This document shows, one piece after another, positions 1-64,000 of a stretch of DNA of 64,000 nucleotides. The translations under genes were made by a program, and so were the position numbers. The notes beneath the pieces were generated by a model. It was not told the DNA's origin. It did not search any database and saw only the letters and a list, made by a program, of their open reading frames with translations. The first letter of the stretch is position 1. Every line of letters begins with the position of its first letter. The stretch is from Sandaracinus amylolyticus. Lineage in GTDB: Bacteria; Myxococcota_A; Polyangia; Polyangiales; Sandaracinaceae. The DNA lies in contig NZ_CP070225.1 in assembly GCF_021631985.1 (NCBI RefSeq), positions 4,712,001 through 4,776,000 on the forward strand, given 5' to 3'.

Positions 1-15
1 TACACCGCCCTCGAC

Positions 16-882
16 GTGCTGCTCTACATCCCGTGGTTCCGCGCCGAGGCGTGGATGATCCCGACGCCGTGGGGCACGCCCATCGCGATCCATCCCTTCG
101 GCCTCCTCGTCGCGACCGGCGTCGTGCTCGGCGCGTGGCTCGCGCGATGGAAGGCGCAGCGCGACGGGCTGCACCCCGAGACCGTCATGAACCTCGCGGG
201 CTGGGTGCTGATCCCCGGGTTCATCAGCGCGCACGTCTTCGACGATCTCGCGTACCGACCGCAGCTCGTCGCCGAGCAGCCCTGGCACCTGCTGTTCATC
301 TGGGACGGCATCTCGAGCTTCGGCGGGTTCTTCGGCGCGGTCGCGGGCGCGTTCGTGTGGTCGCGACGTCGCAAGCTGCCGGGCCTCGCGTTCGCCGATC
401 CGATCGCGTTCGCGTTCCCGCTCGGGTGGCTCTTCGGTCGGACCGGGTGCTTCGTCGTGCACGATCACCCGGGCCGCGTGACCACGTTCTTCCTCGGCGT
501 CGCGGACTACGAGGTGGGGTACCCGCCCTATCAGGTGCGCCACGATCTCGGGCTCTACGAGGTCATCTGGAGCGCGCTGGTCGTCGGGTTGTTCTTCTTC
601 CTCGCGCGCAAGCAGAGACCGCGCGGGCTCTACCTCGCGCTGCTCGCGCTGCTCTACGCGCCGGTGCGCTTCGGGCTCGACTTCCTGCGCGCGACCGACT
701 TCGCGATGGCGGACACGCGCTACTTCGGGCTGACCCCGGGGCACTACGCCGCGATCGTGCTCGTGGTCATCGGGACGCTCACGGCCATCACCGTGGCGCG
801 TCGCCCTTGGCCGGAGATCCCGCGCTGGGCGCGATGGCCCGAGCCCGGGCCCGAAGAAGTGCCCACCGAGAGCGCGACGTAG
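16..882 (+). CDS. Prolipoprotein diacylglyceryl transferase (Lgt)-like membrane protein
   Basis: This is a polytopic inner-membrane protein of 288 aa with the architecture of Lgt, which moves diacylglycerol from phosphatidylglycerol onto the lipobox cysteine of prelipoproteins. It shows WDGISSFGG near residues 96-104, matching the Lgt GMSFHGG-type loop, and GRTGCF at 141-146, where Lgt normally has GRIGNF. The arginine is kept but the usual asparagine is Cys, so it may be a divergent paralogue. The GTG at 16 gives an N-terminus (LLYIPWFRAEAWMIP) like that of the family. The reading frame is open to the left edge, so an upstream start is possible. The next gene follows after 44 bases. Confidence 0.72.
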   Translation: MLLYIPWFRAEAWMIPTPWGTPIAIHPFGLLVATGVVLGAWLARWKAQRDGLHPETVMNLAGWVLIPGFISAHVFDDLAYRPQLVAEQPWHLLFIWDGISSFGGFFGAVAGAFVWSRRRKLPGLAFADPIAFAFPLGWLFGRTGCFVVHDHPGRVTTFFLGVADYEVGYPPYQVRHDLGLYEVIWSALVVGLFFFLARKQRPRGLYLALLALLYAPVRFGLDFLRATDFAMADTRYFGLTPGHYAAIVLVVIGTLTAITVARRPWPEIPRWARWPEPGPEEVPTESAT

Positions 883-926
883 AGCGGCATCGTGCGTGCT
901 TCGTCTCTCGCGCGGAGGACGAAGCG

Positions 927-1505
927 ATGGAAGCGAGAGCGAAGCTCCTCGGGCACCCGATCCACCAGATGCTCATCCCGATCCCGTTCGGGCTGCTCGC
1001 GACCGGTGCCGTGCTCGACATCGTCGCGCAGTTCTTCGACGACCGCGCGATCACGGTCGTCTCGTTCTGGAACATCGCGATCGGCGTCGTCACCGGCCTG
1101 ATCGCCGCGGTGTTCGGGCTGATGGACTTCACCAAGATCCCGCGCGGCACGCGCGCCAAGCGGGTCGGGCTCGTGCACGGGATCGGCAACGTGATCGTGC
1201 TCGGTCTCTTCGCGGCCGCGCTCTACCTCCGCGCGGACGAGTACCGCTATCGCGTCGGCGAGCTCGCGCTCTGGCTCCAGGTCGGCGGGCTCGCGCTCGC
1301 GGGCGTCACCGGCTGGCTCGGCGGCGAGCTCGTCGATCGTCTCGCGATCGGCGTCGACCCCGACGCGCATCCCGACGCGCCGAGCTCGCTCTTCCGGCGC
1401 CGGGCGCGGGTGCGTCGCGAGCCCGTCGTCGCCGAGGACGAGGTGATCACGCGCCAGTCGGTGCGGAGCGACACGCCGCCCTACGGGACCCCCACGCGCG
1501 CCTGA
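927..1505 (+). CDS. DUF2231-family integral membrane protein
   Basis: This is a 192-aa protein with about four hydrophobic helices. Its N-terminus, GHPIHQMLIPIPFGLLATG, matches the DUF2231 pattern (HP.H....P.G). The function of that family is unknown; it occurs in small bacterial membrane proteins, sometimes near redox proteins. The last ~55 residues are charged, arginine-rich and probably cytoplasmic. The ATG at 927 has a GGAGG at 914-918 with 8-base spacing. It lies 44 bases after the Lgt-like gene and probably shares its transcript. A chain of hairpins starts right after the stop. Confidence 0.75.
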   Translation: MEARAKLLGHPIHQMLIPIPFGLLATGAVLDIVAQFFDDRAITVVSFWNIAIGVVTGLIAAVFGLMDFTKIPRGTRAKRVGLVHGIGNVIVLGLFAAALYLRADEYRYRVGELALWLQVGGLALAGVTGWLGGELVDRLAIGVDPDAHPDAPSSLFRRRARVRREPVVAEDEVITRQSVRSDTPPYGTPTRA

Positions 1506-1512
1506 GAGCGGG

Positions 1513-1696
1513 CTTCACTTGCGTTGATCGAACGCAGGTGAAGCGGAGCGAATCGGTGGGAGGGAGGCTCCGGCCGATTCACTCGGCTGGAGGGAGGGTC
1601 TGCGGACAGACCCTCCGGCAAGAAACGGAAGAGCACGAATCAACGCAAGTGATTCGTGCTCTTCGATCGACGAGAAACCCGGAGCGAAGCTCCGGG
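1513..1696. repeat. Cluster of consecutive inverted repeats (hairpin chain)
   Basis: The gap between two plus-strand genes is almost wholly made of inverted repeats. There is a 13-bp stem with one mismatch (1513-1525 with 1531-1543), 7-bp arms GAATCGG/CCGATTC (1550-1556, 1574-1580), a perfect 10-bp stem GGAGGGTCTG with a CGGA loop (1593-1616), a perfect 14-bp stem AAGAGCACGAATCA with a 7-base loop (1629-1663), and a perfect 8-bp stem (1678-1696). CACTTGCGTTGAT (1516-1528) is also the exact reverse complement of 1639-1651, so the first and fourth hairpins can be replaced by one long-range stem. A role as terminator or attenuator is inference. Confidence 0.75.
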
Positions 1697-1714
1697 CGGT
1701 AGAGTGCGCGGCGC

Positions 1715-2764
1715 ATGACCGCCCTCCTCTACGGCGCCTACGGGTACACCGGTGAGCTCACGGCGCGCGTCGCGCGCGAGCGCGGCCTCGATCTGATCCT
1801 CGCAGGGCGCGACCCCGGCAGGACGATCGAGGTCGCGGCGCGCTACGGGATGCCGCATCGCGTGTTCTCGCTCGACGATCCCGAGGCGCTCGACACCGCG
1901 CTCGAAGGCGTGCGCGTGGTCCTCCACTGCGCCGGGCCCTTCTCGCGCACCTCGCGCCCGATGGTCGACGCGTGCCTGCGCAACCGCGTGCACTACCTCG
2001 ACATCACCGGCGAGCTCGAGGTGTTCGAGGCGTGCGCGCAGCGCGACGAGGACGCGAAGCGCGCAGGCGTGATGGTGCTGCCGGGCGCGGGCTTCGACGT
2101 GGTGCCGAGCGATTGCCTCGCCGCGCACCTCGCGCGCCGACTGCCCGACGCGACGCACCTCGCGCTCGGGTTCCTCGGCACCGGCGCGGTGTCGCACGGG
2201 ACGGCGACGACGATGATCGAGAACATCCACCGCGGCTCGGCGGTGCGTCGCGACGGGCGCATCGTGCCGATCCCCGCGGGCTCGATCGTGCGCACGATCG
2301 ACTACGGCGCGCGCCGGCCGCGGCTCTCGATGGCGATCCCGTGGGGCGACGTCTCGACCGCGTTCCACAGCACGAGGATCCCGAACATCGACGTGTTCAT
2401 CCCGGCGACGCAGCAGATGATCGCCGGCGCGCGCGCGATGACGCTGCTCGCACCGGTGATGGGCTCGAGGCCGGTGCAGCGCCTGCTCAAGCGCGTGGTC
2501 GACGCGCGCCCCGCGGGCCCGACCGACGCGCAGCGCGCGAAGGGCGCATCGTTCCTGTGGGGCGAGGTGAAGAACGCGAAGGGCGAGACGCGCGTCTCGC
2601 GGATGCGCGCGCCCGAGGGCTACACGCTCACCGCGGACGCATCGCTCGCGATCGTGCAGCGCGTGCTCCGCGGCGAGGCGAAGCCGGGCTTCCAGACTCC
2701 GTCGCGCGCGTTCGGTGCGGACTTCGTGCTCGAGCTCCCGAACGTCACGCGCAGCGACGAGTAG
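1715..2764 (+). CDS. Saccharopine dehydrogenase-like NAD(P)-binding oxidoreductase
   Basis: This 349-aa protein has an N-terminal Rossmann fold. The start LLYGAYGYTGELTARV is the nucleotide-binding glycine motif of the saccharopine dehydrogenase/trans-acting enoyl reductase family. It continues with VVLHCAGPFSRTSRPMVDACL and HYLDITGE, both typical of these proteins. Actinobacterial members act as trans-acting enoyl reductases in lipid synthesis; the substrate here is unknown. There is no membrane segment. The ATG at 1715 follows the hairpin chain by 18 bases. The gene stands alone between that chain and a minus-strand CBS gene. Confidence 0.75.
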   Translation: MTALLYGAYGYTGELTARVARERGLDLILAGRDPGRTIEVAARYGMPHRVFSLDDPEALDTALEGVRVVLHCAGPFSRTSRPMVDACLRNRVHYLDITGELEVFEACAQRDEDAKRAGVMVLPGAGFDVVPSDCLAAHLARRLPDATHLALGFLGTGAVSHGTATTMIENIHRGSAVRRDGRIVPIPAGSIVRTIDYGARRPRLSMAIPWGDVSTAFHSTRIPNIDVFIPATQQMIAGARAMTLLAPVMGSRPVQRLLKRVVDARPAGPTDAQRAKGASFLWGEVKNAKGETRVSRMRAPEGYTLTADASLAIVQRVLRGEAKPGFQTPSRAFGADFVLELPNVTRSDE

Positions 2765-2867
2765 CGGGAGCTCCGCTCAGGAGAGAAGAGAGCGAGTGCC
2801 GCTGAGGAGAGCGCCTCACGCGCCTCGGATCGCATCCATCGCACGGCGTGATCCGAAATCGCCCTTC

Positions 2868-2905
2868 GACGTGGTCTTCCTAACCCTCCTGCTCTCCTAA
2901 GAAAA
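2868..2905 (-). repeat. Dispersed ~38-bp repeat, copy A
   Basis: Read on the minus strand, it carries the shared core AGCAGGAGGGTTAGGAAGAC followed by CACGTCG. The same core is found at 5657-5692, 5728-5768, 5847-5886 (inverted) and 17700-17738. This copy lies in the convergent gap between the oxidoreductase and the CBS gene, a few bases past the CBS stop codon. Confidence 0.75.
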
Positions 2906-2910
2906 TCTCC

Positions 2911-3399
2911 TCACTCCTCGGCGAGCGCCCGCGACTGCAGATCCATCGCGCGCGGCGCCGCGACCGACGCGAACGTGCCGGCGATCTCCACCGACGCGAG
3001 CGCGTCGTCGCCTCCCCATTGGCGCAGCGCGGCCGCGACCGCGAGATCGTCGATGCTGAGCATGCCGACCAAGCGGTCCGCGGCGTCGAGCACCGGCAGG
3101 CGTCGTACGTGATGGTCGCGCATCGCCTCTTCGGCGTGGCGCAGCGACTCGCCGACGCGGCAGCAGTACACGACGGGGGTCATCGCGCTCTCGACGCGCA
3201 GCGCGTCGAGCCGGTCCTCCTGGATGAACGCCGCGAGACAGACGTCGCGATCGGTCAGCATGCCGACGACGCGGTCCCGCCCGTCGATCACCGCCAGCGC
3301 GCCGCAGCCGTGCCGCCACATCTCGCGCGTCGCGTCGTGCAGGGTGTCGTCCGGCGCGATCGCGCGCACCGGCGTGCTCATCACCTCTTCGACCCGCAT
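2911..3399 (-). CDS. Tandem CBS-domain protein
   Basis: This 162-aa soluble protein is made of two CBS domains (about residues 1-60 and 70-125). Typical signatures are VEEVMSTPVRAIAPDDTL, VVGMLTDRDV and LVGMLSIDDLA. CBS pairs bind adenine nucleotides and act as energy or ligand sensors. No effector domain is fused, so it may act in trans. The ATG has an upstream GGAGG with about 7-base spacing. It is downstream of, and co-directional with, the two membrane-protein genes at 3442-4856, and could share their transcript. Confidence 0.85.
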   Translation of the reverse strand: MRVEEVMSTPVRAIAPDDTLHDATREMWRHGCGALAVIDGRDRVVGMLTDRDVCLAAFIQEDRLDALRVESAMTPVVYCCRVGESLRHAEEAMRDHHVRRLPVLDAADRLVGMLSIDDLAVAAALRQWGGDDALASVEIAGTFASVAAPRAMDLQSRALAEE

Positions 3400-3441
3400 C
3401 GAGGCACCTCCGCGCGGACGCGGCGTGCATCGCGCGGACCA

Positions 3442-3795
3442 TCACCACGCGAGACGCGTGTAACAGAAGAACCCGAAGAGCACGCTGAGCGCGTTCGCCG
3501 CGAGCGCCCACAGCAGCGCGCGACGCACGCCGAAGCACGCGAGGAACGCGGCCTCGACGAGCACCACGATCCCCTCGGTGATCGCGACCTGGCCCCAGTA
3601 CGCGCGCACGCCGAGCTCGCCGAGCACCTCGAGCAGCACGAACCAGACGAGCGGGTGCGTGATCCCGCTGCACGCGAACGCGATCGCGACCCGCTCGCGC
3701 AGTGGGCGCGGCGCGTCGTGGGCCTGCACGTAGACGCCCATCTCGACGCACTGCGTGAGCGCGAACGCCGCGAGCCAGCGGAGGATCCAGCTCAT
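3442..3795 (-). CDS. Small integral membrane protein of unknown function
   Basis: This 117-aa protein has about three to four hydrophobic helices. Polar residues lie inside them (LTQCVEMGVYV, CSGITHPLVWF, VAITEGIVVLVEA), so the membrane part may be functional rather than a plain anchor. I do not recognise the family. Its ATG (3793-3795) overlaps the stop codon of the upstream membrane protein by 4 bases, so the two are translationally coupled and probably act together. The His and Glu residues in the helices could bind a metal or a cofactor, but this is a guess. Confidence 0.7.
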   Translation of the reverse strand: MSWILRWLAAFALTQCVEMGVYVQAHDAPRPLRERVAIAFACSGITHPLVWFVLLEVLGELGVRAYWGQVAITEGIVVLVEAAFLACFGVRRALLWALAANALSVLFGFFCYTRLAW

Positions 3796-4856
3796 CCGGT
3801 GGTGCGCAGCGCGCGCCCTTCCACGATCCACCACGACACGATCGCGAGCTCGAGGTAGCCGTGGAAGATCACGCCGCGCAGGTAGCCCTCGCGCGCGCCG
3901 ACGAGATCGACGAGCGCCCAGAGCGCGACCGCGAGCGAGAGCAGGAACGCGAGCGCGACGACGAGCGTGCCCGAGTCCTGCCGCCACGCGCGCAGGCTCG
4001 CCGCGAAGGTGCGCGGCGTCTCGCGGGCGCGATCCTCCTCGGGCACCAGGCGGATCCAGATCGTGTAGTGCACCGACTGCGCGAACGCGAAGAGCAGCAC
4101 GAGCCGCGGGCCCCAGGGATCGTCGAGCCCGGGCGCGATCGACGCGAGGTGGTACCAGGCCCCGGTGCCGCCCGGGGTCGCGGCCCAGCCCTCGCTCGCC
4201 ATCACGATGGGATCGAGCGCGCCGCACGCGATCAGCGCGCACCCGAGCGCCAGCGCGGCGAGCGGGATCAGATGGAGCCAGGTCGTGCGGCGGCGCCACG
4301 CGAGCCACATCGCGAGCGCGACGAAGTTGTGGGCGTGCGCGGCGATCAGCGCGGCCCCGTAGGTGTGGTCCCACGCGAGCGCGAGGAGCAGCGCGCCGAC
4401 CGACACGACCACGATCCGTCGCGCCCAGCGGCCCCGGCCCGCGAGCGCGCCTCCGACGATCGCGGCGAGGCCCCACCGCACGTCGACGGTCACGGTGAGC
4501 GCGACGAGGGGCAGCGCGACGAGCAGCCAGAAGCGCGGCGAGCGATGCAGGCCCGGGCGCGTCACGAGGTAACGAACGTCGCTCGCCGCGTGGGGCACGC
4601 CGAGCACCACCGGCCCGAGCGCGAGCATCCACAGCGGCGCGACCGCGGTGAGGAGCAGCGCGAGCACGATCCCGATCGAGCCCGCGAGCGCGACCCGCAG
4701 CTCACGAGAGCGCACCAGCGTCGGCGCGAGTGGGCCGAGGGCGCGCAGCCACGCGAGACGCACGCGATCCAGCACGGCGATCGGCAGCGCGGCGATCGAC
4801 CCGACCGAATGGGCGGGCGACCTCGGCGCGGCGGTCGCGGCGGGAGTCACGGACAT
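3792..4856 (-). CDS. Polytopic membrane protein, possibly Brp/Blh (beta-carotene dioxygenase)-like
   Basis: This is a predicted 354-aa protein with about eight to nine hydrophobic helices. Conserved-looking histidines sit in or near helices: LGVPHAASD, AHAHNF, FAQSVHYTIW and FHGYLELA. The first and the spread of the others resemble the four-His iron site of Brp/Blh carotene dioxygenases, which start with a GLPHG..D motif. The resemblance is partial and I cannot confirm it without an alignment. The start MSVTPAAT at 4856 is preferred over the upstream ATG at 4958, which adds an Arg-rich stretch. It overlaps the 117-aa membrane gene by 4 bases. Confidence 0.6.
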   Translation of the reverse strand: MSVTPAATAAPRSPAHSVGSIAALPIAVLDRVRLAWLRALGPLAPTLVRSRELRVALAGSIGIVLALLLTAVAPLWMLALGPVVLGVPHAASDVRYLVTRPGLHRSPRFWLLVALPLVALTVTVDVRWGLAAIVGGALAGRGRWARRIVVVSVGALLLALAWDHTYGAALIAAHAHNFVALAMWLAWRRRTTWLHLIPLAALALGCALIACGALDPIVMASEGWAATPGGTGAWYHLASIAPGLDDPWGPRLVLLFAFAQSVHYTIWIRLVPEEDRARETPRTFAASLRAWRQDSGTLVVALAFLLSLAVALWALVDLVGAREGYLRGVIFHGYLELAIVSWWIVEGRALRTTG

Positions 4857-5021
4857 CGAGGAACGCACGGCTTCGGGCCTCCTGAGCGTACGGGTGGGAG
4901 CCCTCTTCGGACAACGGCTCACGCCGGTCGGCTTGGCTCCCGGTGCTTGGCGCCGCACGCATTTCGGCTACATTCGCGCGCGCCGACTCCCCTCCCCTCT
5001 GATGAAGGCAGCACCTCTCGC

Positions 5022-5645
5022 ATGAAGCCCGACCCGCGCGCGTTCTGGACGTTCTTCCGGCAGGGTTTCGCGAAGTGGGATCAGACCGCGAGCTTCGTGC
5101 CGAGCCAGCGCTTCCTCGTGGACGCGATGGTGAACGGCGCGGAGCCGGAGCGCGCGCGGCGCATCGTCGAGCTCGGCCCGGGCGTCGGCGTGATGACGAA
5201 GCCGCTGCTCTCGCGGATGCGCGACGACGCGGAGCTCTACACGATCGAGATCGATCCGCCGATCCACGAGCAGCTCGTGCGCGCGGTGGTCGATCCGCGG
5301 CTGCACCCGATCTGCGGATCGGCGGAGCACATCGCCGATCTGCTCGCCGAGAAGGGCTGCTCCGAGAAGGTCGACGCGGTGGTGTCGTCGCTCGGGATGA
5401 GCCTGATCCCGCCCGCGGTGCGCGATCGGATCGTGGAGTCGATCATCGACAGCCTCGCGCCGGGCGGGGTGTACGTGCAGTTCGGCTACATCCACACGCG
5501 CTATCTGGTGATCAGCACCGAGCGCGGGTTCGTGCCGTTCGACTATCTCGGATACCTCGAGTCGCGCTTCGAGCGGGTACAGCGCACGCCGGTGCCGCTG
5601 AACTTCCCGCCGGCGTGGGTGTTCGAGAGCCGCAAGCCGCGCTGA
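5022..5645 (+). CDS. SAM-dependent methyltransferase, phospholipid N-methyltransferase (PmtA)-like
   Basis: This 207-aa class I methyltransferase has motif I VELGPGVGVMT at about residues 49-59, an acidic strand end IEID at about 76-79, and the post-motif DAVVSSLGMSLIP. The segment SFVPSQRFLVDAM before motif I resembles the PmtA/LigE phosphatidylethanolamine N-methyltransferase family, which also looks like rRNA dimethylases. Lipid methylation is therefore likely but not proven. The ATG at 5022 was chosen because the reading frame upstream is antisense to the membrane-protein gene. It is divergent from that gene, and three copies of the dispersed repeat lie downstream. Confidence 0.75.
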   Translation: MKPDPRAFWTFFRQGFAKWDQTASFVPSQRFLVDAMVNGAEPERARRIVELGPGVGVMTKPLLSRMRDDAELYTIEIDPPIHEQLVRAVVDPRLHPICGSAEHIADLLAEKGCSEKVDAVVSSLGMSLIPPAVRDRIVESIIDSLAPGGVYVQFGYIHTRYLVISTERGFVPFDYLGYLESRFERVQRTPVPLNFPPAWVFESRKPR

Positions 5646-5656
5646 GCCTCTCGACT

Positions 5657-5692
5657 CTCTGAGGAGAGCAGGAATCCGAGGAAGACCACGTC
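5657..5692 (+). repeat. Dispersed ~38-bp repeat, copy B (divergent)
   Basis: It begins TCTGAGGAGAGCAGGA and ends GAGGAAGACCACGTC. The middle differs from the other copies (ATCC instead of GGGTTA). It starts 11 bases after the methyltransferase stop codon. Confidence 0.65.
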
Positions 5693-5727
5693 AGGTGCTT
5701 CGCGCGGTCCGCGCGGAGATCGAACGG

Positions 5728-5768
5728 ATTTTCTAAGGAAAGCAGGAGGGTTAGGAAGACCACGTCGG
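5728..5768 (+). repeat. Dispersed ~38-bp repeat, copy C
   Basis: It contains the full core AGCAGGAGGGTTAGGAAGAC then CACGTCGG, preceded by ATTTTCTAAGGAA. It lies 36 bases after copy B, in the same orientation. Confidence 0.75.
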
Positions 5769-5846
5769 AGGTCGCTCCTGGGGCCCTGCTTTCCTCTGAT
5801 TCCCCTGAGGATCTTCGAGCACAGGCGGGATGACGGAGGAGCCGAG

Positions 5847-5886
5847 CGACGTGGTCCCTCCTTCTCCTCCTGCTCTCCTCAGAAAT
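5847..5886 (-). repeat. Dispersed ~38-bp repeat, copy D
   Basis: This is an inverted copy: CGACGTGGTC, then a diverged middle, then CCTGCTCTCCTCAGAAAT. It overlaps the stop codon and last residues of the minus-strand gene ending at 5879. Copies B, C and D fill most of the 233-base convergent gap. Confidence 0.65.
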
Positions 5887-6658
5887 TCTCCTCCGGGAAT
5901 TCGCGCACGGTGAGGAGATGGGTCGCTGCGCCCAGGGGCGTGGTGGGGAGGCGCGCGAAGTAGCGCATCGCGCCGGGGAGCGTGCCGAACGTCTGCTCGA
6001 TGCGGCGGAAGTGATCGCTCGCGACCACGTTGTCGCGGACCGGGGCGTGCGCGGCGCGCGGGTCGTCGCGGAACGCGCGCACGTACTCGAGCAGGCGCGC
6101 GTGGTAGTCGGGCTCCTCGACGATCGCGCCGATCGATCGCGCCCGCGGGTGGGTGCCTCCGAGCATCGCGCGCACTTGTCGCTCCAGCTCCTCGAGGCCG
6201 TCCTCGTGGCTCTCGAGCAGCTGCAGGTCGTACGCGGGGTTCGCGTGCACCACCTGCATGAGGTGCCCGATGATCACGTCGCGATCGACGAGGAAGCCGG
6301 TGGGGTCGACCATCGACGCCGGGTCGTCGAGCACCCGCAGCACCTGGTGCAGGCCGAACCCGATGCCGCGGCGCGCGTAGTAGTCCCGCGCGGCAGGCTC
6401 GATCCAGAAGCGCAGCATGTCGATCGAGCCGACGACGAGCTGCAGGCGCGTGGGCGCGCGCTCGACGTGGCCCAGCGCCACCAGGCGCGACAGGCGCGCG
6501 TCGAGCGCGTCGTGATCCGCGAGCGCGCGCAGCGTCCGCGCGAGGCGCGCGATCTTGGTCGCGAGCTCGCGCGGCGTGCCCGCGGTGCGACGCAACAGCT
6601 CGAGCGGGGGCAGCGCGAGGCGCGGCGTCCCGGTCTGCGTTCCTCCGGCGGTCGACAT
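5879..6658 (-). CDS. Conserved hypothetical protein
   Basis: This soluble 259-aa protein belongs to no family I can name. Residues 40-75 (LATKIARLARTLRALADHDA...RLSRLVALGHVERAPT) look like a small helical or winged-helix segment. The rest is mixed, with several His residues (IIGHLMQVVHAN, SHEDGLEE) and a segment FGTLPGAMRYFARLPTTPLG near the end. The ATG at 6658 (MSTAGG) is preferred over 6709, which would overlap the promoter region of yggX. It is divergent from yggX and has a copy of the dispersed repeat over its stop. Confidence 0.6.
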   Translation of the reverse strand: MSTAGGTQTGTPRLALPPLELLRRTAGTPRELATKIARLARTLRALADHDALDARLSRLVALGHVERAPTRLQLVVGSIDMLRFWIEPAARDYYARRGIGFGLHQVLRVLDDPASMVDPTGFLVDRDVIIGHLMQVVHANPAYDLQLLESHEDGLEELERQVRAMLGGTHPRARSIGAIVEEPDYHARLLEYVRAFRDDPRAAHAPVRDNVVASDHFRRIEQTFGTLPGAMRYFARLPTTPLGAATHLLTVREFPEENF

Positions 6659-6723
6659 CGCCGCGATCCTGCACGAGCGCGCACGGTTGCGCTCGGGGTC
6701 GCGCTTCACTACGACTCCGCCTC

Positions 6724-7008
6724 ATGCGGATGGTCCAGTGCGTGAAGCTCGGGCACGAGGCAGAGGGGCTCGATCGCCCTCCGTTCCCGAACGAGCTCGG
6801 CAAGCGTGTCTACGAGAACGTCTCGAAAGAAGCGTGGAAGCAGTGGATCGCCCACTCGACGATGCTCATCAACGAGTATCGGCTCGAGCTCTCCTCGAAG
6901 CAGGCGACCGAGTTCCTGCTCAAGCAGTGCGAGGAGTTCTTCTTCGGCGGCGGTGGCGCGAGGCCCGAGGGCTACGTGCCTCCCTCCGAAGGCGGCGAGA
7001 AGAAGTGA
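6724..7008 (+). CDS. yggX: Probable Fe(2+)-trafficking protein YggX
   Basis: This 94-aa protein carries nearly the whole YggX signature: VQCVKLG.EAEGLDRPPFPNELG, then VSKEAWKQWIAHSTMLINEYRL, then EEFFFGGGG. YggX is a small cytoplasmic iron-binding protein that protects iron-sulphur clusters from oxidants and may pass on iron. The conserved cysteine is present near residue 6. There is a second ATG six bases in, so the start is 6724 or 6730. A 24-base gap leads to the MutS-family gene. Confidence 0.93.
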   Translation: MRMVQCVKLGHEAEGLDRPPFPNELGKRVYENVSKEAWKQWIAHSTMLINEYRLELSSKQATEFLLKQCEEFFFGGGGARPEGYVPPSEGGEKK

Positions 7009-7032
7009 GCCCGGCTCATTTCTGATCGAACG

Positions 7033-8865
7033 ATGACCGCGGCGCGCGACGAGCACGCCCGACGCCGCGACTCGTTCGCGCGCGAAGCGGGCATCCAGGA
7101 CGCGATCGGCGTTCGCATCTCGTTCGTGCGCCTCGCGCTCTTCGGCGCGGCGGTGCTCGAGACGGGCATCGGGCTGTCGCGCGGATCGCAGGCGTGGCTG
7201 ATCGGCGGGGCCGTGACGTTCCTCGCGTTCGGCCTCGCGGTGATCGCGCACGCGGTGGTGATCCGCAAACGCGATCGCGCGCAGACGCGGCAGCACATCC
7301 ACGAGCGGCACCTGAAGCGCATCGAAGGGCGCACCCAGGGCTTCCCGAACGGCGGAGATCTGCTGCCCGGCGAGCACCCCTACGCGTCGGATCTCGACGT
7401 GGTCGGGCCCGGCTCGATCTACGAGCGCATCTCGGTCGCGCACACCCGTCGCGGCGCGGAGACGCTCGCGGCGTGGCTCGGCGCGCCCACCGATCGCGAG
7501 ACGGTGCTGGCGCGACAGGCCGCGGTGCGCGAGCTCGCGAAGGACGTCGAGCTGCGCCAGGAGCTCGAGGCCGCGGTGCTCGACACCGGCAACGAGCTGC
7601 TCGACGCGCGGCCCTTCCTCGAGCTCACGGGCAAGCCGCCCTTCGTGATCGACAAGCCGTGGCTCGTCGCGCTGACCTACGCGATGCCGATCACGTTCGT
7701 CGCGAGCGTGCTCCTCTCGGGCAACGCGCTCCCGCGGCACTCGTGGGTGCTCCCGCTCGCGGCGCAGGCGGTCCTGCTGTGGCGCACGCAGCACGAGATC
7801 GGCGTGCGCTACGGGCTCCTCTCGGCGCGGCGTCGCTTCGTCGAGTCGTTCGCGCAGCTGCTGCGCGTCGTCGAGAGCGCGAAGTGGGAGGCGCCGCTCC
7901 TGCGCGCGCTGCAGGAGAAGCTGCGCATCGAGGGCAAGACGCCGTCGGCGCAGCTGCGCGATCTCGAGCGCTGGACCTCGCTCTTCGATCTGCGCACCCA
8001 GGGCATCGCCCACGTCTTCATCGATCTCTTCCTGCTCTGGGATCTGCACTGCCTCGCGGGCGTCGAGCGCTGGATGAAGCGCGCGGGCGGACGCTCGGCG
8101 GAGTGGTTCGAGGTGCTCGGCGAGGTCGAGGCGCTCGCGTCGCTGGCGACGATGCTCTCGCAGGATCCCGGCGTCGTGATGCCGGAGATCGCAGAGGACG
8201 GCGCGCCGCTGGTCGCCGAGGGCCTCGGGCACCCGCTGATCCCCGAGGAGCGCAGGGTCCGCAACGATCTGCGCATCGACGGCCCGGGCTGCGCGCTCGT
8301 GGTCACGGGCTCGAACATGGCGGGCAAGAGCACGCTGCTGCGCGCGCTCGGCGTCGACGTCGCGCTCGCGCTCGCGGGCGGCCCGGTGTGTGCGACGCGC
8401 TTCTCGACCCCGCCGGTGCGCCTGCGCGCGAGCATGCGCATCTCGGACTCGGTGCAGTCGGGCGCGAGCTACTTCCAGGCGGAGCTCATCCGCTTGCGCA
8501 CGGTGATCGCGGAGGCCGACCATCCGCCGCCGCTCCTCTTCCTGCTCGACGAGCTGCTGCGCGGGACGAACGCGCGGGCGCGTCACCGCGGGGCGCGCGC
8601 GGTGGTGAAGCACCTGCTCGCGCGGGGCGCGATGGGCCTGGTGGCGACCCACGACGTCGCGCTCTCCGAGCTCGAGCAGGAGATGGGCGCGTGCGTGAAG
8701 AACGTGCACTTCACCGACGTGTTCGACGGCGGCGAGATGACGTTCGACTACCGGCTGCGGCCCGGCGTGGTGAAGACCAGCAACGCGCTGCGCCTCCTCC
8801 AGCAGGCAGGCATCGAGGTCGAGGCGGACGACGCGCTCACCGACGAAGCCGCGGCGCTGCGCTGA
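7033..8865 (+). CDS. Membrane-anchored MutS-family ATPase
   Basis: This 610-aa protein ends in a MutS domain V. It has Walker A TGSNMAGKST at about residues 424-433, Walker B LLFLLDELLRGTN at about 501-513, the ISDSVQSGASYFQAEL signature loop, and VATHD. The N-terminus lacks the MutS mismatch-recognition domain I. Instead there are two hydrophobic helices at about 28-75 and another pair at about 213-245. Proteins of this type are usually annotated as 'MutS-related' or 'DNA mismatch repair protein MutS' but are not classical repair enzymes. Its role is unknown. It follows yggX closely and may be co-transcribed. Confidence 0.85.
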   Translation: MTAARDEHARRRDSFAREAGIQDAIGVRISFVRLALFGAAVLETGIGLSRGSQAWLIGGAVTFLAFGLAVIAHAVVIRKRDRAQTRQHIHERHLKRIEGRTQGFPNGGDLLPGEHPYASDLDVVGPGSIYERISVAHTRRGAETLAAWLGAPTDRETVLARQAAVRELAKDVELRQELEAAVLDTGNELLDARPFLELTGKPPFVIDKPWLVALTYAMPITFVASVLLSGNALPRHSWVLPLAAQAVLLWRTQHEIGVRYGLLSARRRFVESFAQLLRVVESAKWEAPLLRALQEKLRIEGKTPSAQLRDLERWTSLFDLRTQGIAHVFIDLFLLWDLHCLAGVERWMKRAGGRSAEWFEVLGEVEALASLATMLSQDPGVVMPEIAEDGAPLVAEGLGHPLIPEERRVRNDLRIDGPGCALVVTGSNMAGKSTLLRALGVDVALALAGGPVCATRFSTPPVRLRASMRISDSVQSGASYFQAELIRLRTVIAEADHPPPLLFLLDELLRGTNARARHRGARAVVKHLLARGAMGLVATHDVALSELEQEMGACVKNVHFTDVFDGGEMTFDYRLRPGVVKTSNALRLLQQAGIEVEADDALTDEAAALR

Positions 8866-8925
8866 AGCACACCCACACCCGCACCCGCACCCGCCGTCGT
8901 ACCCGTCTGGACGCGGGGTCGGTGC

Positions 8926-9008
8926 GCGAACAGCCAACACTTCGCGGCGTCAGTCCGCGAACAAGCCAACACTTCGCGGCGTCAGTCCGCGAACAAGCCA
9001 ACACTTCC
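8926..9008. repeat. 32-bp tandem repeat, about 2.7 copies
   Basis: Units start at 8926 (31 bp), 8957 (32 bp) and 8989 (partial). Each begins GCGAACAAGCCAACACTTCG and continues CGGCGTCAGTCC; the first unit lacks one A. The array ends 29 bases before the kinase ATG at 9038, so it occupies that gene's promoter or leader. A short CACCCG-type microsatellite lies before it at about 8873-8895. Confidence 0.85.
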
Positions 9009-9037
9009 GCGCACGCGCGAGATATTCTCGCCGCTCG

Positions 9038-12000
9038 ATGCGGGCATCCCGCGAGCATCTCGACGGCCTGGCGCGCCTCCACCGGATCGCCGACGCCGAG
9101 GAGCGACGTGCGGTGTTCCGGCAGTCGATCGCGACGCTCGCGGCCGCTGCTTCGGACCTGCGTCCCGTGCCGCTCGAGGGGCTCGATCCGATCGCGCTGC
9201 GCGACGGAACGCGCATGGCGCTCGCGAACGGTCTCTTCGAGGATCTCGGCTGGCTCACGCCCGCCGCCGCCGCGGGCGCGCTCTACGAGCTCGGTGCCGC
9301 GCTGCCCGCAGGAGACGAGAAGCGCGAGCTCGGCCGGCGCGTGCTGCGCGCATTGCACGAGGGCAACGCCGCGACGTTCACGCTGCTCGCGACGCTGCTC
9401 GCGAGCGGTTCGCGCCGCGGGCTCAGCGGCAGCGCGATCCGCGCGCGCGTCGCGCTCGCGCTCGATCTCCCGATCGGCAGCGGCATCCGCGCCGATCCGC
9501 TCGCGCTCGCGCTGATCGCGCGACGCGATCTCGCCGAGGACTGGCTGATCACGCCGTCGACCGGCTCGCTGCCCTCGCGGCGCCTCGCGGCGCGCCTGCT
9601 CGAGCGCGCGGCGCGCGAGGCCGCACGTCGCGCGAAGGCCGGCGATGCGGGCGCCCTCGCGATCTTCGATCGCCCCTCGGTGCAGAGCGCGACCCAGCGC
9701 CTGCTCTCCGATCGCGAGCCGCTGGTGTGGCGCCACGTCGCGACCGCGCGCGGCCTGCTCGCGCAGGCGATCCCGCGCTTCGGCGTGGAGATCGACGACT
9801 CGCTGCACGCGTCGCTCACGCCGACCGAGTGGCGGCGCGCGGCGGCGTCGCTGGCGTCGACGATGGCGATCGACGCCGAGCGCGCGCGCCGTCGCTGCGC
9901 GGATCTCCTGCAGAGCGACCTCGCGCGCCGCGATCCCGGCCTCGCGAGCGCGATGATCCTCGGCCTCGCGCGCGCCGCGGAGGCCGAGCCCGACGCGGCG
10001 GAAGAGCTGCTCAACCAGCTGGTGCGCGCGGGCGGCCTCGACGCGATCGAGGCGCTGATCGAGATCCGCGCCGAGCGCGTCGGCGGCGAGCTCGGCGAGT
10101 GGGCCGCGCGCCTCGCGCTCGCACGCCTCCGCGAGGACGCGATCGCGCGCGACGAGGGCGACGACGGTCGCGCCGCGTTGCTCCGCGCGATCGACTCCGA
10201 GCTGCGCAGCCGCGACGAGCGCGACGGGTCGCCGCCGACGCTGCGCGATCAGCTCGACGACGCGAAGGCCGCGTTCGTCGAGGCCGACGCGCGCACCGCG
10301 TACACCAAGGCGTTCGGCGTGCTGCGCAACGTCGAGGGCATCCTGCGCGTGCTCGAGGCGAGCCGCGACGAGGATCGCGACACGCGCATCGAGTCGTTCC
10401 TGCGGCTGCGCGAGCTCGACAGCGCGCTGCTCGAGAGCAGCTCGCTCGCCGATCTGCTGCAGCTCGGCGACAAGGGCGCGGGCGCCGCGCATCGCGTGCT
10501 CGACAACGTGTTCGAGCGGCTCACCGCGTACCTCGGTGCGCGCGAGAGCGAGCCGGTGCGCGGCGAGGTCGAGCACCTCACGCTGCGCATGCGCCGCATG
10601 CGCACGCTGCTGCACGTCGTCGACGCCGACGGAGGCCACCTCGACGAGCGCACCGCGGAGCTGCGCGATCGACGCCTCCGCACCGGTCGCTTGCTGGTGA
10701 AGCGCGCGCGCGAGGACGAGCCCTCGCCGCTGCGCCGCATCGTGGGCGCGTCGCTCGCGCGTGCCTGCGACGCGATCCTGCGCGAGGAGCTCGGCGAGCT
10801 CTCCGACGTGCTGATCGCGGCCGCGAGCCACCTGCACAGCGAGCACGATCTCGGCATCGTCGCGGAAGCGACGATGGTGCCCGAGGCCGCCGACGCGTTC
10901 CGCGCGTATGCGTCGCTGATCGAGCGCACCGAGCGCAGCGCGCGCGTGACCGAGGCGCGCGCGCTCTCGAGCCTCGACGCGCTCAAGGCGCTCATCCGGC
11001 ATCTGCCGGGCGCGGGCTCTCCGCGCGTCGAGGCGCTGCGCGTCGCGCTGCTGGCGTACGCCGAGGCGGTCGAGTCGATCTCCGACGCGGGCTCGCTCGC
11101 CGAGCTCGCGGGCCTGCTCGAGGGCACGAGCTCCGCGATCGCCGCGCTCGGCGAGGCCTCGAGCGCGCTCGCGCGGCTGGTCGTCGGAGCGCGTCGCCGG
11201 CTCGGCGAGACGATGTCGGGCGAGGCTCCGAACGTCGGCGCCGCGCTGCGCTCGATCGACGTCGCGGTGCTTCACGCGGCGCGCGCGGGCCAGGACGCGA
11301 GCGCGGTGGGCGATGCCGACGAGCCCTTCGATCTGGGCTCGCTCGCCGACGCGATCGCCGCGGGCATCGACACGCTGCGCGTCGATCTCCCGCTGCACCT
11401 CGCGGAGGTCGCGGCGAACGTGCTCGCGCGCATCGTCACGCTGCCCGCGTACGCGCAGCGCCGCTCGCGCCCGCCGCGCGCCACGTCGCGCGCCCGCGAG
11501 GCCGCGCTGCCGCCGTGGCTCCCGCCGAGCCGCACCATCGGCGGCTTCTACGTGCTGCGCGCGCTCGGCTCGGGCGCGGTGGGCTCGGTGTTCGTCGCGC
11601 GACGCGCCGAGGAGCGGAGCAACGAGAACGCCTCGCGCTTCGCGCTGAAGGTCCCGGAGTACGCGGGCAGCGCGGCGCGCACGCTCTCGGAGGGCGAGTT
11701 CCTCCAGCTCTTCCGCGAGGAGGCGGGCGCGCTGCTCGCGGTGCCGCCCCACCCCAACCTCGCGAAGCTCGTCACGTTCGACGCGGGTGCGCGGCCCAAG
11801 CCGATCCTCGTGATGGAGATGGTCGAGGGCCCCACGCTCGAGCGCATCATCGAGACCGGCGCGCTCGACATGGAGCGCGCGCTGCGCGTGATGTGGGGGA
11901 TCGCCTCGGGCCTCGGCGCGATGCACGAGGTCGGCGTCGGACACTTGGACCTCAAACCATCCAACGTGATCCTCCGCGATCCCGATGGCCCGGGCCCCGA

Positions 12001-12442
12001 GCTCGAGACCTCGGTGCTCGTCGACTTCGGGCTCGCGGGGCGCAAGCTGCGCCCCGGCTGCGCGACCGCGAGCTACGGCGCGCCCGAGGTGTGGGGCCTC
12101 ATGCCGAAGGGCCACGCGCCGCGCCCGATGCCGGTCGACGTCTACGCGCTCGGCTGCGTGATGTACGAGATCCTCACCGGCCAGACGCTCTTCAACGGCC
12201 CGACCGATCTCTCGACCGTCACCGCGCACCTGCAGCACGACGGCGACCTGCCCGCGCTCGATGCGCTCGTCGAGCTCGAGCGCGATCTGCTCCCGCTCGT
12301 GGACGCGATCCGCCACGCACTGCGCCAGGATCCGCGCCGCCGCGCGACCATCGACGACGTCTGCCGCGCGATCGAGGCGTGCGCGCCGATGCTCTCGCGC
12401 ATGCGCTGGCCGCTGCCCGCGCCCGCGATCCTCGCGGCGTGA
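9038..12442 (+). CDS. Large Ser/Thr protein kinase with ~830-residue helical N-terminal region
   Basis: This 1134-aa protein has a C-terminal protein kinase domain from about residue 834. It shows the glycine loop ALGSGAVGSVFVAR, the lysine in FALKVP, catalytic loop GHLDLKPSN at about 967-975 (HRD is HLD here, but Asp, Lys and Asn are kept), DFGLAG at about 995, and the APE-like GAPEVWGL. It is therefore likely active. The first ~830 residues are rich in Leu, Ala, Glu and Arg with no recognised domain, probably an all-helical platform. There is no clear transmembrane segment. Unlike most bacterial kinases of this class, the kinase is at the C-terminus. Thirteen bases separate it from the next gene. 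Confidence 0.88.
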   Translation: MRASREHLDGLARLHRIADAEERRAVFRQSIATLAAAASDLRPVPLEGLDPIALRDGTRMALANGLFEDLGWLTPAAAAGALYELGAALPAGDEKRELGRRVLRALHEGNAATFTLLATLLASGSRRGLSGSAIRARVALALDLPIGSGIRADPLALALIARRDLAEDWLITPSTGSLPSRRLAARLLERAAREAARRAKAGDAGALAIFDRPSVQSATQRLLSDREPLVWRHVATARGLLAQAIPRFGVEIDDSLHASLTPTEWRRAAASLASTMAIDAERARRRCADLLQSDLARRDPGLASAMILGLARAAEAEPDAAEELLNQLVRAGGLDAIEALIEIRAERVGGELGEWAARLALARLREDAIARDEGDDGRAALLRAIDSELRSRDERDGSPPTLRDQLDDAKAAFVEADARTAYTKAFGVLRNVEGILRVLEASRDEDRDTRIESFLRLRELDSALLESSSLADLLQLGDKGAGAAHRVLDNVFERLTAYLGARESEPVRGEVEHLTLRMRRMRTLLHVVDADGGHLDERTAELRDRRLRTGRLLVKRAREDEPSPLRRIVGASLARACDAILREELGELSDVLIAAASHLHSEHDLGIVAEATMVPEAADAFRAYASLIERTERSARVTEARALSSLDALKALIRHLPGAGSPRVEALRVALLAYAEAVESISDAGSLAELAGLLEGTSSAIAALGEASSALARLVVGARRRLGETMSGEAPNVGAALRSIDVAVLHAARAGQDASAVGDADEPFDLGSLADAIAAGIDTLRVDLPLHLAEVAANVLARIVTLPAYAQRRSRPPRATSRAREAALPPWLPPSRTIGGFYVLRALGSGAVGSVFVARRAEERSNENASRFALKVPEYAGSAARTLSEGEFLQLFREEAGALLAVPPHPNLAKLVTFDAGARPKPILVMEMVEGPTLERIIETGALDMERALRVMWGIASGLGAMHEVGVGHLDLKPSNVILRDPDGPGPELETSVLVDFGLAGRKLRPGCATASYGAPEVWGLMPKGHAPRPMPVDVYALGCVMYEILTGQTLFNGPTDLSTVTAHLQHDGDLPALDALVELERDLLPLVDAIRHALRQDPRRRATIDDVCRAIEACAPMLSRMRWPLPAPAILAA

Positions 12443-12455
12443 TACGAAGCGCAGC

Positions 12456-13772
12456 GTGACCCCGACGCTGCCGAGCGACGACGCGAGAGAGTGGCTGCTC
12501 GATTCGCTCGCGCAGATCGTCGCGCGCGCGGGATGGGAGCGCTTCGTCCTCGCGCCGCTGATCGAGCCCAACGACGCGTTCTTCCCCGATCGCTACCAGC
12601 ACGCGCCCGAGGGCGTGCGCACCGTCGCGCGACGTCTGCTGCGCCACGCGGGCATCGACGACCTCGACGTGCGCGTGATCGATCTGCAACCCGCCGAGCG
12701 CGGGCGGAGCCTCCTGACGCCGCTCACGTCGGTGTGGTTCGCGGAGATCGACACCGAGGCCGCACCGACCGTCGAGCTCGAGCTGCACGAGCTCGGCACC
12801 GACGTCGACGTCGTGCCGTCGGTCGCGCACGAGATCGCGCGGGTGTTCCGCGCGCATCGGCATCTCGATCGTGGCGGCGCACATCCGTATCGCGGTGGCG
12901 CGCCCGAGGAGGCGGCCGACCCCGAGCTCGATGCCGCGCTCGGGAGCGTCGCGTCGCTCTACCTCGGCTTCGGGATCGTCGCGGCGAACGGCGCGCATCG
13001 TTATCGCGCCAAGGGCGAGCAGATCGGTCGCGATGCGCGCACCGAGTGGGTCCACGATCAGGTCGGCGGGCTCGACGTCGTCGACGTGTGCTTCCTGCTC
13101 GCGGTGCAGCTCGTGGTGCGCGGCGCCGACGAGGCGACGATCGAGCGCGTGCGCGCGCAGCTCGGCGCGAACCAGTCGTCCGACGTGGGCGCGTGGACCG
13201 ACGCGCTCGCGGGCGAGGCCGACGCGCTCCGGGAGCGGCTCGGTGTCCCTCCGCCGAGCGCGTGGCCCGCGCCGTGGTCGCCGGAGGTCGCGCCGATGCG
13301 CGAGACGCCGTCGGGGATCGCGCGTGTGATCCGCCCGTCCGAGCTGCGCGCGCGCGACGTGCAGCGGCGCAACGAAGGACGTCGCACGTTCCGCGTGCGC
13401 GACACGAAGTCGTGGTCGTGGATGGGCCACGGCGTCGGCATCGGGATCGTCGCGCTCGTCGCGGGCGCCAGCGCGACGGGTCGGGCGTGGCCGCTCCTGG
13501 CGCTGCCGATCTCCGCGCTGGTCGGATGGATCCTCGGCGCTCGGGAGCGCGCCGACTTCTGCTCCGATCCCGCGTGCGGCGGGCGTCTCTCGTGGGACGC
13601 GACGACCTGCGCGAAGTGCGGCGGATCGATCGCCGGAGAGATCGCGACCGCGAACGATCGGCTCGCGGCGGAGGAAGCGCTCGAGGACGCCGAGCGCGAC
13701 GAGAGCGTCGACGACGAGGTCGACGACGACGACGACGAGGACGCGCCGCGCGCGCGAGGAGCGAGGCAATGA
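12456..13772 (+). CDS. Membrane protein with C-terminal zinc-ribbon-like motif
   Basis: This 438-aa protein starts with GTG at 12456, just after the kinase stop. The first ~320 residues look soluble. Two hydrophobic helices follow at about 322-362. Then comes a four-Cys ribbon, FCSDPAC...TTCAKCGG, at about 367-392. The last ~40 residues are very acidic, with a run of Asp and Glu. I recognise no enzymatic domain. A segment AHEIARVFRAH...HPYRG could be a metal-binding HE..H-like site, but the spacing does not fit a protease. Its stop overlaps the next start (ATGA), so it is coupled to the hydrolase. Confidence 0.7.
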   Translation: MTPTLPSDDAREWLLDSLAQIVARAGWERFVLAPLIEPNDAFFPDRYQHAPEGVRTVARRLLRHAGIDDLDVRVIDLQPAERGRSLLTPLTSVWFAEIDTEAAPTVELELHELGTDVDVVPSVAHEIARVFRAHRHLDRGGAHPYRGGAPEEAADPELDAALGSVASLYLGFGIVAANGAHRYRAKGEQIGRDARTEWVHDQVGGLDVVDVCFLLAVQLVVRGADEATIERVRAQLGANQSSDVGAWTDALAGEADALRERLGVPPPSAWPAPWSPEVAPMRETPSGIARVIRPSELRARDVQRRNEGRRTFRVRDTKSWSWMGHGVGIGIVALVAGASATGRAWPLLALPISALVGWILGARERADFCSDPACGGRLSWDATTCAKCGGSIAGEIATANDRLAAEEALEDAERDESVDDEVDDDDDEDAPRARGARQ

Positions 13773-14851
13773 GCGCACGTCGTGGCATGCACCTCCTGCG
13801 TTGGCTCGGGCCGTGGACCGACGGGGCGCTCGTCCCGCCCGCGATCGCGCGTCGCGAGCTCACGGTGCGCGACGGCGCGCGGGTGTTCCCGGCGACGGTG
13901 TGGCGACCCGAGGACGAGCCTCCGACGGGATCGCTGCTGCTCGTCCCGGGGCTGCACTTCCTCGGGCCGCGTGATCCGCGCTTCGATCGTTTCGCGCGCG
14001 TGCTCGCGCGCTCCGGGCTGCTCGTGCTCGCGCCGCACCTGCCGGACTTCACGCAGCTCGTGGTCGGTCGCGATCTCGTGGGCGACACCGAGCGCGCGTG
14101 GGAGGCGCTGCTCGCATTGCCGGATCGACCGCGAGGCAAGCCGGGCGTGTTCAGCATCTCGTTCGGCTCGATGCCCGCGCTGCGCCTCGCGAGCACGCGC
14201 GGCGACGAGGTGGGCTCGGTGATCGTGTTCGGCGGCTTCGCCGACTTCCGTCGCACCGTGCGCTTCGCGCTCTCGGGCGACGGAACGCGCGCGAACGATC
14301 CGCTCAATGCGCCCGTGGTGTTCATCAACCTCGTCGAGCACATGGACGTCGCGCCCGAGGATCGCGAGCTCCTGCGCGCGACGTGGCGACGTCAGTGCGA
14401 GCGCACCTGGGGCAAGGAAGAGAACAAGCGCCCCGAGGTCTACCAGGGCGTCGCGCGTGAGCTCGCGCTCGAGCTGCCCGCGCACCTGCGCGAGCTCTTC
14501 CTCGCGGGCGCGCGCGCCGCGCCGGGGACCGACGCGATCGGCCTCGCCGCGCTGGAGCGCTCGCAGGGCGCGTTCGACTGGGTCGATCCGCGCCCGCACT
14601 TCCACGGCCTGCGCTGCGACGTCGAGCTCGTGCACGGCACCGGCGACGACGTGATCCCGCACGACGAGAGCGCGGCGCTGCTCGCGGCGATGCCCTCGCA
14701 CGTGCGCGCGCGGCGGCATCTCACGGGACTCTACGGGCACACCGCGAAGGGCAAGGGCGTCGCGGAGCTCGCGCGCGAGGCGCGCGCCGCGGTCGACGAG
14801 GTGCGCTCGCTGGTGGGAATCCTCGGCGCGATCGCGCGCGCATCGCGCTGA
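13769..14851 (+). CDS. Alpha/beta hydrolase
   Basis: This 360-aa protein has an alpha/beta hydrolase layout. It shows LLLVPGLHFLG near residues 54-64 (oxyanion strand), a nucleophile-elbow-like SISFGSMPAL near 129-138, VELVHGTGDDVIPHDES with the likely acid Asp, and LTGLYGHTAKGKG with the likely catalytic His. The first Gly of GxSxG is Ser. There is no signal peptide. Its ATG overlaps the stop of the zinc-ribbon gene by 4 bases, making a kinase, ribbon protein, hydrolase transcription unit. The substrate is unknown. Confidence 0.72.
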   Translation: MSARRGMHLLRWLGPWTDGALVPPAIARRELTVRDGARVFPATVWRPEDEPPTGSLLLVPGLHFLGPRDPRFDRFARVLARSGLLVLAPHLPDFTQLVVGRDLVGDTERAWEALLALPDRPRGKPGVFSISFGSMPALRLASTRGDEVGSVIVFGGFADFRRTVRFALSGDGTRANDPLNAPVVFINLVEHMDVAPEDRELLRATWRRQCERTWGKEENKRPEVYQGVARELALELPAHLRELFLAGARAAPGTDAIGLAALERSQGAFDWVDPRPHFHGLRCDVELVHGTGDDVIPHDESAALLAAMPSHVRARRHLTGLYGHTAKGKGVAELAREARAAVDEVRSLVGILGAIARASR

Positions 14852-14918
14852 CGAGGGCTGTTTACCGAAATCCAGCAATCATGTACCAATACACGAACAC
14901 CGCATTCAGAGAGGTGGC

Positions 14919-17162
14919 GTGTTGCACGATCGCTCGACGTTCCCGGCCCTCCTGCTCGTTCTCCTGACCCTCGGCGCACCCTCGCTCGCCAGCGCGCAGG
15001 CGTCGATCCTCCCATGCGGCGGCACCGAGACCCTGCTCGACCCGCTCTTCTCGGCGCTCGACGACGGAAGCCGCCAGGTCGACCTCGCCCCGGTGTTCAC
15101 CACCGCGCGGCCGGTCACGATCGCCGGCAACTCCTACACGTCGATGTTCGTCAACGTGAACGGCAACGTCACGTTCGGCGGCGCGCTCAGCACCTTCACG
15201 CCGACCGCGGTGCCGGGCCTCACGCGCCTCACGCTCGCGCCGTTCTTCGCCGACGTCGACCTGCGCAACCGGAGCGCCACCGACACGAACCCCGGTGACG
15301 TGCGCTACTGCGTCGATCCCGCGGCGAACCGTGTCACGGTCACCTGGAGCAACACCGTCCACTACGACGCCACGAGCGCCGCCACGAGCTACGCGCGCGT
15401 CAACACGTTCCAGCTCGTGCTCAGCCCCGCCGAGGTCTGCGGCGAGGCCGGCATCGTCGTCGAGTTCCGCTACGCCGCGCTCTCGTGGCACGCCGGCACC
15501 GCGAGCGGCGCAGCCGCCGACGGACGCTGCACCGAGACGACGGTCATGAACGGCACGTGCCGCCCCGCGGTCGCCGGCATCGACTACGGCGACACGCGCA
15601 CCGCGGCGCAGCTCCCGGGCTCGCTCACGCTCTCGGTCACCGACACGCTGCTCACCCAGAGCAACGTCGGCACGCCCGGCGTGTGGCGCATCCGCGCGAA
15701 CCCGACCGTGATCCCGAGCTGCGGCAACGGCCGCGTCGAGGGCGGCTGCGAGCAGTGCGACGCCGCCGGCGAGAGCGCGACCTGCGACGTCGACTGCACC
15801 GTCGCGGCGTGCGGCGACGGCGTGCGCAACGCGGCCGCCGGCGAGGCCTGTGACACCGGCGGCGCGACGCCCACGTGCGACGCCGACTGCAGCGCGGTCC
15901 GCTGCGGCGACGGCCAGCGCAACACCGCGGCCGGCGAAGGCTGCGACGACGGCAACACCACCGCGGGCGACGGCTGCTCGCCGGTGTGTCAGCTCGAGGA
16001 GTGCGGCAACTCGGTCGTCGACGCCGGCGAGACCTGCGACACCGGCGCGGTCAGCGCGACCTGCGACGCGGACTGCACCGCGGTCGCGTGTGGCGACGGC
16101 GAGCTCAACACCGTCGCGGGCGAGAGCTGCGACGCGGGCACCGAGACCGCGAGCTGCGACGGTGACTGCACCGTGGTCGCGTGCGGCGACGGCCGCACCA
16201 ACGCCACCGCCGGCGAGGGCTGCGACGACGGCAACACCACCGCGGGCGACGGCTGCAGCCCGATCTGCGGCATCGAGGTCTGCGGCAACACCATCGTCGA
16301 CTTCGGCGAGGACTGCGACACCGGCGGCGTCGACGCCGCGACCTGCGACGCCGACTGCAGCACCGCGACCTGCGGCGACGGCACCCGCAACACCGTCGCG
16401 GGCGAAGGCTGCGACGACGGCAACACCGCCGCGGGCGACGGCTGCTCGCCCACCTGTCAGCTCGAGGAGTGCGGCAACTCGGTCGTCGACGCGGGCGAGG
16501 ACTGCGACGACGGCGCCGAGTCCGCGACGTGCGACGCCGACTGCACCAGCACGACGTGCGGCGACGGCACGCGCAACGCGACCGCGAGCGAGGCGTGCGA
16601 CGACGGCAACACGATGGCGGGCGACGGCTGCTCCGACGCCTGCGCGGTCGAGGCGTGCGGCAACTCGGTCGTCGACGCGGGCGAGCGCTGCGACGACGGC
16701 GCGGAGACCGCGACCTGCAACGCCGACTGCACGACCGCGTCGTGCGGCGACGCGATCCTCAACGTGACCGCGGGCGAGACCTGCGACGAGGGCGCGGCCA
16801 CCGTGACGTGCGACGCCGACTGCACGGTGGTCGCGTGCGGCGACGGCGCGCTCAACACCGCGGCGAGCGAGGCCTGCGACGACGGCAACACGACCGACGG
16901 CGACGGCTGCTCGGCGACGTGCACCGTCGAGGTCATGCCCGACGCAGGCAGCGAGAGCGACGCCGGCGTCGGCGCCGATGCGGGCGTGCCCGACGACGCG
17001 GCGACGGGCGGTCGCGACGGCGGCAGCGCGCGCGACGGAGGCGCGGAGGGCGGCGCGTCGGGCGGCGGCTGCAGCTGCCGCACCGGTGGTCGCACGTCGA
17101 GCACGGGCGCGTTCGCGATGCTGATCGCGCTCGGCCTCGTGCTCGCGCGTCGTCGTCGCTGA
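14919..17162 (+). CDS. Secreted Cys-rich protein: nidogen-like domain, DUF4215 repeats, MYXO-CTERM-like tail
   Basis: This 747-aa exported protein starts with GTG at 14919, preceded by GAGGTG. The signal peptide is residues 1-27 (FPALLLVLLTLGAPSLASAQA). Residues ~30-250 resemble a NIDO domain (FVNVNGNVTFGG, LAPFFADVDLRN, VTVTWSNTVHYD). From ~265 to ~670 come tandem Cys repeats; five are full DUF4215 units with CDDGNT..GDGCS..C at about 341, 434, 497, 559 and 652. A Ser/Asp/Gly-rich linker precedes the tail GGCSCRTG, a hydrophobic helix and RRRR, as in MYXO-CTERM surface proteins. An unusually AT-rich stretch (about 14860-14905) upstream probably holds the promoter. Confidence 0.85.
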   Translation: MLHDRSTFPALLLVLLTLGAPSLASAQASILPCGGTETLLDPLFSALDDGSRQVDLAPVFTTARPVTIAGNSYTSMFVNVNGNVTFGGALSTFTPTAVPGLTRLTLAPFFADVDLRNRSATDTNPGDVRYCVDPAANRVTVTWSNTVHYDATSAATSYARVNTFQLVLSPAEVCGEAGIVVEFRYAALSWHAGTASGAAADGRCTETTVMNGTCRPAVAGIDYGDTRTAAQLPGSLTLSVTDTLLTQSNVGTPGVWRIRANPTVIPSCGNGRVEGGCEQCDAAGESATCDVDCTVAACGDGVRNAAAGEACDTGGATPTCDADCSAVRCGDGQRNTAAGEGCDDGNTTAGDGCSPVCQLEECGNSVVDAGETCDTGAVSATCDADCTAVACGDGELNTVAGESCDAGTETASCDGDCTVVACGDGRTNATAGEGCDDGNTTAGDGCSPICGIEVCGNTIVDFGEDCDTGGVDAATCDADCSTATCGDGTRNTVAGEGCDDGNTAAGDGCSPTCQLEECGNSVVDAGEDCDDGAESATCDADCTSTTCGDGTRNATASEACDDGNTMAGDGCSDACAVEACGNSVVDAGERCDDGAETATCNADCTTASCGDAILNVTAGETCDEGAATVTCDADCTVVACGDGALNTAASEACDDGNTTDGDGCSATCTVEVMPDAGSESDAGVGADAGVPDDAATGGRDGGSARDGGAEGGASGGGCSCRTGGRTSSTGAFAMLIALGLVLARRRR

Positions 17163-17178
17163 GCGAGTGATCCAGATC

Positions 17179-17208
17179 GAGAGGGCCCGTCGCGAGACGG
17201 GCCCTCTC
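17179..17208. terminator. Bidirectional hairpin terminator
   Basis: There is a perfect 13-bp stem, GAGAGGGCCCGTC with its complement, around a GCGA tetraloop. It sits between the convergent Cys-rich protein gene and the DUF3224 gene. There is no long U-tract on either side, as is common in such GC-rich genomes. Confidence 0.8.
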
Positions 17209-17217
17209 GTCGTTCCG

Positions 17218-17634
17218 TCAGCTCTCCAGCGAGTACGTCAGCGTGATGCGCGCGCCGTTCTCGTCGTGCGCGTACACCACGTCACCGCGCAGCCCGCGCA
17301 GCTGACCGGTCCCGCTCCCCGCGACGACGCACCCGAACGCGCGCTGCTTCCCGCCGTCGTCGATCCCGCCGTGCTGCAGCACGAAGGTCCCGCGCCGTCC
17401 CTCCAGCGTTCCGTCCACGAGCTCCGACGCGAGATACCCCGCGCCCCCCTCCCCGCGCGCGGTGAGCACGTCCGCGACGCTCGTGCCCTCGAGCGGCCCG
17501 GAGAACGTCTTGCGCACCACCACGCGCGCCATCTTCGCCCCGCCCTCGCCGGCCTTCGGCTCGTGCGTGACCGTCTCGTCCCACTGCGTGATCGCGAACG
17601 TCGCGACGATCGTCTTCTTCGGCAGCTCCGTCAT
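17218..17634 (-). CDS. DUF3224 domain-containing protein
   Basis: This is a compact 138-aa protein. It matches DUF3224 in its order of segments: ATFAITQWDETV at the start, then VVVRKTFSGPLEGTSVADVL, GAGYLASELVDGTLEGRRGTFVLQHGG, and GSGTGQLRGLRGDVVY. DUF3224 proteins form a small beta-barrel of allene-oxide-cyclase-like shape with unknown role. The ATG at 17634 (MTELPKK) is preferred, because the extension upstream would run into the dispersed repeat. A strong hairpin lies just past its stop. Confidence 0.85.
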   Translation of the reverse strand: MTELPKKTIVATFAITQWDETVTHEPKAGEGGAKMARVVVRKTFSGPLEGTSVADVLTARGEGGAGYLASELVDGTLEGRRGTFVLQHGGIDDGGKQRAFGCVVAGSGTGQLRGLRGDVVYAHDENGARITLTYSLES

Positions 17635-17699
17635 GCGGGAGAACGTATTCGCGCGGCGAGCCGGCGTATCGGACTTTCGCGACAAGGAGAGCCGGAGAG

Positions 17700-17738
17700 A
17701 ATTTCTGAGGAGAGCAGGAGGGTTAGGAAGACCACGAC
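17700..17738 (+). repeat. Dispersed ~38-bp repeat, copy E
   Basis: It has the full core AGCAGGAGGGTTAGGAAGAC with ACGACG after it and AATTTCTGAGGAG before it. It lies 12 kb from copies B to D and 66 bases upstream of the DUF3224 start. This shows the family is dispersed and not only a local duplication. Confidence 0.75.
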
Positions 17739-17810
17739 GCTGCACCCATTGGTCGACGCGAATCCGCGCGCAGCGCTCGCCCGAAGGATCTGGTCCAGGC
17801 CGATCCGCGA

Positions 17811-18025
17811 TGCGTGCTCCTCACGTCCATCTCACACACGCCACCGCACCCATCGCGCTTCGCGCGCTGCGTGCTCCTCACGTCCATCTCACCGCGCTTC
17901 GCGCCACCGCCCGCATCGCGCTCACGCGCGCTGCGTGCTCCTCACGTCCATCTCACCGCGCTTCGCGCCACCGCCCGCATCGCGCTGACGCGCGCTGCGT
18001 GCTCCTCACGCCATCTCACCGCATC
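17811..18025. repeat. 64-bp tandem repeat, about 3.3 copies, in a 706-base gene-free block
   Basis: TGCGTGCTCCTCACG recurs at 17811, 17868, 17932 and 17996 (spacing 57, 64 and 64). Units 2 and 3 are nearly identical; unit 1 is shorter and the last is cut short. Each unit contains the short dyad GCGCTTCGCGC. The block 17635-18340 has no credible gene. It holds, in order, dispersed copy E, this array, a short GCGCGAAGCGCGC-rich stretch (about 18033-18062), about 90 bases of unremarkable sequence, and the long inverted repeat at 18155-18340. Confidence 0.8.
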
Positions 18026-18154
18026 AATTCACGCGCGAAGCGCGCACACGCGCGAAGCGCGGTGCTACACGCGAGCGTCCGAGCCGCGGCGAAGCGCGGA
18101 TCGGTCGCGAGCCTCCCCATCCCACCCAAGCGAGACGGCAGAACCGCGGTACCG

Positions 18155-18340
18155 GGCGGGGGGTGGTGCCTCCGCCGCCCTCGTGCGACGGGGGCTCGCA
18201 GAGGCCGACCACAGACTGATCGAAGCATCGCGGCAGAGCGCAACGCGCGCGCCGCGATGCGCCCACCGATTCCCGACGCTCGCGCCCTTCCGTACAGCAG
18301 CCCGCGAGCACACAGGGCGGCGGAGGCACCACCCCCCGCC
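18155..18340. repeat. 186-bp element closed by 27-bp perfect inverted repeats
   Basis: The left arm is 18155-18181 (starting GGCGGGGGGTGGTGCC) and the right arm is 18314-18340. They are perfect reverse complements over 27 bases. Inside lie two more matched pairs in nested order: GCTCGC (18194-18199) with GCGAGC (18304-18309), and a perfect 10-bp GCATCGCGGC (18225-18234) with 18251-18260. The whole could fold into one extended hairpin. The right arm ends one base before the msrB stop codon. It may be a MITE-like element or a structured RNA; I see no clear target-site duplication. Confidence 0.8.
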
Positions 18341-18895
18341 TCACACCGGAGCGCTACCGACCCGAAACTCCAGACTCACACTGTTGATGCAGTACCTGAG
18401 CCCCGTAGGCGCCGGCCCATCGTCGAACACGTGCCCCTGGTGCCCCCCGCAGCGCGCGCAGTGCACCTCGGTCCGCACCATCCCGTGCGACGCGTCGCGC
18501 TGCTCCTCCACCCGCCCCGGCTCGAGCGGTCGCGTGAAGCTCGGCCACCCCGTTCCCGAGTCGAACTTGTCGCTCGAGCGGAACAGCGGGTTCCCGCATC
18601 CCGCGCAGAAGAACGTCCCCTCGCGATGCTCTTCCCAGAGCGCCCCGGTGAACGCGGGCTCGGTGCCCTGACGACGCAGCACCTCGTACTGCGCGCGCGT
18701 CAGCCTCCGCCTCCACTCCTCGTCGCTCAGCACCAGCCGATCGCCCACCGCGGGCACCGCGCCTACGTACGACACCGGCTGCACCGGCCCCGGCCATTCG
18801 CCCTGCGTCGTCTGCGCGATCGACGAGCCCGAGCACGCGAGCCCGATCGGCGTCGCGAGCAGGATCTGGATCATCGTGCGGCGTCTCATACCCAA
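18341..18895 (-). CDS. msrB: Exported peptide-methionine (R)-S-oxide reductase MsrB
   Basis: This 184-aa protein reduces methionine-R-sulfoxide in proteins. The MsrB domain covers about residues 50-180. It has two zinc CxxC pairs ([20 protein letters not shown]), DSGTGWPSF, and the catalytic Cys in RYCINSVSL. The N-terminus, [23 protein letters not shown], is a signal sequence with twin Arg and a lipobox-like GLAC, so the enzyme likely acts as a periplasmic lipoprotein. It is divergent from the P5C dehydrogenase gene. The stop codon abuts the 186-bp inverted-repeat element. Confidence 0.92.
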
Positions 18896-19034
18896 CCATA
18901 CGAGCCAGGTGCGATCTCAGTTACCGGAGTGCTCGCCTGCACCGGGCCCGCACGGGAGCGTGCGGAGCTGCGGACGGGAGGGCCTGGAGCGGGCGAGCCG
19001 ATTTTGGACACGCCCGCAGTTACTGGAGGATCGA

Positions 19035-20651
<1,617 letters not shown>

Positions 20652-20663
20652 GCCCCGTCCGAC

Positions 20664-20683
20664 CGAGCACGTGCTCGTGCTCG
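20664..20683 (+). terminator. Hairpin downstream of pruA
   Basis: An 8-bp stem, CGAGCACG with its complement, closes on a TGCT loop 13 bases after the pruA stop, followed by TTCCCTC. It probably ends the pruA transcript. Confidence 0.6.
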
Positions 20684-20718
20684 TTCCCTCGTCAGCACGC
20701 GCCGGCACACCCCTCGCG

Positions 20719-20755
20719 ATGGATGTCCTCTGCTCACGACGGAGGACATCGCCAT
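20719..20755 (+). promoter_or_regulatory. Hairpin masking the ribosome binding site and start codon
   Basis: GATGTCCTC (20722-20730) is the exact complement of GAGGACATC (20742-20750), which contains the GGAGG ribosome binding site. Upstream ATGG (20719-20722) could extend the pairing to CCAT (20752-20755) across a small bulge, covering the start codon at 20754. The folded mRNA would block translation of the lipoprotein. Regulation by this fold is inference. Confidence 0.6.
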
Positions 20756-21767
20756 GCTGCGTTTCGCCCGCCCTTCGGGCATCGCGAGATCCCTCGCGAC
20801 GATCGTGCTCCTCGCCCTGCCCGCCTGCGACGACGGCGACGGCGAGGCGGGGAGCCTCGCGTTCGCCTACGCGACGCAGGAGGGCCTGGTCGACGTCGCC
20901 ACGCCCATCGCGGTCGGATCCCGCGCGACGCTCGTGCTCGATCCGCGTCCCGGCTTCGCCGTCGGCTCGATCGTGGAAGCGCGCAGCGACACGCCCACCG
21001 CGGTCGACGTCGCGCGCTTCGACTCCCAGCTCGTCGAGCTCATCGCGAACGGCCCGGGCGCGGCGCGCATCGACGTGCGCGTCTCGACCGGCGACGATCC
21101 CGACGAAGAGGTGTTCGACACCGTGATCGTCGAAGCCGACGACGTCGCGCGCGCCGTGGTCTCGAACGCCTGCGCCACCGAGGACGAGGGCCCCTACCTC
21201 GCCGGCGGCTCGCGCATCTCGCTCCCGCTCGTGCTCACCGCGGGCGACGGAGTCGCGCTCACCGGCTGGGGCAGCTACCCGTTCGCGATCGAGCCCGCGA
21301 ACACGCTGCAGCTCGACACCCAGGCCGCGCCCACCTCGAACCTCCCGCTGCGCACCGGCCAGAGCCCGGGCGTGGCCACCATCACCAGCCTGCTCGACGA
21401 CGCCGACACGCTCGCCGTCGAGGTCGTCGCCGAGGGCGCGATCGACGACGCGATCCTCGTCGGCGGCACCGACGCCGCGACGATCCCCGCGGGCAGCGTC
21501 GGCACCGTGCGCATCGTGCCGATCGTCGGCGAGCGCCCGCTCTGCCAGGGCCGCCCCGATCGCGTGATCGAGGTCGCGACGCCCGAGGTGTGCCGCGTCG
21601 TCGAGGACGTGCAGCTCGATCGTCAGGGCGCGCGCAGCGAGGTCGATCCCGCGAGCATCGTGCGCATCGAGGGCTTCGATCGCGGCACCTGCCGGCTCTT
21701 CGTCACCTACTCGAACGCGAACGACGGCGAGGGTCTCGAGCGGGTGTTCGAGATCGACATCTTCTGA
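20754..21767 (+). CDS. Putative lipoprotein of unknown function
   Basis: This 337-aa protein has a lipoprotein signal (SLATIVLLALPACDDGDG; the lipobox Cys is near residue 25). The mature part is acidic, rich in Val, Thr and Ala, and predicted mostly beta, like an Ig-like or adhesive surface protein. It has a few Cys residues (SNACATED, PLCQGRPD, PEVCRVV, GTCRLF) that could form disulphides. I know no family for it. The ATG at 20754 has GGAGG at 20741-20745, inside a hairpin. A terminator follows the stop. Confidence 0.75.
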   Translation: MLRFARPSGIARSLATIVLLALPACDDGDGEAGSLAFAYATQEGLVDVATPIAVGSRATLVLDPRPGFAVGSIVEARSDTPTAVDVARFDSQLVELIANGPGAARIDVRVSTGDDPDEEVFDTVIVEADDVARAVVSNACATEDEGPYLAGGSRISLPLVLTAGDGVALTGWGSYPFAIEPANTLQLDTQAAPTSNLPLRTGQSPGVATITSLLDDADTLAVEVVAEGAIDDAILVGGTDAATIPAGSVGTVRIVPIVGERPLCQGRPDRVIEVATPEVCRVVEDVQLDRQGARSEVDPASIVRIEGFDRGTCRLFVTYSNANDGEGLERVFEIDIF

Positions 21768-21776
21768 GAGAGAGCG

Positions 21777-21810
21777 ACGCGCGCTCCGCACGGTGATGCG
21801 GAGCGCGCGT
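21777..21810. terminator. Bidirectional hairpin terminator
   Basis: A perfect 14-bp stem, ACGCGCGCTCCGCA with its complement, surrounds a 6-base loop. It lies between the convergent lipoprotein gene and the minus-strand gene ending at 21817. Confidence 0.8.
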
Positions 21811-21816
21811 TCCACC

Positions 21817-22500
21817 TCACGTCGCCGGCGCCGGCTCCTCGTCGTCGTCGGCCTCGCCGCGCGCGGCGCGCGCCTCGTCGAAGAACACGTCCTGGCGCGG
21901 GCGGTCGCGGGGGAAGAGCTCCTTGATCGCCGCGGCCACCGCCGCGTAGGCATCGAGGAACGACTCCTTCGCGTCGTCGCGCAGCGCGCGCGCATCCGCG
22001 GCCGCCGCGCGCGCGTCGCGCCGCCGCAGCAGCGCCGCGTCGTACTCCGCGCGCACCGCCGCGATCCGGGCGCGCTGGAGCTCGCGATCGGCCCACGCGC
22101 TCGCCGATGCGATGCGACCCTCGAGCGTGCGCAGCGCCGCGACCTCGGTCGCCCCGACCGGCTTCACGATCGGCTGCATGCCCGCCGGGAACACGAGGCT
22201 GCCCACGCCGGCGTCGTCGGCGGCGCGCTTCACGCTGCGCACGACGGTGTCGGCGTGCAGATCGACGAGCTTCACCTCGACGCGCGGCCCGATCAGCGCG
22301 AGCGCCGCGGCTTCGTACGCAGCCTGCTGGGTGGTGAGCGTCGTGGTGACGTCGGCGAGGGTGCCGGCGAGCGACTCGAGGCGCGCCCGGACGTCGGGCG
22401 TCGCGTCGAACAACGTCGCGTACCGGCGGAGCGCGGCCTGCGCGAACGCGCTGAGCGTCACGCAGCGCGCGATGGGTGTGTCTCTGCTGGGGAGCTGCAT
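21817..22500 (-). CDS. Hypothetical helical protein
   Basis: This 227-aa protein is predicted almost wholly helical, with a long Ala/Arg/Glu-rich stretch from about residue 130 to 200 that could form a coiled coil. It ends in an acidic tail (EADDDEEPAP). There is no signal peptide and I recognise no family. The ATG at 22500 (MQLPSRDTPIARC) gives a normal soluble start; the frame stays open upstream only through the 43-bp repeat array, which is not coding because its period is not a multiple of 3. The array lies 101-401 bases upstream, in the likely promoter region. Confidence 0.6.
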   Translation of the reverse strand: MQLPSRDTPIARCVTLSAFAQAALRRYATLFDATPDVRARLESLAGTLADVTTTLTTQQAAYEAAALALIGPRVEVKLVDLHADTVVRSVKRAADDAGVGSLVFPAGMQPIVKPVGATEVAALRTLEGRIASASAWADRELQRARIAAVRAEYDAALLRRRDARAAAADARALRDDAKESFLDAYAAVAAAIKELFPRDRPRQDVFFDEARAARGEADDDEEPAPAT

Positions 22501-22600
22501 CGTGCGGGCCCTCCTGTTCGGCCCGGTGTGATCGCGCACCACGACGCGCGTGCCGTCAACTTCCCGCGTCGCGAGCCCGGCCGAGACTTCCGGGCCGGCC

Positions 22601-22901
22601 CCGACACGTGTCCGCACCGGTCCTGCGACTCGCAGGGAGACACCCGACGCGTGTCCACGCGCATCCTGCGATTCGCAGCACCAGACCCGACGCGTGTCGG
22701 GGGACGCCCTGCGATCTGCGGGAACCCACCGGACACGCGTCCGAGCGCGTCCTGCGATTCCCAGCGAGCCACCCGACACGTGTCCGCACCGGTCCTGCGA
22801 TTCGCAGGGAGCCACCCGACGCGTGTCCGCCGGCGCCCTGCGATGCGCAGGAGCCCACCCGCCACGTGTCCGGGGCGGTCCGTGCGAATCACAGCACCGC
22901 C
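22601..22901. repeat. Seven tandem 43-bp units, each with two palindromes
   Basis: Units begin exactly at 22601, 22644, 22687, 22730, 22773, 22816 and 22859. Each starts CCGACRCGTGTC, which includes the palindrome GACACGTGTC in units 1 and 5. After about 9 variable bases comes CCTGCGATTCGCAG (arms CCTGCG/CGCAGG around ATT in the best copies), then about 8 variable bases. The strict period with drifting sequence suggests selected protein-binding dyads. Units 1 and 5 are the closest pair. The gap 22501-23004 holds only this array and its unremarkable flanks. Confidence 0.88.
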
Positions 22902-23004
22902 GCGCCGGATCCACCGGACGCTTCACCCCGACGCGTCGCGACCCACCGCGCCGCCCCGTGCTCGTCCCGCGTGCTCGTCCACGTGCCACTTGCGCGTGCT
23001 CGGC

Positions 23005-24486
23005 CTACCGCTCGCCGATCGCCGCAGCGTAGAAGCGCACCAGATCGCTCCGCATCCGCGCCCGCGACGCCGCGTGCAGGTACATCATGTGCCCCGCCTC
23101 GTAGAACGCCTCGATCACGTTCGCGCGCACGTGGGCCTCTCCGCCGAGATGACTCGCCGCGTGCTCCGCCGCGAAGAACGGCGTCGCGAGGTCGTAGTAG
23201 CCGTTCGCGAAGAACACCTTGAGGTGCGGGTTGTCGAGCATCGCGCTGCGCAGCGGGCCCACGACGTTGAGGTACCCGCCGCTCTTGCCCTTCGGGATCT
23301 CCCACTTCCAGCTCTCGTTCACCTTGAGGCTGAGGATCTCGTACGCGCGCTCCTGCTCGACCCCGAGCACCCGCCGCACGTAGTCGTTCATCAGCGCGGC
23401 GTAGGGGCCGTGCGGCGCGCTGTAGCTGGGGTCGCGCCCCATGCTCTCGGTGCCGCGATCCGCGTCGTGCCCGGTGAACCGACTGTCGAGCCGGCCGACC
23501 AGGACCCCGCGATCGCGCAGGAGCTCCTTGCAGAAGCGCGCGATGTCGACGCGCAGATCGTTGCGCTCGATCCACGCCGGCGCGAGCCCGGTGAAGCGCG
23601 CGACGCGCTCGACGATGCGCGCGCGCTCGTCACTGCGCACCCGCGAGCCCATCAGCAGCGCGGGCGCGTACTCGCGCATCGCGAACTCGCGCACGTCGCC
23701 GAGCCAGCCCTCGCGATCGACCGGCACGTCGGCGAGCGCGCCGTGGTAGAGCGCGGTCATCGCGTAGCTCGGCAGGTAGAGCACGCTCGGCAGATCGTTC
23801 TCGGGGCCGAACTCGAGCGCCGCGAGATCGAGCGCCGGCGAGATCAGCAGCACGCCGTTGAGGAACATGCCGCGCTCCTGGAGGTAGCTCGCCATCGCGG
23901 CGACGCGCGTGCCTCCGTAGCTCTCGCCGGCGAGCAGCTTCGGCGAGTTCCACCGGCGATTGCGGGTGATCCACGCACGCACGAATTCGCTCACCGACTC
24001 GACGTCGGGCGTGGGCCCGTAGAACTCCTCGGGCTTCGCCTCGCCCTCGATGCGCGAGAACCCGGTGCCCACCGGGTCGACGAACACGAGGTCGGTGAGA
24101 TCGAGGATCGACGCGTCGTTGTCCTCGAGGCGATAGGGCGGCGGCGGCGGATGCTGGGGATCGGGGAACGCCGCGCGCTTGGGCCCGAACGCGCCGAGGT
24201 GCAGCCACACCGACGACGATCCGGGCCCGCCGTTGAAGCAGAACGTGACCGGGCGCTGCTCGGGCGCGGCGTCGTCGAGGGTGTACGCGACGTGGAAGAT
24301 GCTCGCGCGCGCCTCGTCCTTCGGGCCGCGCAGCACGATGGTGCCGGTGGTCGCGGTGTACGCGAGGCGACGCCCCGCGAGCATCGTCTCGTGCTTGGTG
24401 ATCGACGCGATCTCGGTGGGCTCGGCGTGCACCGGTCGCAGCGCGTCGACGCTCTTCTTCGCGTCGTCTTCTTTCGTATCGCTCAT
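23005..24486 (-). CDS. Peptidase S10 (serine carboxypeptidase-like) family protein
   Basis: This 493-aa serine hydrolase of the S10 family has the oxyanion NGGPGSSS at residues 85-92, VFVDPVGTGFS at about 135-144, the nucleophile in GESYGG at 187-192, the acid Asp in NGYYDLATPF and the catalytic His in AGHMMYLH. S10 enzymes trim C-terminal residues from peptides; bacterial members are poorly studied. I see no signal peptide from the start at 24486 (MSDTKEDD), so it may be cytoplasmic or use an unrecognised route. The start at 24516 is less likely. It is divergent from the FG-GAP lipoprotein gene. Confidence 0.88.
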   Translation of the reverse strand: MSDTKEDDAKKSVDALRPVHAEPTEIASITKHETMLAGRRLAYTATTGTIVLRGPKDEARASIFHVAYTLDDAAPEQRPVTFCFNGGPGSSSVWLHLGAFGPKRAAFPDPQHPPPPPYRLEDNDASILDLTDLVFVDPVGTGFSRIEGEAKPEEFYGPTPDVESVSEFVRAWITRNRRWNSPKLLAGESYGGTRVAAMASYLQERGMFLNGVLLISPALDLAALEFGPENDLPSVLYLPSYAMTALYHGALADVPVDREGWLGDVREFAMREYAPALLMGSRVRSDERARIVERVARFTGLAPAWIERNDLRVDIARFCKELLRDRGVLVGRLDSRFTGHDADRGTESMGRDPSYSAPHGPYAALMNDYVRRVLGVEQERAYEILSLKVNESWKWEIPKGKSGGYLNVVGPLRSAMLDNPHLKVFFANGYYDLATPFFAAEHAASHLGGEAHVRANVIEAFYEAGHMMYLHAASRARMRSDLVRFYAAAIGER

Positions 24487-24553
24487 GACGTGTGGACCTT
24501 CGCACGGGCCCTCCATCGACGTGAAGCGCCCCGCCCTGCGAGGATGCGCGGCG

Positions 24554-26581
24554 ATGCTGTGGCGTGTCGTGGTCGCGTGCGTGGTGTTGGTCTCGGTCGC
24601 GGGCTGCGAGGATCGATGTGCGAACGTCGAGTGCGCGGCGGCGGGCGCGGTGTGCTCACCCGACGACGGGCTCTGTCACTGCGGCACGCCGGGCGGCGAG
24701 GTCTGCAGCGGCGACCAGTTCTGCGACGTCGAGGCGTGCGGCGATCTGCCGCCGGCGATCTGCGGGACCGGTCATCGCTGGGAGCCCGGTGAGCCCGCGT
24801 TCCGCGAGGCGACGAGCGAGTGGGCGCTCGACGGGATCGAGGGCGTGCGCATCGAGGCGATCGACTACGACGGCGACGAGTGGACCGACCTCGTGGTGCG
24901 CCGCATCCCCGCGGGCATCGACGACTTCGCGCCCGGCGGCGCGCGCCACACCTGGCTGCTCCGCAACACCCGCGACGGGCGCTTCGAGGACGTGACCGAG
25001 CGCTCGGGCTTCCTCACCCGGCGCGCGGGCGCCGGCGGTCGCGCGGTCGAGGTGATCGCTTGGGGCGACGTCGACGGCGACGGAGATCTCGACGCGTACC
25101 TCGGCGTGAGCTCGCTCGACGGCGAGGGCGAGCTCCGCGAGGACCGGAGCGACGTCCTCGTGCAGCAGGGCGGCGTGTTCACCGTCGGCGCGGCGGTGCA
25201 CTTCGACGTGGGCGTCGACGCGCCCGCGGGCGCGACGTTCGTCGACCACGACCTCGACGGCGACCTCGATCTCTTCGTCGGGCACCACAACTTCACGTCG
25301 CCCTCGACCGGCCAGATCGTGTTCCTGCAGGACGTGCTGTGGCGCAACGACGGCGCCGGGCGCTTCGAGGACGCGACGATCGCGGCCGGGCTCGAGACCC
25401 GCGACTGGATCTCGCTCGACGACCTCGACGCCGCGCGCGGCCACAGCCGCGCGTGGTCCACCGCGGCGTGCGACCTGAACGACGACGGATTGTCCGAGCT
25501 GCTCGTCGCGTCGTACGGCCGCGCGCCGAACCACCTGTGGCGCGCGCGACGCGACGGGAACGACGTCGTCTACGACAACGCGTCGGTCGAGTCCGGCTAC
25601 GCGTTCGACGGCGATCGGTCGTGGGAGGACAACCAGTTCGCGCGCTGCTTCTGCCAGGCGGACCGCGCCGCCGAGGGCTGCGCCGAGGTGCCCGCGCCGG
25701 CGGTCGCGTGCGCCGACGGCTGGAGCCACGACACCGATCGCCGTCCGTACCGGCTCGGCGGCAACAGCGGCGCGACGATCTGCGGCGACGTCGACAACGA
25801 CGGCGACGTCGATCTGCTGACCACCGAGATCCGGCACTGGTGGGCGGGCCGCGGCGCCGATGGCGCGGAGCTGCTGCTCAACACCGGCGATCCCAAGGTC
25901 CGCTTCGAGCGACCGGGGCGCGATGCGACGGGCCTCGTGATCCCGCACGCAGACCCTACGTCGTGGGACGAGGGGATCATCACCGCGGCGCTCTTCGACT
26001 TCGATCTCGACGGCTGGATGGACGTGTGGCTCGGCGGCAGCGAGTACCCCGGCAACCACGGCCTCCTCTACCAACAAGACACACCGGGGCACTTCCGCGA
26101 GGTGCCGATCGCCGACGGGATCGATCACCACCGCGCCCAGGGGATCGCGGTCGCGGACTTCGATCGCGACGGCGACCTCGACGTGGTCCTCGGTCACTCG
26201 CGCGCGCGCTGCGGCCCTCCCGACGATTGCTATCCGACGTCGCAGGTGCGGCTCTTCGAGAGCCTCGCGAGCGACGGCGGCGAGGCGAGCTGGGTGCAGC
26301 TGCGCTTCGAGGGCGACGGCGCGATGAACCGCACCGCGATCGGCGCCCGCGTCACGGTGCGCACCCCCGGCGTGGCGCAGACGCGCGAGATCGAGGGTGG
26401 GCACGGGCACTACGGCGATCAGGGCGACCTGGCGCTGACGTTCGGCCTCGGCGCCGCATGCGAGGCGGAAGTCGACGTGCGATGGCCCGACGACGCGGGC
26501 ACCCGCGAGACGTTCCGCGTGACGTCGGGGCACCGATTCGTGGTGCGCCGAGGCGTGGGCGCCACGCTCGTCGCGCAGTGA
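24554..26581 (+). CDS. FG-GAP/VCBS-repeat lipoprotein with ASPIC/UnbV-like C-terminus
   Basis: This 675-aa lipoprotein has signal WRVVVACVVLVSVAGC, with the Cys near residue 17. A Cys-rich EGF-like stretch (residues ~18-75) comes first. Then beta-propeller repeats follow, with Ca-binding-like loops DYDGDEWTD, DVDGDGDLDAY, DHDLDGDLDLF, DVDNDGDVDLL, DFDLDGWMDVW and DFDRDGDLDVV. The end (WVQLRFEGDGAMNRTAIGARVTV...IEGGHGHYGDQ) matches the ASPIC/UnbV domain. It probably acts as a surface adhesion or binding protein. A second Cys cluster is at about residues 360-395. Confidence 0.87.
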   Translation: MLWRVVVACVVLVSVAGCEDRCANVECAAAGAVCSPDDGLCHCGTPGGEVCSGDQFCDVEACGDLPPAICGTGHRWEPGEPAFREATSEWALDGIEGVRIEAIDYDGDEWTDLVVRRIPAGIDDFAPGGARHTWLLRNTRDGRFEDVTERSGFLTRRAGAGGRAVEVIAWGDVDGDGDLDAYLGVSSLDGEGELREDRSDVLVQQGGVFTVGAAVHFDVGVDAPAGATFVDHDLDGDLDLFVGHHNFTSPSTGQIVFLQDVLWRNDGAGRFEDATIAAGLETRDWISLDDLDAARGHSRAWSTAACDLNDDGLSELLVASYGRAPNHLWRARRDGNDVVYDNASVESGYAFDGDRSWEDNQFARCFCQADRAAEGCAEVPAPAVACADGWSHDTDRRPYRLGGNSGATICGDVDNDGDVDLLTTEIRHWWAGRGADGAELLLNTGDPKVRFERPGRDATGLVIPHADPTSWDEGIITAALFDFDLDGWMDVWLGGSEYPGNHGLLYQQDTPGHFREVPIADGIDHHRAQGIAVADFDRDGDLDVVLGHSRARCGPPDDCYPTSQVRLFESLASDGGEASWVQLRFEGDGAMNRTAIGARVTVRTPGVAQTREIEGGHGHYGDQGDLALTFGLGAACEAEVDVRWPDDAGTRETFRVTSGHRFVVRRGVGATLVAQ

Positions 26582-26650
26582 GCGCGGCGCGCGGGACCGC
26601 GTGGTCGCGCGCGTCGCGAGGTGGCGCTCCGCATGCACTGCGGAGCGCGC

Positions 26651-27580
26651 ATGGACACCTCGATCGTCATCCCGACGTTCCGTCGCAACCGTTCGCTACG
26701 GCGCGCGGTGCGGAGTTGCTACGAGCACCCACACGCGCGGGCGCGGCACGAGATCGTGGTGGTCGACAACTCACCCGACGCCGGCGCGCGCGACACGGTC
26801 CGCGCGCTGATGGACGAGTCACCGGTCCCGCTGCGCTACGAGCACGAGCCGCGCGCGGGGATCTCGTACGCGCGCAACCGCGGTGTCGCGGCGTCACGCG
26901 GCGAGCGCATCGCGTTCCTCGACGACGACGAACAAGCCGAGCCGGGTTGGCTCGAGGAGCTCGAGCACGCGCAGGCGCGACATCGCGCGGACGCGGTGTT
27001 CGGCGCGGTGATCTTCGTGTGCGAGGGCGAGATCCCCGACGGCATGGAGTGGGCGCTCGAGTGGCTGACGCGCGACTTCGACGATCCGAGCGGGCCGCTC
27101 GAGCCGCGGCGTGTCGCCCACGTCGGCACCGGGAGCTCGATGTTCCTGCGCGAGGCGCTGGGCAGCGACGCGCCGTTCGAGGTCTCGCTCGGGCTGGTGG
27201 GCGGCGAGGACACGAAGCTGATCCGCACGATGGAGGAGCGCGGGGGCCGGCTGGTGTGGTGCCGCGAGGCGCGGGTGCTGGAGCACGTGCCGCCGCAGCG
27301 CCTCGAGCTCTCGAGCACGCTGAAGTACCGGTTCTCGTGCGGTCAGATGCGCACGTACTCGTGCATCGCGCGCGAGAACCCGTCGCTCGCGGAGGCCGCG
27401 GCGTGGATGCTCGCGGGCGCGATGCAGGCGGTCGGCAACACCGCGCTGGCGCCGGCGAGCGGCGTGCTGCTCGGGCGCGGTGGCACCAACGCGCGGCTCG
27501 CCGCGGCGGCGGCGGGGCTCGGGAAGGTGCTGTGGATGGAGCCCTTCCTGATGAGCCGCTACCGGCGCCCGACGGCGTGA
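26651..27580 (+). CDS. Family 2 glycosyltransferase
   Basis: This 309-aa GT2 enzyme has the A-type fold start SIVIPTFRRNRSLRRAV at about residues 4-20, the nucleotide-sugar site HEIVVVDNSPD, ISYARNRGVAASRGE, and FLDDDEQAEPGWL as the DxD-equivalent near 97-109. VGTGSSMFLRE and LVGGEDTKLIRTMEERGGRLVWCREA match acceptor-side motifs of rhamnosyl- and galactosyltransferase-like proteins. The C-terminus has weak hydrophobic stretches that may bind the membrane. The start at 26651 is preferred over 26621. The substrate is unknown, and no polysaccharide cluster surrounds it. Confidence 0.85.
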   Translation: MDTSIVIPTFRRNRSLRRAVRSCYEHPHARARHEIVVVDNSPDAGARDTVRALMDESPVPLRYEHEPRAGISYARNRGVAASRGERIAFLDDDEQAEPGWLEELEHAQARHRADAVFGAVIFVCEGEIPDGMEWALEWLTRDFDDPSGPLEPRRVAHVGTGSSMFLREALGSDAPFEVSLGLVGGEDTKLIRTMEERGGRLVWCREARVLEHVPPQRLELSSTLKYRFSCGQMRTYSCIARENPSLAEAAAWMLAGAMQAVGNTALAPASGVLLGRGGTNARLAAAAAGLGKVLWMEPFLMSRYRRPTA

Positions 27581-27627
27581 CCGAAACGCGCTCGACGCGC
27601 GCGCCGCGCGGCGCAAAGACAGCGCGC

Positions 27628-27888
27628 ATGAGCGACGACTATCGCGAGGAGCGCACGTACACCATCGAGCTCCGGCTCTCGGCTGCGTTCCCCGACGACT
27701 ACGAGGGCGAAGAGGACGGGTACGAGTGGCACGCGCGCTTCGATCGCGTGGTGCGCCCGCGGGTGGCGCGCGCCGTGATCGAAGCGCTGATGCGCGATCC
27801 GGGCTGGAAGGTGACGCCGACGACGCGCGGCGCGAGCGAGACCGAGCGCCTCGAGCTGCTCGTCGAGCGCGTGGTCACGCGCGAGTGA
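27628..27888 (+). CDS. Small acidic conserved hypothetical protein
   Basis: This 86-aa protein begins MSDDYREERTYTIELRLSAAFPDDYEGEEDGYEWHARF and is strongly acidic in its first half and basic later. A plausible fold is beta-beta-alpha-beta with the helix RPRVARAVIEALMRDPGW. I recognise no domain. Its stop codon (27886-27888) directly abuts the stop codon of the convergent ygfZ gene with no bases between, so both mRNAs must overlap in their 3' ends. The gene is short, but its composition and position are normal for a real gene. Confidence 0.6.
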   Translation: MSDDYREERTYTIELRLSAAFPDDYEGEEDGYEWHARFDRVVRPRVARAVIEALMRDPGWKVTPTTRGASETERLELLVERVVTRE

Positions 27889-28812
27889 TCATGCGCTCGC
27901 GACGACCGCGGTGACGCGCAGCGCGCCCTTGTCGCTCGTGAGCTCGGTCCCCGCGCTCGCGTGGGCGCGCTTCACGAACCCGAGCGCGAGGGTGCGCGCG
28001 CGCTCGGGATCGCGCACCGCGCTGGTGATCTCGCCGAGCTTCGTCCCGCTCGCGTCGGTGATGCCGAGGCCGGGCTCGAGCTCGGCCTCGCTCTCGATCG
28101 CGACGAGCCGGCGGTTGAGCTGCCCGCGGTTCTCGAGCATGCACACGACCTCCTGGCCGAGGTAGCAGCCCTTCTGGAACGACACCGCGCCCTGCTCGAG
28201 GCCGGCCTCCTGGGGGTACGTGTGCTCGCCGAAGTCGGCGAAGAGCGCGGGACGCGCGGCGCGGAGGCGCGCGAGCTCCCAGCCCTCGTCGCTCACCACG
28301 CCACCACCGATCCCAGCGGCGCGCTCGCCGAGCGTCGCGAGCACCGCGTCGCGCTGCCCGCTCGGCACGATCACGTCGACGCCGCCCTGCCCCAGGCGAT
28401 CGCAGGCGTAGGCCTCGAGGCCCTCGACGACGACGTCCTTCGCGCGCGGGCCCTGCACCGTGATCAGCACGACGCCCTCGTCGGTCACGAGCTCGACGTC
28501 CTCCATGATCACGTAGCGCTCGAAGTGCTCGAGCAGCGCCGCGAGGTTGCGCCGCGGGAGCGTCATCGCGAGGCCGCGCTCGCCGCGATCGAGCACGAAG
28601 AGGTCGGCGAGCACGCGGCCCTTCACGTGGATCGCGAGCGCGTACACCGCGTCGCCGGCGTGGGTGCTGCGGACGTCGTTCGTGATCTGCCCGTTGAGCC
28701 AGGTGCGCGCGTCGTCACCGCGCACCGACACGAGCACCCGGTCGTCGAGGGCGCGCACGCCCGCCGTGGTCGCCAGCCAGCCCGCCTCTCGCACCCGCGC
28801 GTCGCTCGTCAT
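27889..28812 (-). CDS. ygfZ: YgfZ/GcvT-like folate-binding protein (Fe-S cluster assembly)
   Basis: This 307-aa protein is related to the T-protein of the glycine cleavage system but has the YgfZ hallmark KGCYLGQE at residues 214-221, with its redox-active Cys. YgfZ binds tetrahydrofolate and helps repair or assemble Fe-S clusters in enzymes such as MiaB. Other landmarks are RGDDARTWLNGQITNDV at 31-47, KGRVLADLFVLD at 64-75 and the C-terminal barrel GEITSAVRDP...ALGFVKR. The ATG at 28812 gives the usual start. It is convergent with, and touches, the 86-aa gene. Confidence 0.9.
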   Translation of the reverse strand: MTSDARVREAGWLATTAGVRALDDRVLVSVRGDDARTWLNGQITNDVRSTHAGDAVYALAIHVKGRVLADLFVLDRGERGLAMTLPRRNLAALLEHFERYVIMEDVELVTDEGVVLITVQGPRAKDVVVEGLEAYACDRLGQGGVDVIVPSGQRDAVLATLGERAAGIGGGVVSDEGWELARLRAARPALFADFGEHTYPQEAGLEQGAVSFQKGCYLGQEVVCMLENRGQLNRRLVAIESEAELEPGLGITDASGTKLGEITSAVRDPERARTLALGFVKRAHASAGTELTSDKGALRVTAVVASA

Positions 28813-29025
28813 GTGGGCAGCTCTGCAGCGGTGATCGCGACGTCGCAAGGGCTGGTGCGTGAACGCGCGTCCACGCGATCCCCTGGCACGATCGGCGTCA
28901 CTGGGGGTCCGCGGCGCGGGCATGTGCGCGTTTTTCCGAGGCAAACGACCCCTCCGGAGGCGTGGCGTCACGTGGCGTGGGGATTGCTCCGGCCGGTGCA
29001 CGTCTCCACACTGGAGAGAAACGCC

Positions 29026-30180
29026 ATGCATCGATCGCAGTCCGGTCTGGCCCTGTTCACCTTCGTCGCGCTCGCGACGATCACCGTGCCTGCGATGGTC
29101 AGCGCGCAGACCCGCGACGCCGCGGGCGAGCAGGCGATGCTGGACGCGATCAACGCGCGTCGCACCGCGGCCGGGCTCGCGCCGCTCACGCGCGACGCGC
29201 ACCTCGAGGCGGCCGCGCTGGTGCACAGCGCCGAGATGTCCGACCGCGACGCGCTCGAGCACGTGAGCGAGCAGAGCGGCACCCCAGCCGATCGTGTGCA
29301 CGCGGCGGGGCTCGGCATCGACGAGCTCGCCGAGAACGTCGCGATGCACCACACGACGCTCGACGCGCAGCGCTCGCTCGAGGCGAGCGAGCCGCACCTC
29401 GCGAACATGTTGAACCCGCGGTTCACGCACGTCGGCATCGCATCGGTGCACGACGACCGCGGGCTCTACGTGACGCAGGTGTTCGGTCGCATCGAGGTCG
29501 CGGGCGAGGCGCCGGCGGTGGTCGATGCAGCGCCCGAGGCCGCCCCGGGCGAGGCGCGGGTCACGGTGGTCGAGCCGGAGATCGCGGCGCCGCAGATCGT
29601 CGCGCCGCAGGTGGTCGAGCCGCAGATCGTCGCGCCGCAGGTGGTGGAGCCGCAGGTCGTCGCGCCGCAGGCGGGCGGGTTCGTCGCGCAGGTGCCGCAG
29701 GGCACGCGGCCGACGGTGGTGGTGCCGGGGCCGACCGGGCGCGCGGTGTCGGGCTACTGGGTCTGCTCGCAGAGCCGGTGGTGGTACTACCCGATGCCGG
29801 CGGGCGCGCAGCCGGGGCAGCAGCTCGCGCCCGATCTCAGCGTGACCGGCGCCCCTGCGGGCTACGAAGCGACGGGCTGCGTCGCGGGCACGACCGTGCA
29901 GCCGGTGCAGCCGGTCTACGCGCCGCCGCCGGTCTACGCGCCGCCGCCGCCGGTCTACGCGCCGCCGCCGCCGGTCTACGCGCCGCCGCCGCCGCCGCGC
30001 GTGTACTACCCGCCGCCTCCGCCGCCGCGGATCTACTATCCGCCCCCGCCGCCGCGCCGCGTGATCGTGATGCCCCCGCCCGGGACCGTGATCGCGCCCT
30101 ACGCGCCGGTGTATCGCGGCGGCGTGCACATCCAGGTGCCCGGGATTCGTGTCGAGGGTCGCTGGGGCCGCCGTCGCTGA
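29026..30180 (+). CDS. Secreted CAP (SCP/PR-1)-domain protein with proline-rich repeats
   Basis: This 384-aa exported protein has signal peptide residues 1-28 (ALFTFVALATITVPAMVSAQ). The CAP domain is residues ~30-150, with LDAINARRTAAGLAPLTRDAHLEAAALVHSAEM and HVGIASVHDDRGLYVTQVFGR. Then come VVEPQIVAPQ-type repeats (about 175-220), a short Trp/Tyr segment WVCSQSRWWYYPM, and a long YAPPPPV/YYPPPPPP stretch up to about 345. The Pro-rich part is probably extended in the periplasm or wall. CAP proteins in bacteria are often of unknown role. The ATG at 29026 follows TGGAGAG. The 213-base gap before it holds no gene I can support. Confidence 0.82.
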   Translation: MHRSQSGLALFTFVALATITVPAMVSAQTRDAAGEQAMLDAINARRTAAGLAPLTRDAHLEAAALVHSAEMSDRDALEHVSEQSGTPADRVHAAGLGIDELAENVAMHHTTLDAQRSLEASEPHLANMLNPRFTHVGIASVHDDRGLYVTQVFGRIEVAGEAPAVVDAAPEAAPGEARVTVVEPEIAAPQIVAPQVVEPQIVAPQVVEPQVVAPQAGGFVAQVPQGTRPTVVVPGPTGRAVSGYWVCSQSRWWYYPMPAGAQPGQQLAPDLSVTGAPAGYEATGCVAGTTVQPVQPVYAPPPVYAPPPPVYAPPPPVYAPPPPPRVYYPPPPPPRIYYPPPPPRRVIVMPPPGTVIAPYAPVYRGGVHIQVPGIRVEGRWGRRR

Positions 30181-30183
30181 GGC

Positions 30184-31245
30184 TCAGGCGCGCTCGTCGC
30201 TCATCTCGCCGCGCAGCGGGGTGACGAGGCGACGGCGCACTTCGTCGCGCGAGAGCTCGCGCTTGCCGAGCAGCCAGCAGAGCTTGGTGAGCGCGGCCTC
30301 GGGCGTGAGGTCGCCCCCGGGCAGCACCCCGGCGTCGGCGAGCGCGCGACCCGCCTGGTACGACGCGCTCACGGTGCCGTGCAGGCACTGGGTGACGTTG
30401 AGCACGATGACGCCGCGGCGCGTCGCGGCCTCGATGACGTCGAGCAGCGCGCGTCGCTCGGGCGCGTTGCCGGTGCCGTAGGTCTCGAGCACCAGGCCCT
30501 CGAGCGGCGGGCGCAGGAAGTTCTCGAGGATGCTCTCGGTGATGCCGGGATAGAGCCGCAACGCGGCGACGTGCGGCGAGAGCGACGGGTCGACCCGGAA
30601 CGGCGTGGTCGGCATGGGCAGCGCGAGCTCGCGACGCACCCGCAGCGCGATGCCGGCCTCGGCGAGCGGCGGCAGGTTCGGCGATGCGAACGCGTCGAGC
30701 TCGGTCGCGTCCACCTTCGTCGCGCGGTTGCCGCGGAAGACCTTGTGGTGGAACGCGAGCATCACCTCGGGGAGGCGCGAGCGCGCCGCGATCCAGAGCG
30801 CGGTCAGCAGGTTGTCCATCCCGTCGCTGCGCACGCGCGAGAGCGGGATCTGCGAGCCCGTGAGCACGACCGGCTTGGCGAGCCCTTCGAGCAGGAACGA
30901 GAGCGCGCTCGCGGTGTAGGCCATCGTGTCGGTGCCGTGCAGCACCACGAAGCCGTCGTAGTCGTCGTAGCGCGCGCCGATGTCGGCGGCGAAGCGCGCC
31001 CAGTGCGAGAGCTCGAGGTTCGCGGAGTCGAGCAGCGGGTCGTAGTCGACGACGTCGTAGCGGATGCGCGTTCCGTCCTCGAAGCGCGCGGTGGTGAAGC
31101 GCGGCTCGCTGGGATCGCAGAGCATCGGTCGGCGCGCGACCTCTTCTTCGAGGGCGCCCGGCACCGGCGCGAAGCCACGCGGGCCTTCGCGCATGCCGAT
31201 CGTGCCGCCCGTGTGCAGGACCAGGACCCGCGCGACGTCGTGCAT
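30184..31245 (-). CDS. ansA: Type I L-asparaginase
   Basis: This 353-aa enzyme hydrolyses L-asparagine to aspartate and ammonia. It has the first catalytic Thr in VLVLHTGGTIGM at about residues 7-18, the second site VVLHGTDTMAYTASAL at about 98-113, and VVLTGSQIPLSRVRSDGMDN. There is no signal peptide, so it is a cytoplasmic type I (AnsA-like) enzyme. LETYGTGNAPE in the C-terminal domain is also typical. It is convergent with the CAP gene, with three bases between the stops, and divergent from the PLP enzyme gene. Confidence 0.9.
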   Translation of the reverse strand: MHDVARVLVLHTGGTIGMREGPRGFAPVPGALEEEVARRPMLCDPSEPRFTTARFEDGTRIRYDVVDYDPLLDSANLELSHWARFAADIGARYDDYDGFVVLHGTDTMAYTASALSFLLEGLAKPVVLTGSQIPLSRVRSDGMDNLLTALWIAARSRLPEVMLAFHHKVFRGNRATKVDATELDAFASPNLPPLAEAGIALRVRRELALPMPTTPFRVDPSLSPHVAALRLYPGITESILENFLRPPLEGLVLETYGTGNAPERRALLDVIEAATRRGVIVLNVTQCLHGTVSASYQAGRALADAGVLPGGDLTPEAALTKLCWLLGKRELSRDEVRRRLVTPLRGEMSDERA

Positions 31246-31275
31246 GAGAGGCGCGCATGGTAGCAAGGGACCTCG

Positions 31276-32364
31276 ATGACGACGTTGCGTGAACTCCCGA
31301 CGCCGTGCCTCGTGCTCGAGCGCGACGTGATGGAGCGGAGCTGTGCGCGGATGAAGGCGCGCGCGGCGGCGCTCGGGGTGTCGCTGCGGCCGCACCTCAA
31401 GACCGCGAAGTCGATCGAGGTCGCGCGGCGCGCCGCGGACGGCGCGATCACGGTGTCGACGCTGCGCGAGGCGTCGTACTTCCTCGAGCACGGCGTGCGC
31501 GATCTGACGTACGCGGTGGGGCTCGATCCCGCGAAGATCGATGCGTGCGAGGCGCTCGTCGCGCGCGGTGCGCAGCTCACGGTGATCACCGACGACGTCG
31601 ACGTCGCGCGCGCGCTCTCGGAGCGCGATCCCGCGCTGCGGGTGCTGATCGAGGTCGACGTCGGACAGCATCGCGGCGGGGTCGATCCCGAGAGCGACGA
31701 GCTGCTGGCGATCGCGAGCATGCTCGCGCGAGGTCGTCGGTTGCGCCTGGCGGGCGTGCTCGCGCACGCGGGGCACTCGTACGGCGCGGAGAGCGTCGCG
31801 GCGATCACCGCGATCGCCGAGGAGGAACGAGCGCGCACGGTGCGCGCGGCGTCGCGGCTGCGCGACGCGGGCCACGACATCGACACGATCAGCGTGGGCT
31901 CGACGCCGACCGCCGTGCACGCGACGCACCTCGAGGGGGTGACCGAGCTGCGCGCGGGCGTGTACACGTTCTTCGATCGCTTCCAGCACGCGATCGGCTC
32001 GTGCGGCGAGGACGACCTCGCGCTCACCGTGCTCGCCTCGGTGATCGGCGTGCGCCGTCGCGAGGGCCTCGTGCTGATCGACGCGGGCTCACTCGCGCTC
32101 TCGGCGGATCGCAGCATGGAGCGGTTCGGCGGGGGTTACGGCGAGGTGCGGGATCTGCGCGACGCGCCCCTCGGCGCGCTGGTCACCTCGGTGAACCAGG
32201 AGCACGGGATGATCGCGGGCGCGCCGTCGTCGCTGCGAGTCGGAGATCGCGTGCGGATCCGACCGAACCACGCGTGCATCACCGCCGCGATGCACGCGTC
32301 GTACGCGGTGGTCGCGGGCGACGACCGGGTGATCGCGCAGTGGGAGCGCGTGAACCACTGGTGA
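31276..32364 (+). CDS. PLP-dependent DSD1/D-threonine aldolase-like enzyme
   Basis: This 362-aa fold-type III PLP enzyme (alanine racemase-like barrel) has the cofactor lysine in LRPHLKTAKSIE at about residues 37-48. Further motifs are VLIEVDVGQHRGGVDP, AHAGHSYG and ISVGSTPT. PNHACITAAMH near the C-terminus has the His-x-Cys zinc pair of D-serine dehydratase and D-threonine aldolase. It therefore probably cleaves or dehydrates a D-3-hydroxy amino acid. The choice between the two activities cannot be made from sequence alone. It is divergent from ansA by 30 bases; both are amino acid degradation enzymes. Confidence 0.85.
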   Translation: MTTLRELPTPCLVLERDVMERSCARMKARAAALGVSLRPHLKTAKSIEVARRAADGAITVSTLREASYFLEHGVRDLTYAVGLDPAKIDACEALVARGAQLTVITDDVDVARALSERDPALRVLIEVDVGQHRGGVDPESDELLAIASMLARGRRLRLAGVLAHAGHSYGAESVAAITAIAEEERARTVRAASRLRDAGHDIDTISVGSTPTAVHATHLEGVTELRAGVYTFFDRFQHAIGSCGEDDLALTVLASVIGVRRREGLVLIDAGSLALSADRSMERFGGGYGEVRDLRDAPLGALVTSVNQEHGMIAGAPSSLRVGDRVRIRPNHACITAAMHASYAVVAGDDRVIAQWERVNHW

Positions 32365-32404
32365 TTGACCACACGGGCCCAGGAACCCAGGTTTCCGGGC
32401 CCTG

Positions 32405-32899
32405 ATGTCCGACGACACGAAGAGAGACGAGGGCGGAAAGCACCTCGGCCCCGCGCGCACCTCGCCCTATCCGATGTCGCGCCTCGCGCCGACGCACGAT
32501 CTCGTCGACGTCGCGAAGCGCATCGCGGAAGCGGACGCGATGATCGGCGCCACCGCGAGCGCGAAGCTGCGCGTCATCGCCGATCAGATCCAGGCGCTCC
32601 AGGAAGAGGCGCGGCGCATCCTCGATGACACGCGCAAGGATCTCGATCTGCACCGCGCGCGCTGCAGCTTCGTGCGGCGGCCCGGGCAGGTCTATCACCT
32701 CTATCGCCGCGAGGACGGCGAGCTCTGGTTCTCGATGATCGGGCCCGCCGAGTGGGCGGGGCGCAACGCGAGCGAGTTCGTCGGGAGCTATCGGCTCGAG
32801 CTCGATCAGTCGTGGACGCGTGTCGATCAGGGCGAGGAGACGAAGGACACGAGCGCGCCCGCGCCGCAGGAGCTCGTGCGTCGTCTGCTCGGTCAGTAG
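32405..32899 (+). CDS. DUF2452 domain-containing protein
   Basis: This 164-aa cytoplasmic protein matches DUF2452. It has PYPMSRLAPTHDLVDVAKRIAEAD, KLRVIADQIQALQEEARRIL, ARCSFVRRPGQVYHLYRRE and WFSMIGPAEWAG...YRLELDQSWT. The function of the family is unknown; members are common in Gammaproteobacteria and Bacteroidetes. No clear ribosome binding site precedes the ATG; an imperfect GGGCCC-ended hairpin (32375-32402) ends two bases upstream and may control initiation. The stop lies 4 bases from the stop of the convergent AraC gene. Confidence 0.85.
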   Translation: MSDDTKRDEGGKHLGPARTSPYPMSRLAPTHDLVDVAKRIAEADAMIGATASAKLRVIADQIQALQEEARRILDDTRKDLDLHRARCSFVRRPGQVYHLYRREDGELWFSMIGPAEWAGRNASEFVGSYRLELDQSWTRVDQGEETKDTSAPAPQELVRRLLGQ

Positions 32900-32903
32900 C
32901 GCA

Positions 32904-33734
32904 TCAACCGAGGACGACGTGGTTCGGCTCCTCGGGCGCGCGCGGCACGTAGGCCGACGGAGTGAGCCCCGAGAGCGCGCGGAATTCGTGCACCAGGTGC
33001 GACTGATCGTAGTAGCCGCACTCCGCCGCGATGCGCGCCCACTCCGCGCGCTCGGGGCGCTGGACCCGGGCCACCACGCGCTGGAAGCGCAGCACGCGCG
33101 CATAACGCTTGGGGGTCACGCCGACGCGCGCGACGAACGCGCGCACGAAGCGCTTCTCGCTCGTGCCCAGCGCCTCGGTCAGCGCGCGCACCGACATGCC
33201 CTCGTGCAGCGCGCGCACCGCGGCCGGCACGTCGAGGTCGCGGCCATGCCGATCGATCGAGAGCCGCGCGAGCAGCGCGCGATCGAGCTCGCGCAGCACC
33301 TCGCCGCGCGCGTGGGCCTCGAGCAGCCGCTCGCGCAGCGTCGCGCCGTCGCGTCCCCAGACCTCGTCGAGCGCGACGTGCTCGCGCGCGATCGCGCTCG
33401 CCGGCACACCGCAGAACGCCCACGCGCCGCCCGGCTTGAAGCCCACGCCGACGATCGCGCGCTGCTCGATCGTGTCGATCGCGAACGGGCGATCGTAGAC
33501 GCCGTGCATGCCCGCACCGTGGATGCGGTGCGCGCGATCGAGCGCCCCACCGTCCCACCAGCGCAGCTCGTCCTCGTGGAGGTTCACGAGGAGCTGCATC
33601 CCGCCGGTGGGCACGATGCGCTCGCGCGTGTGGCTCGGCGCGCTCGACTCGTAGCACCAGATCGCGTCGACGTAGGGCGCGAGCGCGGGCGAGGGCTTGC
33701 GAGCGACGAAGCGCACGCCGCGATCATGCCGCAT
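32904..33734 (-). CDS. AraC-family transcriptional regulator
   Basis: This 276-aa regulator has an N-terminal ligand or sensor region (FVARKPSPALAPYVDAIWCYES, a DUF6597-like start) and a C-terminal AraC DNA-binding domain at about residues 165-260. Two helix-turn-helix segments are visible: SVRALTEALGTSEKRFVRAFVARVGVTPKRYARVLRF and ARIAAECGYYDQSHLVHEFRALSGLTPSAY. The ATG overlaps the stop of the PfpI-like gene by one base (TGATG), so the two are coupled. It may control its own operon; the effector is unknown. Confidence 0.88.
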   Translation of the reverse strand: MRHDRGVRFVARKPSPALAPYVDAIWCYESSAPSHTRERIVPTGGMQLLVNLHEDELRWWDGGALDRAHRIHGAGMHGVYDRPFAIDTIEQRAIVGVGFKPGGAWAFCGVPASAIAREHVALDEVWGRDGATLRERLLEAHARGEVLRELDRALLARLSIDRHGRDLDVPAAVRALHEGMSVRALTEALGTSEKRFVRAFVARVGVTPKRYARVLRFQRVVARVQRPERAEWARIAAECGYYDQSHLVHEFRALSGLTPSAYVPRAPEEPNHVVLG

Positions 33735-34324
33735 CACGCGCGCGGCTGCTCGCGGGGCGCCTCCTTCGCGCGGCCGTGCATGCCCTCGGCGATCTCCTCG
33801 ATCACCTTCGCGCAGAACGCGGCGAGATCGTCGGGCCGGCGGCTCGTGACGAGACCGCGATCGACCACGACCTGCTCGTCGACCCACTTCGCGCCCGCGT
33901 TCATCAGGTCGGTGCGCAGGCTCGGGTACGACGTGACGCGACGGCCGTCGACGATGTCCGCCTCGATCAGCGTCCACGGCCCGTGGCAGATCGCCGCGAT
34001 CGGCTTGCCCATCGCGTGTGCCTCGCGCACCAGCCGCACCGCGTCGGGATCCATCCGCAGCTTGTCCGGATTCATCACGCCGCCCGGCAGCACCAGCGCG
34101 TCGAAGTCGTCGACGATGGTCTCGCCGGTCGTCGCGTCGACCGCGATGTCGTCCGCCCAGTCGTGATGCTCCATCGCGCGGATCGCGCCCTCGTGCGGCG
34201 CGATCACGCGCACCTTCGCGCCCGCCTCCTCGAGCGCCTTCTTGGGCTCGTGCAGCTCGGATCGCTCGAAGCCGTCGGTCGCGAGGATCGCGACCTTCTT
34301 CCCGCTCAGATCGTGCGTGGCCAT
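33734..34324 (-). CDS. DJ-1/PfpI-family protein (protease/deglycase-like)
   Basis: This 196-aa protein has the DJ-1/PfpI fold. It contains KKVAILATDGFERSELHEPKKAL at residues 9-31 with the conserved Glu, DALVLPGGVMNPDKLR, and the nucleophile Cys in IAAICHGPWTLIEA. The Cys-His pair and the downstream SYPSLRTDLMNAGAKWVDEQVV are typical of PfpI/YhbO/YraA proteins. These were called proteases and are now mostly linked to glyoxal or stress handling. It sits between DUF4336 and an AraC regulator in one probable operon. Confidence 0.9.
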   Translation of the reverse strand: MATHDLSGKKVAILATDGFERSELHEPKKALEEAGAKVRVIAPHEGAIRAMEHHDWADDIAVDATTGETIVDDFDALVLPGGVMNPDKLRMDPDAVRLVREAHAMGKPIAAICHGPWTLIEADIVDGRRVTSYPSLRTDLMNAGAKWVDEQVVVDRGLVTSRRPDDLAAFCAKVIEEIAEGMHGRAKEAPREQPRA

Positions 34325-34352
34325 GCGCCAGCGCGACGCAGCGCGCGTGCCA

Positions 34353-35045
34353 CTATTCCAGCCAGCGATATGCGTCGCGCAGGATCTCGCGGCCGTTCGC
34401 CTCGATCAGATCCCCGTGCGAGAGCACGATGCGATCGAAGTCGCGCTCGAGCAGCTCGTCGAAGCTGTGCCGCGCGGCGCGTCGATCGCGATAGACGAGG
34501 CGCAGCACGTACGCGAGCCCGGGCTTCTTCCAGATGCCCATCGTCTGGAAGTAGATGCGCGAGGGCAGGTGCTCGGTGGACGAGAACTGCTCGACGAGAT
34601 CGCAGCTCACGAGCGTGCGCGTGCTCGGGTGCACGAACACGGTCTCCTGGAGCATCGAGCCGCGCATCACGAGCGGCTCCAGCGTGCCCGCCCAGTCGGC
34701 GTGGGGCGCCGATCCGAGCGGCGCGTCGATCCGCAGGTCGGGGCGCTTGCTCGCGAGCCGCGCGGGCGCGTGCAGGATCGCGTCGGGCCACGCCTTCTGG
34801 AGCTCGCCCGCGAACACGTGGTGGTAGAGGTTCGGCGCGACGATGTGCTCGACGCTGCCGAGCTGCTCGATCTCGGCGCGCAGCGCGGGCGAGAGCGCGA
34901 TCGGCGAGTGCACCAGCAGACCGCCGTCGCGCAGCCGCACGACGGTCATGCGCGTGCCGAGCTGGAGGCCGAGGAACGGGTGCGGCGTGCGCGCGGTCCA
35001 GATGCCTTCGGCGAACGGGACGAGGAGAGGGCTCGTGGATGTCAT
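34353..35045 (-). CDS. DUF4336 domain-containing protein
   Basis: This 230-aa protein has a metallo-beta-lactamase-like layout. It shows IWTARTPHPFLGLQLGTRMTVVRLRDGGLLVHSPI, then VEHIVAPNLYHHVFAGEL with paired His residues, and IVLSHGDLIEANGREIL. This matches DUF4336, whose biochemical function is not known. The ATG at 35045 (MTSTSPLLVPF) is 13 bases after the Ser/Thr kinase stop, so it is very likely in the same transcript. It has fewer canonical metal ligands than true lactamases (no HxHxDH). Confidence 0.83.
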   Translation of the reverse strand: MTSTSPLLVPFAEGIWTARTPHPFLGLQLGTRMTVVRLRDGGLLVHSPIALSPALRAEIEQLGSVEHIVAPNLYHHVFAGELQKAWPDAILHAPARLASKRPDLRIDAPLGSAPHADWAGTLEPLVMRGSMLQETVFVHPSTRTLVSCDLVEQFSSTEHLPSRIYFQTMGIWKKPGLAYVLRLVYRDRRAARHSFDELLERDFDRIVLSHGDLIEANGREILRDAYRWLE

Positions 35046-35058
35046 CGTGGTGGTGGGC

Positions 35059-36492
<1,434 letters not shown>

Positions 36493-36507
36493 ACGCGACG
36501 TGCCTGC

Positions 36508-37764
36508 TCAGCGCTGCGGAGCTTTCGCCGGCAGCTCGACGCGCGCGATGGTGCCGCGCCCGCCGGGCGCGGGCGCGACCTCGATCGTGCCGCGCGCGCC
36601 GCGCACGATCGCGAGCACCGTCGGCAGGCCGAGCCCGCGTCCTTCGCTCTTCGTCGTGAAGTAGGGCTCGAACACGTGCGGCATCGCCTCGGGAGCGATG
36701 CCCGTGCCGTCGTCCTCCACCTCGATCGCGACCCGTCCCGGCGCGAGCACCAGCGTGCGCACCTCGACGTGCCCACCGATGCGCGTCGCGTCGCGCGCGT
36801 TGGCGACGAGGTTCAGCAGCACCTGCTCGAGCCGCACCATCGAGAGCGGCACGATCCAGCCCGGCGCATCGGGGATGATCGCGAGCCGCCTCTCGCTCGC
36901 GATCGCGCGCAGCGAGGGCACTGCGTCGTGGAGCCCTTCGTCGAGCCCGCAGTCGCCGCGATCGGTGGACGCGGCACGACCGACCTCGAGCAGGTCGCGC
37001 ACCAGACGCGCCGCGCTGTTCGCGGCCTCCTCGATCACCTCGGCCTCGGCCGGCGGTGCGTCGGAGCGCGCGTTGCGGCGCAGCAGCGCCGCCGCCGAGA
37101 CCACCACCGCGAGCAGGTTGTTCACGTCGTGCGCGACGCCGCGCGCGAGCCGTGCGATCGCCTCGTCGCGCATCGCGTCGTGCATCGCGACCTCCTGTCG
37201 CCGCAGCGCCTCGTGCGCCTCGCGCAGATCCGCGGTCGCGAGCTCGAGCGCGACCACCTCCGCGACCGACACCGCGAAGTCCGCTTCCTCTGCGCTCCAC
37301 CCGCGCGGAGGCCCGCGATGCTCGTGACAGACCACGCCGACCACGACGCCGTCGCGATAGATGGGCGACTCGAGCGTCGCCGTGATCTCGAGCGGCGCGA
37401 AGTAGCCCTCGACGAGATCGTGCGTCGCCTCGTCGTCGGCCACGCGCTGCGCGGTGATCACCCGCCGATCCCGCAACATGTGCGCGTACGCGCCCAGGCG
37501 CTGCGCCGGGATCCAGCGGATGTCGCGCTCGGGCGGGCGCGCATCGAAGATCTCGAGCGCGCGGAGCCCACCTTCGTGCTCGCCCGCGAACATCCAGATG
37601 CTGACCCGCTCGACGGTGAGGCATCTCGCCGCGATCCGCGCGATGCGCGCGAGCTTCGCGGCGAGCGAGCTCGCGCCCTCGGCGTCGAGGTGCACGAGCC
37701 GCAGCCGTGCCTCGTCGAGACGCCGCGAGGCTTCGCTGGTCGTCTCGGTCGTGGGCTCCTCCAC
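36508..37764 (-). CDS. GAF-domain sensor histidine kinase
   Basis: This 418-aa cytoplasmic sensor kinase has a GAF domain at residues ~30-170 (ARIAARCLTVERVSIWMF...VGVVCHEHRG), then dimerisation helices with the phospho-acceptor His in LARGVAHDVNNLLAVVV near 215-230. The HATPase domain follows: NLVANARDAT, EDDGTGIAPEAMPHVFEPYFTTKSEGRGLGLPTVLAIV. It has no membrane segment and no receiver domain, and no response regulator gene is adjacent. It heads a minus-strand unit with a Ser/Thr kinase 15 bases downstream. Confidence 0.9.
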   Translation of the reverse strand: MEEPTTETTSEASRRLDEARLRLVHLDAEGASSLAAKLARIARIAARCLTVERVSIWMFAGEHEGGLRALEIFDARPPERDIRWIPAQRLGAYAHMLRDRRVITAQRVADDEATHDLVEGYFAPLEITATLESPIYRDGVVVGVVCHEHRGPPRGWSAEEADFAVSVAEVVALELATADLREAHEALRRQEVAMHDAMRDEAIARLARGVAHDVNNLLAVVVSAAALLRRNARSDAPPAEAEVIEEAANSAARLVRDLLEVGRAASTDRGDCGLDEGLHDAVPSLRAIASERRLAIIPDAPGWIVPLSMVRLEQVLLNLVANARDATRIGGHVEVRTLVLAPGRVAIEVEDDGTGIAPEAMPHVFEPYFTTKSEGRGLGLPTVLAIVRGARGTIEVAPAPGGRGTIARVELPAKAPQR

Positions 37765-37792
37765 GCCTCAGTGTGTGAGCCCGACGTACGCG

Positions 37793-37831
37793 GATTCCAA
37801 GTCCAGGGGGCGCGGCGCGCCCCACGGAATC
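37793..37831 (-). terminator. Hairpin downstream of glycogen phosphorylase
   Basis: Outer arms GATTCC/GGAATC (37793-37798, 37826-37831) enclose a perfect 7-bp stem GGGGCGC with a GGC loop (37807-37823). It starts at the glgP stop codon and lies between glgP and the histidine kinase start. Confidence 0.55.
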
Positions 37832-40277
37832 AGAGCACGCCCCAGATGTCCTTCGCGTACCCGCGGATCGTGTTGTCGCTCGAGAAGCGACCCATGCGCG
37901 CCACGTTGAGCAGCGACATGCGGGTCCAGCGCGGCACGTCGCGGAAGATCTGCTCCGCGCGCTGCTGGGTCTCGACGTACGACGCGAAGTCGCCGAGCAG
38001 CAGGAAGCGATCGTTGTCGAGCAGCGACTGCGCGACCGGGCGGAAGCGGCCGGGCTCGTCGCGCGAGAACGCACCGTGAGAGATCCCGTCGATCACCGCG
38101 CGCAGGCGCTGATCGCTCTCGTAGAGCTGCCACGGCTGGTAGCCCGCGCGGACGCGCTGGATCACCTGCTCCGCGGTCATGCCGAAGATCAGCACGTTGT
38201 CCTCGCCGACCGCGTCGGCGATCTCGATGTTCGCGCCGTCGAGCGTGCCGATCGTGACCGCGCCGTTCATCGCGAACTTCATGTTGCCGGTGCCCGACGC
38301 CTCCCATCCCGCCGTCGAGATCTGCTCGCTCAGATCGGCCGCGGGGATGAGCCGCTCCGCGTACGACACGCGGTAGTTCGGAACGAAGAACACGCGCAGG
38401 TGCTCGCGCGCCTCGGGGTCCTCGTTGATCGTCTTCGCGACGTTGTTGATCAGGTGGATGATCCGCTTCGCCATGTCGTAGGCGCTCGCGGCCTTGCCAC
38501 CGAAGATCACCGTGCGCGGTGCCTCGGGCTTCTCGCCCGCCTTGATGCGCTGGTAGCGGTGGATGACGTGCAGCACGTTGAGGAGCTGCCGCTTGTACTC
38601 GTGGATGCGCTTGATCTGGATGTCGAAGATCGAGCTCGGATCGCAGCGGAAGCCGTGCTCCTTCTCGAGGAACGCAGCGAGCTTCACCTTGTTGTCGCGC
38701 TTGATCGCGCGGAAGCGCTCGAGGAACGCGGAGTCACCCGCGTGCTTCTCGAGCTCGCGCAGCTTCTCGAGATCCGTCACCCACGCGTCGCTGCCGACCA
38801 CCTCGGTGATCAGCTTCGCGAGCTCGGGGTTGCACTGCTGGATCCACCGGCGCGGCGTGACGCCGTTCGTCTCGTTCTTGAACTTGCCGGGGAAGAACTT
38901 GTCGAGCTCGGGGAACATGCGCTCGCGCAGCAGCTGCGTGTGGAGCGCGCTCACGCCGTTGACGCTGAAGCTGCCGACGATCGACAGGTTCGCCATGCGC
39001 ACGTTGGGCTGCGGGCCGCGCTCGATGATCGCCATGCGCGCCTGGGCCTGCTCGTCGTGCCCCTGCGCGATCTCGATCCCGAGGCGGCGATCGATCTCGC
39101 GGATGATGTCGAGCTGACGCGGAAGCAGCCGATCGAGCATGTGGACCGGCCACGTCTCGAGCGCCTCGGGCATCAGCGTGTGGTTCGTGTACGCGAACGC
39201 GCGCTTCGTGATCGACCACGCGCGCTCCCACGTGAAGAGGTGCTCGTCCATGAGCAGCCGCATCATCTCGGCGACCGCGAGCGCGGGGTGCGTGTCGTTC
39301 AGCTGGAACACGCACTTCTCGGGCAGATCGTCGAGCGAGCCCCAGCGCGCGAGGTGGCGCGTGACCGCGTCCTGCAGCGACGCGCTCACGAAGAAGTACT
39401 CCTGGCGGAGGCGCAGCTCCTTGCCCGGCGGGCCCGAGTCGTTCGGATAGAGCACGCGCGAGATGTTCTCGGCGACGTTGCGCTTGTGCACCGAGCCGAA
39501 GTGATCGCCCGCGTTGAAGAGCGCGAGATCGAACTCCTGCACCGGGCGGGGCGACCATAGACGGAGCGTATTGACCACGCCGTTTCGATAACCGGGCACC
39601 GGGATGTCGTGCGCCTCGGCGATCACGTCGTGGGTGTCGACCCACGCGTAGAACGTGCGGCCGGTCGGATCGACGCGCGGCTCGACGCGGCCCTCGTAGC
39701 GGACCGTGTACGTCGTCTCGGTGCGCGAGACCTCCCACGGCGTGCCGTGCAGGAGCCAGGTGTCGGGCTCCTCGACCTGCGCTCCGCCGACGATCGCCTG
39801 GCGGAACATGCCGTAGTCGTAGCGGATGCCGTAGCCCGTCCCCGCGATGCCGAGCGTCGCCATCGAGTCGAGGAAGCACGACGCGAGGCGCCCGAGACCG
39901 CCGTTGCCGAGCCCGGGATCCGCTTCGGTCTCGAGCACGTCGTCGTACGAGAGGCCGAGCTCCGTGAGCGCGCCCCGCACTTCGCTCTCGATGCCGAGGT
40001 TGAGCACTGCGTCGCGCAGGAGGCGCCCCGGCAGGTACTCCATCGACAGGTAGTAGACGCGCTTCTTGCCGTCGTCCCACTGGGCCTTCGTGCTGCCGAG
40101 CCAGCGGTCCGCGATGCGATCGCGCACCGCGCGTGCGACCGCGTGGAAGACGTCGGACGCGCTCGCGCGGTACTGGTCGCGCATGCGCGTGTGCGCGAGG
40201 TGATGGACGATCGACTGCTTGATCGAGGGCTGGTCGACGGGGAGCGGTGCTCCCGGGATCGGCTCGCGGATCTTCAT
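37830..40277 (-). CDS. glgP: Glycogen/starch/alpha-glucan phosphorylase
   Basis: This 815-aa GT35 enzyme releases glucose-1-phosphate from glycogen with PLP as cofactor. It has YYLSMEYLPGRLLRDAVLNLG, LGNGGLGRLASCFLDSMATL, GYGIRYDYGMFRQ, FKNETNGVTPRRWI, KRIHEYKRQLLNVL and the PLP lysine segment EASGTGNMKFAMNGA at about residues 665-680. Its length is usual for the family. The ATG at 40277 (MKIREP) is chosen; the frame upstream overlaps the DUF4386 gene. Other glycogen genes are not in the window. It may be transcribed with DUF4386, 52 bases upstream. Confidence 0.96.
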   Translation of the reverse strand: MKIREPIPGAPLPVDQPSIKQSIVHHLAHTRMRDQYRASASDVFHAVARAVRDRIADRWLGSTKAQWDDGKKRVYYLSMEYLPGRLLRDAVLNLGIESEVRGALTELGLSYDDVLETEADPGLGNGGLGRLASCFLDSMATLGIAGTGYGIRYDYGMFRQAIVGGAQVEEPDTWLLHGTPWEVSRTETTYTVRYEGRVEPRVDPTGRTFYAWVDTHDVIAEAHDIPVPGYRNGVVNTLRLWSPRPVQEFDLALFNAGDHFGSVHKRNVAENISRVLYPNDSGPPGKELRLRQEYFFVSASLQDAVTRHLARWGSLDDLPEKCVFQLNDTHPALAVAEMMRLLMDEHLFTWERAWSITKRAFAYTNHTLMPEALETWPVHMLDRLLPRQLDIIREIDRRLGIEIAQGHDEQAQARMAIIERGPQPNVRMANLSIVGSFSVNGVSALHTQLLRERMFPELDKFFPGKFKNETNGVTPRRWIQQCNPELAKLITEVVGSDAWVTDLEKLRELEKHAGDSAFLERFRAIKRDNKVKLAAFLEKEHGFRCDPSSIFDIQIKRIHEYKRQLLNVLHVIHRYQRIKAGEKPEAPRTVIFGGKAASAYDMAKRIIHLINNVAKTINEDPEAREHLRVFFVPNYRVSYAERLIPAADLSEQISTAGWEASGTGNMKFAMNGAVTIGTLDGANIEIADAVGEDNVLIFGMTAEQVIQRVRAGYQPWQLYESDQRLRAVIDGISHGAFSRDEPGRFRPVAQSLLDNDRFLLLGDFASYVETQQRAEQIFRDVPRWTRMSLLNVARMGRFSSDNTIRGYAKDIWGVL

Positions 40278-40329
40278 GCCGGCGCAGTGTCGGATCGATG
40301 CGTCACGCAGGCAAGCGTCGCGCATCCGT

Positions 40330-40980
40330 TCAGGTGTTTCGGGGGGCCCCGGATCGCGGTCGGGCGAACACGAGCCACAGCACGAAGGGCACCTCACCGA
40401 CGAGCGCGGCGACTCCGACGACGATCTCGTAGATCGGCGCGCCGCTCGGCGCGACGAGGTGACCGAGGCCGTTCAGCGCGTATCCGAACGACGCGATCAT
40501 CAAGAGCGCGCCGAGCACCCGGGGCGCCCAGCCCGCGCGCATCACGAGCGCGCCGAGCGCGAGGCAGTGGAGCGCGAAGAGCGGCTCCCACACGTGCACG
40601 CCCGCTGCGTGCAGCTCGAAGAGCGCGAGCGCGTCGTCGGGTCGCTGCAGGGCCGCGAGGAGCGGGAAGAGATTGACCGCCTGCACCACGCTCATCGCGA
40701 GGCGCGCGAACGTCGCGGTGAGCGCGACGGTCGGGCTCACGCGCCGGAAGAGCGAGAAGAGCACCGCGGTGAGCACGACCTCGGAGAGCACGATCGCGAC
40801 GTGCCCGAGCAGGCCCGCGCGCAGGAGCGCCTCGGACGCGACGACGTTCCGCGCGGTGGCCTCGGCGTCGCCCGCGACGACGATCGCGGAGGGCACGAAC
40901 ATCATGCTGAAGGGCCCGCAGAACGTCGGGATCAGATAGAGCAGCCCGGCGATCCGGAGCGATCGGGCGTCGGCGGTCAC
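40330..40980 (-). CDS. DUF4386-family membrane protein
   Basis: This 216-aa protein has about six hydrophobic helices. LRIAGLLYLIPTFCGPFSMMFVPSAIVV at the start and VWEPLFALHCLALGALVMRAGWAPRVLGALLMIASFGY later match DUF4386, a family of unknown function found in many bacteria. The GTG start at 40980 has GGAGG (minus strand, 40985-40989). A palindromic operator lies just upstream of that site. It is divergent from fprA. Confidence 0.8.
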   Translation of the reverse strand: MTADARSLRIAGLLYLIPTFCGPFSMMFVPSAIVVAGDAEATARNVVASEALLRAGLLGHVAIVLSEVVLTAVLFSLFRRVSPTVALTATFARLAMSVVQAVNLFPLLAALQRPDDALALFELHAAGVHVWEPLFALHCLALGALVMRAGWAPRVLGALLMIASFGYALNGLGHLVAPSGAPIYEIVVGVAALVGEVPFVLWLVFARPRSGAPRNT

Positions 40981-40991
40981 GCGGCCTCCGT

Positions 40992-41007
40992 GTCAAGAAT
41001 GTTTGAC
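40992..41007. promoter_or_regulatory. Putative operator 1 (GTCAAGAATGTTTGAC)
   Basis: This is a near-perfect 16-bp dyad (one mismatched pair) sitting directly upstream of the DUF4386 ribosome binding site. It repeats the palindrome at 41039-41054, with centres 47 bp apart. A repressor bound here would block the minus-strand gene. Confidence 0.65.
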
Positions 41008-41009
41008 TC

Positions 41010-41049
41010 GCCCTGATGTAACGTCGCTTTGACATCGAGTCAAACATGT
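41010..41049 (-). promoter_or_regulatory. Candidate -35/-10 promoter for the DUF4386 gene
   Basis: On the minus strand, TTGACT overlaps operator 2 and is followed, 17 bases later, by TACATC. This is a fair sigma-70-like pair placed between the two operators. The -10 match is weak (TACATC against TATAAT). Confidence 0.35.
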
Positions 41050-41054
41050 TTGAC
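41039..41054. promoter_or_regulatory. Putative operator 2 (GTCAAACATGTTTGAC, perfect palindrome)
   Basis: This is a perfect 16-bp palindrome. The half-site TTTGAC also occurs at 41028-41033, making a further dyad with GTCAAA across five bases. It lies in the divergent promoter region, 51 bases before the fprA start. It is typical of TetR- or MarR-type operators; no such regulator gene is adjacent. Confidence 0.75.
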
Positions 41055-41104
41055 ATCACGCACGCCTGCGTGCGGACGGACCATGCAGTAGGCTCGCCCG
41101 TCCC

Positions 41105-42418
41105 ATGGCTCACACGATCGCGATCATCGGGAGCGGACCGGCCGGTTTCTATGCGGCCGAGGGCATCGTGAAGGCGCGTCCGGACGCGCAGGTCGACATC
41201 TTCGATCGACTGCCGACTCCGTACGGCCTCGTGCGCAGCGGCGTCGCGCCCGATCACCAGGGCACGAAGAACGTGTGGCGCGTCTTCCAGCGCACCGCGC
41301 AGCGCCCGCAGGTGCGCTTCCTCGGCAACGTCGAGATGGGGCGCGACGTGTCGCTCCACGAGCTGCGCGACGCATACGACGCGGTGGTCCTCGCGATCGG
41401 CGCGCCGATCGATCGCGAGCTCGGCGTGCCCGGCGAGCACCAGCGCGGCGTGATCGGATCGCACCCGTTCACGAGCTGGTACAACGGGCACCCCGACTGG
41501 AGCGGGTTCGATCCCGATCTCGACAGCTCGCACATCGCGATCATCGGGAACGGCAACGTCGCGGTCGACGTCGCGCGCGTGCTCGGTCGCACGCCGCCCG
41601 AGATGGTGAAGACCGATCTGCCGGCGTACGCGAGCGAGCGCATCGCGCGCGCGCCGCTCACCGACATCTACATGATCGGCCGGCGCGGCCCCGGCGAAGC
41701 GAGCTTCACGCCGGTCGAGCTGCGCGAGCTCGGCGATCTCGCGAACACGGTCGCGGTGGTCGACGGATCGCAGCTGCCCGCGAGCATCGCGGCGAAGGAT
41801 CCGAAGGACCAGAAGCTCAAGGACAAGATCCTCGAGATCCTGCGCGGCTACTCGCAGAACGATCCGCAGAGCAAGCCGGTGCGCTTGCACATCATGTTCT
41901 ACGCAGCGCCGCACGAGGTGCTGGGCGACGGCGACAAGGTCACGGGCCTGCGTCTGATGAAGACGAAGGTCGAGAACGGTCGCGCGGTGTCGACGGGCGA
42001 GACGATCGATCTGCCGGTCGGCGTGATCGTGAAGGCGATCGGGTACTACTGCCGTCCGATCGAGGGCCTGCCGATGCCCGAGTGCTCGACGTGTTATCCG
42101 AACACCGACGGGCACGTGGGCGAGAACCTGTGGGCGGTCGGCTGGGCGAAGCGCGGGCCGAGCGGCGTCATCGCGACGAACCGCGGCGACAGCCTCGAGG
42201 TCGTCGATCGGATGCTGAAGACGCTGCCCGAGGGAAGCGCGAAGACCGGTGGGCGCGAGACGATCGACGGTCTGCTGAAGCAGCGCGGCGTGCACGTCGT
42301 GACCTTCTCGGACTGGGAGAAGATCGAGAAGCACGAGCACGAGACGGCGCAGGAAGGCGCGCCGCGCGTGAAGCTGACGGAGTGGGAGCACCTGCTCGAC
42401 AAGGCCCGCGGTACGTGA
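41105..42418 (+). CDS. fprA: FprA-type ferredoxin/adrenodoxin-NADP+ reductase
   Basis: This 437-aa flavoprotein passes electrons between NADPH and ferredoxin. It has the FAD-binding start TIAIIGSGPAGFYAAEGIV, DRLPTPYGLVRSGVAPDHQGTKNV (a hallmark of adrenodoxin reductases), IAIIGNGNVAVDVARVL for NADP, and GWAKRGPSGVIATNRGDS near the C-terminus. It resembles mycobacterial FprA and mitochondrial adrenodoxin reductase and is not fused to a ferredoxin. The upstream region has two palindromic operators, so expression is likely controlled by a repressor. A lipoprotein gene follows 8 bases later. Confidence 0.94.
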   Translation: MAHTIAIIGSGPAGFYAAEGIVKARPDAQVDIFDRLPTPYGLVRSGVAPDHQGTKNVWRVFQRTAQRPQVRFLGNVEMGRDVSLHELRDAYDAVVLAIGAPIDRELGVPGEHQRGVIGSHPFTSWYNGHPDWSGFDPDLDSSHIAIIGNGNVAVDVARVLGRTPPEMVKTDLPAYASERIARAPLTDIYMIGRRGPGEASFTPVELRELGDLANTVAVVDGSQLPASIAAKDPKDQKLKDKILEILRGYSQNDPQSKPVRLHIMFYAAPHEVLGDGDKVTGLRLMKTKVENGRAVSTGETIDLPVGVIVKAIGYYCRPIEGLPMPECSTCYPNTDGHVGENLWAVGWAKRGPSGVIATNRGDSLEVVDRMLKTLPEGSAKTGGRETIDGLLKQRGVHVVTFSDWEKIEKHEHETAQEGAPRVKLTEWEHLLDKARGT

Positions 42419-42426
42419 GCGTGGCG

Positions 42427-43215
42427 ATGACGACGAGCGCGATGCGCTCGATCCCATGGCTCGCGCTCGTGTTGATCGCGGCCTGCAACCCCGACCACAT
42501 CGATCTCGATCTCGCGCCCTTCGACGCGGGCTCGGTCCAGCCCGGGCTCGATGCAGGTCGGGATGCGGGAGCTCGCGAGGACGCGGCGAGCCCTTCGGAC
42601 GCGGGCGGACACGACGCCGGCACGCCGCCGCTCGACGCGGGACGCTCTTGCGAGCCGTTCGGAGACGACTGCCACCCGCTCTACGACGCGAGCTGCCGCT
42701 GCGGGTTCGACAGCTTCAGCGCCGAGTGGGCGTGTGGCACGTCGGGCTCGCGCGGCGTCGGCGGGATCTGCAACGGAACCGACGACTGCGGGCCGGGCCT
42801 CTACTGCACGCGAACGCAAACCGTCGGCGGCGGCGTGTGCCGGCGCCTGTGCGACGCCGACGCGGACTGCGCGGCGGGCGAAGGGTGCGCCGAGATCGGC
42901 CGCCTCGCGCCCTGCACCGGCTGGTGCGTCGCGCTCGCCGAGTGCGACCTCTCGGAGCAGGACTGCGGCGCGGGCCGCGGCTGCTACTGGCTCCGCGACG
43001 AGGAGGCGGGACGCGAGCATCAGTTCTGCCACCCCGCGGGGGAAGAGACGCGCAACTGCTACGGCGGCCCGACGGTGTGCGCGCCCGGGGTCGTCTGCGT
43101 GAGATCCTCGACCAGCAGCCTCCGATGCCAGCCGCTCTGCACGACGAGCGAGGAGTGCCCGATCGCGACGTCGTGCACCGGCACGACGAGCAGCGGCGAG
43201 CAGTTCTGTCGTTGA
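42427..43215 (+). CDS. Cys-rich lipoprotein with Asp-Ala-Gly linker, paralogue 1
   Basis: This 262-aa lipoprotein has signal MRSIPWLALVLIAACNPDHID, with the lipid Cys in AAC. A low-complexity linker of DAG motifs (about residues 35-75) carries the rest away from the membrane. The C-terminal ~185 residues hold over 20 Cys in CXnC groups (DDCGPGLYC, CDADADCAAGEGC, CTTSEECPIATSC), an EGF- or Dickkopf-like disulphide fold. Starts at 42421, 42427 and 42442 are all possible; 42427 is listed. It is the same length as the next gene and shares CNPDHIDxxL after the lipobox. Confidence 0.78.
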   Translation: MTTSAMRSIPWLALVLIAACNPDHIDLDLAPFDAGSVQPGLDAGRDAGAREDAASPSDAGGHDAGTPPLDAGRSCEPFGDDCHPLYDASCRCGFDSFSAEWACGTSGSRGVGGICNGTDDCGPGLYCTRTQTVGGGVCRRLCDADADCAAGEGCAEIGRLAPCTGWCVALAECDLSEQDCGAGRGCYWLRDEEAGREHQFCHPAGEETRNCYGGPTVCAPGVVCVRSSTSSLRCQPLCTTSEECPIATSCTGTTSSGEQFCR

Positions 43216-43250
43216 GCACTCCGCGCGCTCGCTCTATCCTCGCGCCCCTC

Positions 43251-44039
43251 GTGACCCGCCGTACTCGGTCATCCTGGCCGGCATCCATCGCCCTCGTCGT
43301 GGCGATCGCCGGCTGCAACCCCGATCACATCGACGTGCAGCTCCCACCACCGATCGACAGCGGTGTTGTGGCGCGCGTCGACGCATTCGTTCCGCGGCCC
43401 GATGCCGGGCACGACGCGGGAACCGACGCGGGCCAGGACGCCGGACGCGACGCGGGCGCGGCGCCTGCCTGCGTCGTGACCGGCGGCGCGTGCGATCCCT
43501 TCGAGCGCGATCCGTGCGGCGCGAACCGGACGTGCATCTCCGACGCGACGATGCGCACGCGCTGCGTCTCGTCGGCGTTCACGCTCCGCGGCGAGGGCGA
43601 GAGCTGCAGCGTCGACAACCAGTGCGCGGAACGTCTCGAGTGCCGGGCGCTCTTCAGCGAGCTCGCGTGCGTGAGGCAGTGTCGAATCGACGGCGTCGGT
43701 GATTGTGGCGCGGCGGGACGATGCCTGATGCAGGCGCGCACCGGTGAGACGTGCCTCGGGCTCTGCGTCCCGGTGAACGACTGCGATCTCTTCACGCAGG
43801 ATTGCACGGGCGGGCGTGCCTGCGTGCTCCTCGGAGATCCAGAGAGCGAAGGCGAGATCGCGACGTGTCTGCCGCCCGGAGCAGCCGCGGTCGGGCAGTC
43901 GTGCGCGTGGGCGGACTCGTGCGTGAGGGGCGCCGCGTGCATCGGCGGGACGTGCCGGCAGCTGTGTGGCGACAGCCTCGATTGCACGACGGGCACTTGC
44001 AGCGGGAGGACGGTCAGTGGCGTCGGATATTGTCGTTGA
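43251..44039 (+). CDS. Cys-rich lipoprotein with Asp-Ala-Gly linker, paralogue 2
   Basis: This 262-aa protein starts with GTG at 43251 (VTRRTRSSWPASIALVVAIAGC). The mature end CNPDHIDVQLPPPIDSG is close to CNPDHIDLDLAPFDAG of the preceding gene. It has a DAGHDAGTDAGQDAGRDAG linker and then a Cys-rich domain (NQCAERLEC, RQCRIDGVGDCGAAGRC, DSLDCTTGTCSG). The two genes are tandem duplicates that have diverged widely outside the N-terminus and Cys pattern. The 3' end overlaps the start of the next gene by 23 bases. Confidence 0.78.
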   Translation: MTRRTRSSWPASIALVVAIAGCNPDHIDVQLPPPIDSGVVARVDAFVPRPDAGHDAGTDAGQDAGRDAGAAPACVVTGGACDPFERDPCGANRTCISDATMRTRCVSSAFTLRGEGESCSVDNQCAERLECRALFSELACVRQCRIDGVGDCGAAGRCLMQARTGETCLGLCVPVNDCDLFTQDCTGGRACVLLGDPESEGEIATCLPPGAAAVGQSCAWADSCVRGAACIGGTCRQLCGDSLDCTTGTCSGRTVSGVGYCR

Positions 44040-45072
44040 GCGACGGCTCGCCGCGATCGTGATCGCGCTCGTCATGCTCGTCGCGTCGAGCGCGAGCGCG
44101 CAGGGCGCGGACACGGTGTTCCTGCGCAACGGCGGGCGACTGCGCGGCACCGTCGAGGTGTTCGAGCCCGGCGTGCGCGTGGTGATCCTGTTGCCCGACG
44201 GATCGCGGAGGACGATCGAGGCGAGCGAGCTCGATCGCGTGCAGTTCGCGGATGCGCCGAGCGCGCCGACGCCCGAGGCGCCGCCGGTGACGACGGAGCC
44301 CGCGACGCCGCCCCCGGCGGAGCCCGCCCCGAGCGAGCCCGTGACCGAGCCGCCGCCGGCCATCGAGCACGCCGAGCCGTCGACCGCGGACGCGCTGAGC
44401 GGCGCCGATCTCGATCGACTGCAGACCGCCACCGCGCCCGGTGCGGTGGGGGAGTACGGCGACGGGCACGCGCGGGATGTGGCGTGGAACGGAGTCGATC
44501 CGCGCACACAGCTCGTGATGCGGCCGGAGGGGATGCTGCATCTCGTCGTGGAGGGTCGCGTCGCGTTCGCGCTGTCGTTCGGCGATCCGTACTACGGCAT
44601 GCAGGGCCGCTTCGGCGGTGACCTCGCGATCGGTGCGGACCTGCGTGTCCCGGAAACGATCCTGCACGTCCGTGCTGCGCTGGTGCTCGGACTACAGAGC
44701 CATCAATCGTTTTCCAACGAATATGCATACAACAGGACGCACGTGCTGCACGCGACGGGGTTCGGCTACGTCGCACTGCGCGGTCTCGTGGGAGTCGACG
44801 TGACGTCGTGGCTGTCGCTGCGAGCCGGCGGTGAGTACGGATTCGAGGTGCTACCCGTCTTCGACGTGGTGCGCAGCTATGGCGGTCCCGAGCTCGGCGT
44901 GGTGTTCCGCGCGCTCGACGATCGCCGGCTCGAGCTGGGGCTCGCGCTCGCGGTCCAGGATCGCAGTCACGCGCACGTCGAGATCGCCAACGACGTCGCC
45001 GTGACGGAGAACTACGCGGGGACGTCCTGGGTCCCGCGCATCGCGCTCACGATCGGTGGGGTGTTCCTGTGA
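44017..45072 (+). CDS. Probable outer-membrane beta-barrel protein with N-terminal beta domain
   Basis: This 351-aa exported protein has GTG at 44017 with GGGAGGA 6 bases before it, and signal residues ~10-30 (LAAIVIALVMLVASSASAQ). A small beta domain follows, with TVFLRNGGRLRGTVEVFEPGVRVVILLPDGSRRTIEASELDRVQF, of the type seen in secreted SH3-like modules. A Pro/Glu/Thr-rich linker (about 75-125) leads to ~200 residues of alternating hydrophobic strands ending in SWVPRIALTIGGVFL, as in outer-membrane barrels. Local GC falls near 44690-44750. It overlaps both neighbouring genes, which suggests coupling. Confidence 0.7.
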   Translation: MASDIVVERRLAAIVIALVMLVASSASAQGADTVFLRNGGRLRGTVEVFEPGVRVVILLPDGSRRTIEASELDRVQFADAPSAPTPEAPPVTTEPATPPPAEPAPSEPVTEPPPAIEHAEPSTADALSGADLDRLQTATAPGAVGEYGDGHARDVAWNGVDPRTQLVMRPEGMLHLVVEGRVAFALSFGDPYYGMQGRFGGDLAIGADLRVPETILHVRAALVLGLQSHQSFSNEYAYNRTHVLHATGFGYVALRGLVGVDVTSWLSLRAGGEYGFEVLPVFDVVRSYGGPELGVVFRALDDRRLELGLALAVQDRSHAHVEIANDVAVTENYAGTSWVPRIALTIGGVFL

Positions 45073-45815
45073 CTCGCGCTCTGATTCTCGCGCTCGTGCT
45101 CGTCGCCGGTTGTGCCGAGGCCAGCCGCGTCGGGTATTTCGACGATCAGGCGTTCTACGCCGTGCGGCAGCACTATCGGATTCGCTATCTGCCCGACGCG
45201 CGTGCATCGCGCGCATTGCTCGGGAGCGAGTGGCGTCCGCTGAATCTCGAATTCGAGAACGGACTGCCGTCACAGGGTCGTTGGACGCGCGAGGATCAGA
45301 CGCGCATCTGGCTCGATCACGACGGTGACGGGCGTGGCGATCTCCACACGACCGGTGAGCGCTTCGATCTGCGCTTCGAGCACCGACAGAACGGCGCGAG
45401 CCTCCTCGTGCGCACGTCGCCGATTGCCGAGTCGCTCGGAGAGCGCAGCGTCGACGTGCTGGTGCACGACATCCTCGACCGCGTCGCGGGCAGCACCCAG
45501 CAGAGCGGCTCGGTCGAGGTCGTCCGCATCGTGCACGAAGGGCCGGTGCGCGTCGGAGGTGCCGATGCGTACCAGGCGGTGTTCGAGGGCGCCGCGCTCG
45601 GACCGACCGGCGACGTGATCGCGACGTCGACCGATCGTGCGCAGGTCGTGTTCGTCCGCCCGCGCACGCGTTGGCGCGACGGCGGGCGCAGCGCACCGAT
45701 GATCGTGAGCTTCTGGCTCGTCGCGCGGCGCGAGCACTTCGACGGATTGATGCCCGCGCTCAGCTCGCTGCTCGATCGCACCGACTTCCGCGATCACCTC
45801 GACACGGCCCGCTGA
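45069..45815 (+). CDS. Putative lipoprotein
   Basis: This 248-aa protein has signal MTRALILALVLVAGC, with the lipid Cys at residue 15. The rest has alternating beta segments (RIWLDHDGDGRGDLHTTGERFDLRFEH, SVEVVRIVHEGPVRVGGADAYQAVFEG, RAQVVFVRPRTRW). I recognise no family. GTG at 45069 overlaps the stop of the barrel gene by 4 bases (GTGA), so it is probably co-translated with it and may be its partner in the outer membrane. Its stop is 6 bases from the stop of the convergent Tad-locus lipoprotein. Confidence 0.7.
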   Translation: MTRALILALVLVAGCAEASRVGYFDDQAFYAVRQHYRIRYLPDARASRALLGSEWRPLNLEFENGLPSQGRWTREDQTRIWLDHDGDGRGDLHTTGERFDLRFEHRQNGASLLVRTSPIAESLGERSVDVLVHDILDRVAGSTQQSGSVEVVRIVHEGPVRVGGADAYQAVFEGAALGPTGDVIATSTDRAQVVFVRPRTRWRDGGRSAPMIVSFWLVARREHFDGLMPALSSLLDRTDFRDHLDTAR

Positions 45816-45821
45816 CGCGCG

Positions 45822-46541
45822 TCAGTTGAGGCGCTCGGGCGGACGCGTGGGCTCCGACGGGGGCTCCGGCGCGACCTCCACCTCGGGCTCCGGCTCCGGC
45901 GTCGGACGACGCCCCGATCGGCCGCGCACGTGCTCGAAGTGCTGATCGAGCACGACGATCTCGTCGCGGTCGCCGACGGTGAACGCGCGCACCGGATCGA
46001 CGGGGCGCAGTCGCTCGTCGCCCTCGGTGCCGAGCGTCACGCGGAACGCACTGCCGGGCGCCATCGCGAGCACCACCTGCGCGGCGCCTGCGGCGTCGGT
46101 CCTCGCGACCTCGCGGCCCGCGACGCGCACCGGGAGGTCGGCCTCGCCACCGGTGCGCACGAGCAGCGCGACGCGGCGCTCGGTGGGCGCGCAGCGGATC
46201 GGATAGTGGAGGCGCGGCTCTTCGCCGCGCAGCGACTCGACCGCGCGCACGACGATCTCGTCCGCGACCTCCGCGCTGCGGTGTCCGGCGGGGCACTCCG
46301 CGGCGATCGCGAGCCGAGCGCCCTCGGTCTCGTCGATCATCACGCGGAGCGTTCCGTCCTCGCCGGTCACGCCGTGGTCGTCGCCGGCGACGTGCACGCG
46401 CACCCCGGCGAGCGGCTCGCCGGGATCGCGCTCCGCGGCGAACACCACCGGCAGCGCCACGCGCGCGCGCGACGGAGGCGGCGCTCCGCACGCGGCACAG
46501 AGACCCAGCGCGACCAGGACGACCATCACGGCTGCGCGCAC
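45822..46541 (-). CDS. Tad-locus lipoprotein with carboxypeptidase-regulatory-like domain
   Basis: This 239-aa lipoprotein starts with GTG at 46541, downstream of GGAGGAGG (46548-46555). The signal is MRAAVMVVLVALGLCAACG. It contains two or three beta-sandwich-like segments of the carboxypeptidase-regulatory type (PLAGVRVHVAGDDHGVTGEDGTLRV; LPVRVAGREVARTDAAGAAQVVLA). The Pro/Glu-rich tail (PTPEPEPEVEVAPEPPSEPT) may reach the cell wall. It is the last gene of the Tad locus and may act as a pilotin-like or docking protein. An alternative ATG is at 46526. Confidence 0.65.
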   Translation of the reverse strand: MRAAVMVVLVALGLCAACGAPPPSRARVALPVVFAAERDPGEPLAGVRVHVAGDDHGVTGEDGTLRVMIDETEGARLAIAAECPAGHRSAEVADEIVVRAVESLRGEEPRLHYPIRCAPTERRVALLVRTGGEADLPVRVAGREVARTDAAGAAQVVLAMAPGSAFRVTLGTEGDERLRPVDPVRAFTVGDRDEIVVLDQHFEHVRGRSGRRPTPEPEPEVEVAPEPPSEPTRPPERLN

Positions 46542-47830
46542 GACGCACCTCCTCCGCTCGCGGCGCACGCCGCTTCGAGACGACGCCGGAGCATCCGCGC
46601 GATCACGCGGTACTCGCCGTTCTCGGGATGCTCGGTCGCGAGAGCTTCGTACTCGCGCGCCGCGTCCCCCCATCGGCCCGCGGCCACCAGATCGATCGCG
46701 CGAGAGAGCGCGGTGCGACCTTCGGCATCGACGACCGGAGCGACCGAATCGGGAGCGACCACGGCAGTCGCCGCAGCATCGGAGTCCGTCTCCGGAGCAT
46801 CGGAGTCCGTCTCCGGAGCATCGGAGTCCACGGTCTCGGTCTGGGCCTGCACCTCGGTCTCGGCCTCGGCGACCGTCGTCGCCACGAGCTCCGCCTGCTC
46901 GCGCGCCATCGCGCGGGCGCGGGCCTGCCGCATGTGATTGACGCCGATCGCGACGGCCGAGAGCGCCACGAACGCGAGCGCGAGCGCGAGCGTCCGCGGC
47001 GGGACCCCGCGACGCTTCGGCGGCTCCGAGAACGCCGCGTCCTCGGCGCCAGGCGGGCTCACCGAGGGCGCCGCCACGACCGGCGCGGCCGCGGGCTCGC
47101 TCGCGATCGGCGCCTGTCCGAGGTGCGGGCGCATCGCGGCGGGCAGCGGGCCGGGAGGTGCTTCGAGCGACATCACGGTCGCCTGCGACACCGCGCGGCT
47201 CACCACCGTGACGTCGGCGAAGCCGTTCACCGGCGAGATCATCGCGTGGCCCATCGCGGGCGCGTGGACCGCCAGCGGCGCGGGCACGACCTCGCTCGCG
47301 ACCGCGGGGAGCGCAGGCATCGAGGGCGCCGCGGGGAGCGCCGGCGCGATCGACGGGCGGCCCATCGCGTCGGCGCCCAGCGCGCCCGCCGGGATCGTCG
47401 GTCGACCGTCGTCGAGCGCGGGCACGTCCATCGCGGGCCCACCGAGGATCGTGCGCTTCGGGTCGAAGCGTCGCGCCGCGCGCGCGGTGGTCGCGAGCTC
47501 GATCGCGGCCCATCCGAGCTCCACGACGTGACGGCCCTCGAGCCGCACCGCGCTCGCGATCGGCGTGCTGTCGACCAGCACCGGCGCGTACGGGACGACC
47601 CAGATCGCCTCTCCGTCCCACACGAGATCGAGGTGCCGCGGCGCGACGCCGTTCGCTTCGATGCGCCACCCCACCGGACCGCTGCCGACGCCGACCTCGG
47701 TGCGTCCCGCACCGGGCGGGATCTCCCAGACGTACGTCGTCGACCAACCGCGCAGCACGGTGACGCGACCCTGCGGTGCGTCGACGCGCGGCGCGCTGCC
47801 CTGCGCTGCGCTCTGTGCAGTGGACATCAT
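46526..47830 (-). CDS. FHA-like membrane protein of the Tad locus
   Basis: This 434-aa protein has an N-terminal ~110 residues predicted all beta (VTVLRGWSTTYVWEIPPGAGRTEVGVG...HLDLVWDGEAIWVV...LVDSTPI), like a degenerate FHA domain. A long Ala/Pro linker, one transmembrane helix at about residues 285-303 (TLALALAFVALSAVAIGV) and a C-terminal region follow, ending in a TPR-like segment (LSRAIDLVAAGRWGDAAREYEALATEHPENGEYRV). A short DNA repeat encodes SDAPETDSDAPETDSDA at about 46775-46830. FHA proteins commonly accompany Tad and type VI systems in this phylum. Confidence 0.6.
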   Translation of the reverse strand: MMSTAQSAAQGSAPRVDAPQGRVTVLRGWSTTYVWEIPPGAGRTEVGVGSGPVGWRIEANGVAPRHLDLVWDGEAIWVVPYAPVLVDSTPIASAVRLEGRHVVELGWAAIELATTARAARRFDPKRTILGGPAMDVPALDDGRPTIPAGALGADAMGRPSIAPALPAAPSMPALPAVASEVVPAPLAVHAPAMGHAMISPVNGFADVTVVSRAVSQATVMSLEAPPGPLPAAMRPHLGQAPIASEPAAAPVVAAPSVSPPGAEDAAFSEPPKRRGVPPRTLALALAFVALSAVAIGVNHMRQARARAMAREQAELVATTVAEAETEVQAQTETVDSDAPETDSDAPETDSDAAATAVVAPDSVAPVVDAEGRTALSRAIDLVAAGRWGDAAREYEALATEHPENGEYRVIARMLRRRLEAACAASGGGASCAQP

Positions 47831-47855
47831 CGGATCTCCTCGTTGTGCACGGGAT

Positions 47856-48716
47856 TCATCGCGCTCCCTGGTCGTCGAGCAGGAGGCCGAGATCGAGCTG
47901 GAGCTCGCGCTCGAGCTCGGCGAGGTACGCCGTGTAGTCGTCGCGTCGGTGGTGCGTCAGCTCGCGGAGCTCGCGCAGCGTGTCGAGCGCCGTCGCGTCG
48001 TCGCCGCGATCGAGCGACTGCTGGAGCGACAGACGCAGCCGGCGGTACGTGCCCTCGATCTCCTCGCGCATCGCGTGCCCTTCACGCTGCGCGCGCTCGG
48101 CCGCCGGCACCGCGCCCGCGGCGAGGAAGCACTGCTCGGCCCGCGAATAGGCGGACACCGCCGCGATGCCGTCCTGGTAGTCGTAGCGGAATCGCTCTCC
48201 GCGGGCGCGCGCCACGCGCAGCGACTCTGCACCCTCGGTGCGCGCGTCGGCCGCGTCGGCACAGTCACCAGGCGCGTCGAAGAGCGCAGAGGGCTCGAGC
48301 GACCCGTCGCGCAGCGACTCCGCACGTGCGCTCCGATTGCGCACCACCGCGACCGCGAGCAGCGCTGCGATCCCGACCACCATCGCGAGGAGCAGCGTCC
48401 GGACGCGACTGCCCTCCCCGGCGCCCGCGCGCACACCGACCTCGAGCGTCACGCCGCCCATCACGAGGCGCGCGCCCCACGGCACGGTCGCGTCCTGTAG
48501 CACCGCGCCATCGCGGAGCACCGGAGTCCGCGCATTGCGAGCGACGGAGATCCAACAGCCATCCTCGCGCGGGACGAGCAACAAGTGCTCTCCCTCGATC
48601 TCGAGATCGGCGGGGAGCCGGACTCCCGCGCTCGCGCTGGTGCCGATCGTGGTGCGACCGACGATCGGGGCCTCGAGCTCCGAGCCGTCGGGGAGCGTGA
48701 TCCGAAGCTTAGACAT
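47856..48716 (-). CDS. FHA-domain membrane protein of the Tad locus
   Basis: This 286-aa protein has an N-terminal FHA-like domain (LRITLPDGSELEAPIVGRTTIGTSASAGVRLPADLEIEGEHLLLVPR) in residues 1-95, a transmembrane helix at about 107-125 (TLLLAMVVGIAALLAVAVV) and a helical C-terminal domain with a few Cys. The FHA core lacks a clear SxxH motif; the corresponding part reads EGEHLLL. Its start overlaps the tadC stop by 8 bases, so it belongs to the operon. It may tie Tad assembly to the kinases that phosphorylate FHA ligands, but this is inference. Confidence 0.68.
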   Translation of the reverse strand: MSKLRITLPDGSELEAPIVGRTTIGTSASAGVRLPADLEIEGEHLLLVPREDGCWISVARNARTPVLRDGAVLQDATVPWGARLVMGGVTLEVGVRAGAGEGSRVRTLLLAMVVGIAALLAVAVVRNRSARAESLRDGSLEPSALFDAPGDCADAADARTEGAESLRVARARGERFRYDYQDGIAAVSAYSRAEQCFLAAGAVPAAERAQREGHAMREEIEGTYRRLRLSLQQSLDRGDDATALDTLRELRELTHHRRDDYTAYLAELERELQLDLGLLLDDQGAR

Positions 48717-49620
48717 TGCCGATCTCCATCACGGTGATCGCGACCGGCCCGAGCACGAGCAGCATGATCGCGACGAAGATCAGGACGAGCGGGATCATCA
48801 GCTGCATCGCAGCGCGTGCCGCCGCTTCCTCCGCGAGCACGCTGCGGCGCATCCGCAGCACGCGCGCCTGGATCTTGAGGATCTCCGCGAGCGGCGTGCC
48901 CTTCTCTTCGGCCTGCACGATCGCGCCGACGAAGTCGCGCACCGGGCGCGTGGGCACACGATCGGCGAAGCCGGTGAGCGCCTTCGCGCGGGTGTGACCG
49001 AGCTCGAGCTCGTCGAGGATGCGCCCGAGCTCGTCCGCGGTGGGCGTGCCCTTCGGCAGTCCGTCGAGGATCAAGCGTCGCAGCGACGACGGGAAGTCGA
49101 GGCCGGCGCCCATGCAGAGGCTCAGCAGATCGACCGCCTCGGGAAGTCGGCGCTCGATCTCCTTCTGCCGTCGCGCCGTCGCGTCGCGCAGCTGCGAGAA
49201 CGGGTGCGCCGCGCCGATCGTGACGAAGAGCACCGGCACGAGCGGCGACCAACCGAAGCGCACCGTGAGCCAGGTGCCCGCGACCCCGAGCCCGACCGCG
49301 TAGAGCGCCGACATCGCGGCGACCTCGTCGGCCGTCAGACCGAGCCAGTAGCCGGAGCGCAGGAGATCGGCCTCCACCCGACCGCGCCACTCTGCGGGCG
49401 GCAGGAGCGCGATCCACCCCGCGACCACGCGCACCATCGGCTCGAGCGCGCCGAACGGACCTCCGCTCTTCGCACGCTGTCGCTGCGCGCCGCGCGGACC
49501 GAGCGAGGGGCTCGCGACCGCGGGCACGAACGAGACGACGAGCGTCGCGCCGAAGAGCCCGACTCCGAGCATCGCGAGCGCGGCCCAGGGAAGCCAGGGA
49601 GCTGCAGCAATCTCCGACAT
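48709..49620 (-). CDS. tadC: Tad pilus inner-membrane platform protein TadC
   Basis: This 303-aa protein has a type II secretion F-like domain (GspF/TadC). It shows RRLPEAVDLLSLCMGAGLDFPSSLRRLI at about residues 157-184, RPVRDFVGAIVQAEEKGTPLAEILKIQARVLRMRRSVLAEEAA at about 227-270 and final helix MIPLVLIFVAIMLLVLGPVAI. About four transmembrane helices are present. TadC forms the platform with TadB on which the TadA motor acts. It follows tadB with a 20-base gap. Confidence 0.88.
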   Translation of the reverse strand: MSEIAAAPWLPWAALAMLGVGLFGATLVVSFVPAVASPSLGPRGAQRQRAKSGGPFGALEPMVRVVAGWIALLPPAEWRGRVEADLLRSGYWLGLTADEVAAMSALYAVGLGVAGTWLTVRFGWSPLVPVLFVTIGAAHPFSQLRDATARRQKEIERRLPEAVDLLSLCMGAGLDFPSSLRRLILDGLPKGTPTADELGRILDELELGHTRAKALTGFADRVPTRPVRDFVGAIVQAEEKGTPLAEILKIQARVLRMRRSVLAEEAAARAAMQLMIPLVLIFVAIMLLVLGPVAITVMEIGNV

Positions 49621-49640
49621 GGTCGACTGGCCTCCTTCGA

Positions 49641-50507
49641 TCACACGTCGATCTCGAGGATCTTCTTCGCGCTGAACACCGCGATGGCCCACAGCCCGGT
49701 CGAGATCGCGATGACGATCCAGCCGGTGATCGAGAGCAGCAGCGGCTCGAAGAAGTCGTGATCGACTGCTTGGATCGCCGCGAGCAGACCGAAGGGCATC
49801 AGCGCGAGCACCCACGCCTGCGAGCGCCCCTCGGCGGTCTTGGTGCGGATGACTCCATCGAGGCGCGCCATCTCCCGCAGCTGCGCCGCCGAGGTCTCGA
49901 GGATCTCGGGGAGGCTGCCGCCGGTGGTGCGGCCGACGACGAGCGTCGAGAGCACCGCGCCGATCGCGCGGCTCCCGATGCGCGCGCCGGTGTTGCGGAG
50001 CGCGTCGTCGAGGGGCACGCCGAGCGAGCGCTCCTTGAGGAGGAAGTCGAACTCGTCCGCGAGCGGCGCGCCGACGATCTTCGACGAGTAGTCGATCGCC
50101 TCGCCGAGCGCGGGCGTCGCGCGCAGCGTGTTCGCGAGGCCCATCATCCAGCCGTCGAGCTGGTCCTCCATCGACGCGACGCGCTTGTCGCGCGCGCGCC
50201 GCAGCATCGCGAGCGGCGCACCGAACACCAGCGGCACCAGGAACACCGGCACCGGATTGCGCAGGATCAACGCGAGGATCAGCAGCGCGACCGAGATCGC
50301 GAGCTGGATCTGCGCGAACCGCGGCGCGGCGATCTCGAGCCGGAGGAACGAGACGTCGCGATCGAGCAGCACGACGTAGCGCGCCCAGCCGCGCCGCGTA
50401 CGGCTGTCGTCGCGCCCGAGCTGGCTCCAGGCCGCGCCGAGCAGCCCGACGCCGGTCAGCGCGAGCGCGGCAATCGCCGTCCATCCCATGCTCAGCACCG
50501 AGTCCAC
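49641..50507 (-). CDS. tadB: Tad pilus inner-membrane platform protein TadB
   Basis: This 288-aa GspF-like membrane protein has QLDGWMMGLANTLRATPALGEAIDYSSK at about residues 125-152 and GAVLSTLVVGRTTGGSLPEILETSAAQLREMARLDGVIRTKTAEGRSQAWVLALMPFGL at about 190-250, both typical of TadB. Hydrophobic helices occur at the start, at 68-100 and at the end. It is the partner of TadC in the pilus platform. It lies between cpaB and tadC in the usual order. Confidence 0.88.
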   Translation of the reverse strand: MDSVLSMGWTAIAALALTGVGLLGAAWSQLGRDDSRTRRGWARYVVLLDRDVSFLRLEIAAPRFAQIQLAISVALLILALILRNPVPVFLVPLVFGAPLAMLRRARDKRVASMEDQLDGWMMGLANTLRATPALGEAIDYSSKIVGAPLADEFDFLLKERSLGVPLDDALRNTGARIGSRAIGAVLSTLVVGRTTGGSLPEILETSAAQLREMARLDGVIRTKTAEGRSQAWVLALMPFGLLAAIQAVDHDFFEPLLLSITGWIVIAISTGLWAIAVFSAKKILEIDV

Positions 50508-50537
50508 GATTCGACTCCTTTCGCGCTCCGATGCGCG

Positions 50538-51329
50538 TCAGTCGGCGCGCACGTCGGCGGGCGCCGTGACGGCCGCGAGCGGGTCCGCACCGACCGGCGA
50601 CTGCAGCCGTCGCAGCTGCTCGGGGTCGCGCAGGTCACCGTCGGTGGTGGTGTCGAGCGAGTCGACGATCGCGATGTCGGTCGGGTTGCGCAGCGTGAGG
50701 CCGATCGAGCCCGACGAGTCGGCGTGCAGCAGGAGCTGGCCCTGCTCGGCGGTCGCCGCGAGCGTCACGTGCTGGCTGCTCCCACCGCCGCACTCGTGAT
50801 CGCTCCCGCGGCCCACGTCGCCGCGCACCGCCATCACGAGCACGTTCTGGAGGAGCGGAGTCGTCACCGGGCCCTCGCCGTCGCGCGTCGCGTGGTGGAA
50901 CACGTCGACGCGATCACCCGCGCGCAAGAGGCCATCGAAGCCCGATGCGCCGTCGACGTTGACCGTCACGGCGCGCACGCCGCTGCGCACGAGGCGCGAG
51001 AGCTCACGCGCGCCCTCCTCGCCGGTCTCGACGTCGCTCCACACCAGCGACTCGTTGGTCTCGACGCGCGAGCGCACGCGCAGCCCGAGGATGATGTGCA
51101 CGTCCGCGGGCCTCACGTGGCGCCGCTCGACGTACGACTCCGGCATCGAGCGCACGCCGAGCGCGTCCTCGGTGAGCACGGTGCCGGGCGCGAGATCGCG
51201 CGTGACGATCACGACCTGCACCGGCACGCCGCCGCTGGTGCGCGCCTGGTACTGCTGCATCGACACGAACATCGCGCCCACGCCGAGGAGCGCCACGATC
51301 ATCGATGCCACGAATGCTCCGATCTTCAT
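50538..51329 (-). CDS. cpaB: Flp pilus assembly protein CpaB/RcpC
   Basis: This 263-aa periplasmic protein has an N-terminal transmembrane helix (FVASMIVALLGVGAMFVSM). The SAF/CpaB domain VVIVTRDLAPGTVLTEDALGVRSMPESYV covers residues ~40-68, then AVTVNVDGASGFDGLLRAGDRVDVFHHATRDG and LVMAVRGD. CpaB/RcpC is thought to bridge the outer-membrane secretin and the inner complex. The secretin gene normally beside it is missing from this locus. A short acidic C-terminal tail follows. Confidence 0.88.
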   Translation of the reverse strand: MKIGAFVASMIVALLGVGAMFVSMQQYQARTSGGVPVQVVIVTRDLAPGTVLTEDALGVRSMPESYVERRHVRPADVHIILGLRVRSRVETNESLVWSDVETGEEGARELSRLVRSGVRAVTVNVDGASGFDGLLRAGDRVDVFHHATRDGEGPVTTPLLQNVLVMAVRGDVGRGSDHECGGGSSQHVTLAATAEQGQLLLHADSSGSIGLTLRNPTDIAIVDSLDTTTDGDLRDPEQLRRLQSPVGADPLAAVTAPADVRAD

Positions 51330-51344
51330 CGCTCACTCCTGCGG

Positions 51345-52310
51345 TCAAAACGTGCTGACAGATGCTTCGAGCATCTCGACCGTCGGACCCGCCTCGGGGT
51401 CGTCCACCATCACCACGGTCACCATCCGTCCGTCGCGCTCCGCGACGAGCCCGAGCGCGCCGTCCGACTCGTACGCTCGTCCTTCGAGCGCCTCCGGCTC
51501 GAGCAGTCGGAATCCCTCGCTCGAGAGCGAGTCGCGATAGAAGCGCTCGAGCCCGTCGACTCCCATGCTCGCGCCGGTGAAGACGGTGAGCGCATAGGGC
51601 TCGTCGCCCGCGCGCGCCGAGAGCACGCGCCGCGATCCCGGCGGACGCGACACCCCGTCGACGTCACGGCCCGGCGCGTCCCCTTCGCTCGGGAACATCG
51701 TGGAGATCGGGAAGCTCCCCTCCGTCCAGTACGCGACGAAGTGCGTGCCGTGCTCCGCGCGCTCCGCGAACACGTATCGGAGCTCGCCGATCGCTGCGAG
51801 ATCGCCGGTGTCGACGAAGCGCTGCACCCGCTCGAGCAGCGCCGAGGGCTCGACGTCCTCGGGACCGAGGTCGAGGCACGCGACGTAGCCGCGATCGTCG
51901 TCGTCCTCGCGCAGCGTGCCGTCGAGCCAGCCGCCCGCTGCGACCTCGGTCTCGCCCGCGCGCTCGAGCTGCGCGTGGAGATGTCCGTCCGACGCGCGAC
52001 AGCGCGCCTCGAACACGTCGAGCACCGCATCGAGCTCGCGATCGTCCATGCCCGACGACACGAGGATCTCGGCGCCGTTGATCGAGAGCGCGGTCGGCGC
52101 GCTCTGCTGTCGCGCCTCCGCGAGGTGCATCGTCTCGGCGCCGAAGCCGAGCATCACCTCGTCGAGATCGGCGCGCGCCGCGCGCACCGCGACCAACGTC
52201 GCCGCGATCCACACCAGCGAGAGGAACCCCGCGGCGCGACCGAAGCCCTTGGCGCGCTCGCGCCACATCGCGCGCGCTCGTCCCGCGCGCTTGCTTCCGA
52301 CGTTCAACAT
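51345..52310 (-). CDS. Hypothetical Tad-locus membrane protein
   Basis: This 321-aa protein has one N-terminal helix (AAGFLSLVWIAATLVAV, about residues 27-43) and a periplasmic or surface domain. The mature part has an acidic character and segments ALSINGAEILVSSGMDDRELDAVLDVFEARC, RMVTVVMVDDPEAGP and ALTVFTGASMG. There is no match to a known Tad family. The gene overlaps the TadE gene by 7 bases and comes just before cpaB, so it is probably a locus-specific assembly factor. Confidence 0.62.
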   Translation of the reverse strand: MLNVGSKRAGRARAMWRERAKGFGRAAGFLSLVWIAATLVAVRAARADLDEVMLGFGAETMHLAEARQQSAPTALSINGAEILVSSGMDDRELDAVLDVFEARCRASDGHLHAQLERAGETEVAAGGWLDGTLREDDDDRGYVACLDLGPEDVEPSALLERVQRFVDTGDLAAIGELRYVFAERAEHGTHFVAYWTEGSFPISTMFPSEGDAPGRDVDGVSRPPGSRRVLSARAGDEPYALTVFTGASMGVDGLERFYRDSLSSEGFRLLEPEALEGRAYESDGALGLVAERDGRMVTVVMVDDPEAGPTVEMLEASVSTF

Positions 52311-52867
52311 CCGAGCGCGCCTCCCACGCCGATGTCGTTGGCCTTGTTGCAGAACGCCTCGCGGATCAGCCCGCCGAGCGTCTGCTCGCGCTCGTTGCAG
52401 ACCACGGTGTAGCCACAGCGCGCGTCGCGGCTGCCCCCACCGACCCAGTCGGGCATCGGCACCGACTCCGATCCTCGAGCGGTCGTCGAGCTCCCGAGGA
52501 TCGCCTCGTAGATGCGGCGGCTCGCCGAGAGCGGCATGTCGCGATCCATCTGCGCGACACCCTCGCGCGCATCGGCGATTCCACTGTTCACCTCGGGACG
52601 CGACGTGCGCGACTCCGCCCCTCCGCCCGCGCCGCCGACGACTCCCTCGCACCCCGCCGGCACCTGATCGCAGCCGCCGTTCGCATAGGCCCACGCACAG
52701 CGGCGCGCCTCCGCGGCCGCGTCCATGCGCGCCATGTAGAAGTGATGGAAGAAGCCGATGCCCGCGAAGAGCGAGATGAACACCGGCATCATCAGCACGA
52801 CCTCGGCATAGGCCGCACCGCGCGTGTCGCGGAGCAGCGAGCGAGCCCTTCGAGTCGATGTCGTCAT
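52304..52867 (-). CDS. TadE-like pseudopilin
   Basis: This 187-aa protein has the class III signal region LLRDTRGAAYAEVVLMMPVFISLFAGIGFFHHFY. The likely cleavage lies after RG and a Glu is at position 5 of the mature helix, as in TadE/TadF pseudopilins processed by TadV/CpaA. The rest is soluble with several Cys (CAWAYANGGCDQVPAGC, CGYTVVC, CNKANDIG) that probably form disulphides. The ATG at 52867 (MTTSTRRARS) is preferred over 52912. Confidence 0.78.
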   Translation of the reverse strand: MTTSTRRARSLLRDTRGAAYAEVVLMMPVFISLFAGIGFFHHFYMARMDAAAEARRCAWAYANGGCDQVPAGCEGVVGGAGGGAESRTSRPEVNSGIADAREGVAQMDRDMPLSASRRIYEAILGSSTTARGSESVPMPDWVGGGSRDARCGYTVVCNEREQTLGGLIREAFCNKANDIGVGGALGC

Positions 52868-52957
52868 CGGTGTTCTCCCACGTCGGAATCGAGCCGTGCC
52901 GGCGAGGTGCAAGCGGGGCTGGGGCCCCGCGCGCAGCGTTTGGGGTCGAGCGCAAGC

Positions 52958-54814
52958 TCAGTGCACGATCGCGTCGCTCATCGCGCCGACGAATCCCGAC
53001 GTCTCGGCGCAGCTCCCGCTGCCGCCGCTTCCCGCCATCTCGCGGCACGACGAGCCGCCGCTGTCGCCGAAGGGCGGGACGAATCGGCGCATGCGCGCGC
53101 GCCAGCGCATGTTCCACATCCACTCTTCGCGATCGCGGAGATCGGTGGAGGGATAGAAGAACTCGGCCTGTGCCACCGAGTACTCGCCGAAGTTGCGCAA
53201 GAGCGCGAGCGTCCCGCCCGGCCCCGTGACGTCGCGGCCCCAGTTCGCGAGCTCGACGCCGCGCTCCATGTGCGCGCCGGGCTCGCGGCCGGTCACGATC
53301 ATGCGCACCTGGAACGAGTCCTCTCCGAGCTCGATCGGGGTCCCGTCGGACTCCCGCGCTCGCATGCGCTGAGGGCGCATGTCGCTCGTGTTCGAGGGAA
53401 CACCACTGCCACCCTCGACCTGCAGCGTCTGATTGCGCTCTTCGTGACAGGCGAAGAGGCGGCGGATGATCCGGTATCGATAGGACACCGCGCGATCACG
53501 ACCGATCGGCAGCTGCGATCCCGGGAGCAGATAGTCGGGGTGCATGGTCGGCGGATTGCGACCGCAGAGGTCCGTGAAGTCCTCGGTGCTCCAGGTCCAC
53601 GACCAGTTCTCCGCGCCGGGGAAGCCGACCGCGCCGAGGCAGGGATTGCGCTCCGAGGTGCGTCGCACCGCGCGGTTCAGGCGATCCTGCTGGGTCTCGT
53701 CGGATGCGTCGGAGAGCGAGTCGCCGGTGTGGCGATCTCGGTACTGCACCGGGTCGGTGTTCGGGATCGCCTCGCGCCAGTACCAGCGCGTCATCTCCGC
53801 GTCCTGATAGACGTAGTCGAATTTGCGCGGCCCCGATCCCGGCTGGCACTGGGTGCGCGCCGCCACTGCGCGCTGGGTGCACATCGGCTCTTCGCTGCCG
53901 TCGGCGCGAGTCGGGCAGTCGTACGGATTGGCATCCTCCGCCGGCTGCGACGACTGCTGTTCCTGCTCGGAGCGCTCGCAGATCGCCTCGCAGTCGTCGC
54001 CCTGGCAGTCGCGGCACTCGCGCGCCGCGGGGGTGTCGACCTCGGGGATCGCGAACTCGATCGGATACGAGTAGCTCGGAGGCCCGCCCGAGCCGCTGCA
54101 GAACCACTCGGAGAACGTCGCCGCGAGCGAGCCCGTCGCGCTGCGAACCCAGCTCGCGATGCGGCTGTGGATGCGGCGGAACGGGAGCGCGACGACCTCG
54201 CCGACTGCCTCGCCGCCCTTGCGGCACAGCAGGCGGAAGTCACCGTCTTCCGTCGGCAGCGAGCGCCCAATTCCGATCGGCCAGGTGAACGCGAACGTCG
54301 GAGACGGCGCGTACACGTCGTCCATCGCCACGTCGTAGGCGCGCACCGTCGCCGCGGGCGGGATCGCGACGCGCACGATGCGCGCAGTCCGATTGCCGAT
54401 CCGGAGCAGCGGGAACACGACGCGCTGGGTCGCGCGGTGGACGTTGCTGACCGCGGTGCGCGCGACGTTGAGCGGAGGAATCGCGGCCAGCGTCGCGCCG
54501 AAGGTCACGAACGCGAGCGCTGCGCACACCGCGATCGCTCCGATGATCAGCGTCTCGATCAGCTTCAGCGCGATCAGCACCGCGAGGAGCGCGGCCATGA
54601 TCATGTTGATCAGCACGAGGATGTTCATCCCTCGCGCGTGGACGACTGCGGCGGAGAACGCGCCCGCGTCGGCCGCGTCCTGCATCGTCTCGCGATAGAC
54701 GATCGTCTCGCCGATGCCGATGAGGTAGTAGAGGAACCCCGACAGCATCACGGCGAAGAAGAGGCCGATCACGATCATCGCGCCTCGCTCGTCGTGCCGG
54801 ATCGAGCGGCTCAT
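52958..54814 (-). CDS. Large TadG/TadE-like pilus protein
   Basis: This 618-aa protein begins with a TadG-like segment HDERGAMIVIGLFFAVMLSGFLYYLIGIGETIVYRETMQDAADAGAFSAAVVHARGMN. A second long hydrophobic stretch (about residues 66-115) follows. The large extracytoplasmic part has many Cys (ECRDCQGDDCEAICE near 268-282), His and Trp residues, and ends in a Gly/Ser-rich Cys tail. Length and Cys content exceed normal TadG, so it may be a specialised surface or adhesin subunit. It overlaps the upstream gene by 4 bases (ATGA). Confidence 0.75.
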   Translation of the reverse strand: MSRSIRHDERGAMIVIGLFFAVMLSGFLYYLIGIGETIVYRETMQDAADAGAFSAAVVHARGMNILVLINMIMAALLAVLIALKLIETLIIGAIAVCAALAFVTFGATLAAIPPLNVARTAVSNVHRATQRVVFPLLRIGNRTARIVRVAIPPAATVRAYDVAMDDVYAPSPTFAFTWPIGIGRSLPTEDGDFRLLCRKGGEAVGEVVALPFRRIHSRIASWVRSATGSLAATFSEWFCSGSGGPPSYSYPIEFAIPEVDTPAARECRDCQGDDCEAICERSEQEQQSSQPAEDANPYDCPTRADGSEEPMCTQRAVAARTQCQPGSGPRKFDYVYQDAEMTRWYWREAIPNTDPVQYRDRHTGDSLSDASDETQQDRLNRAVRRTSERNPCLGAVGFPGAENWSWTWSTEDFTDLCGRNPPTMHPDYLLPGSQLPIGRDRAVSYRYRIIRRLFACHEERNQTLQVEGGSGVPSNTSDMRPQRMRARESDGTPIELGEDSFQVRMIVTGREPGAHMERGVELANWGRDVTGPGGTLALLRNFGEYSVAQAEFFYPSTDLRDREEWMWNMRWRARMRRFVPPFGDSGGSSCREMAGSGGSGSCAETSGFVGAMSDAIVH

Positions 54815-55701
54815 CGACGCACCTCGCTCTGGTACGGATAGGGCGCCGAGTGCAGCGGGAGCGTCGCTTCGGCGGTGAGGAGTCGGAAGCGCGTGCCGGT
54901 CGCGATCGTCGTCCAGAGGAAGCCCGCGAGCTCGGCCTCGTCGAGGTCGCGGAGGGGATCGCGCGAGTCCCGCAGTCGGTCGCGCTGATCGCGCACCCGA
55001 CGCTGTGCCGCCATGATCGCGCGGATGTCGTCGGGGCCCGCGACGCCGCCGCGGAGTCGATCGATCAGATCACGTGTCGTCGTGATCGGGAATCCGGTCT
55101 GCAGCTCGATCCAGTTGTCGCAGAGGAGCCGCGACGCCAGCGGGACGAGGCACGGATATGCGTGGGTCACGCGGACCGTCACGTCGTCGCCCTCGGCGTA
55201 GCGCGTGGCGCGACCACGCTGCCCCACCACCACGCCGCTCGCGCCGAGCACGTAGAGCATCCCGAAGCCGGCGCGCGAGAGCTCTCCCGTGCCGACCGCG
55301 CGCTGGATCGACTGGCGCTGGCTGGTCGAGAAGATTTGATTCCGCGCCGGCGAGATCGCGAGCAGCGGGACGTACGCCGCGAGCCGGATGTCGCGGGTGC
55401 GCGCATCACCGCGCCGCGAGATCCCGGTCGCGCCGAGCATCTGGAACAGCGCGTTCGAGCCGCCGGTGCCCCGCGCTCGAGGATCGAGCTCACGTCGTGG
55501 CTGCTCGCCGTAGCGCGCCGGATCGTCGTCGACGACGACCACTGCCGAGCGCACCGCCGCGTTCGCCGCGTGCCGCACCGCGAGGTGTGCCTGACCGAGC
55601 AGCGCGAGCTGCGTCAGGCCGAGCACCAGCGCGAAGAACGGCATGAACGCGATGAGGAACTCGGTGTACGCGACACCGCGCGTATCCCGGGCGAGGCGCA
55701 T
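54811..55701 (-). CDS. TadE-like pilus protein
   Basis: This 296-aa protein has the N-terminal signal MRLARDTRGVAYTEFLIAFMPFFALVLGLTQLALLGQ, with G-VAYTE processed as in TadE and a Glu at position 5. The mature part has RHAANAAVRSAVVVVDDDPARYG, typical of TadE. A later ~150-residue region carries two Cys (HAYPCLVPLASRLLCDN). The ATG at 55701 is 4 bases after the peptidase stop codon. Together with the genes at 52304 and 52958 it makes three minor-pilin-like proteins. Confidence 0.78.
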   Translation of the reverse strand: MRLARDTRGVAYTEFLIAFMPFFALVLGLTQLALLGQAHLAVRHAANAAVRSAVVVVDDDPARYGEQPRRELDPRARGTGGSNALFQMLGATGISRRGDARTRDIRLAAYVPLLAISPARNQIFSTSQRQSIQRAVGTGELSRAGFGMLYVLGASGVVVGQRGRATRYAEGDDVTVRVTHAYPCLVPLASRLLCDNWIELQTGFPITTTRDLIDRLRGGVAGPDDIRAIMAAQRRVRDQRDRLRDSRDPLRDLDEAELAGFLWTTIATGTRFRLLTAEATLPLHSAPYPYQSEVRR

Positions 55702-55705
55702 CGGC

Positions 55706-56254
55706 TCATCCTCCGAAGAAGGGCGAGAACGCGAGCGTCCTCGAGAGGACGCAGAAGATCGTCGCCGCGAGCGCGGGCACACCGAGCCGGACCGCATCGG
55801 TCATCTCGGGATCGAGCTCGCGAGTCTCGGGCAGGGGCGCACGACGCACGTTCGCGACTGCCACTCTCGCAGTCCGGCCCAGCGTGGCAGTCAGCCGCCC
55901 GCGGAATGCCATCTTCGTCATCACCCACACGGCTGCGACGACGAAGGTGGCCAGTTGGATCTCCATCCCGGCGCGCACCCCCGCGAGCGCGCCGATCGCG
56001 GCGAGGAGCTTCACGTCGCCGCCGCCCATCGCGTCCCGCCGGAACAGCAGATACGGCACGATCGCGCAGGCACAGACCGCCGCGACGGAGACGACGAGCC
56101 CGGGCACTCCCTCGGTGACGAGGTGCAACACCACGCCCAGCGCGAGCGCCGGGAGCGTGATCCAATTCGGAATGTGCCCCGTGCGTGCGTCGGTGATCGC
56201 GGCGAGCGCGACCACCACGATCAGCACGGCATACCCGAGCTCGACCGTCTCCAT
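55706..56254 (-). CDS. Prepilin peptidase TadV/CpaA (peptidase A24)
   Basis: This 182-aa aspartyl membrane protease cleaves Flp and TadE leader peptides. The two catalytic Asp are in ITDARTGHIPNWITLP at about residues 22-36 and in AMGGGDVKLLAAIGAL (the GxGD-type site) at about 74-89. It lacks the N-methyltransferase domain of PilD, as expected for TadV. Further hydrophobic helices follow. The ATG at 56254 (METVELG) lies 13 bases after the Flp pilin stop. An upstream in-frame ATG at 56308 would overlap that gene. Confidence 0.87.
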   Translation of the reverse strand: METVELGYAVLIVVVALAAITDARTGHIPNWITLPALALGVVLHLVTEGVPGLVVSVAAVCACAIVPYLLFRRDAMGGGDVKLLAAIGALAGVRAGMEIQLATFVVAAVWVMTKMAFRGRLTATLGRTARVAVANVRRAPLPETRELDPEMTDAVRLGVPALAATIFCVLSRTLAFSPFFGG

Positions 56255-56267
56255 CGCAGCGCCCACG

Positions 56268-56498
56268 TCAGCCCCCGCCGCCCTCGCGGCGACCGCCGTT
56301 GGCCACATCCGTCATCGTGTTGCCCTGGCCGGTGATCGCACCGTCGATCGCCGCACCGAACGTCGACCACGCCACGATGCCGGCGATGACGATCAGGCCG
56401 ATCATCAGGATGTACTCGGTGAAGCTCGCGCCGACGGTGTTGCGCAGCAGCGAGCGCTTGCGCGCGCGCGTCGTCTCGAGGTGGGTCGACTGTTCCAC
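56268..56498 (-). CDS. flp: Flp-family pilin 1
   Basis: This 76-aa pilin precursor has leader KRSLLRNTVG, then mature ASFTEYILMIGLIVIAGIVAWSTFG, with the Flp signature (Glu at position 5 and Tyr after it) required for TadV cleavage. After the helix are ~30 residues of a Gly-rich tail (GGRREGGGG), unusual for a short Flp. GTG at 56498 has GGAGAG about 6 bases before it and is preferred over the ATG at 56540. It is likely a major pilin with the next gene. Confidence 0.83.
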   Translation of the reverse strand: MEQSTHLETTRARKRSLLRNTVGASFTEYILMIGLIVIAGIVAWSTFGAAIDGAITGQGNTMTDVANGGRREGGGG

Positions 56499-56571
56499 TG
56501 TTCTCTCCTTGGTTCTCGATGTCTCGATGTCTCGACTCACGTGCTCTCCGCCCTGCCGACGACTCCCGCGC

Positions 56572-56754
56572 TCACGGGAACGGAAGGACGAGGAACGTCT
56601 GTGCGAACTGGAAGGACTGGACGAGCGGCACGCCGATCGCGGCCGCCGCGGCGGCCACGACGAGCCCCACCGTCGCAGTGATGACGATGTACTCGGCCAT
56701 CACGGCGCCTCTCGTGTCCCTCACGAGCGCGCGCCGTCCCCCCACGCTTGCCAT
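56572..56754 (-). CDS. Flp-family pilin 2
   Basis: This 60-aa protein has leader MASVGGRRALVRDTRG and mature AVMAEYIVITATVGLVVAAAAAAIGVPLV, with Glu at position 5 and Tyr at 6 as in Flp pilins. The hydrophobic helix is followed by a short SFQFAQTFLVLPFP end. It shares only the motif with pilin 1, so the two may be used in different fibres or as major and minor subunits. GAGGG (56762-56766) precedes the ATG at 56754. It is the first gene of the locus. Confidence 0.82.
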   Translation of the reverse strand: MASVGGRRALVRDTRGAVMAEYIVITATVGLVVAAAAAAIGVPLVQSFQFAQTFLVLPFP

Positions 56755-56887
56755 GCGGGACCCTCATCGCAGCACGCGTGCCACTCGGATCGCACCGATC
56801 CATGAGCAATTCGCTCGGGATTTCCGCGAGAGCGTCCGTGCGGCGCGCGGGCACGCGCGCGTGCCGCCCACATGTCGCGGGCCACGC

Positions 56888-56903
56888 TTGGCGCTCGCGC
56901 CAA
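56888..56903. promoter_or_regulatory. Palindrome upstream of the PfaD gene
   Basis: TTGGCGC and GCGCCAA flank TC in a perfect 7-bp dyad, 24 bases before the PfaD start. It is a possible operator. The 173-base divergent gap to flp2 has no gene. Confidence 0.4.
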
Positions 56904-56927
56904 CGCGTGACACCCTCGCCGCCCCAT

Positions 56928-58559
56928 ATGGCGACCGACCTCCAGCCGATCGGCCTCTGGTCCTCTCAGGGCGCGAGCGCGCCCGCGTATTCAGCGAGCG
57001 ACATCGAGGCCGCGTGCCATCGCGTGCGCGAGCCCGTGCACGTCGTGCGCGACGCGAAGAGCGGAAAGCTCGGCGTCGCGTTCGCGGGCGAGCCGCGCGC
57101 GGGCAAGACGGTGAACGGCGCGCCGAGCGAGCTGTGGATGGCGACGCTCCCCGCGCTCTATCCGGAGTGGCTCGGCGATCGCTCGTTCCAAGAGGCGCAC
57201 GGAGTCCGTTTTCCGTACTGCACCGGCGCGATGGCGAACGGCATCGCGACCACGCGCCTCGTCATCGCGATGGCGCGCGCGCGCATGCTCGGGTTCTTCG
57301 GCGCAGCGGGGCTCGCGAAGCCCCGCGTCGAGGCGGCGGTCGACGAGCTGGTGCGCGAGCTCGGCGGCTCGCCCGAGCTCGCGTGGGGCGTGAACCTCAT
57401 CCACTCGCCGCAGGAGCCCGAGCTCGAGGCCGCGGTCGCCGACCTCCTGATCCAGCGCGGCGTGCGCCGGGTCGAGGCGTCGGCGTTCATGGCGCTCACG
57501 CCCGCGATCGTGCGCTACGCGGTCGTCGGCCTGCGCGAGCGGCCCGACGGGACGATCGAGCGACGGCACCACGTGTTCGCGAAGATCTCGCGCCCCGAGG
57601 TCGCGCGTCCGTTCCTGATGCCGGCACCGCAGGCGATGCTCGACGCGCTCCTCTCGAAGGGGCTCATCACCGCCGACGAAGCGCGCCTCGCGCGCCGGGT
57701 GCCGATCGCCGAGGACATCACGGTCGAGTCGGACAGCGGCGGCCACACCGACAATCGCCCGCTCGGCGCGGTGTTCCCGATCATCATGGCGCTGCGCGAC
57801 GAGATCGCGCGCGAGCAGGGCTACACGCGCCCGATCCGCGTCGGCGCGGCGGGTGGCCTCGGCACGCCTTCGAGCGTCGCGTCGGCGTTCGCGCTCGGCG
57901 CGTCGTACGTGCTCACCGGCTCGGTGAACCAGGCGGCGATCGAGAGCGGCCTCAGCGAAGCGGGCCGCGTGATGCTCGCGCAGGCGGGGCTCGCGGACGT
58001 GATCATGGCGCCCGCCGCCGACATGTTCGAGATGGGCGTGAAGGTCCAGGTGCTGCGTCGCGGCACGATGTTCGGCACGCGCGGCCTGCGCCTCTACGAG
58101 GTCTACCACTCGCACGACTCGCTCGAGTCGCTCTCGCCCGCGGCGCGCGCGAAGCTCGAGAAGGAAGTGCTCGGCACGAGCGTCGACGAGGTGTGGGCCG
58201 CGACCCAGTCGTTCTGGCGCGAGCGTGATCCGCGCGAGCTCGAGAAGGCCACCGCGAATCCGAAGCACAAGATGGCGCTGTGCTTCCGCTGGTACCTCGG
58301 GCTCTCGAGCCGCTGGGCGATCACGGGCGAGCCCTCGCGGCGCCTCGACTACCAGATCTGGTGCGGCCCCGCGATGGGCGCGTTCAACGACTGGGTGAAG
58401 GGCTCGTTCCTCGAGAAGCCCGAGGCGCGCACCGCGGTGCAGATCGCGCGCAACCTGCTCGAGGGCGCGGCGGTCGTGACGCGCGCGCAGCAGCTGCGCA
58501 CCTACGGCGTGCCGGTGCCGGCGGCATCGTTCCGCTTCGCGCCGCGCCCGCTCGAGTGA
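56928..58559 (+). CDS. PfaD-family enoylreductase (2-nitropropane dioxygenase-like flavoprotein)
   Basis: This 543-aa protein has the PfaD fold, an FMN-dependent NPD-like TIM barrel that serves as the enoylreductase in polyunsaturated fatty acid and related PKS synthases. Landmarks are ELAWGVNLIHSPQEPELE at about residues 147-164, EDITVESDSGGHTDNRPLGAVFPIIMALRDEIA at about 262-294, IRVGAAGGLGTPSSVASAFALGASYVLTGSVNQ at about 303-335 and the C-terminal KMALCFRWYLGLSSRWA. The ATG at 56928 (MATDLQPIG) is chosen; the 60 residues upstream are Arg-rich non-coding. No PfaA-C synthase is adjacent, which is unusual. Confidence 0.88.
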   Translation: MATDLQPIGLWSSQGASAPAYSASDIEAACHRVREPVHVVRDAKSGKLGVAFAGEPRAGKTVNGAPSELWMATLPALYPEWLGDRSFQEAHGVRFPYCTGAMANGIATTRLVIAMARARMLGFFGAAGLAKPRVEAAVDELVRELGGSPELAWGVNLIHSPQEPELEAAVADLLIQRGVRRVEASAFMALTPAIVRYAVVGLRERPDGTIERRHHVFAKISRPEVARPFLMPAPQAMLDALLSKGLITADEARLARRVPIAEDITVESDSGGHTDNRPLGAVFPIIMALRDEIAREQGYTRPIRVGAAGGLGTPSSVASAFALGASYVLTGSVNQAAIESGLSEAGRVMLAQAGLADVIMAPAADMFEMGVKVQVLRRGTMFGTRGLRLYEVYHSHDSLESLSPAARAKLEKEVLGTSVDEVWAATQSFWRERDPRELEKATANPKHKMALCFRWYLGLSSRWAITGEPSRRLDYQIWCGPAMGAFNDWVKGSFLEKPEARTAVQIARNLLEGAAVVTRAQQLRTYGVPVPAASFRFAPRPLE

Positions 58560-58563
58560 TCGC

Positions 58564-59028
58564 TCAGCGACCTTCGCCCCGCTTCGCGCGCTCGGCGGCG
58601 CGAGGGCGGAGGTCGTCTCCGCGCTGCCACGCGACCTCGAGCGTCATCGCGACGATCTCGAGGCGTCCTTCGCGATCGCGCAGCAGGTGATCGTAGCGGC
58701 CGCCGATCTCCCAGATCGACGGCTGCGCGCCGCCGCCGATGCGGTGCCACGCCATCACCTGCGAGCGCACGTGCCAGAGCTCGCCCCGTCGCGTCACGAG
58801 CGGCCACGCGATCATGTGCTCGGTCGCGTCGAAGCCCGGGAGCATCGCGCTCCACGCGCCGATCAGATCCTCGCGCGCGAGCTCGACCGGATCGCCGCCG
58901 TCGAGCGACGTGTAGTCGATGCGCGCGCGCTCCGCGAAGAGCGGCCGCACCGCGTCCCAGTCGAGCTGGTCGACACCGTGCGCGAGCCGTTGCAGCAGCT
59001 CCGCGACCCGCAGCGTGATCTCCATCAA
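58564..59028 (-). CDS. SnoaL/NTF2-like nuclear-transport-factor-2 family protein
   Basis: This 154-aa protein is predicted to fold as an NTF2-like alpha+beta cone. It has RLAHGVDQLDWDAVRPLFAERARIDYTSLDGGDP at the start, WSAMLPGFDATEHMIAWPLVTRRGELWHVRSQVMAWH, and RYDHLLRDREGRLEIVAMTLEVAWQRGD. These features match SnoaL-type proteins, many of which are cyclases, dehydratases or binding proteins. The ATG at 59028 overlaps the stop of the hydrolase gene by 4 bases. The pair may act on a common small molecule. Confidence 0.8.
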   Translation of the reverse strand: MMEITLRVAELLQRLAHGVDQLDWDAVRPLFAERARIDYTSLDGGDPVELAREDLIGAWSAMLPGFDATEHMIAWPLVTRRGELWHVRSQVMAWHRIGGGAQPSIWEIGGRYDHLLRDREGRLEIVAMTLEVAWQRGDDLRPRAAERAKRGEGR

Positions 59029-59909
59029 CGCGCTCCTCCGCTCACCAGCGTCTCACGGAAGAACGCGGCTGCATCCGACGCGGCAGCGCGCACCGTGGCC
59101 TCGTCGTCGTAGAACGCGAACTGGTCGCCGTCACGCCAGATCACGCGCGGCGTGGGCTCCCGCATCGTCGCGATCATCCGCTCGAGGCCGCCGGGCGTGG
59201 CCGCCGCGTGCGAGTGCACGTGAAGCGAAGGCACGTGGACGCGCGCGCCGAGCGGGATGGGATCGAACGAGAGCCAGTCGCGCCACGAGCGAGTCGTCAT
59301 CTCGTTGGGCCACTCGGGGATCGCGGCGCGCGAAGGGCTCAGGTAGTAGTCGAACGGGCCGAACATCGCGGCGCGGGGATCGGTCGCGCTCGCGGCGGGG
59401 ATGGTCTCGTCGGCGCCTGCGCGTTCCGCCGCGGCGAGCCGCGCGGCGACGCCCTCCTCGCCGCCGTAGAACGCGCGCACGATCGCTGCGTCGTGGAGCC
59501 ACGCGGCGATCGTGACGAGCGACGCGACCGGCAGGTCGTGCTCCGCGATGGCCTTCACGAGGTATCCCGCGCTCGCGCACACACCGAGCGCGCCGACGCC
59601 CGAGACCTCGGGCCGCGCCGCGAGGAAGCGCGCCGCCGCCACGAAGTCCTGCGCCTTCTTCTCCGGCGACTCGTGCTGCCGCGGCGTGCCGTCGCTCTCG
59701 CCGAACCCGCGGAAGTCGAAGGTCAGCGCGATGATTCCTTCGCTCGCGAGACGGTCCGCGTACCGCGCGGCCATCTGCTCCTTCACCGTGAGCCACGAGC
59801 CGCCGATCACCACACCGGGCAGCGGGCTCACCGCGCTCGCGCCGTGCGGCAGATGGAGCCGACCCACGAGCTTGCACCCTTCGCTCTCGAGCACTACGCG
59901 TTCGATCAT
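59025..59909 (-). CDS. Alpha/beta hydrolase (dienelactone hydrolase/YcjY-like)
   Basis: This 294-aa cytoplasmic hydrolase has GVVIGGSWLTVKEQMAARYADRLASEGIIALTFDFRGFGESDG at about residues 32-75, the nucleophile in VGALGVCASAGYLVKAI (GVCASAG, Ser or Cys at the elbow) and LGARVHVPSLHVHSH near the end. It resembles the YcjY/UilS type of hydrolase. A Cys next to the Ser in the elbow is common in dienelactone hydrolase-like proteins. It is divergent from an AraC regulator and coupled to the NTF2-like gene. Confidence 0.83.
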   Translation of the reverse strand: MIERVVLESEGCKLVGRLHLPHGASAVSPLPGVVIGGSWLTVKEQMAARYADRLASEGIIALTFDFRGFGESDGTPRQHESPEKKAQDFVAAARFLAARPEVSGVGALGVCASAGYLVKAIAEHDLPVASLVTIAAWLHDAAIVRAFYGGEEGVAARLAAAERAGADETIPAASATDPRAAMFGPFDYYLSPSRAAIPEWPNEMTTRSWRDWLSFDPIPLGARVHVPSLHVHSHAAATPGGLERMIATMREPTPRVIWRDGDQFAFYDDEATVRAAASDAAAFFRETLVSGGAR

Positions 59910-59961
59910 GTCGTTCGCTCCTCGTCGCCTTGCGAATATCGAGGTCGCGCGATCGAGGGCT

Positions 59962-59971
59962 AGAACGTTCT
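59962..59971. promoter_or_regulatory. Palindrome in the hydrolase/AraC divergent region
   Basis: AGAACGTTCT is a perfect 10-bp palindrome in the 81-base divergent gap, 20 bases before the AraC start. It may be an operator for both directions. Confidence 0.35.
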
Positions 59972-59990
59972 TGTCGACCGCGAGGGCCGA

Positions 59991-60767
59991 TTGAGCGCGA
60001 CGCGCGCGCTCGAGGGCTGCCGCGTGGTGCACGCGAGCGGCATCGAGATCGTCGAGGCGCCACGCGCGCTGCGCGCGTTCCCGGAGCGCGTGAGCACGAG
60101 CCTCGGCGTGTGCCTGAAGCGCGGCCCGGCGCACCGCGTGATCAGCGACGGAGCGCGGCGCGACTATCCCGAGGACGCGATCTGCGTGCGCGCGCCGGGA
60201 TGCGTGTGGGCGTCCGACCCGTCCGACGTCGCGTTCGTGTCGATCGACGTCGATCCCGCGCTGCTCGACGACGCGATCGAGTACGCGCCGATGACGTTCC
60301 ACGACACGCTGCCCGAGCTCCACGACGCGATCACGCGTGTCTCCGCGTGCCCGTTCGACACCGCGCTGCGCGAGGAGTCGATCGCGCTCTTGCTCGAAGG
60401 GCTCCGCGCGCGCAGCGCGCTGCGCTTCGGACGCGCACGCCGCACGCGAGACGACGCCGTGGCGCGGGCGCTCGCGCACCTCGATGCGACGCTCGATCGC
60501 AACGTCGCCCTCGACGAGCTCGCGCACCTCGCGCGGAGCGACAAGTTCGTGCTGGTGCGGCGGTTCCGACGCGAGATCGGCACCACGCCGCACGCGTACC
60601 ACCTTCGGGTGCGGATCGAACGAGCACGCGCGGCGCTCGCATCGGGGACCGGCGCGCTCGAGGTCGCGATGTCGCTCGGGTTCGCGGATCAGAGCCACTT
60701 CGGACGACACTTCCGGCGCATCGTAGGCGTCACGCCCGCCGCCTACGCGAGAGGAACGACGCGATGA
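59991..60767 (+). CDS. AraC-family transcriptional regulator
   Basis: This 258-aa regulator has an AraC DNA-binding domain at about residues 155-255, with DRNVALDELAHLARSDKFVLVRRFRREIGTTPHAYHLRVRIERARAAL and AMSLGFADQSHFGRHFRRIVGVTPAAYA. The N-terminal ~145 residues are an unclassified sensor with a cupin-like start (IVEAPRALRAFPERV). TTG at 59991 is the most upstream start in this frame compatible with the divergent gene, and GAGGG lies 6 bases before it. The stop overlaps the next start (ATGA). It probably controls the divergent hydrolase genes as well as itself. Confidence 0.85.
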   Translation: MSATRALEGCRVVHASGIEIVEAPRALRAFPERVSTSLGVCLKRGPAHRVISDGARRDYPEDAICVRAPGCVWASDPSDVAFVSIDVDPALLDDAIEYAPMTFHDTLPELHDAITRVSACPFDTALREESIALLLEGLRARSALRFGRARRTRDDAVARALAHLDATLDRNVALDELAHLARSDKFVLVRRFRREIGTTPHAYHLRVRIERARAALASGTGALEVAMSLGFADQSHFGRHFRRIVGVTPAAYARGTTR

Positions 60768-61360
60768 CCTGGAGCACACGAGCGACCGACGAAGGCACGA
60801 GCACCATGATTGCGAACGTGCTCGACGCGAACGGACGCGCCCTCTCGCGCGCCGAGGTGCTCGCACTCCTGCGCGACAGCGCGCCGTTCCGCGCGTTCTT
60901 CGCGCGCACGCTCGCCGAGTCGCGCTGGACGGCGTTCTTCTGGGAGACGCCGCCGCTCACCGCGAGCACGCTCGACACGACCTACGAGCACGCGCTGATC
61001 GACGCGCCCGCGCTCGCGCGCATCACCGCGGACCCGAGCGACTTCGAGGAGCGTTTCGACGCGGAGCCCGCGGGCGACGTGCTGGTGTTCCCGAACCTCG
61101 GTCGCGACGCCACGCTGATCGTGCCCGCGCCGCGCGCGGCGGACGCGAGCTACGCGCACCTCGCGGCGTTCGTGCGCGGTGCGCCGCCCGCGCAGGTCGA
61201 CATGCTCTTCGCGAAGCTGGCGCGCGCGATCCTCGCGCGGATCGGTGACGCGCCGCTCTGGGTGAGCACCGCCGGGCTCGGCGTGTCGTGGCTGCATCTG
61301 CGCCTCGACGCGCGACCGAAGTACTATCGCCACGACGCGTATCGCCGTGCCCGCTCGTGA
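60764..61360 (+). CDS. DUF6940 family protein
   Basis: This 198-aa cytoplasmic protein has the DUF6940 landmarks: APFRAFFARTLAESRWTAFFWETPPLT, FPNLGRDATLIVPAPR, YAHLAAFVRGAPPAQVDMLF and the end WVSTAGLGVSWLHLRLDARPKYYRHDAY. The function of this family is unknown; it is usually a single small domain. The ATG at 60764 overlaps the stop of the AraC gene by 4 bases, so expression is coupled to the regulator. No ribosome binding site is obvious apart from the end of the AraC gene (GAGAGGAACG). Confidence 0.82.
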   Translation: MTWSTRATDEGTSTMIANVLDANGRALSRAEVLALLRDSAPFRAFFARTLAESRWTAFFWETPPLTASTLDTTYEHALIDAPALARITADPSDFEERFDAEPAGDVLVFPNLGRDATLIVPAPRAADASYAHLAAFVRGAPPAQVDMLFAKLARAILARIGDAPLWVSTAGLGVSWLHLRLDARPKYYRHDAYRRARS

Positions 61361-61396
61361 CGCCGCGCACGTCGGCTGGTCGCGCTCGCGGCCCGA

Positions 61397-61729
61397 TCAC
61401 GCGCGCGGGCGCAGCAGCGCGAACGACACGCCAGCCCAGATGACCAGCGCGAGCACCGGGACGAGCAGCGCGACGGAGTCGAGCGTGCGCTTGGTCTCGA
61501 TGCTCGCGTGCTCGGCCACGAAGAGCGCGATCGCGCCCACGATCGTCGCGAGCAGCGGGCCCACGAACGCACCGAGCACGTGACGCCTCGCCGCACCCTT
61601 CCCGCGCCGCGCGAGCAGCACGAAGAGCGGCTGGAGCGCGAGCCCGAGGCCGCACACGCCGGTCGTGATCAGCGCGGCGAGGGCCCACACCAGGCCGTGG
61701 AACGGGATGTCGGACACGACTCGCAACAT
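61397..61729 (-). CDS. Small membrane protein of unknown function
   Basis: This 110-aa protein has three hydrophobic helices, at about residues 10-38, 50-70 and 84-104. Between helices 1 and 2 is a basic loop (ARRGKGAARRH), consistent with a cytoplasmic side. I recognise no family. It faces the DUF6940 gene in a convergent arrangement, with a 36-base gap, and is divergent from the hypothetical gene at 61800. Confidence 0.65.
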   Translation of the reverse strand: MLRVVSDIPFHGLVWALAALITTGVCGLGLALQPLFVLLARRGKGAARRHVLGAFVGPLLATIVGAIALFVAEHASIETKRTLDSVALLVPVLALVIWAGVSFALLRPRA

Positions 61730-61799
61730 GCGCGCAGGCGGACGTCCACCGCAACTCCGGCGCTGGACGTCGCAGCTCGGGCGCTCCAGACATCGCGCG

Positions 61800-62267
61800 A
61801 TGAGCGACTCACCGCTTCCGCCCTGCGGTCTCTACGTCACGCGCGCGCCGATCGGCTCGGTCCCCGCGGGACGTCTCGTGTACTTCCACGATCACGGCGA
61901 CCCCGGGCCGGGCGTGTACCTGCCGACGCGGTGGGTCGCGAACAAGGCGCGCTTCGACGCGCCGGGCACGCTGCTGCCGAGCCGCGAGCACGCGGTGCAC
62001 CTCGAGCCGCTGCCGCACGAGGGGTTCTATCGCGTCGCCGATCCGTTCTTCTGCTGCGAGAAGCGCTGTCGTCGATTCGAGAGCGATCTGCTGGTGCAGC
62101 TCGGATACGACGGCGCGGGGACGCCGATCCTCTTCGTGCCCGAGATGGCCGACGGCGCGATCGGCGTGCCGGATCGCGGAACGAAGATCGACCGCGATCG
62201 CATCGCGCACCTCGCGCCGCTGCGCGTCCAGGTCGCGAGCCCCCCGCGCGACCGCACGTTCCACTGA
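61800..62267 (+). CDS. Hypothetical protein
   Basis: This 155-aa soluble protein starts at 61800 (MSDSPLPPCGLYVT). It has a beta-rich N-terminal half with APIGSVPAGRLVYFHDHGDPGPGVYLPTRWVANKARFDAPGTLLPS, and a Cys cluster FFCCEKRCRRFE at about residues 81-92 that may bind metal. The C-terminal part GTPILFVPEMADGAIGVPDRGTKIDRDRIAHLAPLRVQV reads like a small beta-barrel. No known family is recognised. Its stop is 4 bases from the convergent DUF2892-like gene. Confidence 0.65.
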   Translation: MSDSPLPPCGLYVTRAPIGSVPAGRLVYFHDHGDPGPGVYLPTRWVANKARFDAPGTLLPSREHAVHLEPLPHEGFYRVADPFFCCEKRCRRFESDLLVQLGYDGAGTPILFVPEMADGAIGVPDRGTKIDRDRIAHLAPLRVQVASPPRDRTFH

Positions 62268-62271
62268 GCGC

Positions 62272-62532
62272 TCACGGCGCTCGGCCCCGACGCAGCGCGC
62301 ACGCTCCACTCACACACGCGTCCTCGACGCGTCGTCCGCGCACCCTCGCGATCACCGTCTCGACCAGGCCGAGGGTCCAGCACATCGGGCACCCACGCAG
62401 CGCGATCAGCGCGATCACCACGAGCACGATCGCGCTCCACGTCTCGCGCATCGTCATCGCCGCGATCAGCGCACCGATCCCGATCGCGCCGCGCACCAGA
62501 TGCGCGCCCACGCTGCGGCTCCCGAACGTCAT
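62272..62532 (-). CDS. DUF2892 (YgaP-like)-type small membrane protein, copy 1
   Basis: This 86-aa protein has two close hydrophobic helices (VRGAIGIGALIAAMTM and SAIVLVVIALIALRG). They are followed by CPMCWTLGLVETVIARVRG, with a CxxC pair, and later Cys (DACVSGACALRRG). The layout matches DUF2892/YgaP-like membrane segments. Its ATG overlaps the sigma factor stop by 4 bases. Together with the copy at 63071, the sigma gene is flanked on both sides by such proteins, which suggests a regulatory or redox role. Confidence 0.65.
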   Translation of the reverse strand: MTFGSRSVGAHLVRGAIGIGALIAAMTMRETWSAIVLVVIALIALRGCPMCWTLGLVETVIARVRGRRVEDACVSGACALRRGRAP

Positions 62533-63074
62533 CGCGCGTCCTCCAGCAGCGCGTCGCGCACCAGTGATCGCGCGCGGTGCAGTCGGCTCTTCATCGCGGC
62601 CTCGCTGATCCCCAGCGTCGCCGCGACCTCTTCGCCCGAGCATCCCTCGAGGTCGCGCAGGATCAGCACCTCGCGGTAGGTCGGCGCGAGCGCCGCGATC
62701 GCGCGATGCACGCGCTGGACGAGCTCGAAGCGCTGCATCGCGGCCTCGGGCGTGACCGTCTCGCTCTCCACGGCCTCGAGATCGTCGACGCGCTCGCCGA
62801 GCCTCGCCCGAGCGCGCGCGAACGGGCGCAACAAGCGCAGGCACGCGTTGCGCACCACCGACATCAGCCACGAGAGCGCGCTCGCATCGCGCTGCACGTC
62901 GGGCCGCAGCGCGAGCTTCGCGAACGCCTCCTGCACCGCGTCGTCCGCGTCGAAGCGATCACGGCACGCGCGCAGGCCGAAGCGATACACGCGATCGTGG
63001 TACGCGCGCACCAGCGCCTCCAGCGCGTCACCTTCGCCTGCGATCGCCGCGCGGAGCGTCTCGTCGTGGCTCAT
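62529..63074 (-). CDS. ECF (sigma-70 family) RNA polymerase sigma factor
   Basis: This 181-aa ECF sigma factor has sigma region 2 at residues ~20-85 (LVRAYHDRVYRFGLRACRDRFDADDAVQEAFAKLAL) and region 4 at ~125-175 (AIAALAPTYREVLILRDLEGCSGEEVAATLGISEAAMKSRLHRARSLV). It lacks a C-terminal extension or an anti-sigma fusion. No classical anti-sigma gene is next to it; two mini membrane proteins overlap it on both sides by 4 bases. It therefore reads like a new arrangement in which one of these could be the anti-sigma. Confidence 0.92.
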   Translation of the reverse strand: MSHDETLRAAIAGEGDALEALVRAYHDRVYRFGLRACRDRFDADDAVQEAFAKLALRPDVQRDASALSWLMSVVRNACLRLLRPFARARARLGERVDDLEAVESETVTPEAAMQRFELVQRVHRAIAALAPTYREVLILRDLEGCSGEEVAATLGISEAAMKSRLHRARSLVRDALLEDAR

Positions 63075-63274
63075 CGTACCGGGCACGTGCTCTTGCCCAT
63101 CAGACGATAGCCGAGGCACGTCCCGACCAGCGCCGTGCCCGTGACGTAGAGCGCGATCACCACGAGCCCGACCCGCGCGACCAGCGGCATCGGCGCGATC
63201 ACCGCGCACACGATCATTCCGAGCGCGCCCACCGCGCGCGCCGCACGATCCCATCCACCCACGTTTCGTCCCAC
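63071..63274 (-). CDS. DUF2892 (YgaP-like)-type small membrane protein, copy 2
   Basis: This 67-aa protein starts with GTG at 63274, with AGGAGG 5 bases upstream. It opens with RNVGGWDRAARAVGALGM (the N-terminal pattern of DUF2892), has two hydrophobic helices (VGALGMIVCAVIAPM and VGLVVIALYVTGTALVG) and ends GTCLGYRLMGKSTCPVR with two Cys. The ATG of the sigma factor overlaps its stop codon by 4 bases, so the two are translationally coupled. Much longer ORFs in the same frame are unlikely to be coding. Confidence 0.65.
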   Translation of the reverse strand: MGRNVGGWDRAARAVGALGMIVCAVIAPMPLVARVGLVVIALYVTGTALVGTCLGYRLMGKSTCPVR

Positions 63275-63371
63275 GAGGCCCTCCTGACACCCGGAGAAGC
63301 CCGCTCGCGACGAAAAGGATTCACGGTCCCCACCCGTCCGCGATCGTGGCATCCTCCGCGCCTTTCGGAAG

Positions 63372-64000
63372 ATGCGGATCGCCCTCGTCGCCCAAGGCTC
63401 GCGCGGAGACGTGCAGCCCTTCGTCGCCCTCGCCCGCGCGCTCGCGATGCGCGGCGCCGACGTCGAGCTCGCGGCGCCCGAGAACTTCGCGCCCTTCGTG
63501 ATGAGCGCGGGCGTGCGCTTCGTCGCGCTGCCAGGCGACGTGCAGGCGCTGATGCAGTCGGAGCGCGGCCAGCGCGTGCTGGCGCGCGGGGATCGCATCA
63601 CCTGGGCGCGCGAGATGTGGGCGTTCCTCGAGCCGCGCTGGGAGGGCATCGCCGATCGTGTCGCCGACGTCGCGGAGCGCGCCGACGCGATGGTCGTGCA
63701 CGCGCTCTCGGTGCCCTTCGCGCTCGCCTCGATCGATGTCGCGCGCATGCCGCTCGCGATCGGGCTTATGATTCCGGCCGGCGCGCCGACGCGCGCGTAT
63801 CCCTCGCCGATGATCGCATCGCGCTCGCTCGGCCCGCTCAACGCCGCGACGCACCTCGCCGCGGAGCGCGCGATGTGGGCACTGCATGCCGATCGTGTCG
63901 ACGCGCGCCGCCGTCGCGTCGGACTGTCCGCGCTGCGTCGCGACGGATACGCCGAGGCGCGTCGCGCGCGGGTCCCGGTGCTGCACGCGTGGGACGACGC
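63372..64000 (+). CDS. Glycosyltransferase (GT1/GT28, UDP-glucosyltransferase-like), 3' partial
   Basis: This gene runs off the right edge with no stop; 209 residues are visible. It begins MRIALVAQGSRGDVQPFVALARALAMRGADVELAAPENFAPFV, the N-terminal Rossmann start of the GT28/MGT family (sterol or macrolide glucosyltransferases), in which the GSRGDVQP motif is highly characteristic. Residues up to 210 (VVHALSVPFALASIDVARMPLAIGLMIPAGAPTRAYP) fit the acceptor-binding domain. The UDP-sugar domain lies beyond the window. The ATG at 63372 is 97 bases from the divergent mini-membrane gene. Confidence 0.82.
   Translation, partial: MRIALVAQGSRGDVQPFVALARALAMRGADVELAAPENFAPFVMSAGVRFVALPGDVQALMQSERGQRVLARGDRITWAREMWAFLEPRWEGIADRVADVAERADAMVVHALSVPFALASIDVARMPLAIGLMIPAGAPTRAYPSPMIASRSLGPLNAATHLAAERAMWALHADRVDARRRRVGLSALRRDGYAEARRARVPVLHAWDD

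Follow-up and report, generated by a model that had tools for sequence, protein, structure and literature searches.

The long palindrome at the 3' end of msrB in Sandaracinus amylolyticus is the centre of a larger element, which extends from about 18032 to about 18356 of the window (the whole stretch of DNA analysed, 64,000 nucleotides), as judged by similarity between copies. The copies are, with a probability of about one half, lineage-specific interspersed palindromic repeats that spread ancestrally and now lie as putative 3' hairpins behind the stop codons of adjoining genes.

The repeat and its fold

The palindrome has the perfect 27-bp reverse-complement arms given in the preliminary description (Table 1), and these are nested in a 51-nt pair that is 78% complementary. 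The 206-nt stretch around it folds with -137 kcal/mol on the + strand (z -8.6) and -148 kcal/mol on the - strand (z -7.9), and on neither strand did any of 200 dinucleotide shuffles fold as well. The right arm was said to end at the msrB stop codon, and so it does: the stop (18341-18343) follows directly. Since similarity between copies continues to about 18356, the element goes beyond mere abutting and overlaps the last codons of msrB, whose product carries a SelR domain.

Copies align over about 290 bp, comprising a 26-pair stem and further helices. In the aligned copies the order is left module, hairpin 1, linker, long stem, second stem with inner hairpin, return arm and right end, the last reading CTCACGCCGAAGC. 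Among 75 copies, the left module is of type A in 39, type B in 20 and type C in 8 (8 could not be assigned). Judged from these sequences, the element is a mosaic in which left modules are exchanged on one core, as in BIMEs.

Table 1. Parts of the element in the window, with neighbouring and related features. The last two rows give positions on contig C1 of the same genome (G000); all others are window positions.
Feature	Coordinates	Strand	Basis or remark
Left module, type A (GCGCGAAGCGCGCACACGCGCGAAGCGCGGTGCTAC)	18032..18068	+	Left-flank comparison; other copies have module B or C
Hairpin 1, 14 pairs	18070..18113	+	Copy alignment; 6 pairs with double-sided changes
Conserved, mostly unpaired linker GGCAGAACCGCGGTACCG	18137..18154	+	Alignment A1
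Long stem, left arm (the palindrome first reported)	18155..18181	+	17 of 26 pairs with double-sided changes
Inner part: second stem, conserved loop stretches, inner hairpin (about 18226-18259), variable loop	18182..18313	+	
Match of covariance model R1	18176-18321	+	163.5 bits
Landing position of IS110/IS1111-type IS, unoccupied in this copy	18308..18309	+	Comparison with 9 other copies
Long stem, right arm	18314..18340	+	Perfect complement of left arm
Right end (CTCACRCCGRAGC-like)	18341..18356	+	Overlaps msrB stop and last codons
msrB (SelR domain)	18341..18895	-	A transcript would read directly into the element
IS110/IS1111-type transposase outside the element	G000:C1 2809322-2810656		
IS110/IS1111-type transposase outside the element	G000:C1 8187654-8188987		Split over two frames

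Tandem repeats occur nearby. A 64-bp unit is repeated 3.5 times at 17806-18022, immediately to the left of the element; a 16-base stretch of this unit, CTCACGTCCATCTCAC, is present once in the orthologue in the second genome and at no other fetched locus. Further off, at 22600-22895, lies an array of about 6 copies of a repeat of about 43 bp.

When the same genome, 10.96 Mb in two contigs, was searched by BLAST, complete or partial copies of the element turned up at no fewer than 39 loci, and a second query, taken from a more distant copy, added at least 6 more, for a total of at least 45. At least 34 loci were found by BLAST in a second genome of the genus (G001); all these locus counts are lower bounds. 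The BLASTN search that the preliminary description had recommended thus found multiple copies, and the single-copy sequence that it had allowed for can be set aside. Applied to the fetched stretches, nhmmer gave 92 matches, of which the 81 with E<1e-10 were kept (47 in the first genome and 34 in the second, scraps and one double match included), and the 68 that reach the right end were used to count placement. The half of the chromosome surrounding coordinate 0 carries 31 of the 45 copies in the first genome.

The covariance model R1, which represents the inner 146 nt, matched 2 of 183 genomes of the order, namely these two. Under stricter filters it matched none of the other 181, one of which is a third genome of the genus in a fragmented assembly. 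When 38 genomes were searched, all gave some match at E <= 1; outside the two genomes the best had an E-value of 4e-5 over about 40 GC-rich bases, and such matches are taken as chance. A wider spread was considered and rejected: an exact 19-base pattern had five single matches, all from other phyla or classes, which share only 20-25 bases and are not matched by R1, in a contig collection that may omit records near the S. amylolyticus genome. IMG/VR held no match to the element.

Pairing was assessed in alignment A1. The first round of BLAST gave 68 copies of at least about 90 nt, and the 49 that cover the query nearly end to end make up the alignment; these 68 copies and the 68 used for placement are different sets, equal in number by coincidence. 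Over 63 pairs in four helices, 96.2% of the cells of the 49 full copies form standard pairs, and double-sided changes occur in 29 of the 63. None of 500 shuffles matched any of five covariation measures, and sliding the partners by 1-3 columns lowers the paired cells to 33-47%.

The two genomes allow the fold to be followed over time. In 11 pairs of orthologous copies, paired positions differ at 34 of 1072 (about 3%) and other positions of the element, a class that includes a very variable loop, at 209 of 1985 (10.5%; Fisher p 2e-14). The twelfth available pair, L004/L065, was excluded, as its sequences appear to have been replaced. When it is included, 36 of 623 positions differ in the outer stem, 8 of 333 in hairpin 1, 7 of 214 in the inner hairpin and 252 of 2163 in the rest. 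The left flanks of 11 such pairs are 81-96% identical (as aligned by BLAST, coding DNA possibly included), which means that unpaired positions of the element diverge about as fast as the DNA around them. The smaller number of changes at paired positions means that the fold seems to have been held after insertion, though gene conversion between copies could also make the stems alike.

Position behind stop codons

Genes were called by a codon-usage script trained on 17 long open reading frames of the window, with no use of annotation and at a threshold of 25 for the placement counts (15 in an earlier gene call). At 55 of the 68 copies that reach the right end, the gene to the right is on the opposite strand, its stop codon facing the element. 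In 51 of the 68, msrB among them, the distance of that stop from the element's right end is between -16 and +19 nt, and in the remaining four of the 55 it is 31, 51, 51 and 241 nt. The left neighbour stands at widely varying distances in either orientation. In 301 element-free downstream gaps, taken from the window and the fetched loci, the chance that a base is within 20 nt of the stop codon is 0.125; the binomial p for 51 of 68 is 5e-32, orthologous copies being counted in both species. The suggestion, made for the window copy alone, that the element might act on the msrB 3' end is strengthened by finding the same geometry in so many copies. One locus of the first genome, L083 (G000:C1 6360952-6367974), carries two copies in opposite orientation 0.8 kb apart, each facing the stop codon of a different gene.

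How might this placement have arisen, and what might it do? The fold, its conservation and its place are observed; transcription of the element, an effect on mRNA and a mobiliser are inferred. The repeat may have been spread by some trans-acting activity in the common ancestor of two Sandaracinus-like species. The copies that were kept would then fold, just after the stop codon of the neighbouring gene (msrB in the present case), into a hairpin of great stability, which could protect the mRNA 3' end and separate convergent transcripts. Because evolution has preserved the fold, the element probably acts on mRNA ends much as the shorter REP repeats do. Where the stem is within about 15 nt of the stop codon, it might possibly also slow ribosomes, as reported for REPs of E. 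coli. About 24 of the 55 facing stops are this close, an estimate that takes the distance in the window copy, where the long stem ends 16 nt before the right-end reference point, and applies it to all copies. Work cited in PMC12306157 is described there as finding that REPs lower translation only when no more than 15 nt from the stop codon, and by the same account only about 11% of the E. coli REPs found by RepRanger are so placed; thus the effect on ribosomes is not general even in E. coli.

Some observations do not sit easily with putative 3' hairpins. Thirteen of the 68 copies face no stop codon, the gene on the right running in the same direction as the element. Of these, two are 1 nt before the called start, five are at 19-24 nt, five at 37-68 nt and one at 349 nt. 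Nor was a U-tract terminator found in 17600-19100.

Shared sites, loss and a landing site

Flank BLAST placed 16 of 38 copies of the first genome at the same site in the second, four of them by the left flank alone, and a later comparison of corresponding sites added two more. That comparison took in 30 of the approximately 35 copies without an orthologue and located the corresponding site for 28 (17 of 19 and 11 of 11). At two of these sites the element is split by an insertion sequence, at nine there are scraps in the expected place and orientation, and at one there is an inverted piece. At the other 16, BLAST finds nothing at the junction, while inspection by eye shows shorter right-end scraps at four (L094, L105, L110 and L113). 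In view of the scraps, much of the difference between the two genomes is loss. No clean recent insertion was seen among the corresponding sites, and inspection of 25 printed site pairs revealed no target-site duplication, the left junction not being exactly placeable in most. The profile PF01797, which we take to be the one that catches RAYTs, has no match in the first genome, though as a control it gives matches in 5 of 14 genomes.

The element has spread at least once in the lineage of these two species. Is it perhaps nothing more than non-autonomous, MITE-like DNA with no function for the host, moved by an agent that reads a folded single strand or a motif at gene ends? Placement at stop codons would then reflect choice or tolerance of targets, and the fold would be kept as the mobiliser's substrate. 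The preliminary description had compared the palindrome to a MITE, and in part the comparison holds: dispersed copies are confined to two related genomes, and the scraps at corresponding sites show turnover. Also, the outer stem is nearly perfect in Watson-Crick terms with few wobbles (in 63 copies, 1522 Watson-Crick cells, 22 G-T, 4 A-C, 35 other and 55 gapped), and L004 and L065 carry clearly different element sequences at one orthologous site (differing at 13 of 52 positions in the outer stem and at 43 of 178 others), suggesting that a copy was replaced, through conversion or re-insertion. The comparison falters, however, at the lack of any duplication visible at the junctions or of a clean insertion, and at the lack of a match to a Y1/RAYT transposase in the genome, the IS110-type transposase belonging to the sequence that interrupts the element. 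Furthermore, the roughly threefold slower change of paired positions at shared sites is hard to explain for dead copies. On balance, a purely MITE-like element is possible, but rather doubtful.

In a bolder proposal, the element represents a new class of mobile folded nucleic acids aimed at stop codons. Such an element, of about 290 nt with a conserved core and interchangeable left hairpin modules, would insert just after stop codons under the guidance of RNA or a single strand and afterwards be selected to stay folded as a 3' UTR. This seems unlikely.

Nine copies, four in the first genome and five in the second, are split at one identical nucleotide and in one orientation, the inserted sequence beginning directly after CCCGCGAG. 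Both junctions were read in the four copies of the first genome and in one of the second, with AGCAC on the right. The insertion sequence, of about 1747 bp, encodes a Transposase_20 protein (PF02371, E 1e-11) and has 360 nt behind the gene, a non-coding region there being described as the usual IS1111-type layout (PMC11187229). Of the six copies of this insertion sequence in the first genome, one of them in two frames, four interrupt the element; the other two lie in a different palindromic repeat (Table 1), which ends in the same GCGAG as the element's insertion point. A second palindromic repeat in the window, at 18930-19011 upstream of an aldehyde dehydrogenase gene (its reverse complement begins TGTCCAAAATCGGCTCG), is related to the landing sites of these last two copies (L121, L122). 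At three sites the element is intact in one species and split in the other: L012/L052 and L045/L075, matched by both flanks, and L013/L050, matched by the left flank. The motifs CCGCGAG and GCACCC, which match the two sides of the insertion point, are separated by 7 nt within the 360 nt that follow the transposase gene; their order does not fit the IS1111 pattern as described, and no claim is made that they guide the insertion. The one gene-bearing form of the element that was met is this insertion at an internal site.

Alternative readings and known repeats

The suggestion of a structured RNA made at the outset stands as regards the fold, which is conserved across copies. Perhaps, then, the element is a discrete structured non-coding RNA that is transcribed from the + strand, in antisense to the neighbouring gene's 3' end, and has multiplied like a selfish RNA. 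Wobbles in the outer stem are biased in this direction (22 G-T against 4 A-C cells), the + strand being antisense to msrB mRNA, and the same bias counts against 3' hairpins, which would act on the strand of the adjoining mRNA. Such an RNA would also agree with the conserved unpaired linker and with the GAA-type loops that hairpin 1 and module A have on the + strand. The other helices do not share the bias, however, and some oppose it, with G-T to A-C counts of 24/54 in the second stem, 5/9 in the inner hairpin, 9/29 at its tip and 5/5 in hairpin 1. The wobbles thus point to no single strand of action, the outer stem favouring the + strand and the other helices being opposite or neutral. Moreover, no promoter-like or terminator-like site was found in 17600-19100 (only the sigma-70 consensus was used for promoters), and no Rfam family scores above its gathering cut-off in the window, the best weak match (E 0.41) being far under it. 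The odds are thus decidedly against an antisense RNA.

It is very improbable that the element is an attC-like recombination site, working as a folded strand behind stop codons as in gene cassettes. The variable yet paired stems and the fixed orientation towards the stop codon would fit, and IS1111-type elements are described as also targeting attC sites (PMC11187229), but the length is about 290 bp, the copies are scattered (only 5 of 44 distances between neighbours are below 12 kb) and at least 16 share their flanks in both species, unlike arrayed cassettes. Least credible is an origin by reverse transcription, whether from a retron, as the preliminary description had entertained, from a group II intron or from another element of that kind, intact or as a relic: an outer inverted repeat around hairpins recalls msr-msd and the genome encodes RVT_1 proteins, two of them seemingly retron-like to judge from their sequence, but the element is absent from the 1.5-kb flanks of all five RVT_1 loci (best nhmmer E 0.49) and Rfam yields no match. 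The two retron-like candidates, neither beside a copy, are at G000:C1 3041235-3041867 and 149717-150316.

The closest known relatives in behaviour are the REP and BIME repeats of E. coli, Pseudomonas and Stenotrophomonas (including the SMAG, GTAG and CGTC families), which are likewise multi-copy extragenic palindromes near stop codons, with exchangeable parts, and targets of insertion sequences. REPs are described as 20-40 bp long, lying with one end no more than 20 bp from a stop codon while the distance of the other varies, and as having ends that often supply TAG stop codons (PMC3733652); insertion sequences land in them (PMC1525189), among them ISPa11 of the IS1111 family (PMC11187229). 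The placement of the present element just behind stop codons is of this kind. TAG stops are enriched as well, at 17 of 55 facing genes against 36 of 364 in the background (p 9e-5), although GTAG, as in the REP-type end, is absent there from some copies (seen by eye, uncounted). Membership among the REPs was rejected nonetheless: at about 290 bp the element exceeds the 20-40 bp unit and comprises several helices as well as a conserved linker, and the genome gave no match to the Y1/RAYT transposase.

Other palindromic interspersed repeats, ERIC/IRU, RUP, NEMIS/Correia and RPE, are given as about 105-155 bp and held to be mobile, and for ERIC and NEMIS an action on the stability or processing of mRNA has been reported or proposed (PMC2229807). 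Going by these descriptions, the present element is set apart by its larger size, its several helices with covarying stems and the lack of a visible duplication. The CIR repeats of Caulobacter, an alpha-proteobacterium, are described as interspersed and as having arms joined by a linker (PMC2229807), as here, but are only about 110 bp. Among the matches listed from open-licence publications, titles and the openings of abstracts mention no such repeat in Sandaracinus or another myxobacterium, and in the available text of the S. amylolyticus genome paper the string "palindrom" occurs only in connection with CRISPR. Short palindromic repeats are not unknown in myxobacteria, as Pyxidicoccus fallax appears among the genomes with REP-type repeats predicted by RepRanger (PMC12306157). 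The element is read here as a new, unusually large, mosaic, lineage-specific palindromic repeat adjacent to stop codons, resembling REP, BIME and ERIC sequences in behaviour.

The element also provides a natural target family for an IS110/IS1111-type insertion sequence, some of its sites being occupied and others empty across the two species. Repeats next to stop codons have long been puzzling: they may be parasites tolerated only at harmless sites, or devices of the 3' UTR kept by the cell. Since the two species share some sites and have lost others, and since paired positions change more slowly, choice of target and later selection can be separated experimentally within one genus.
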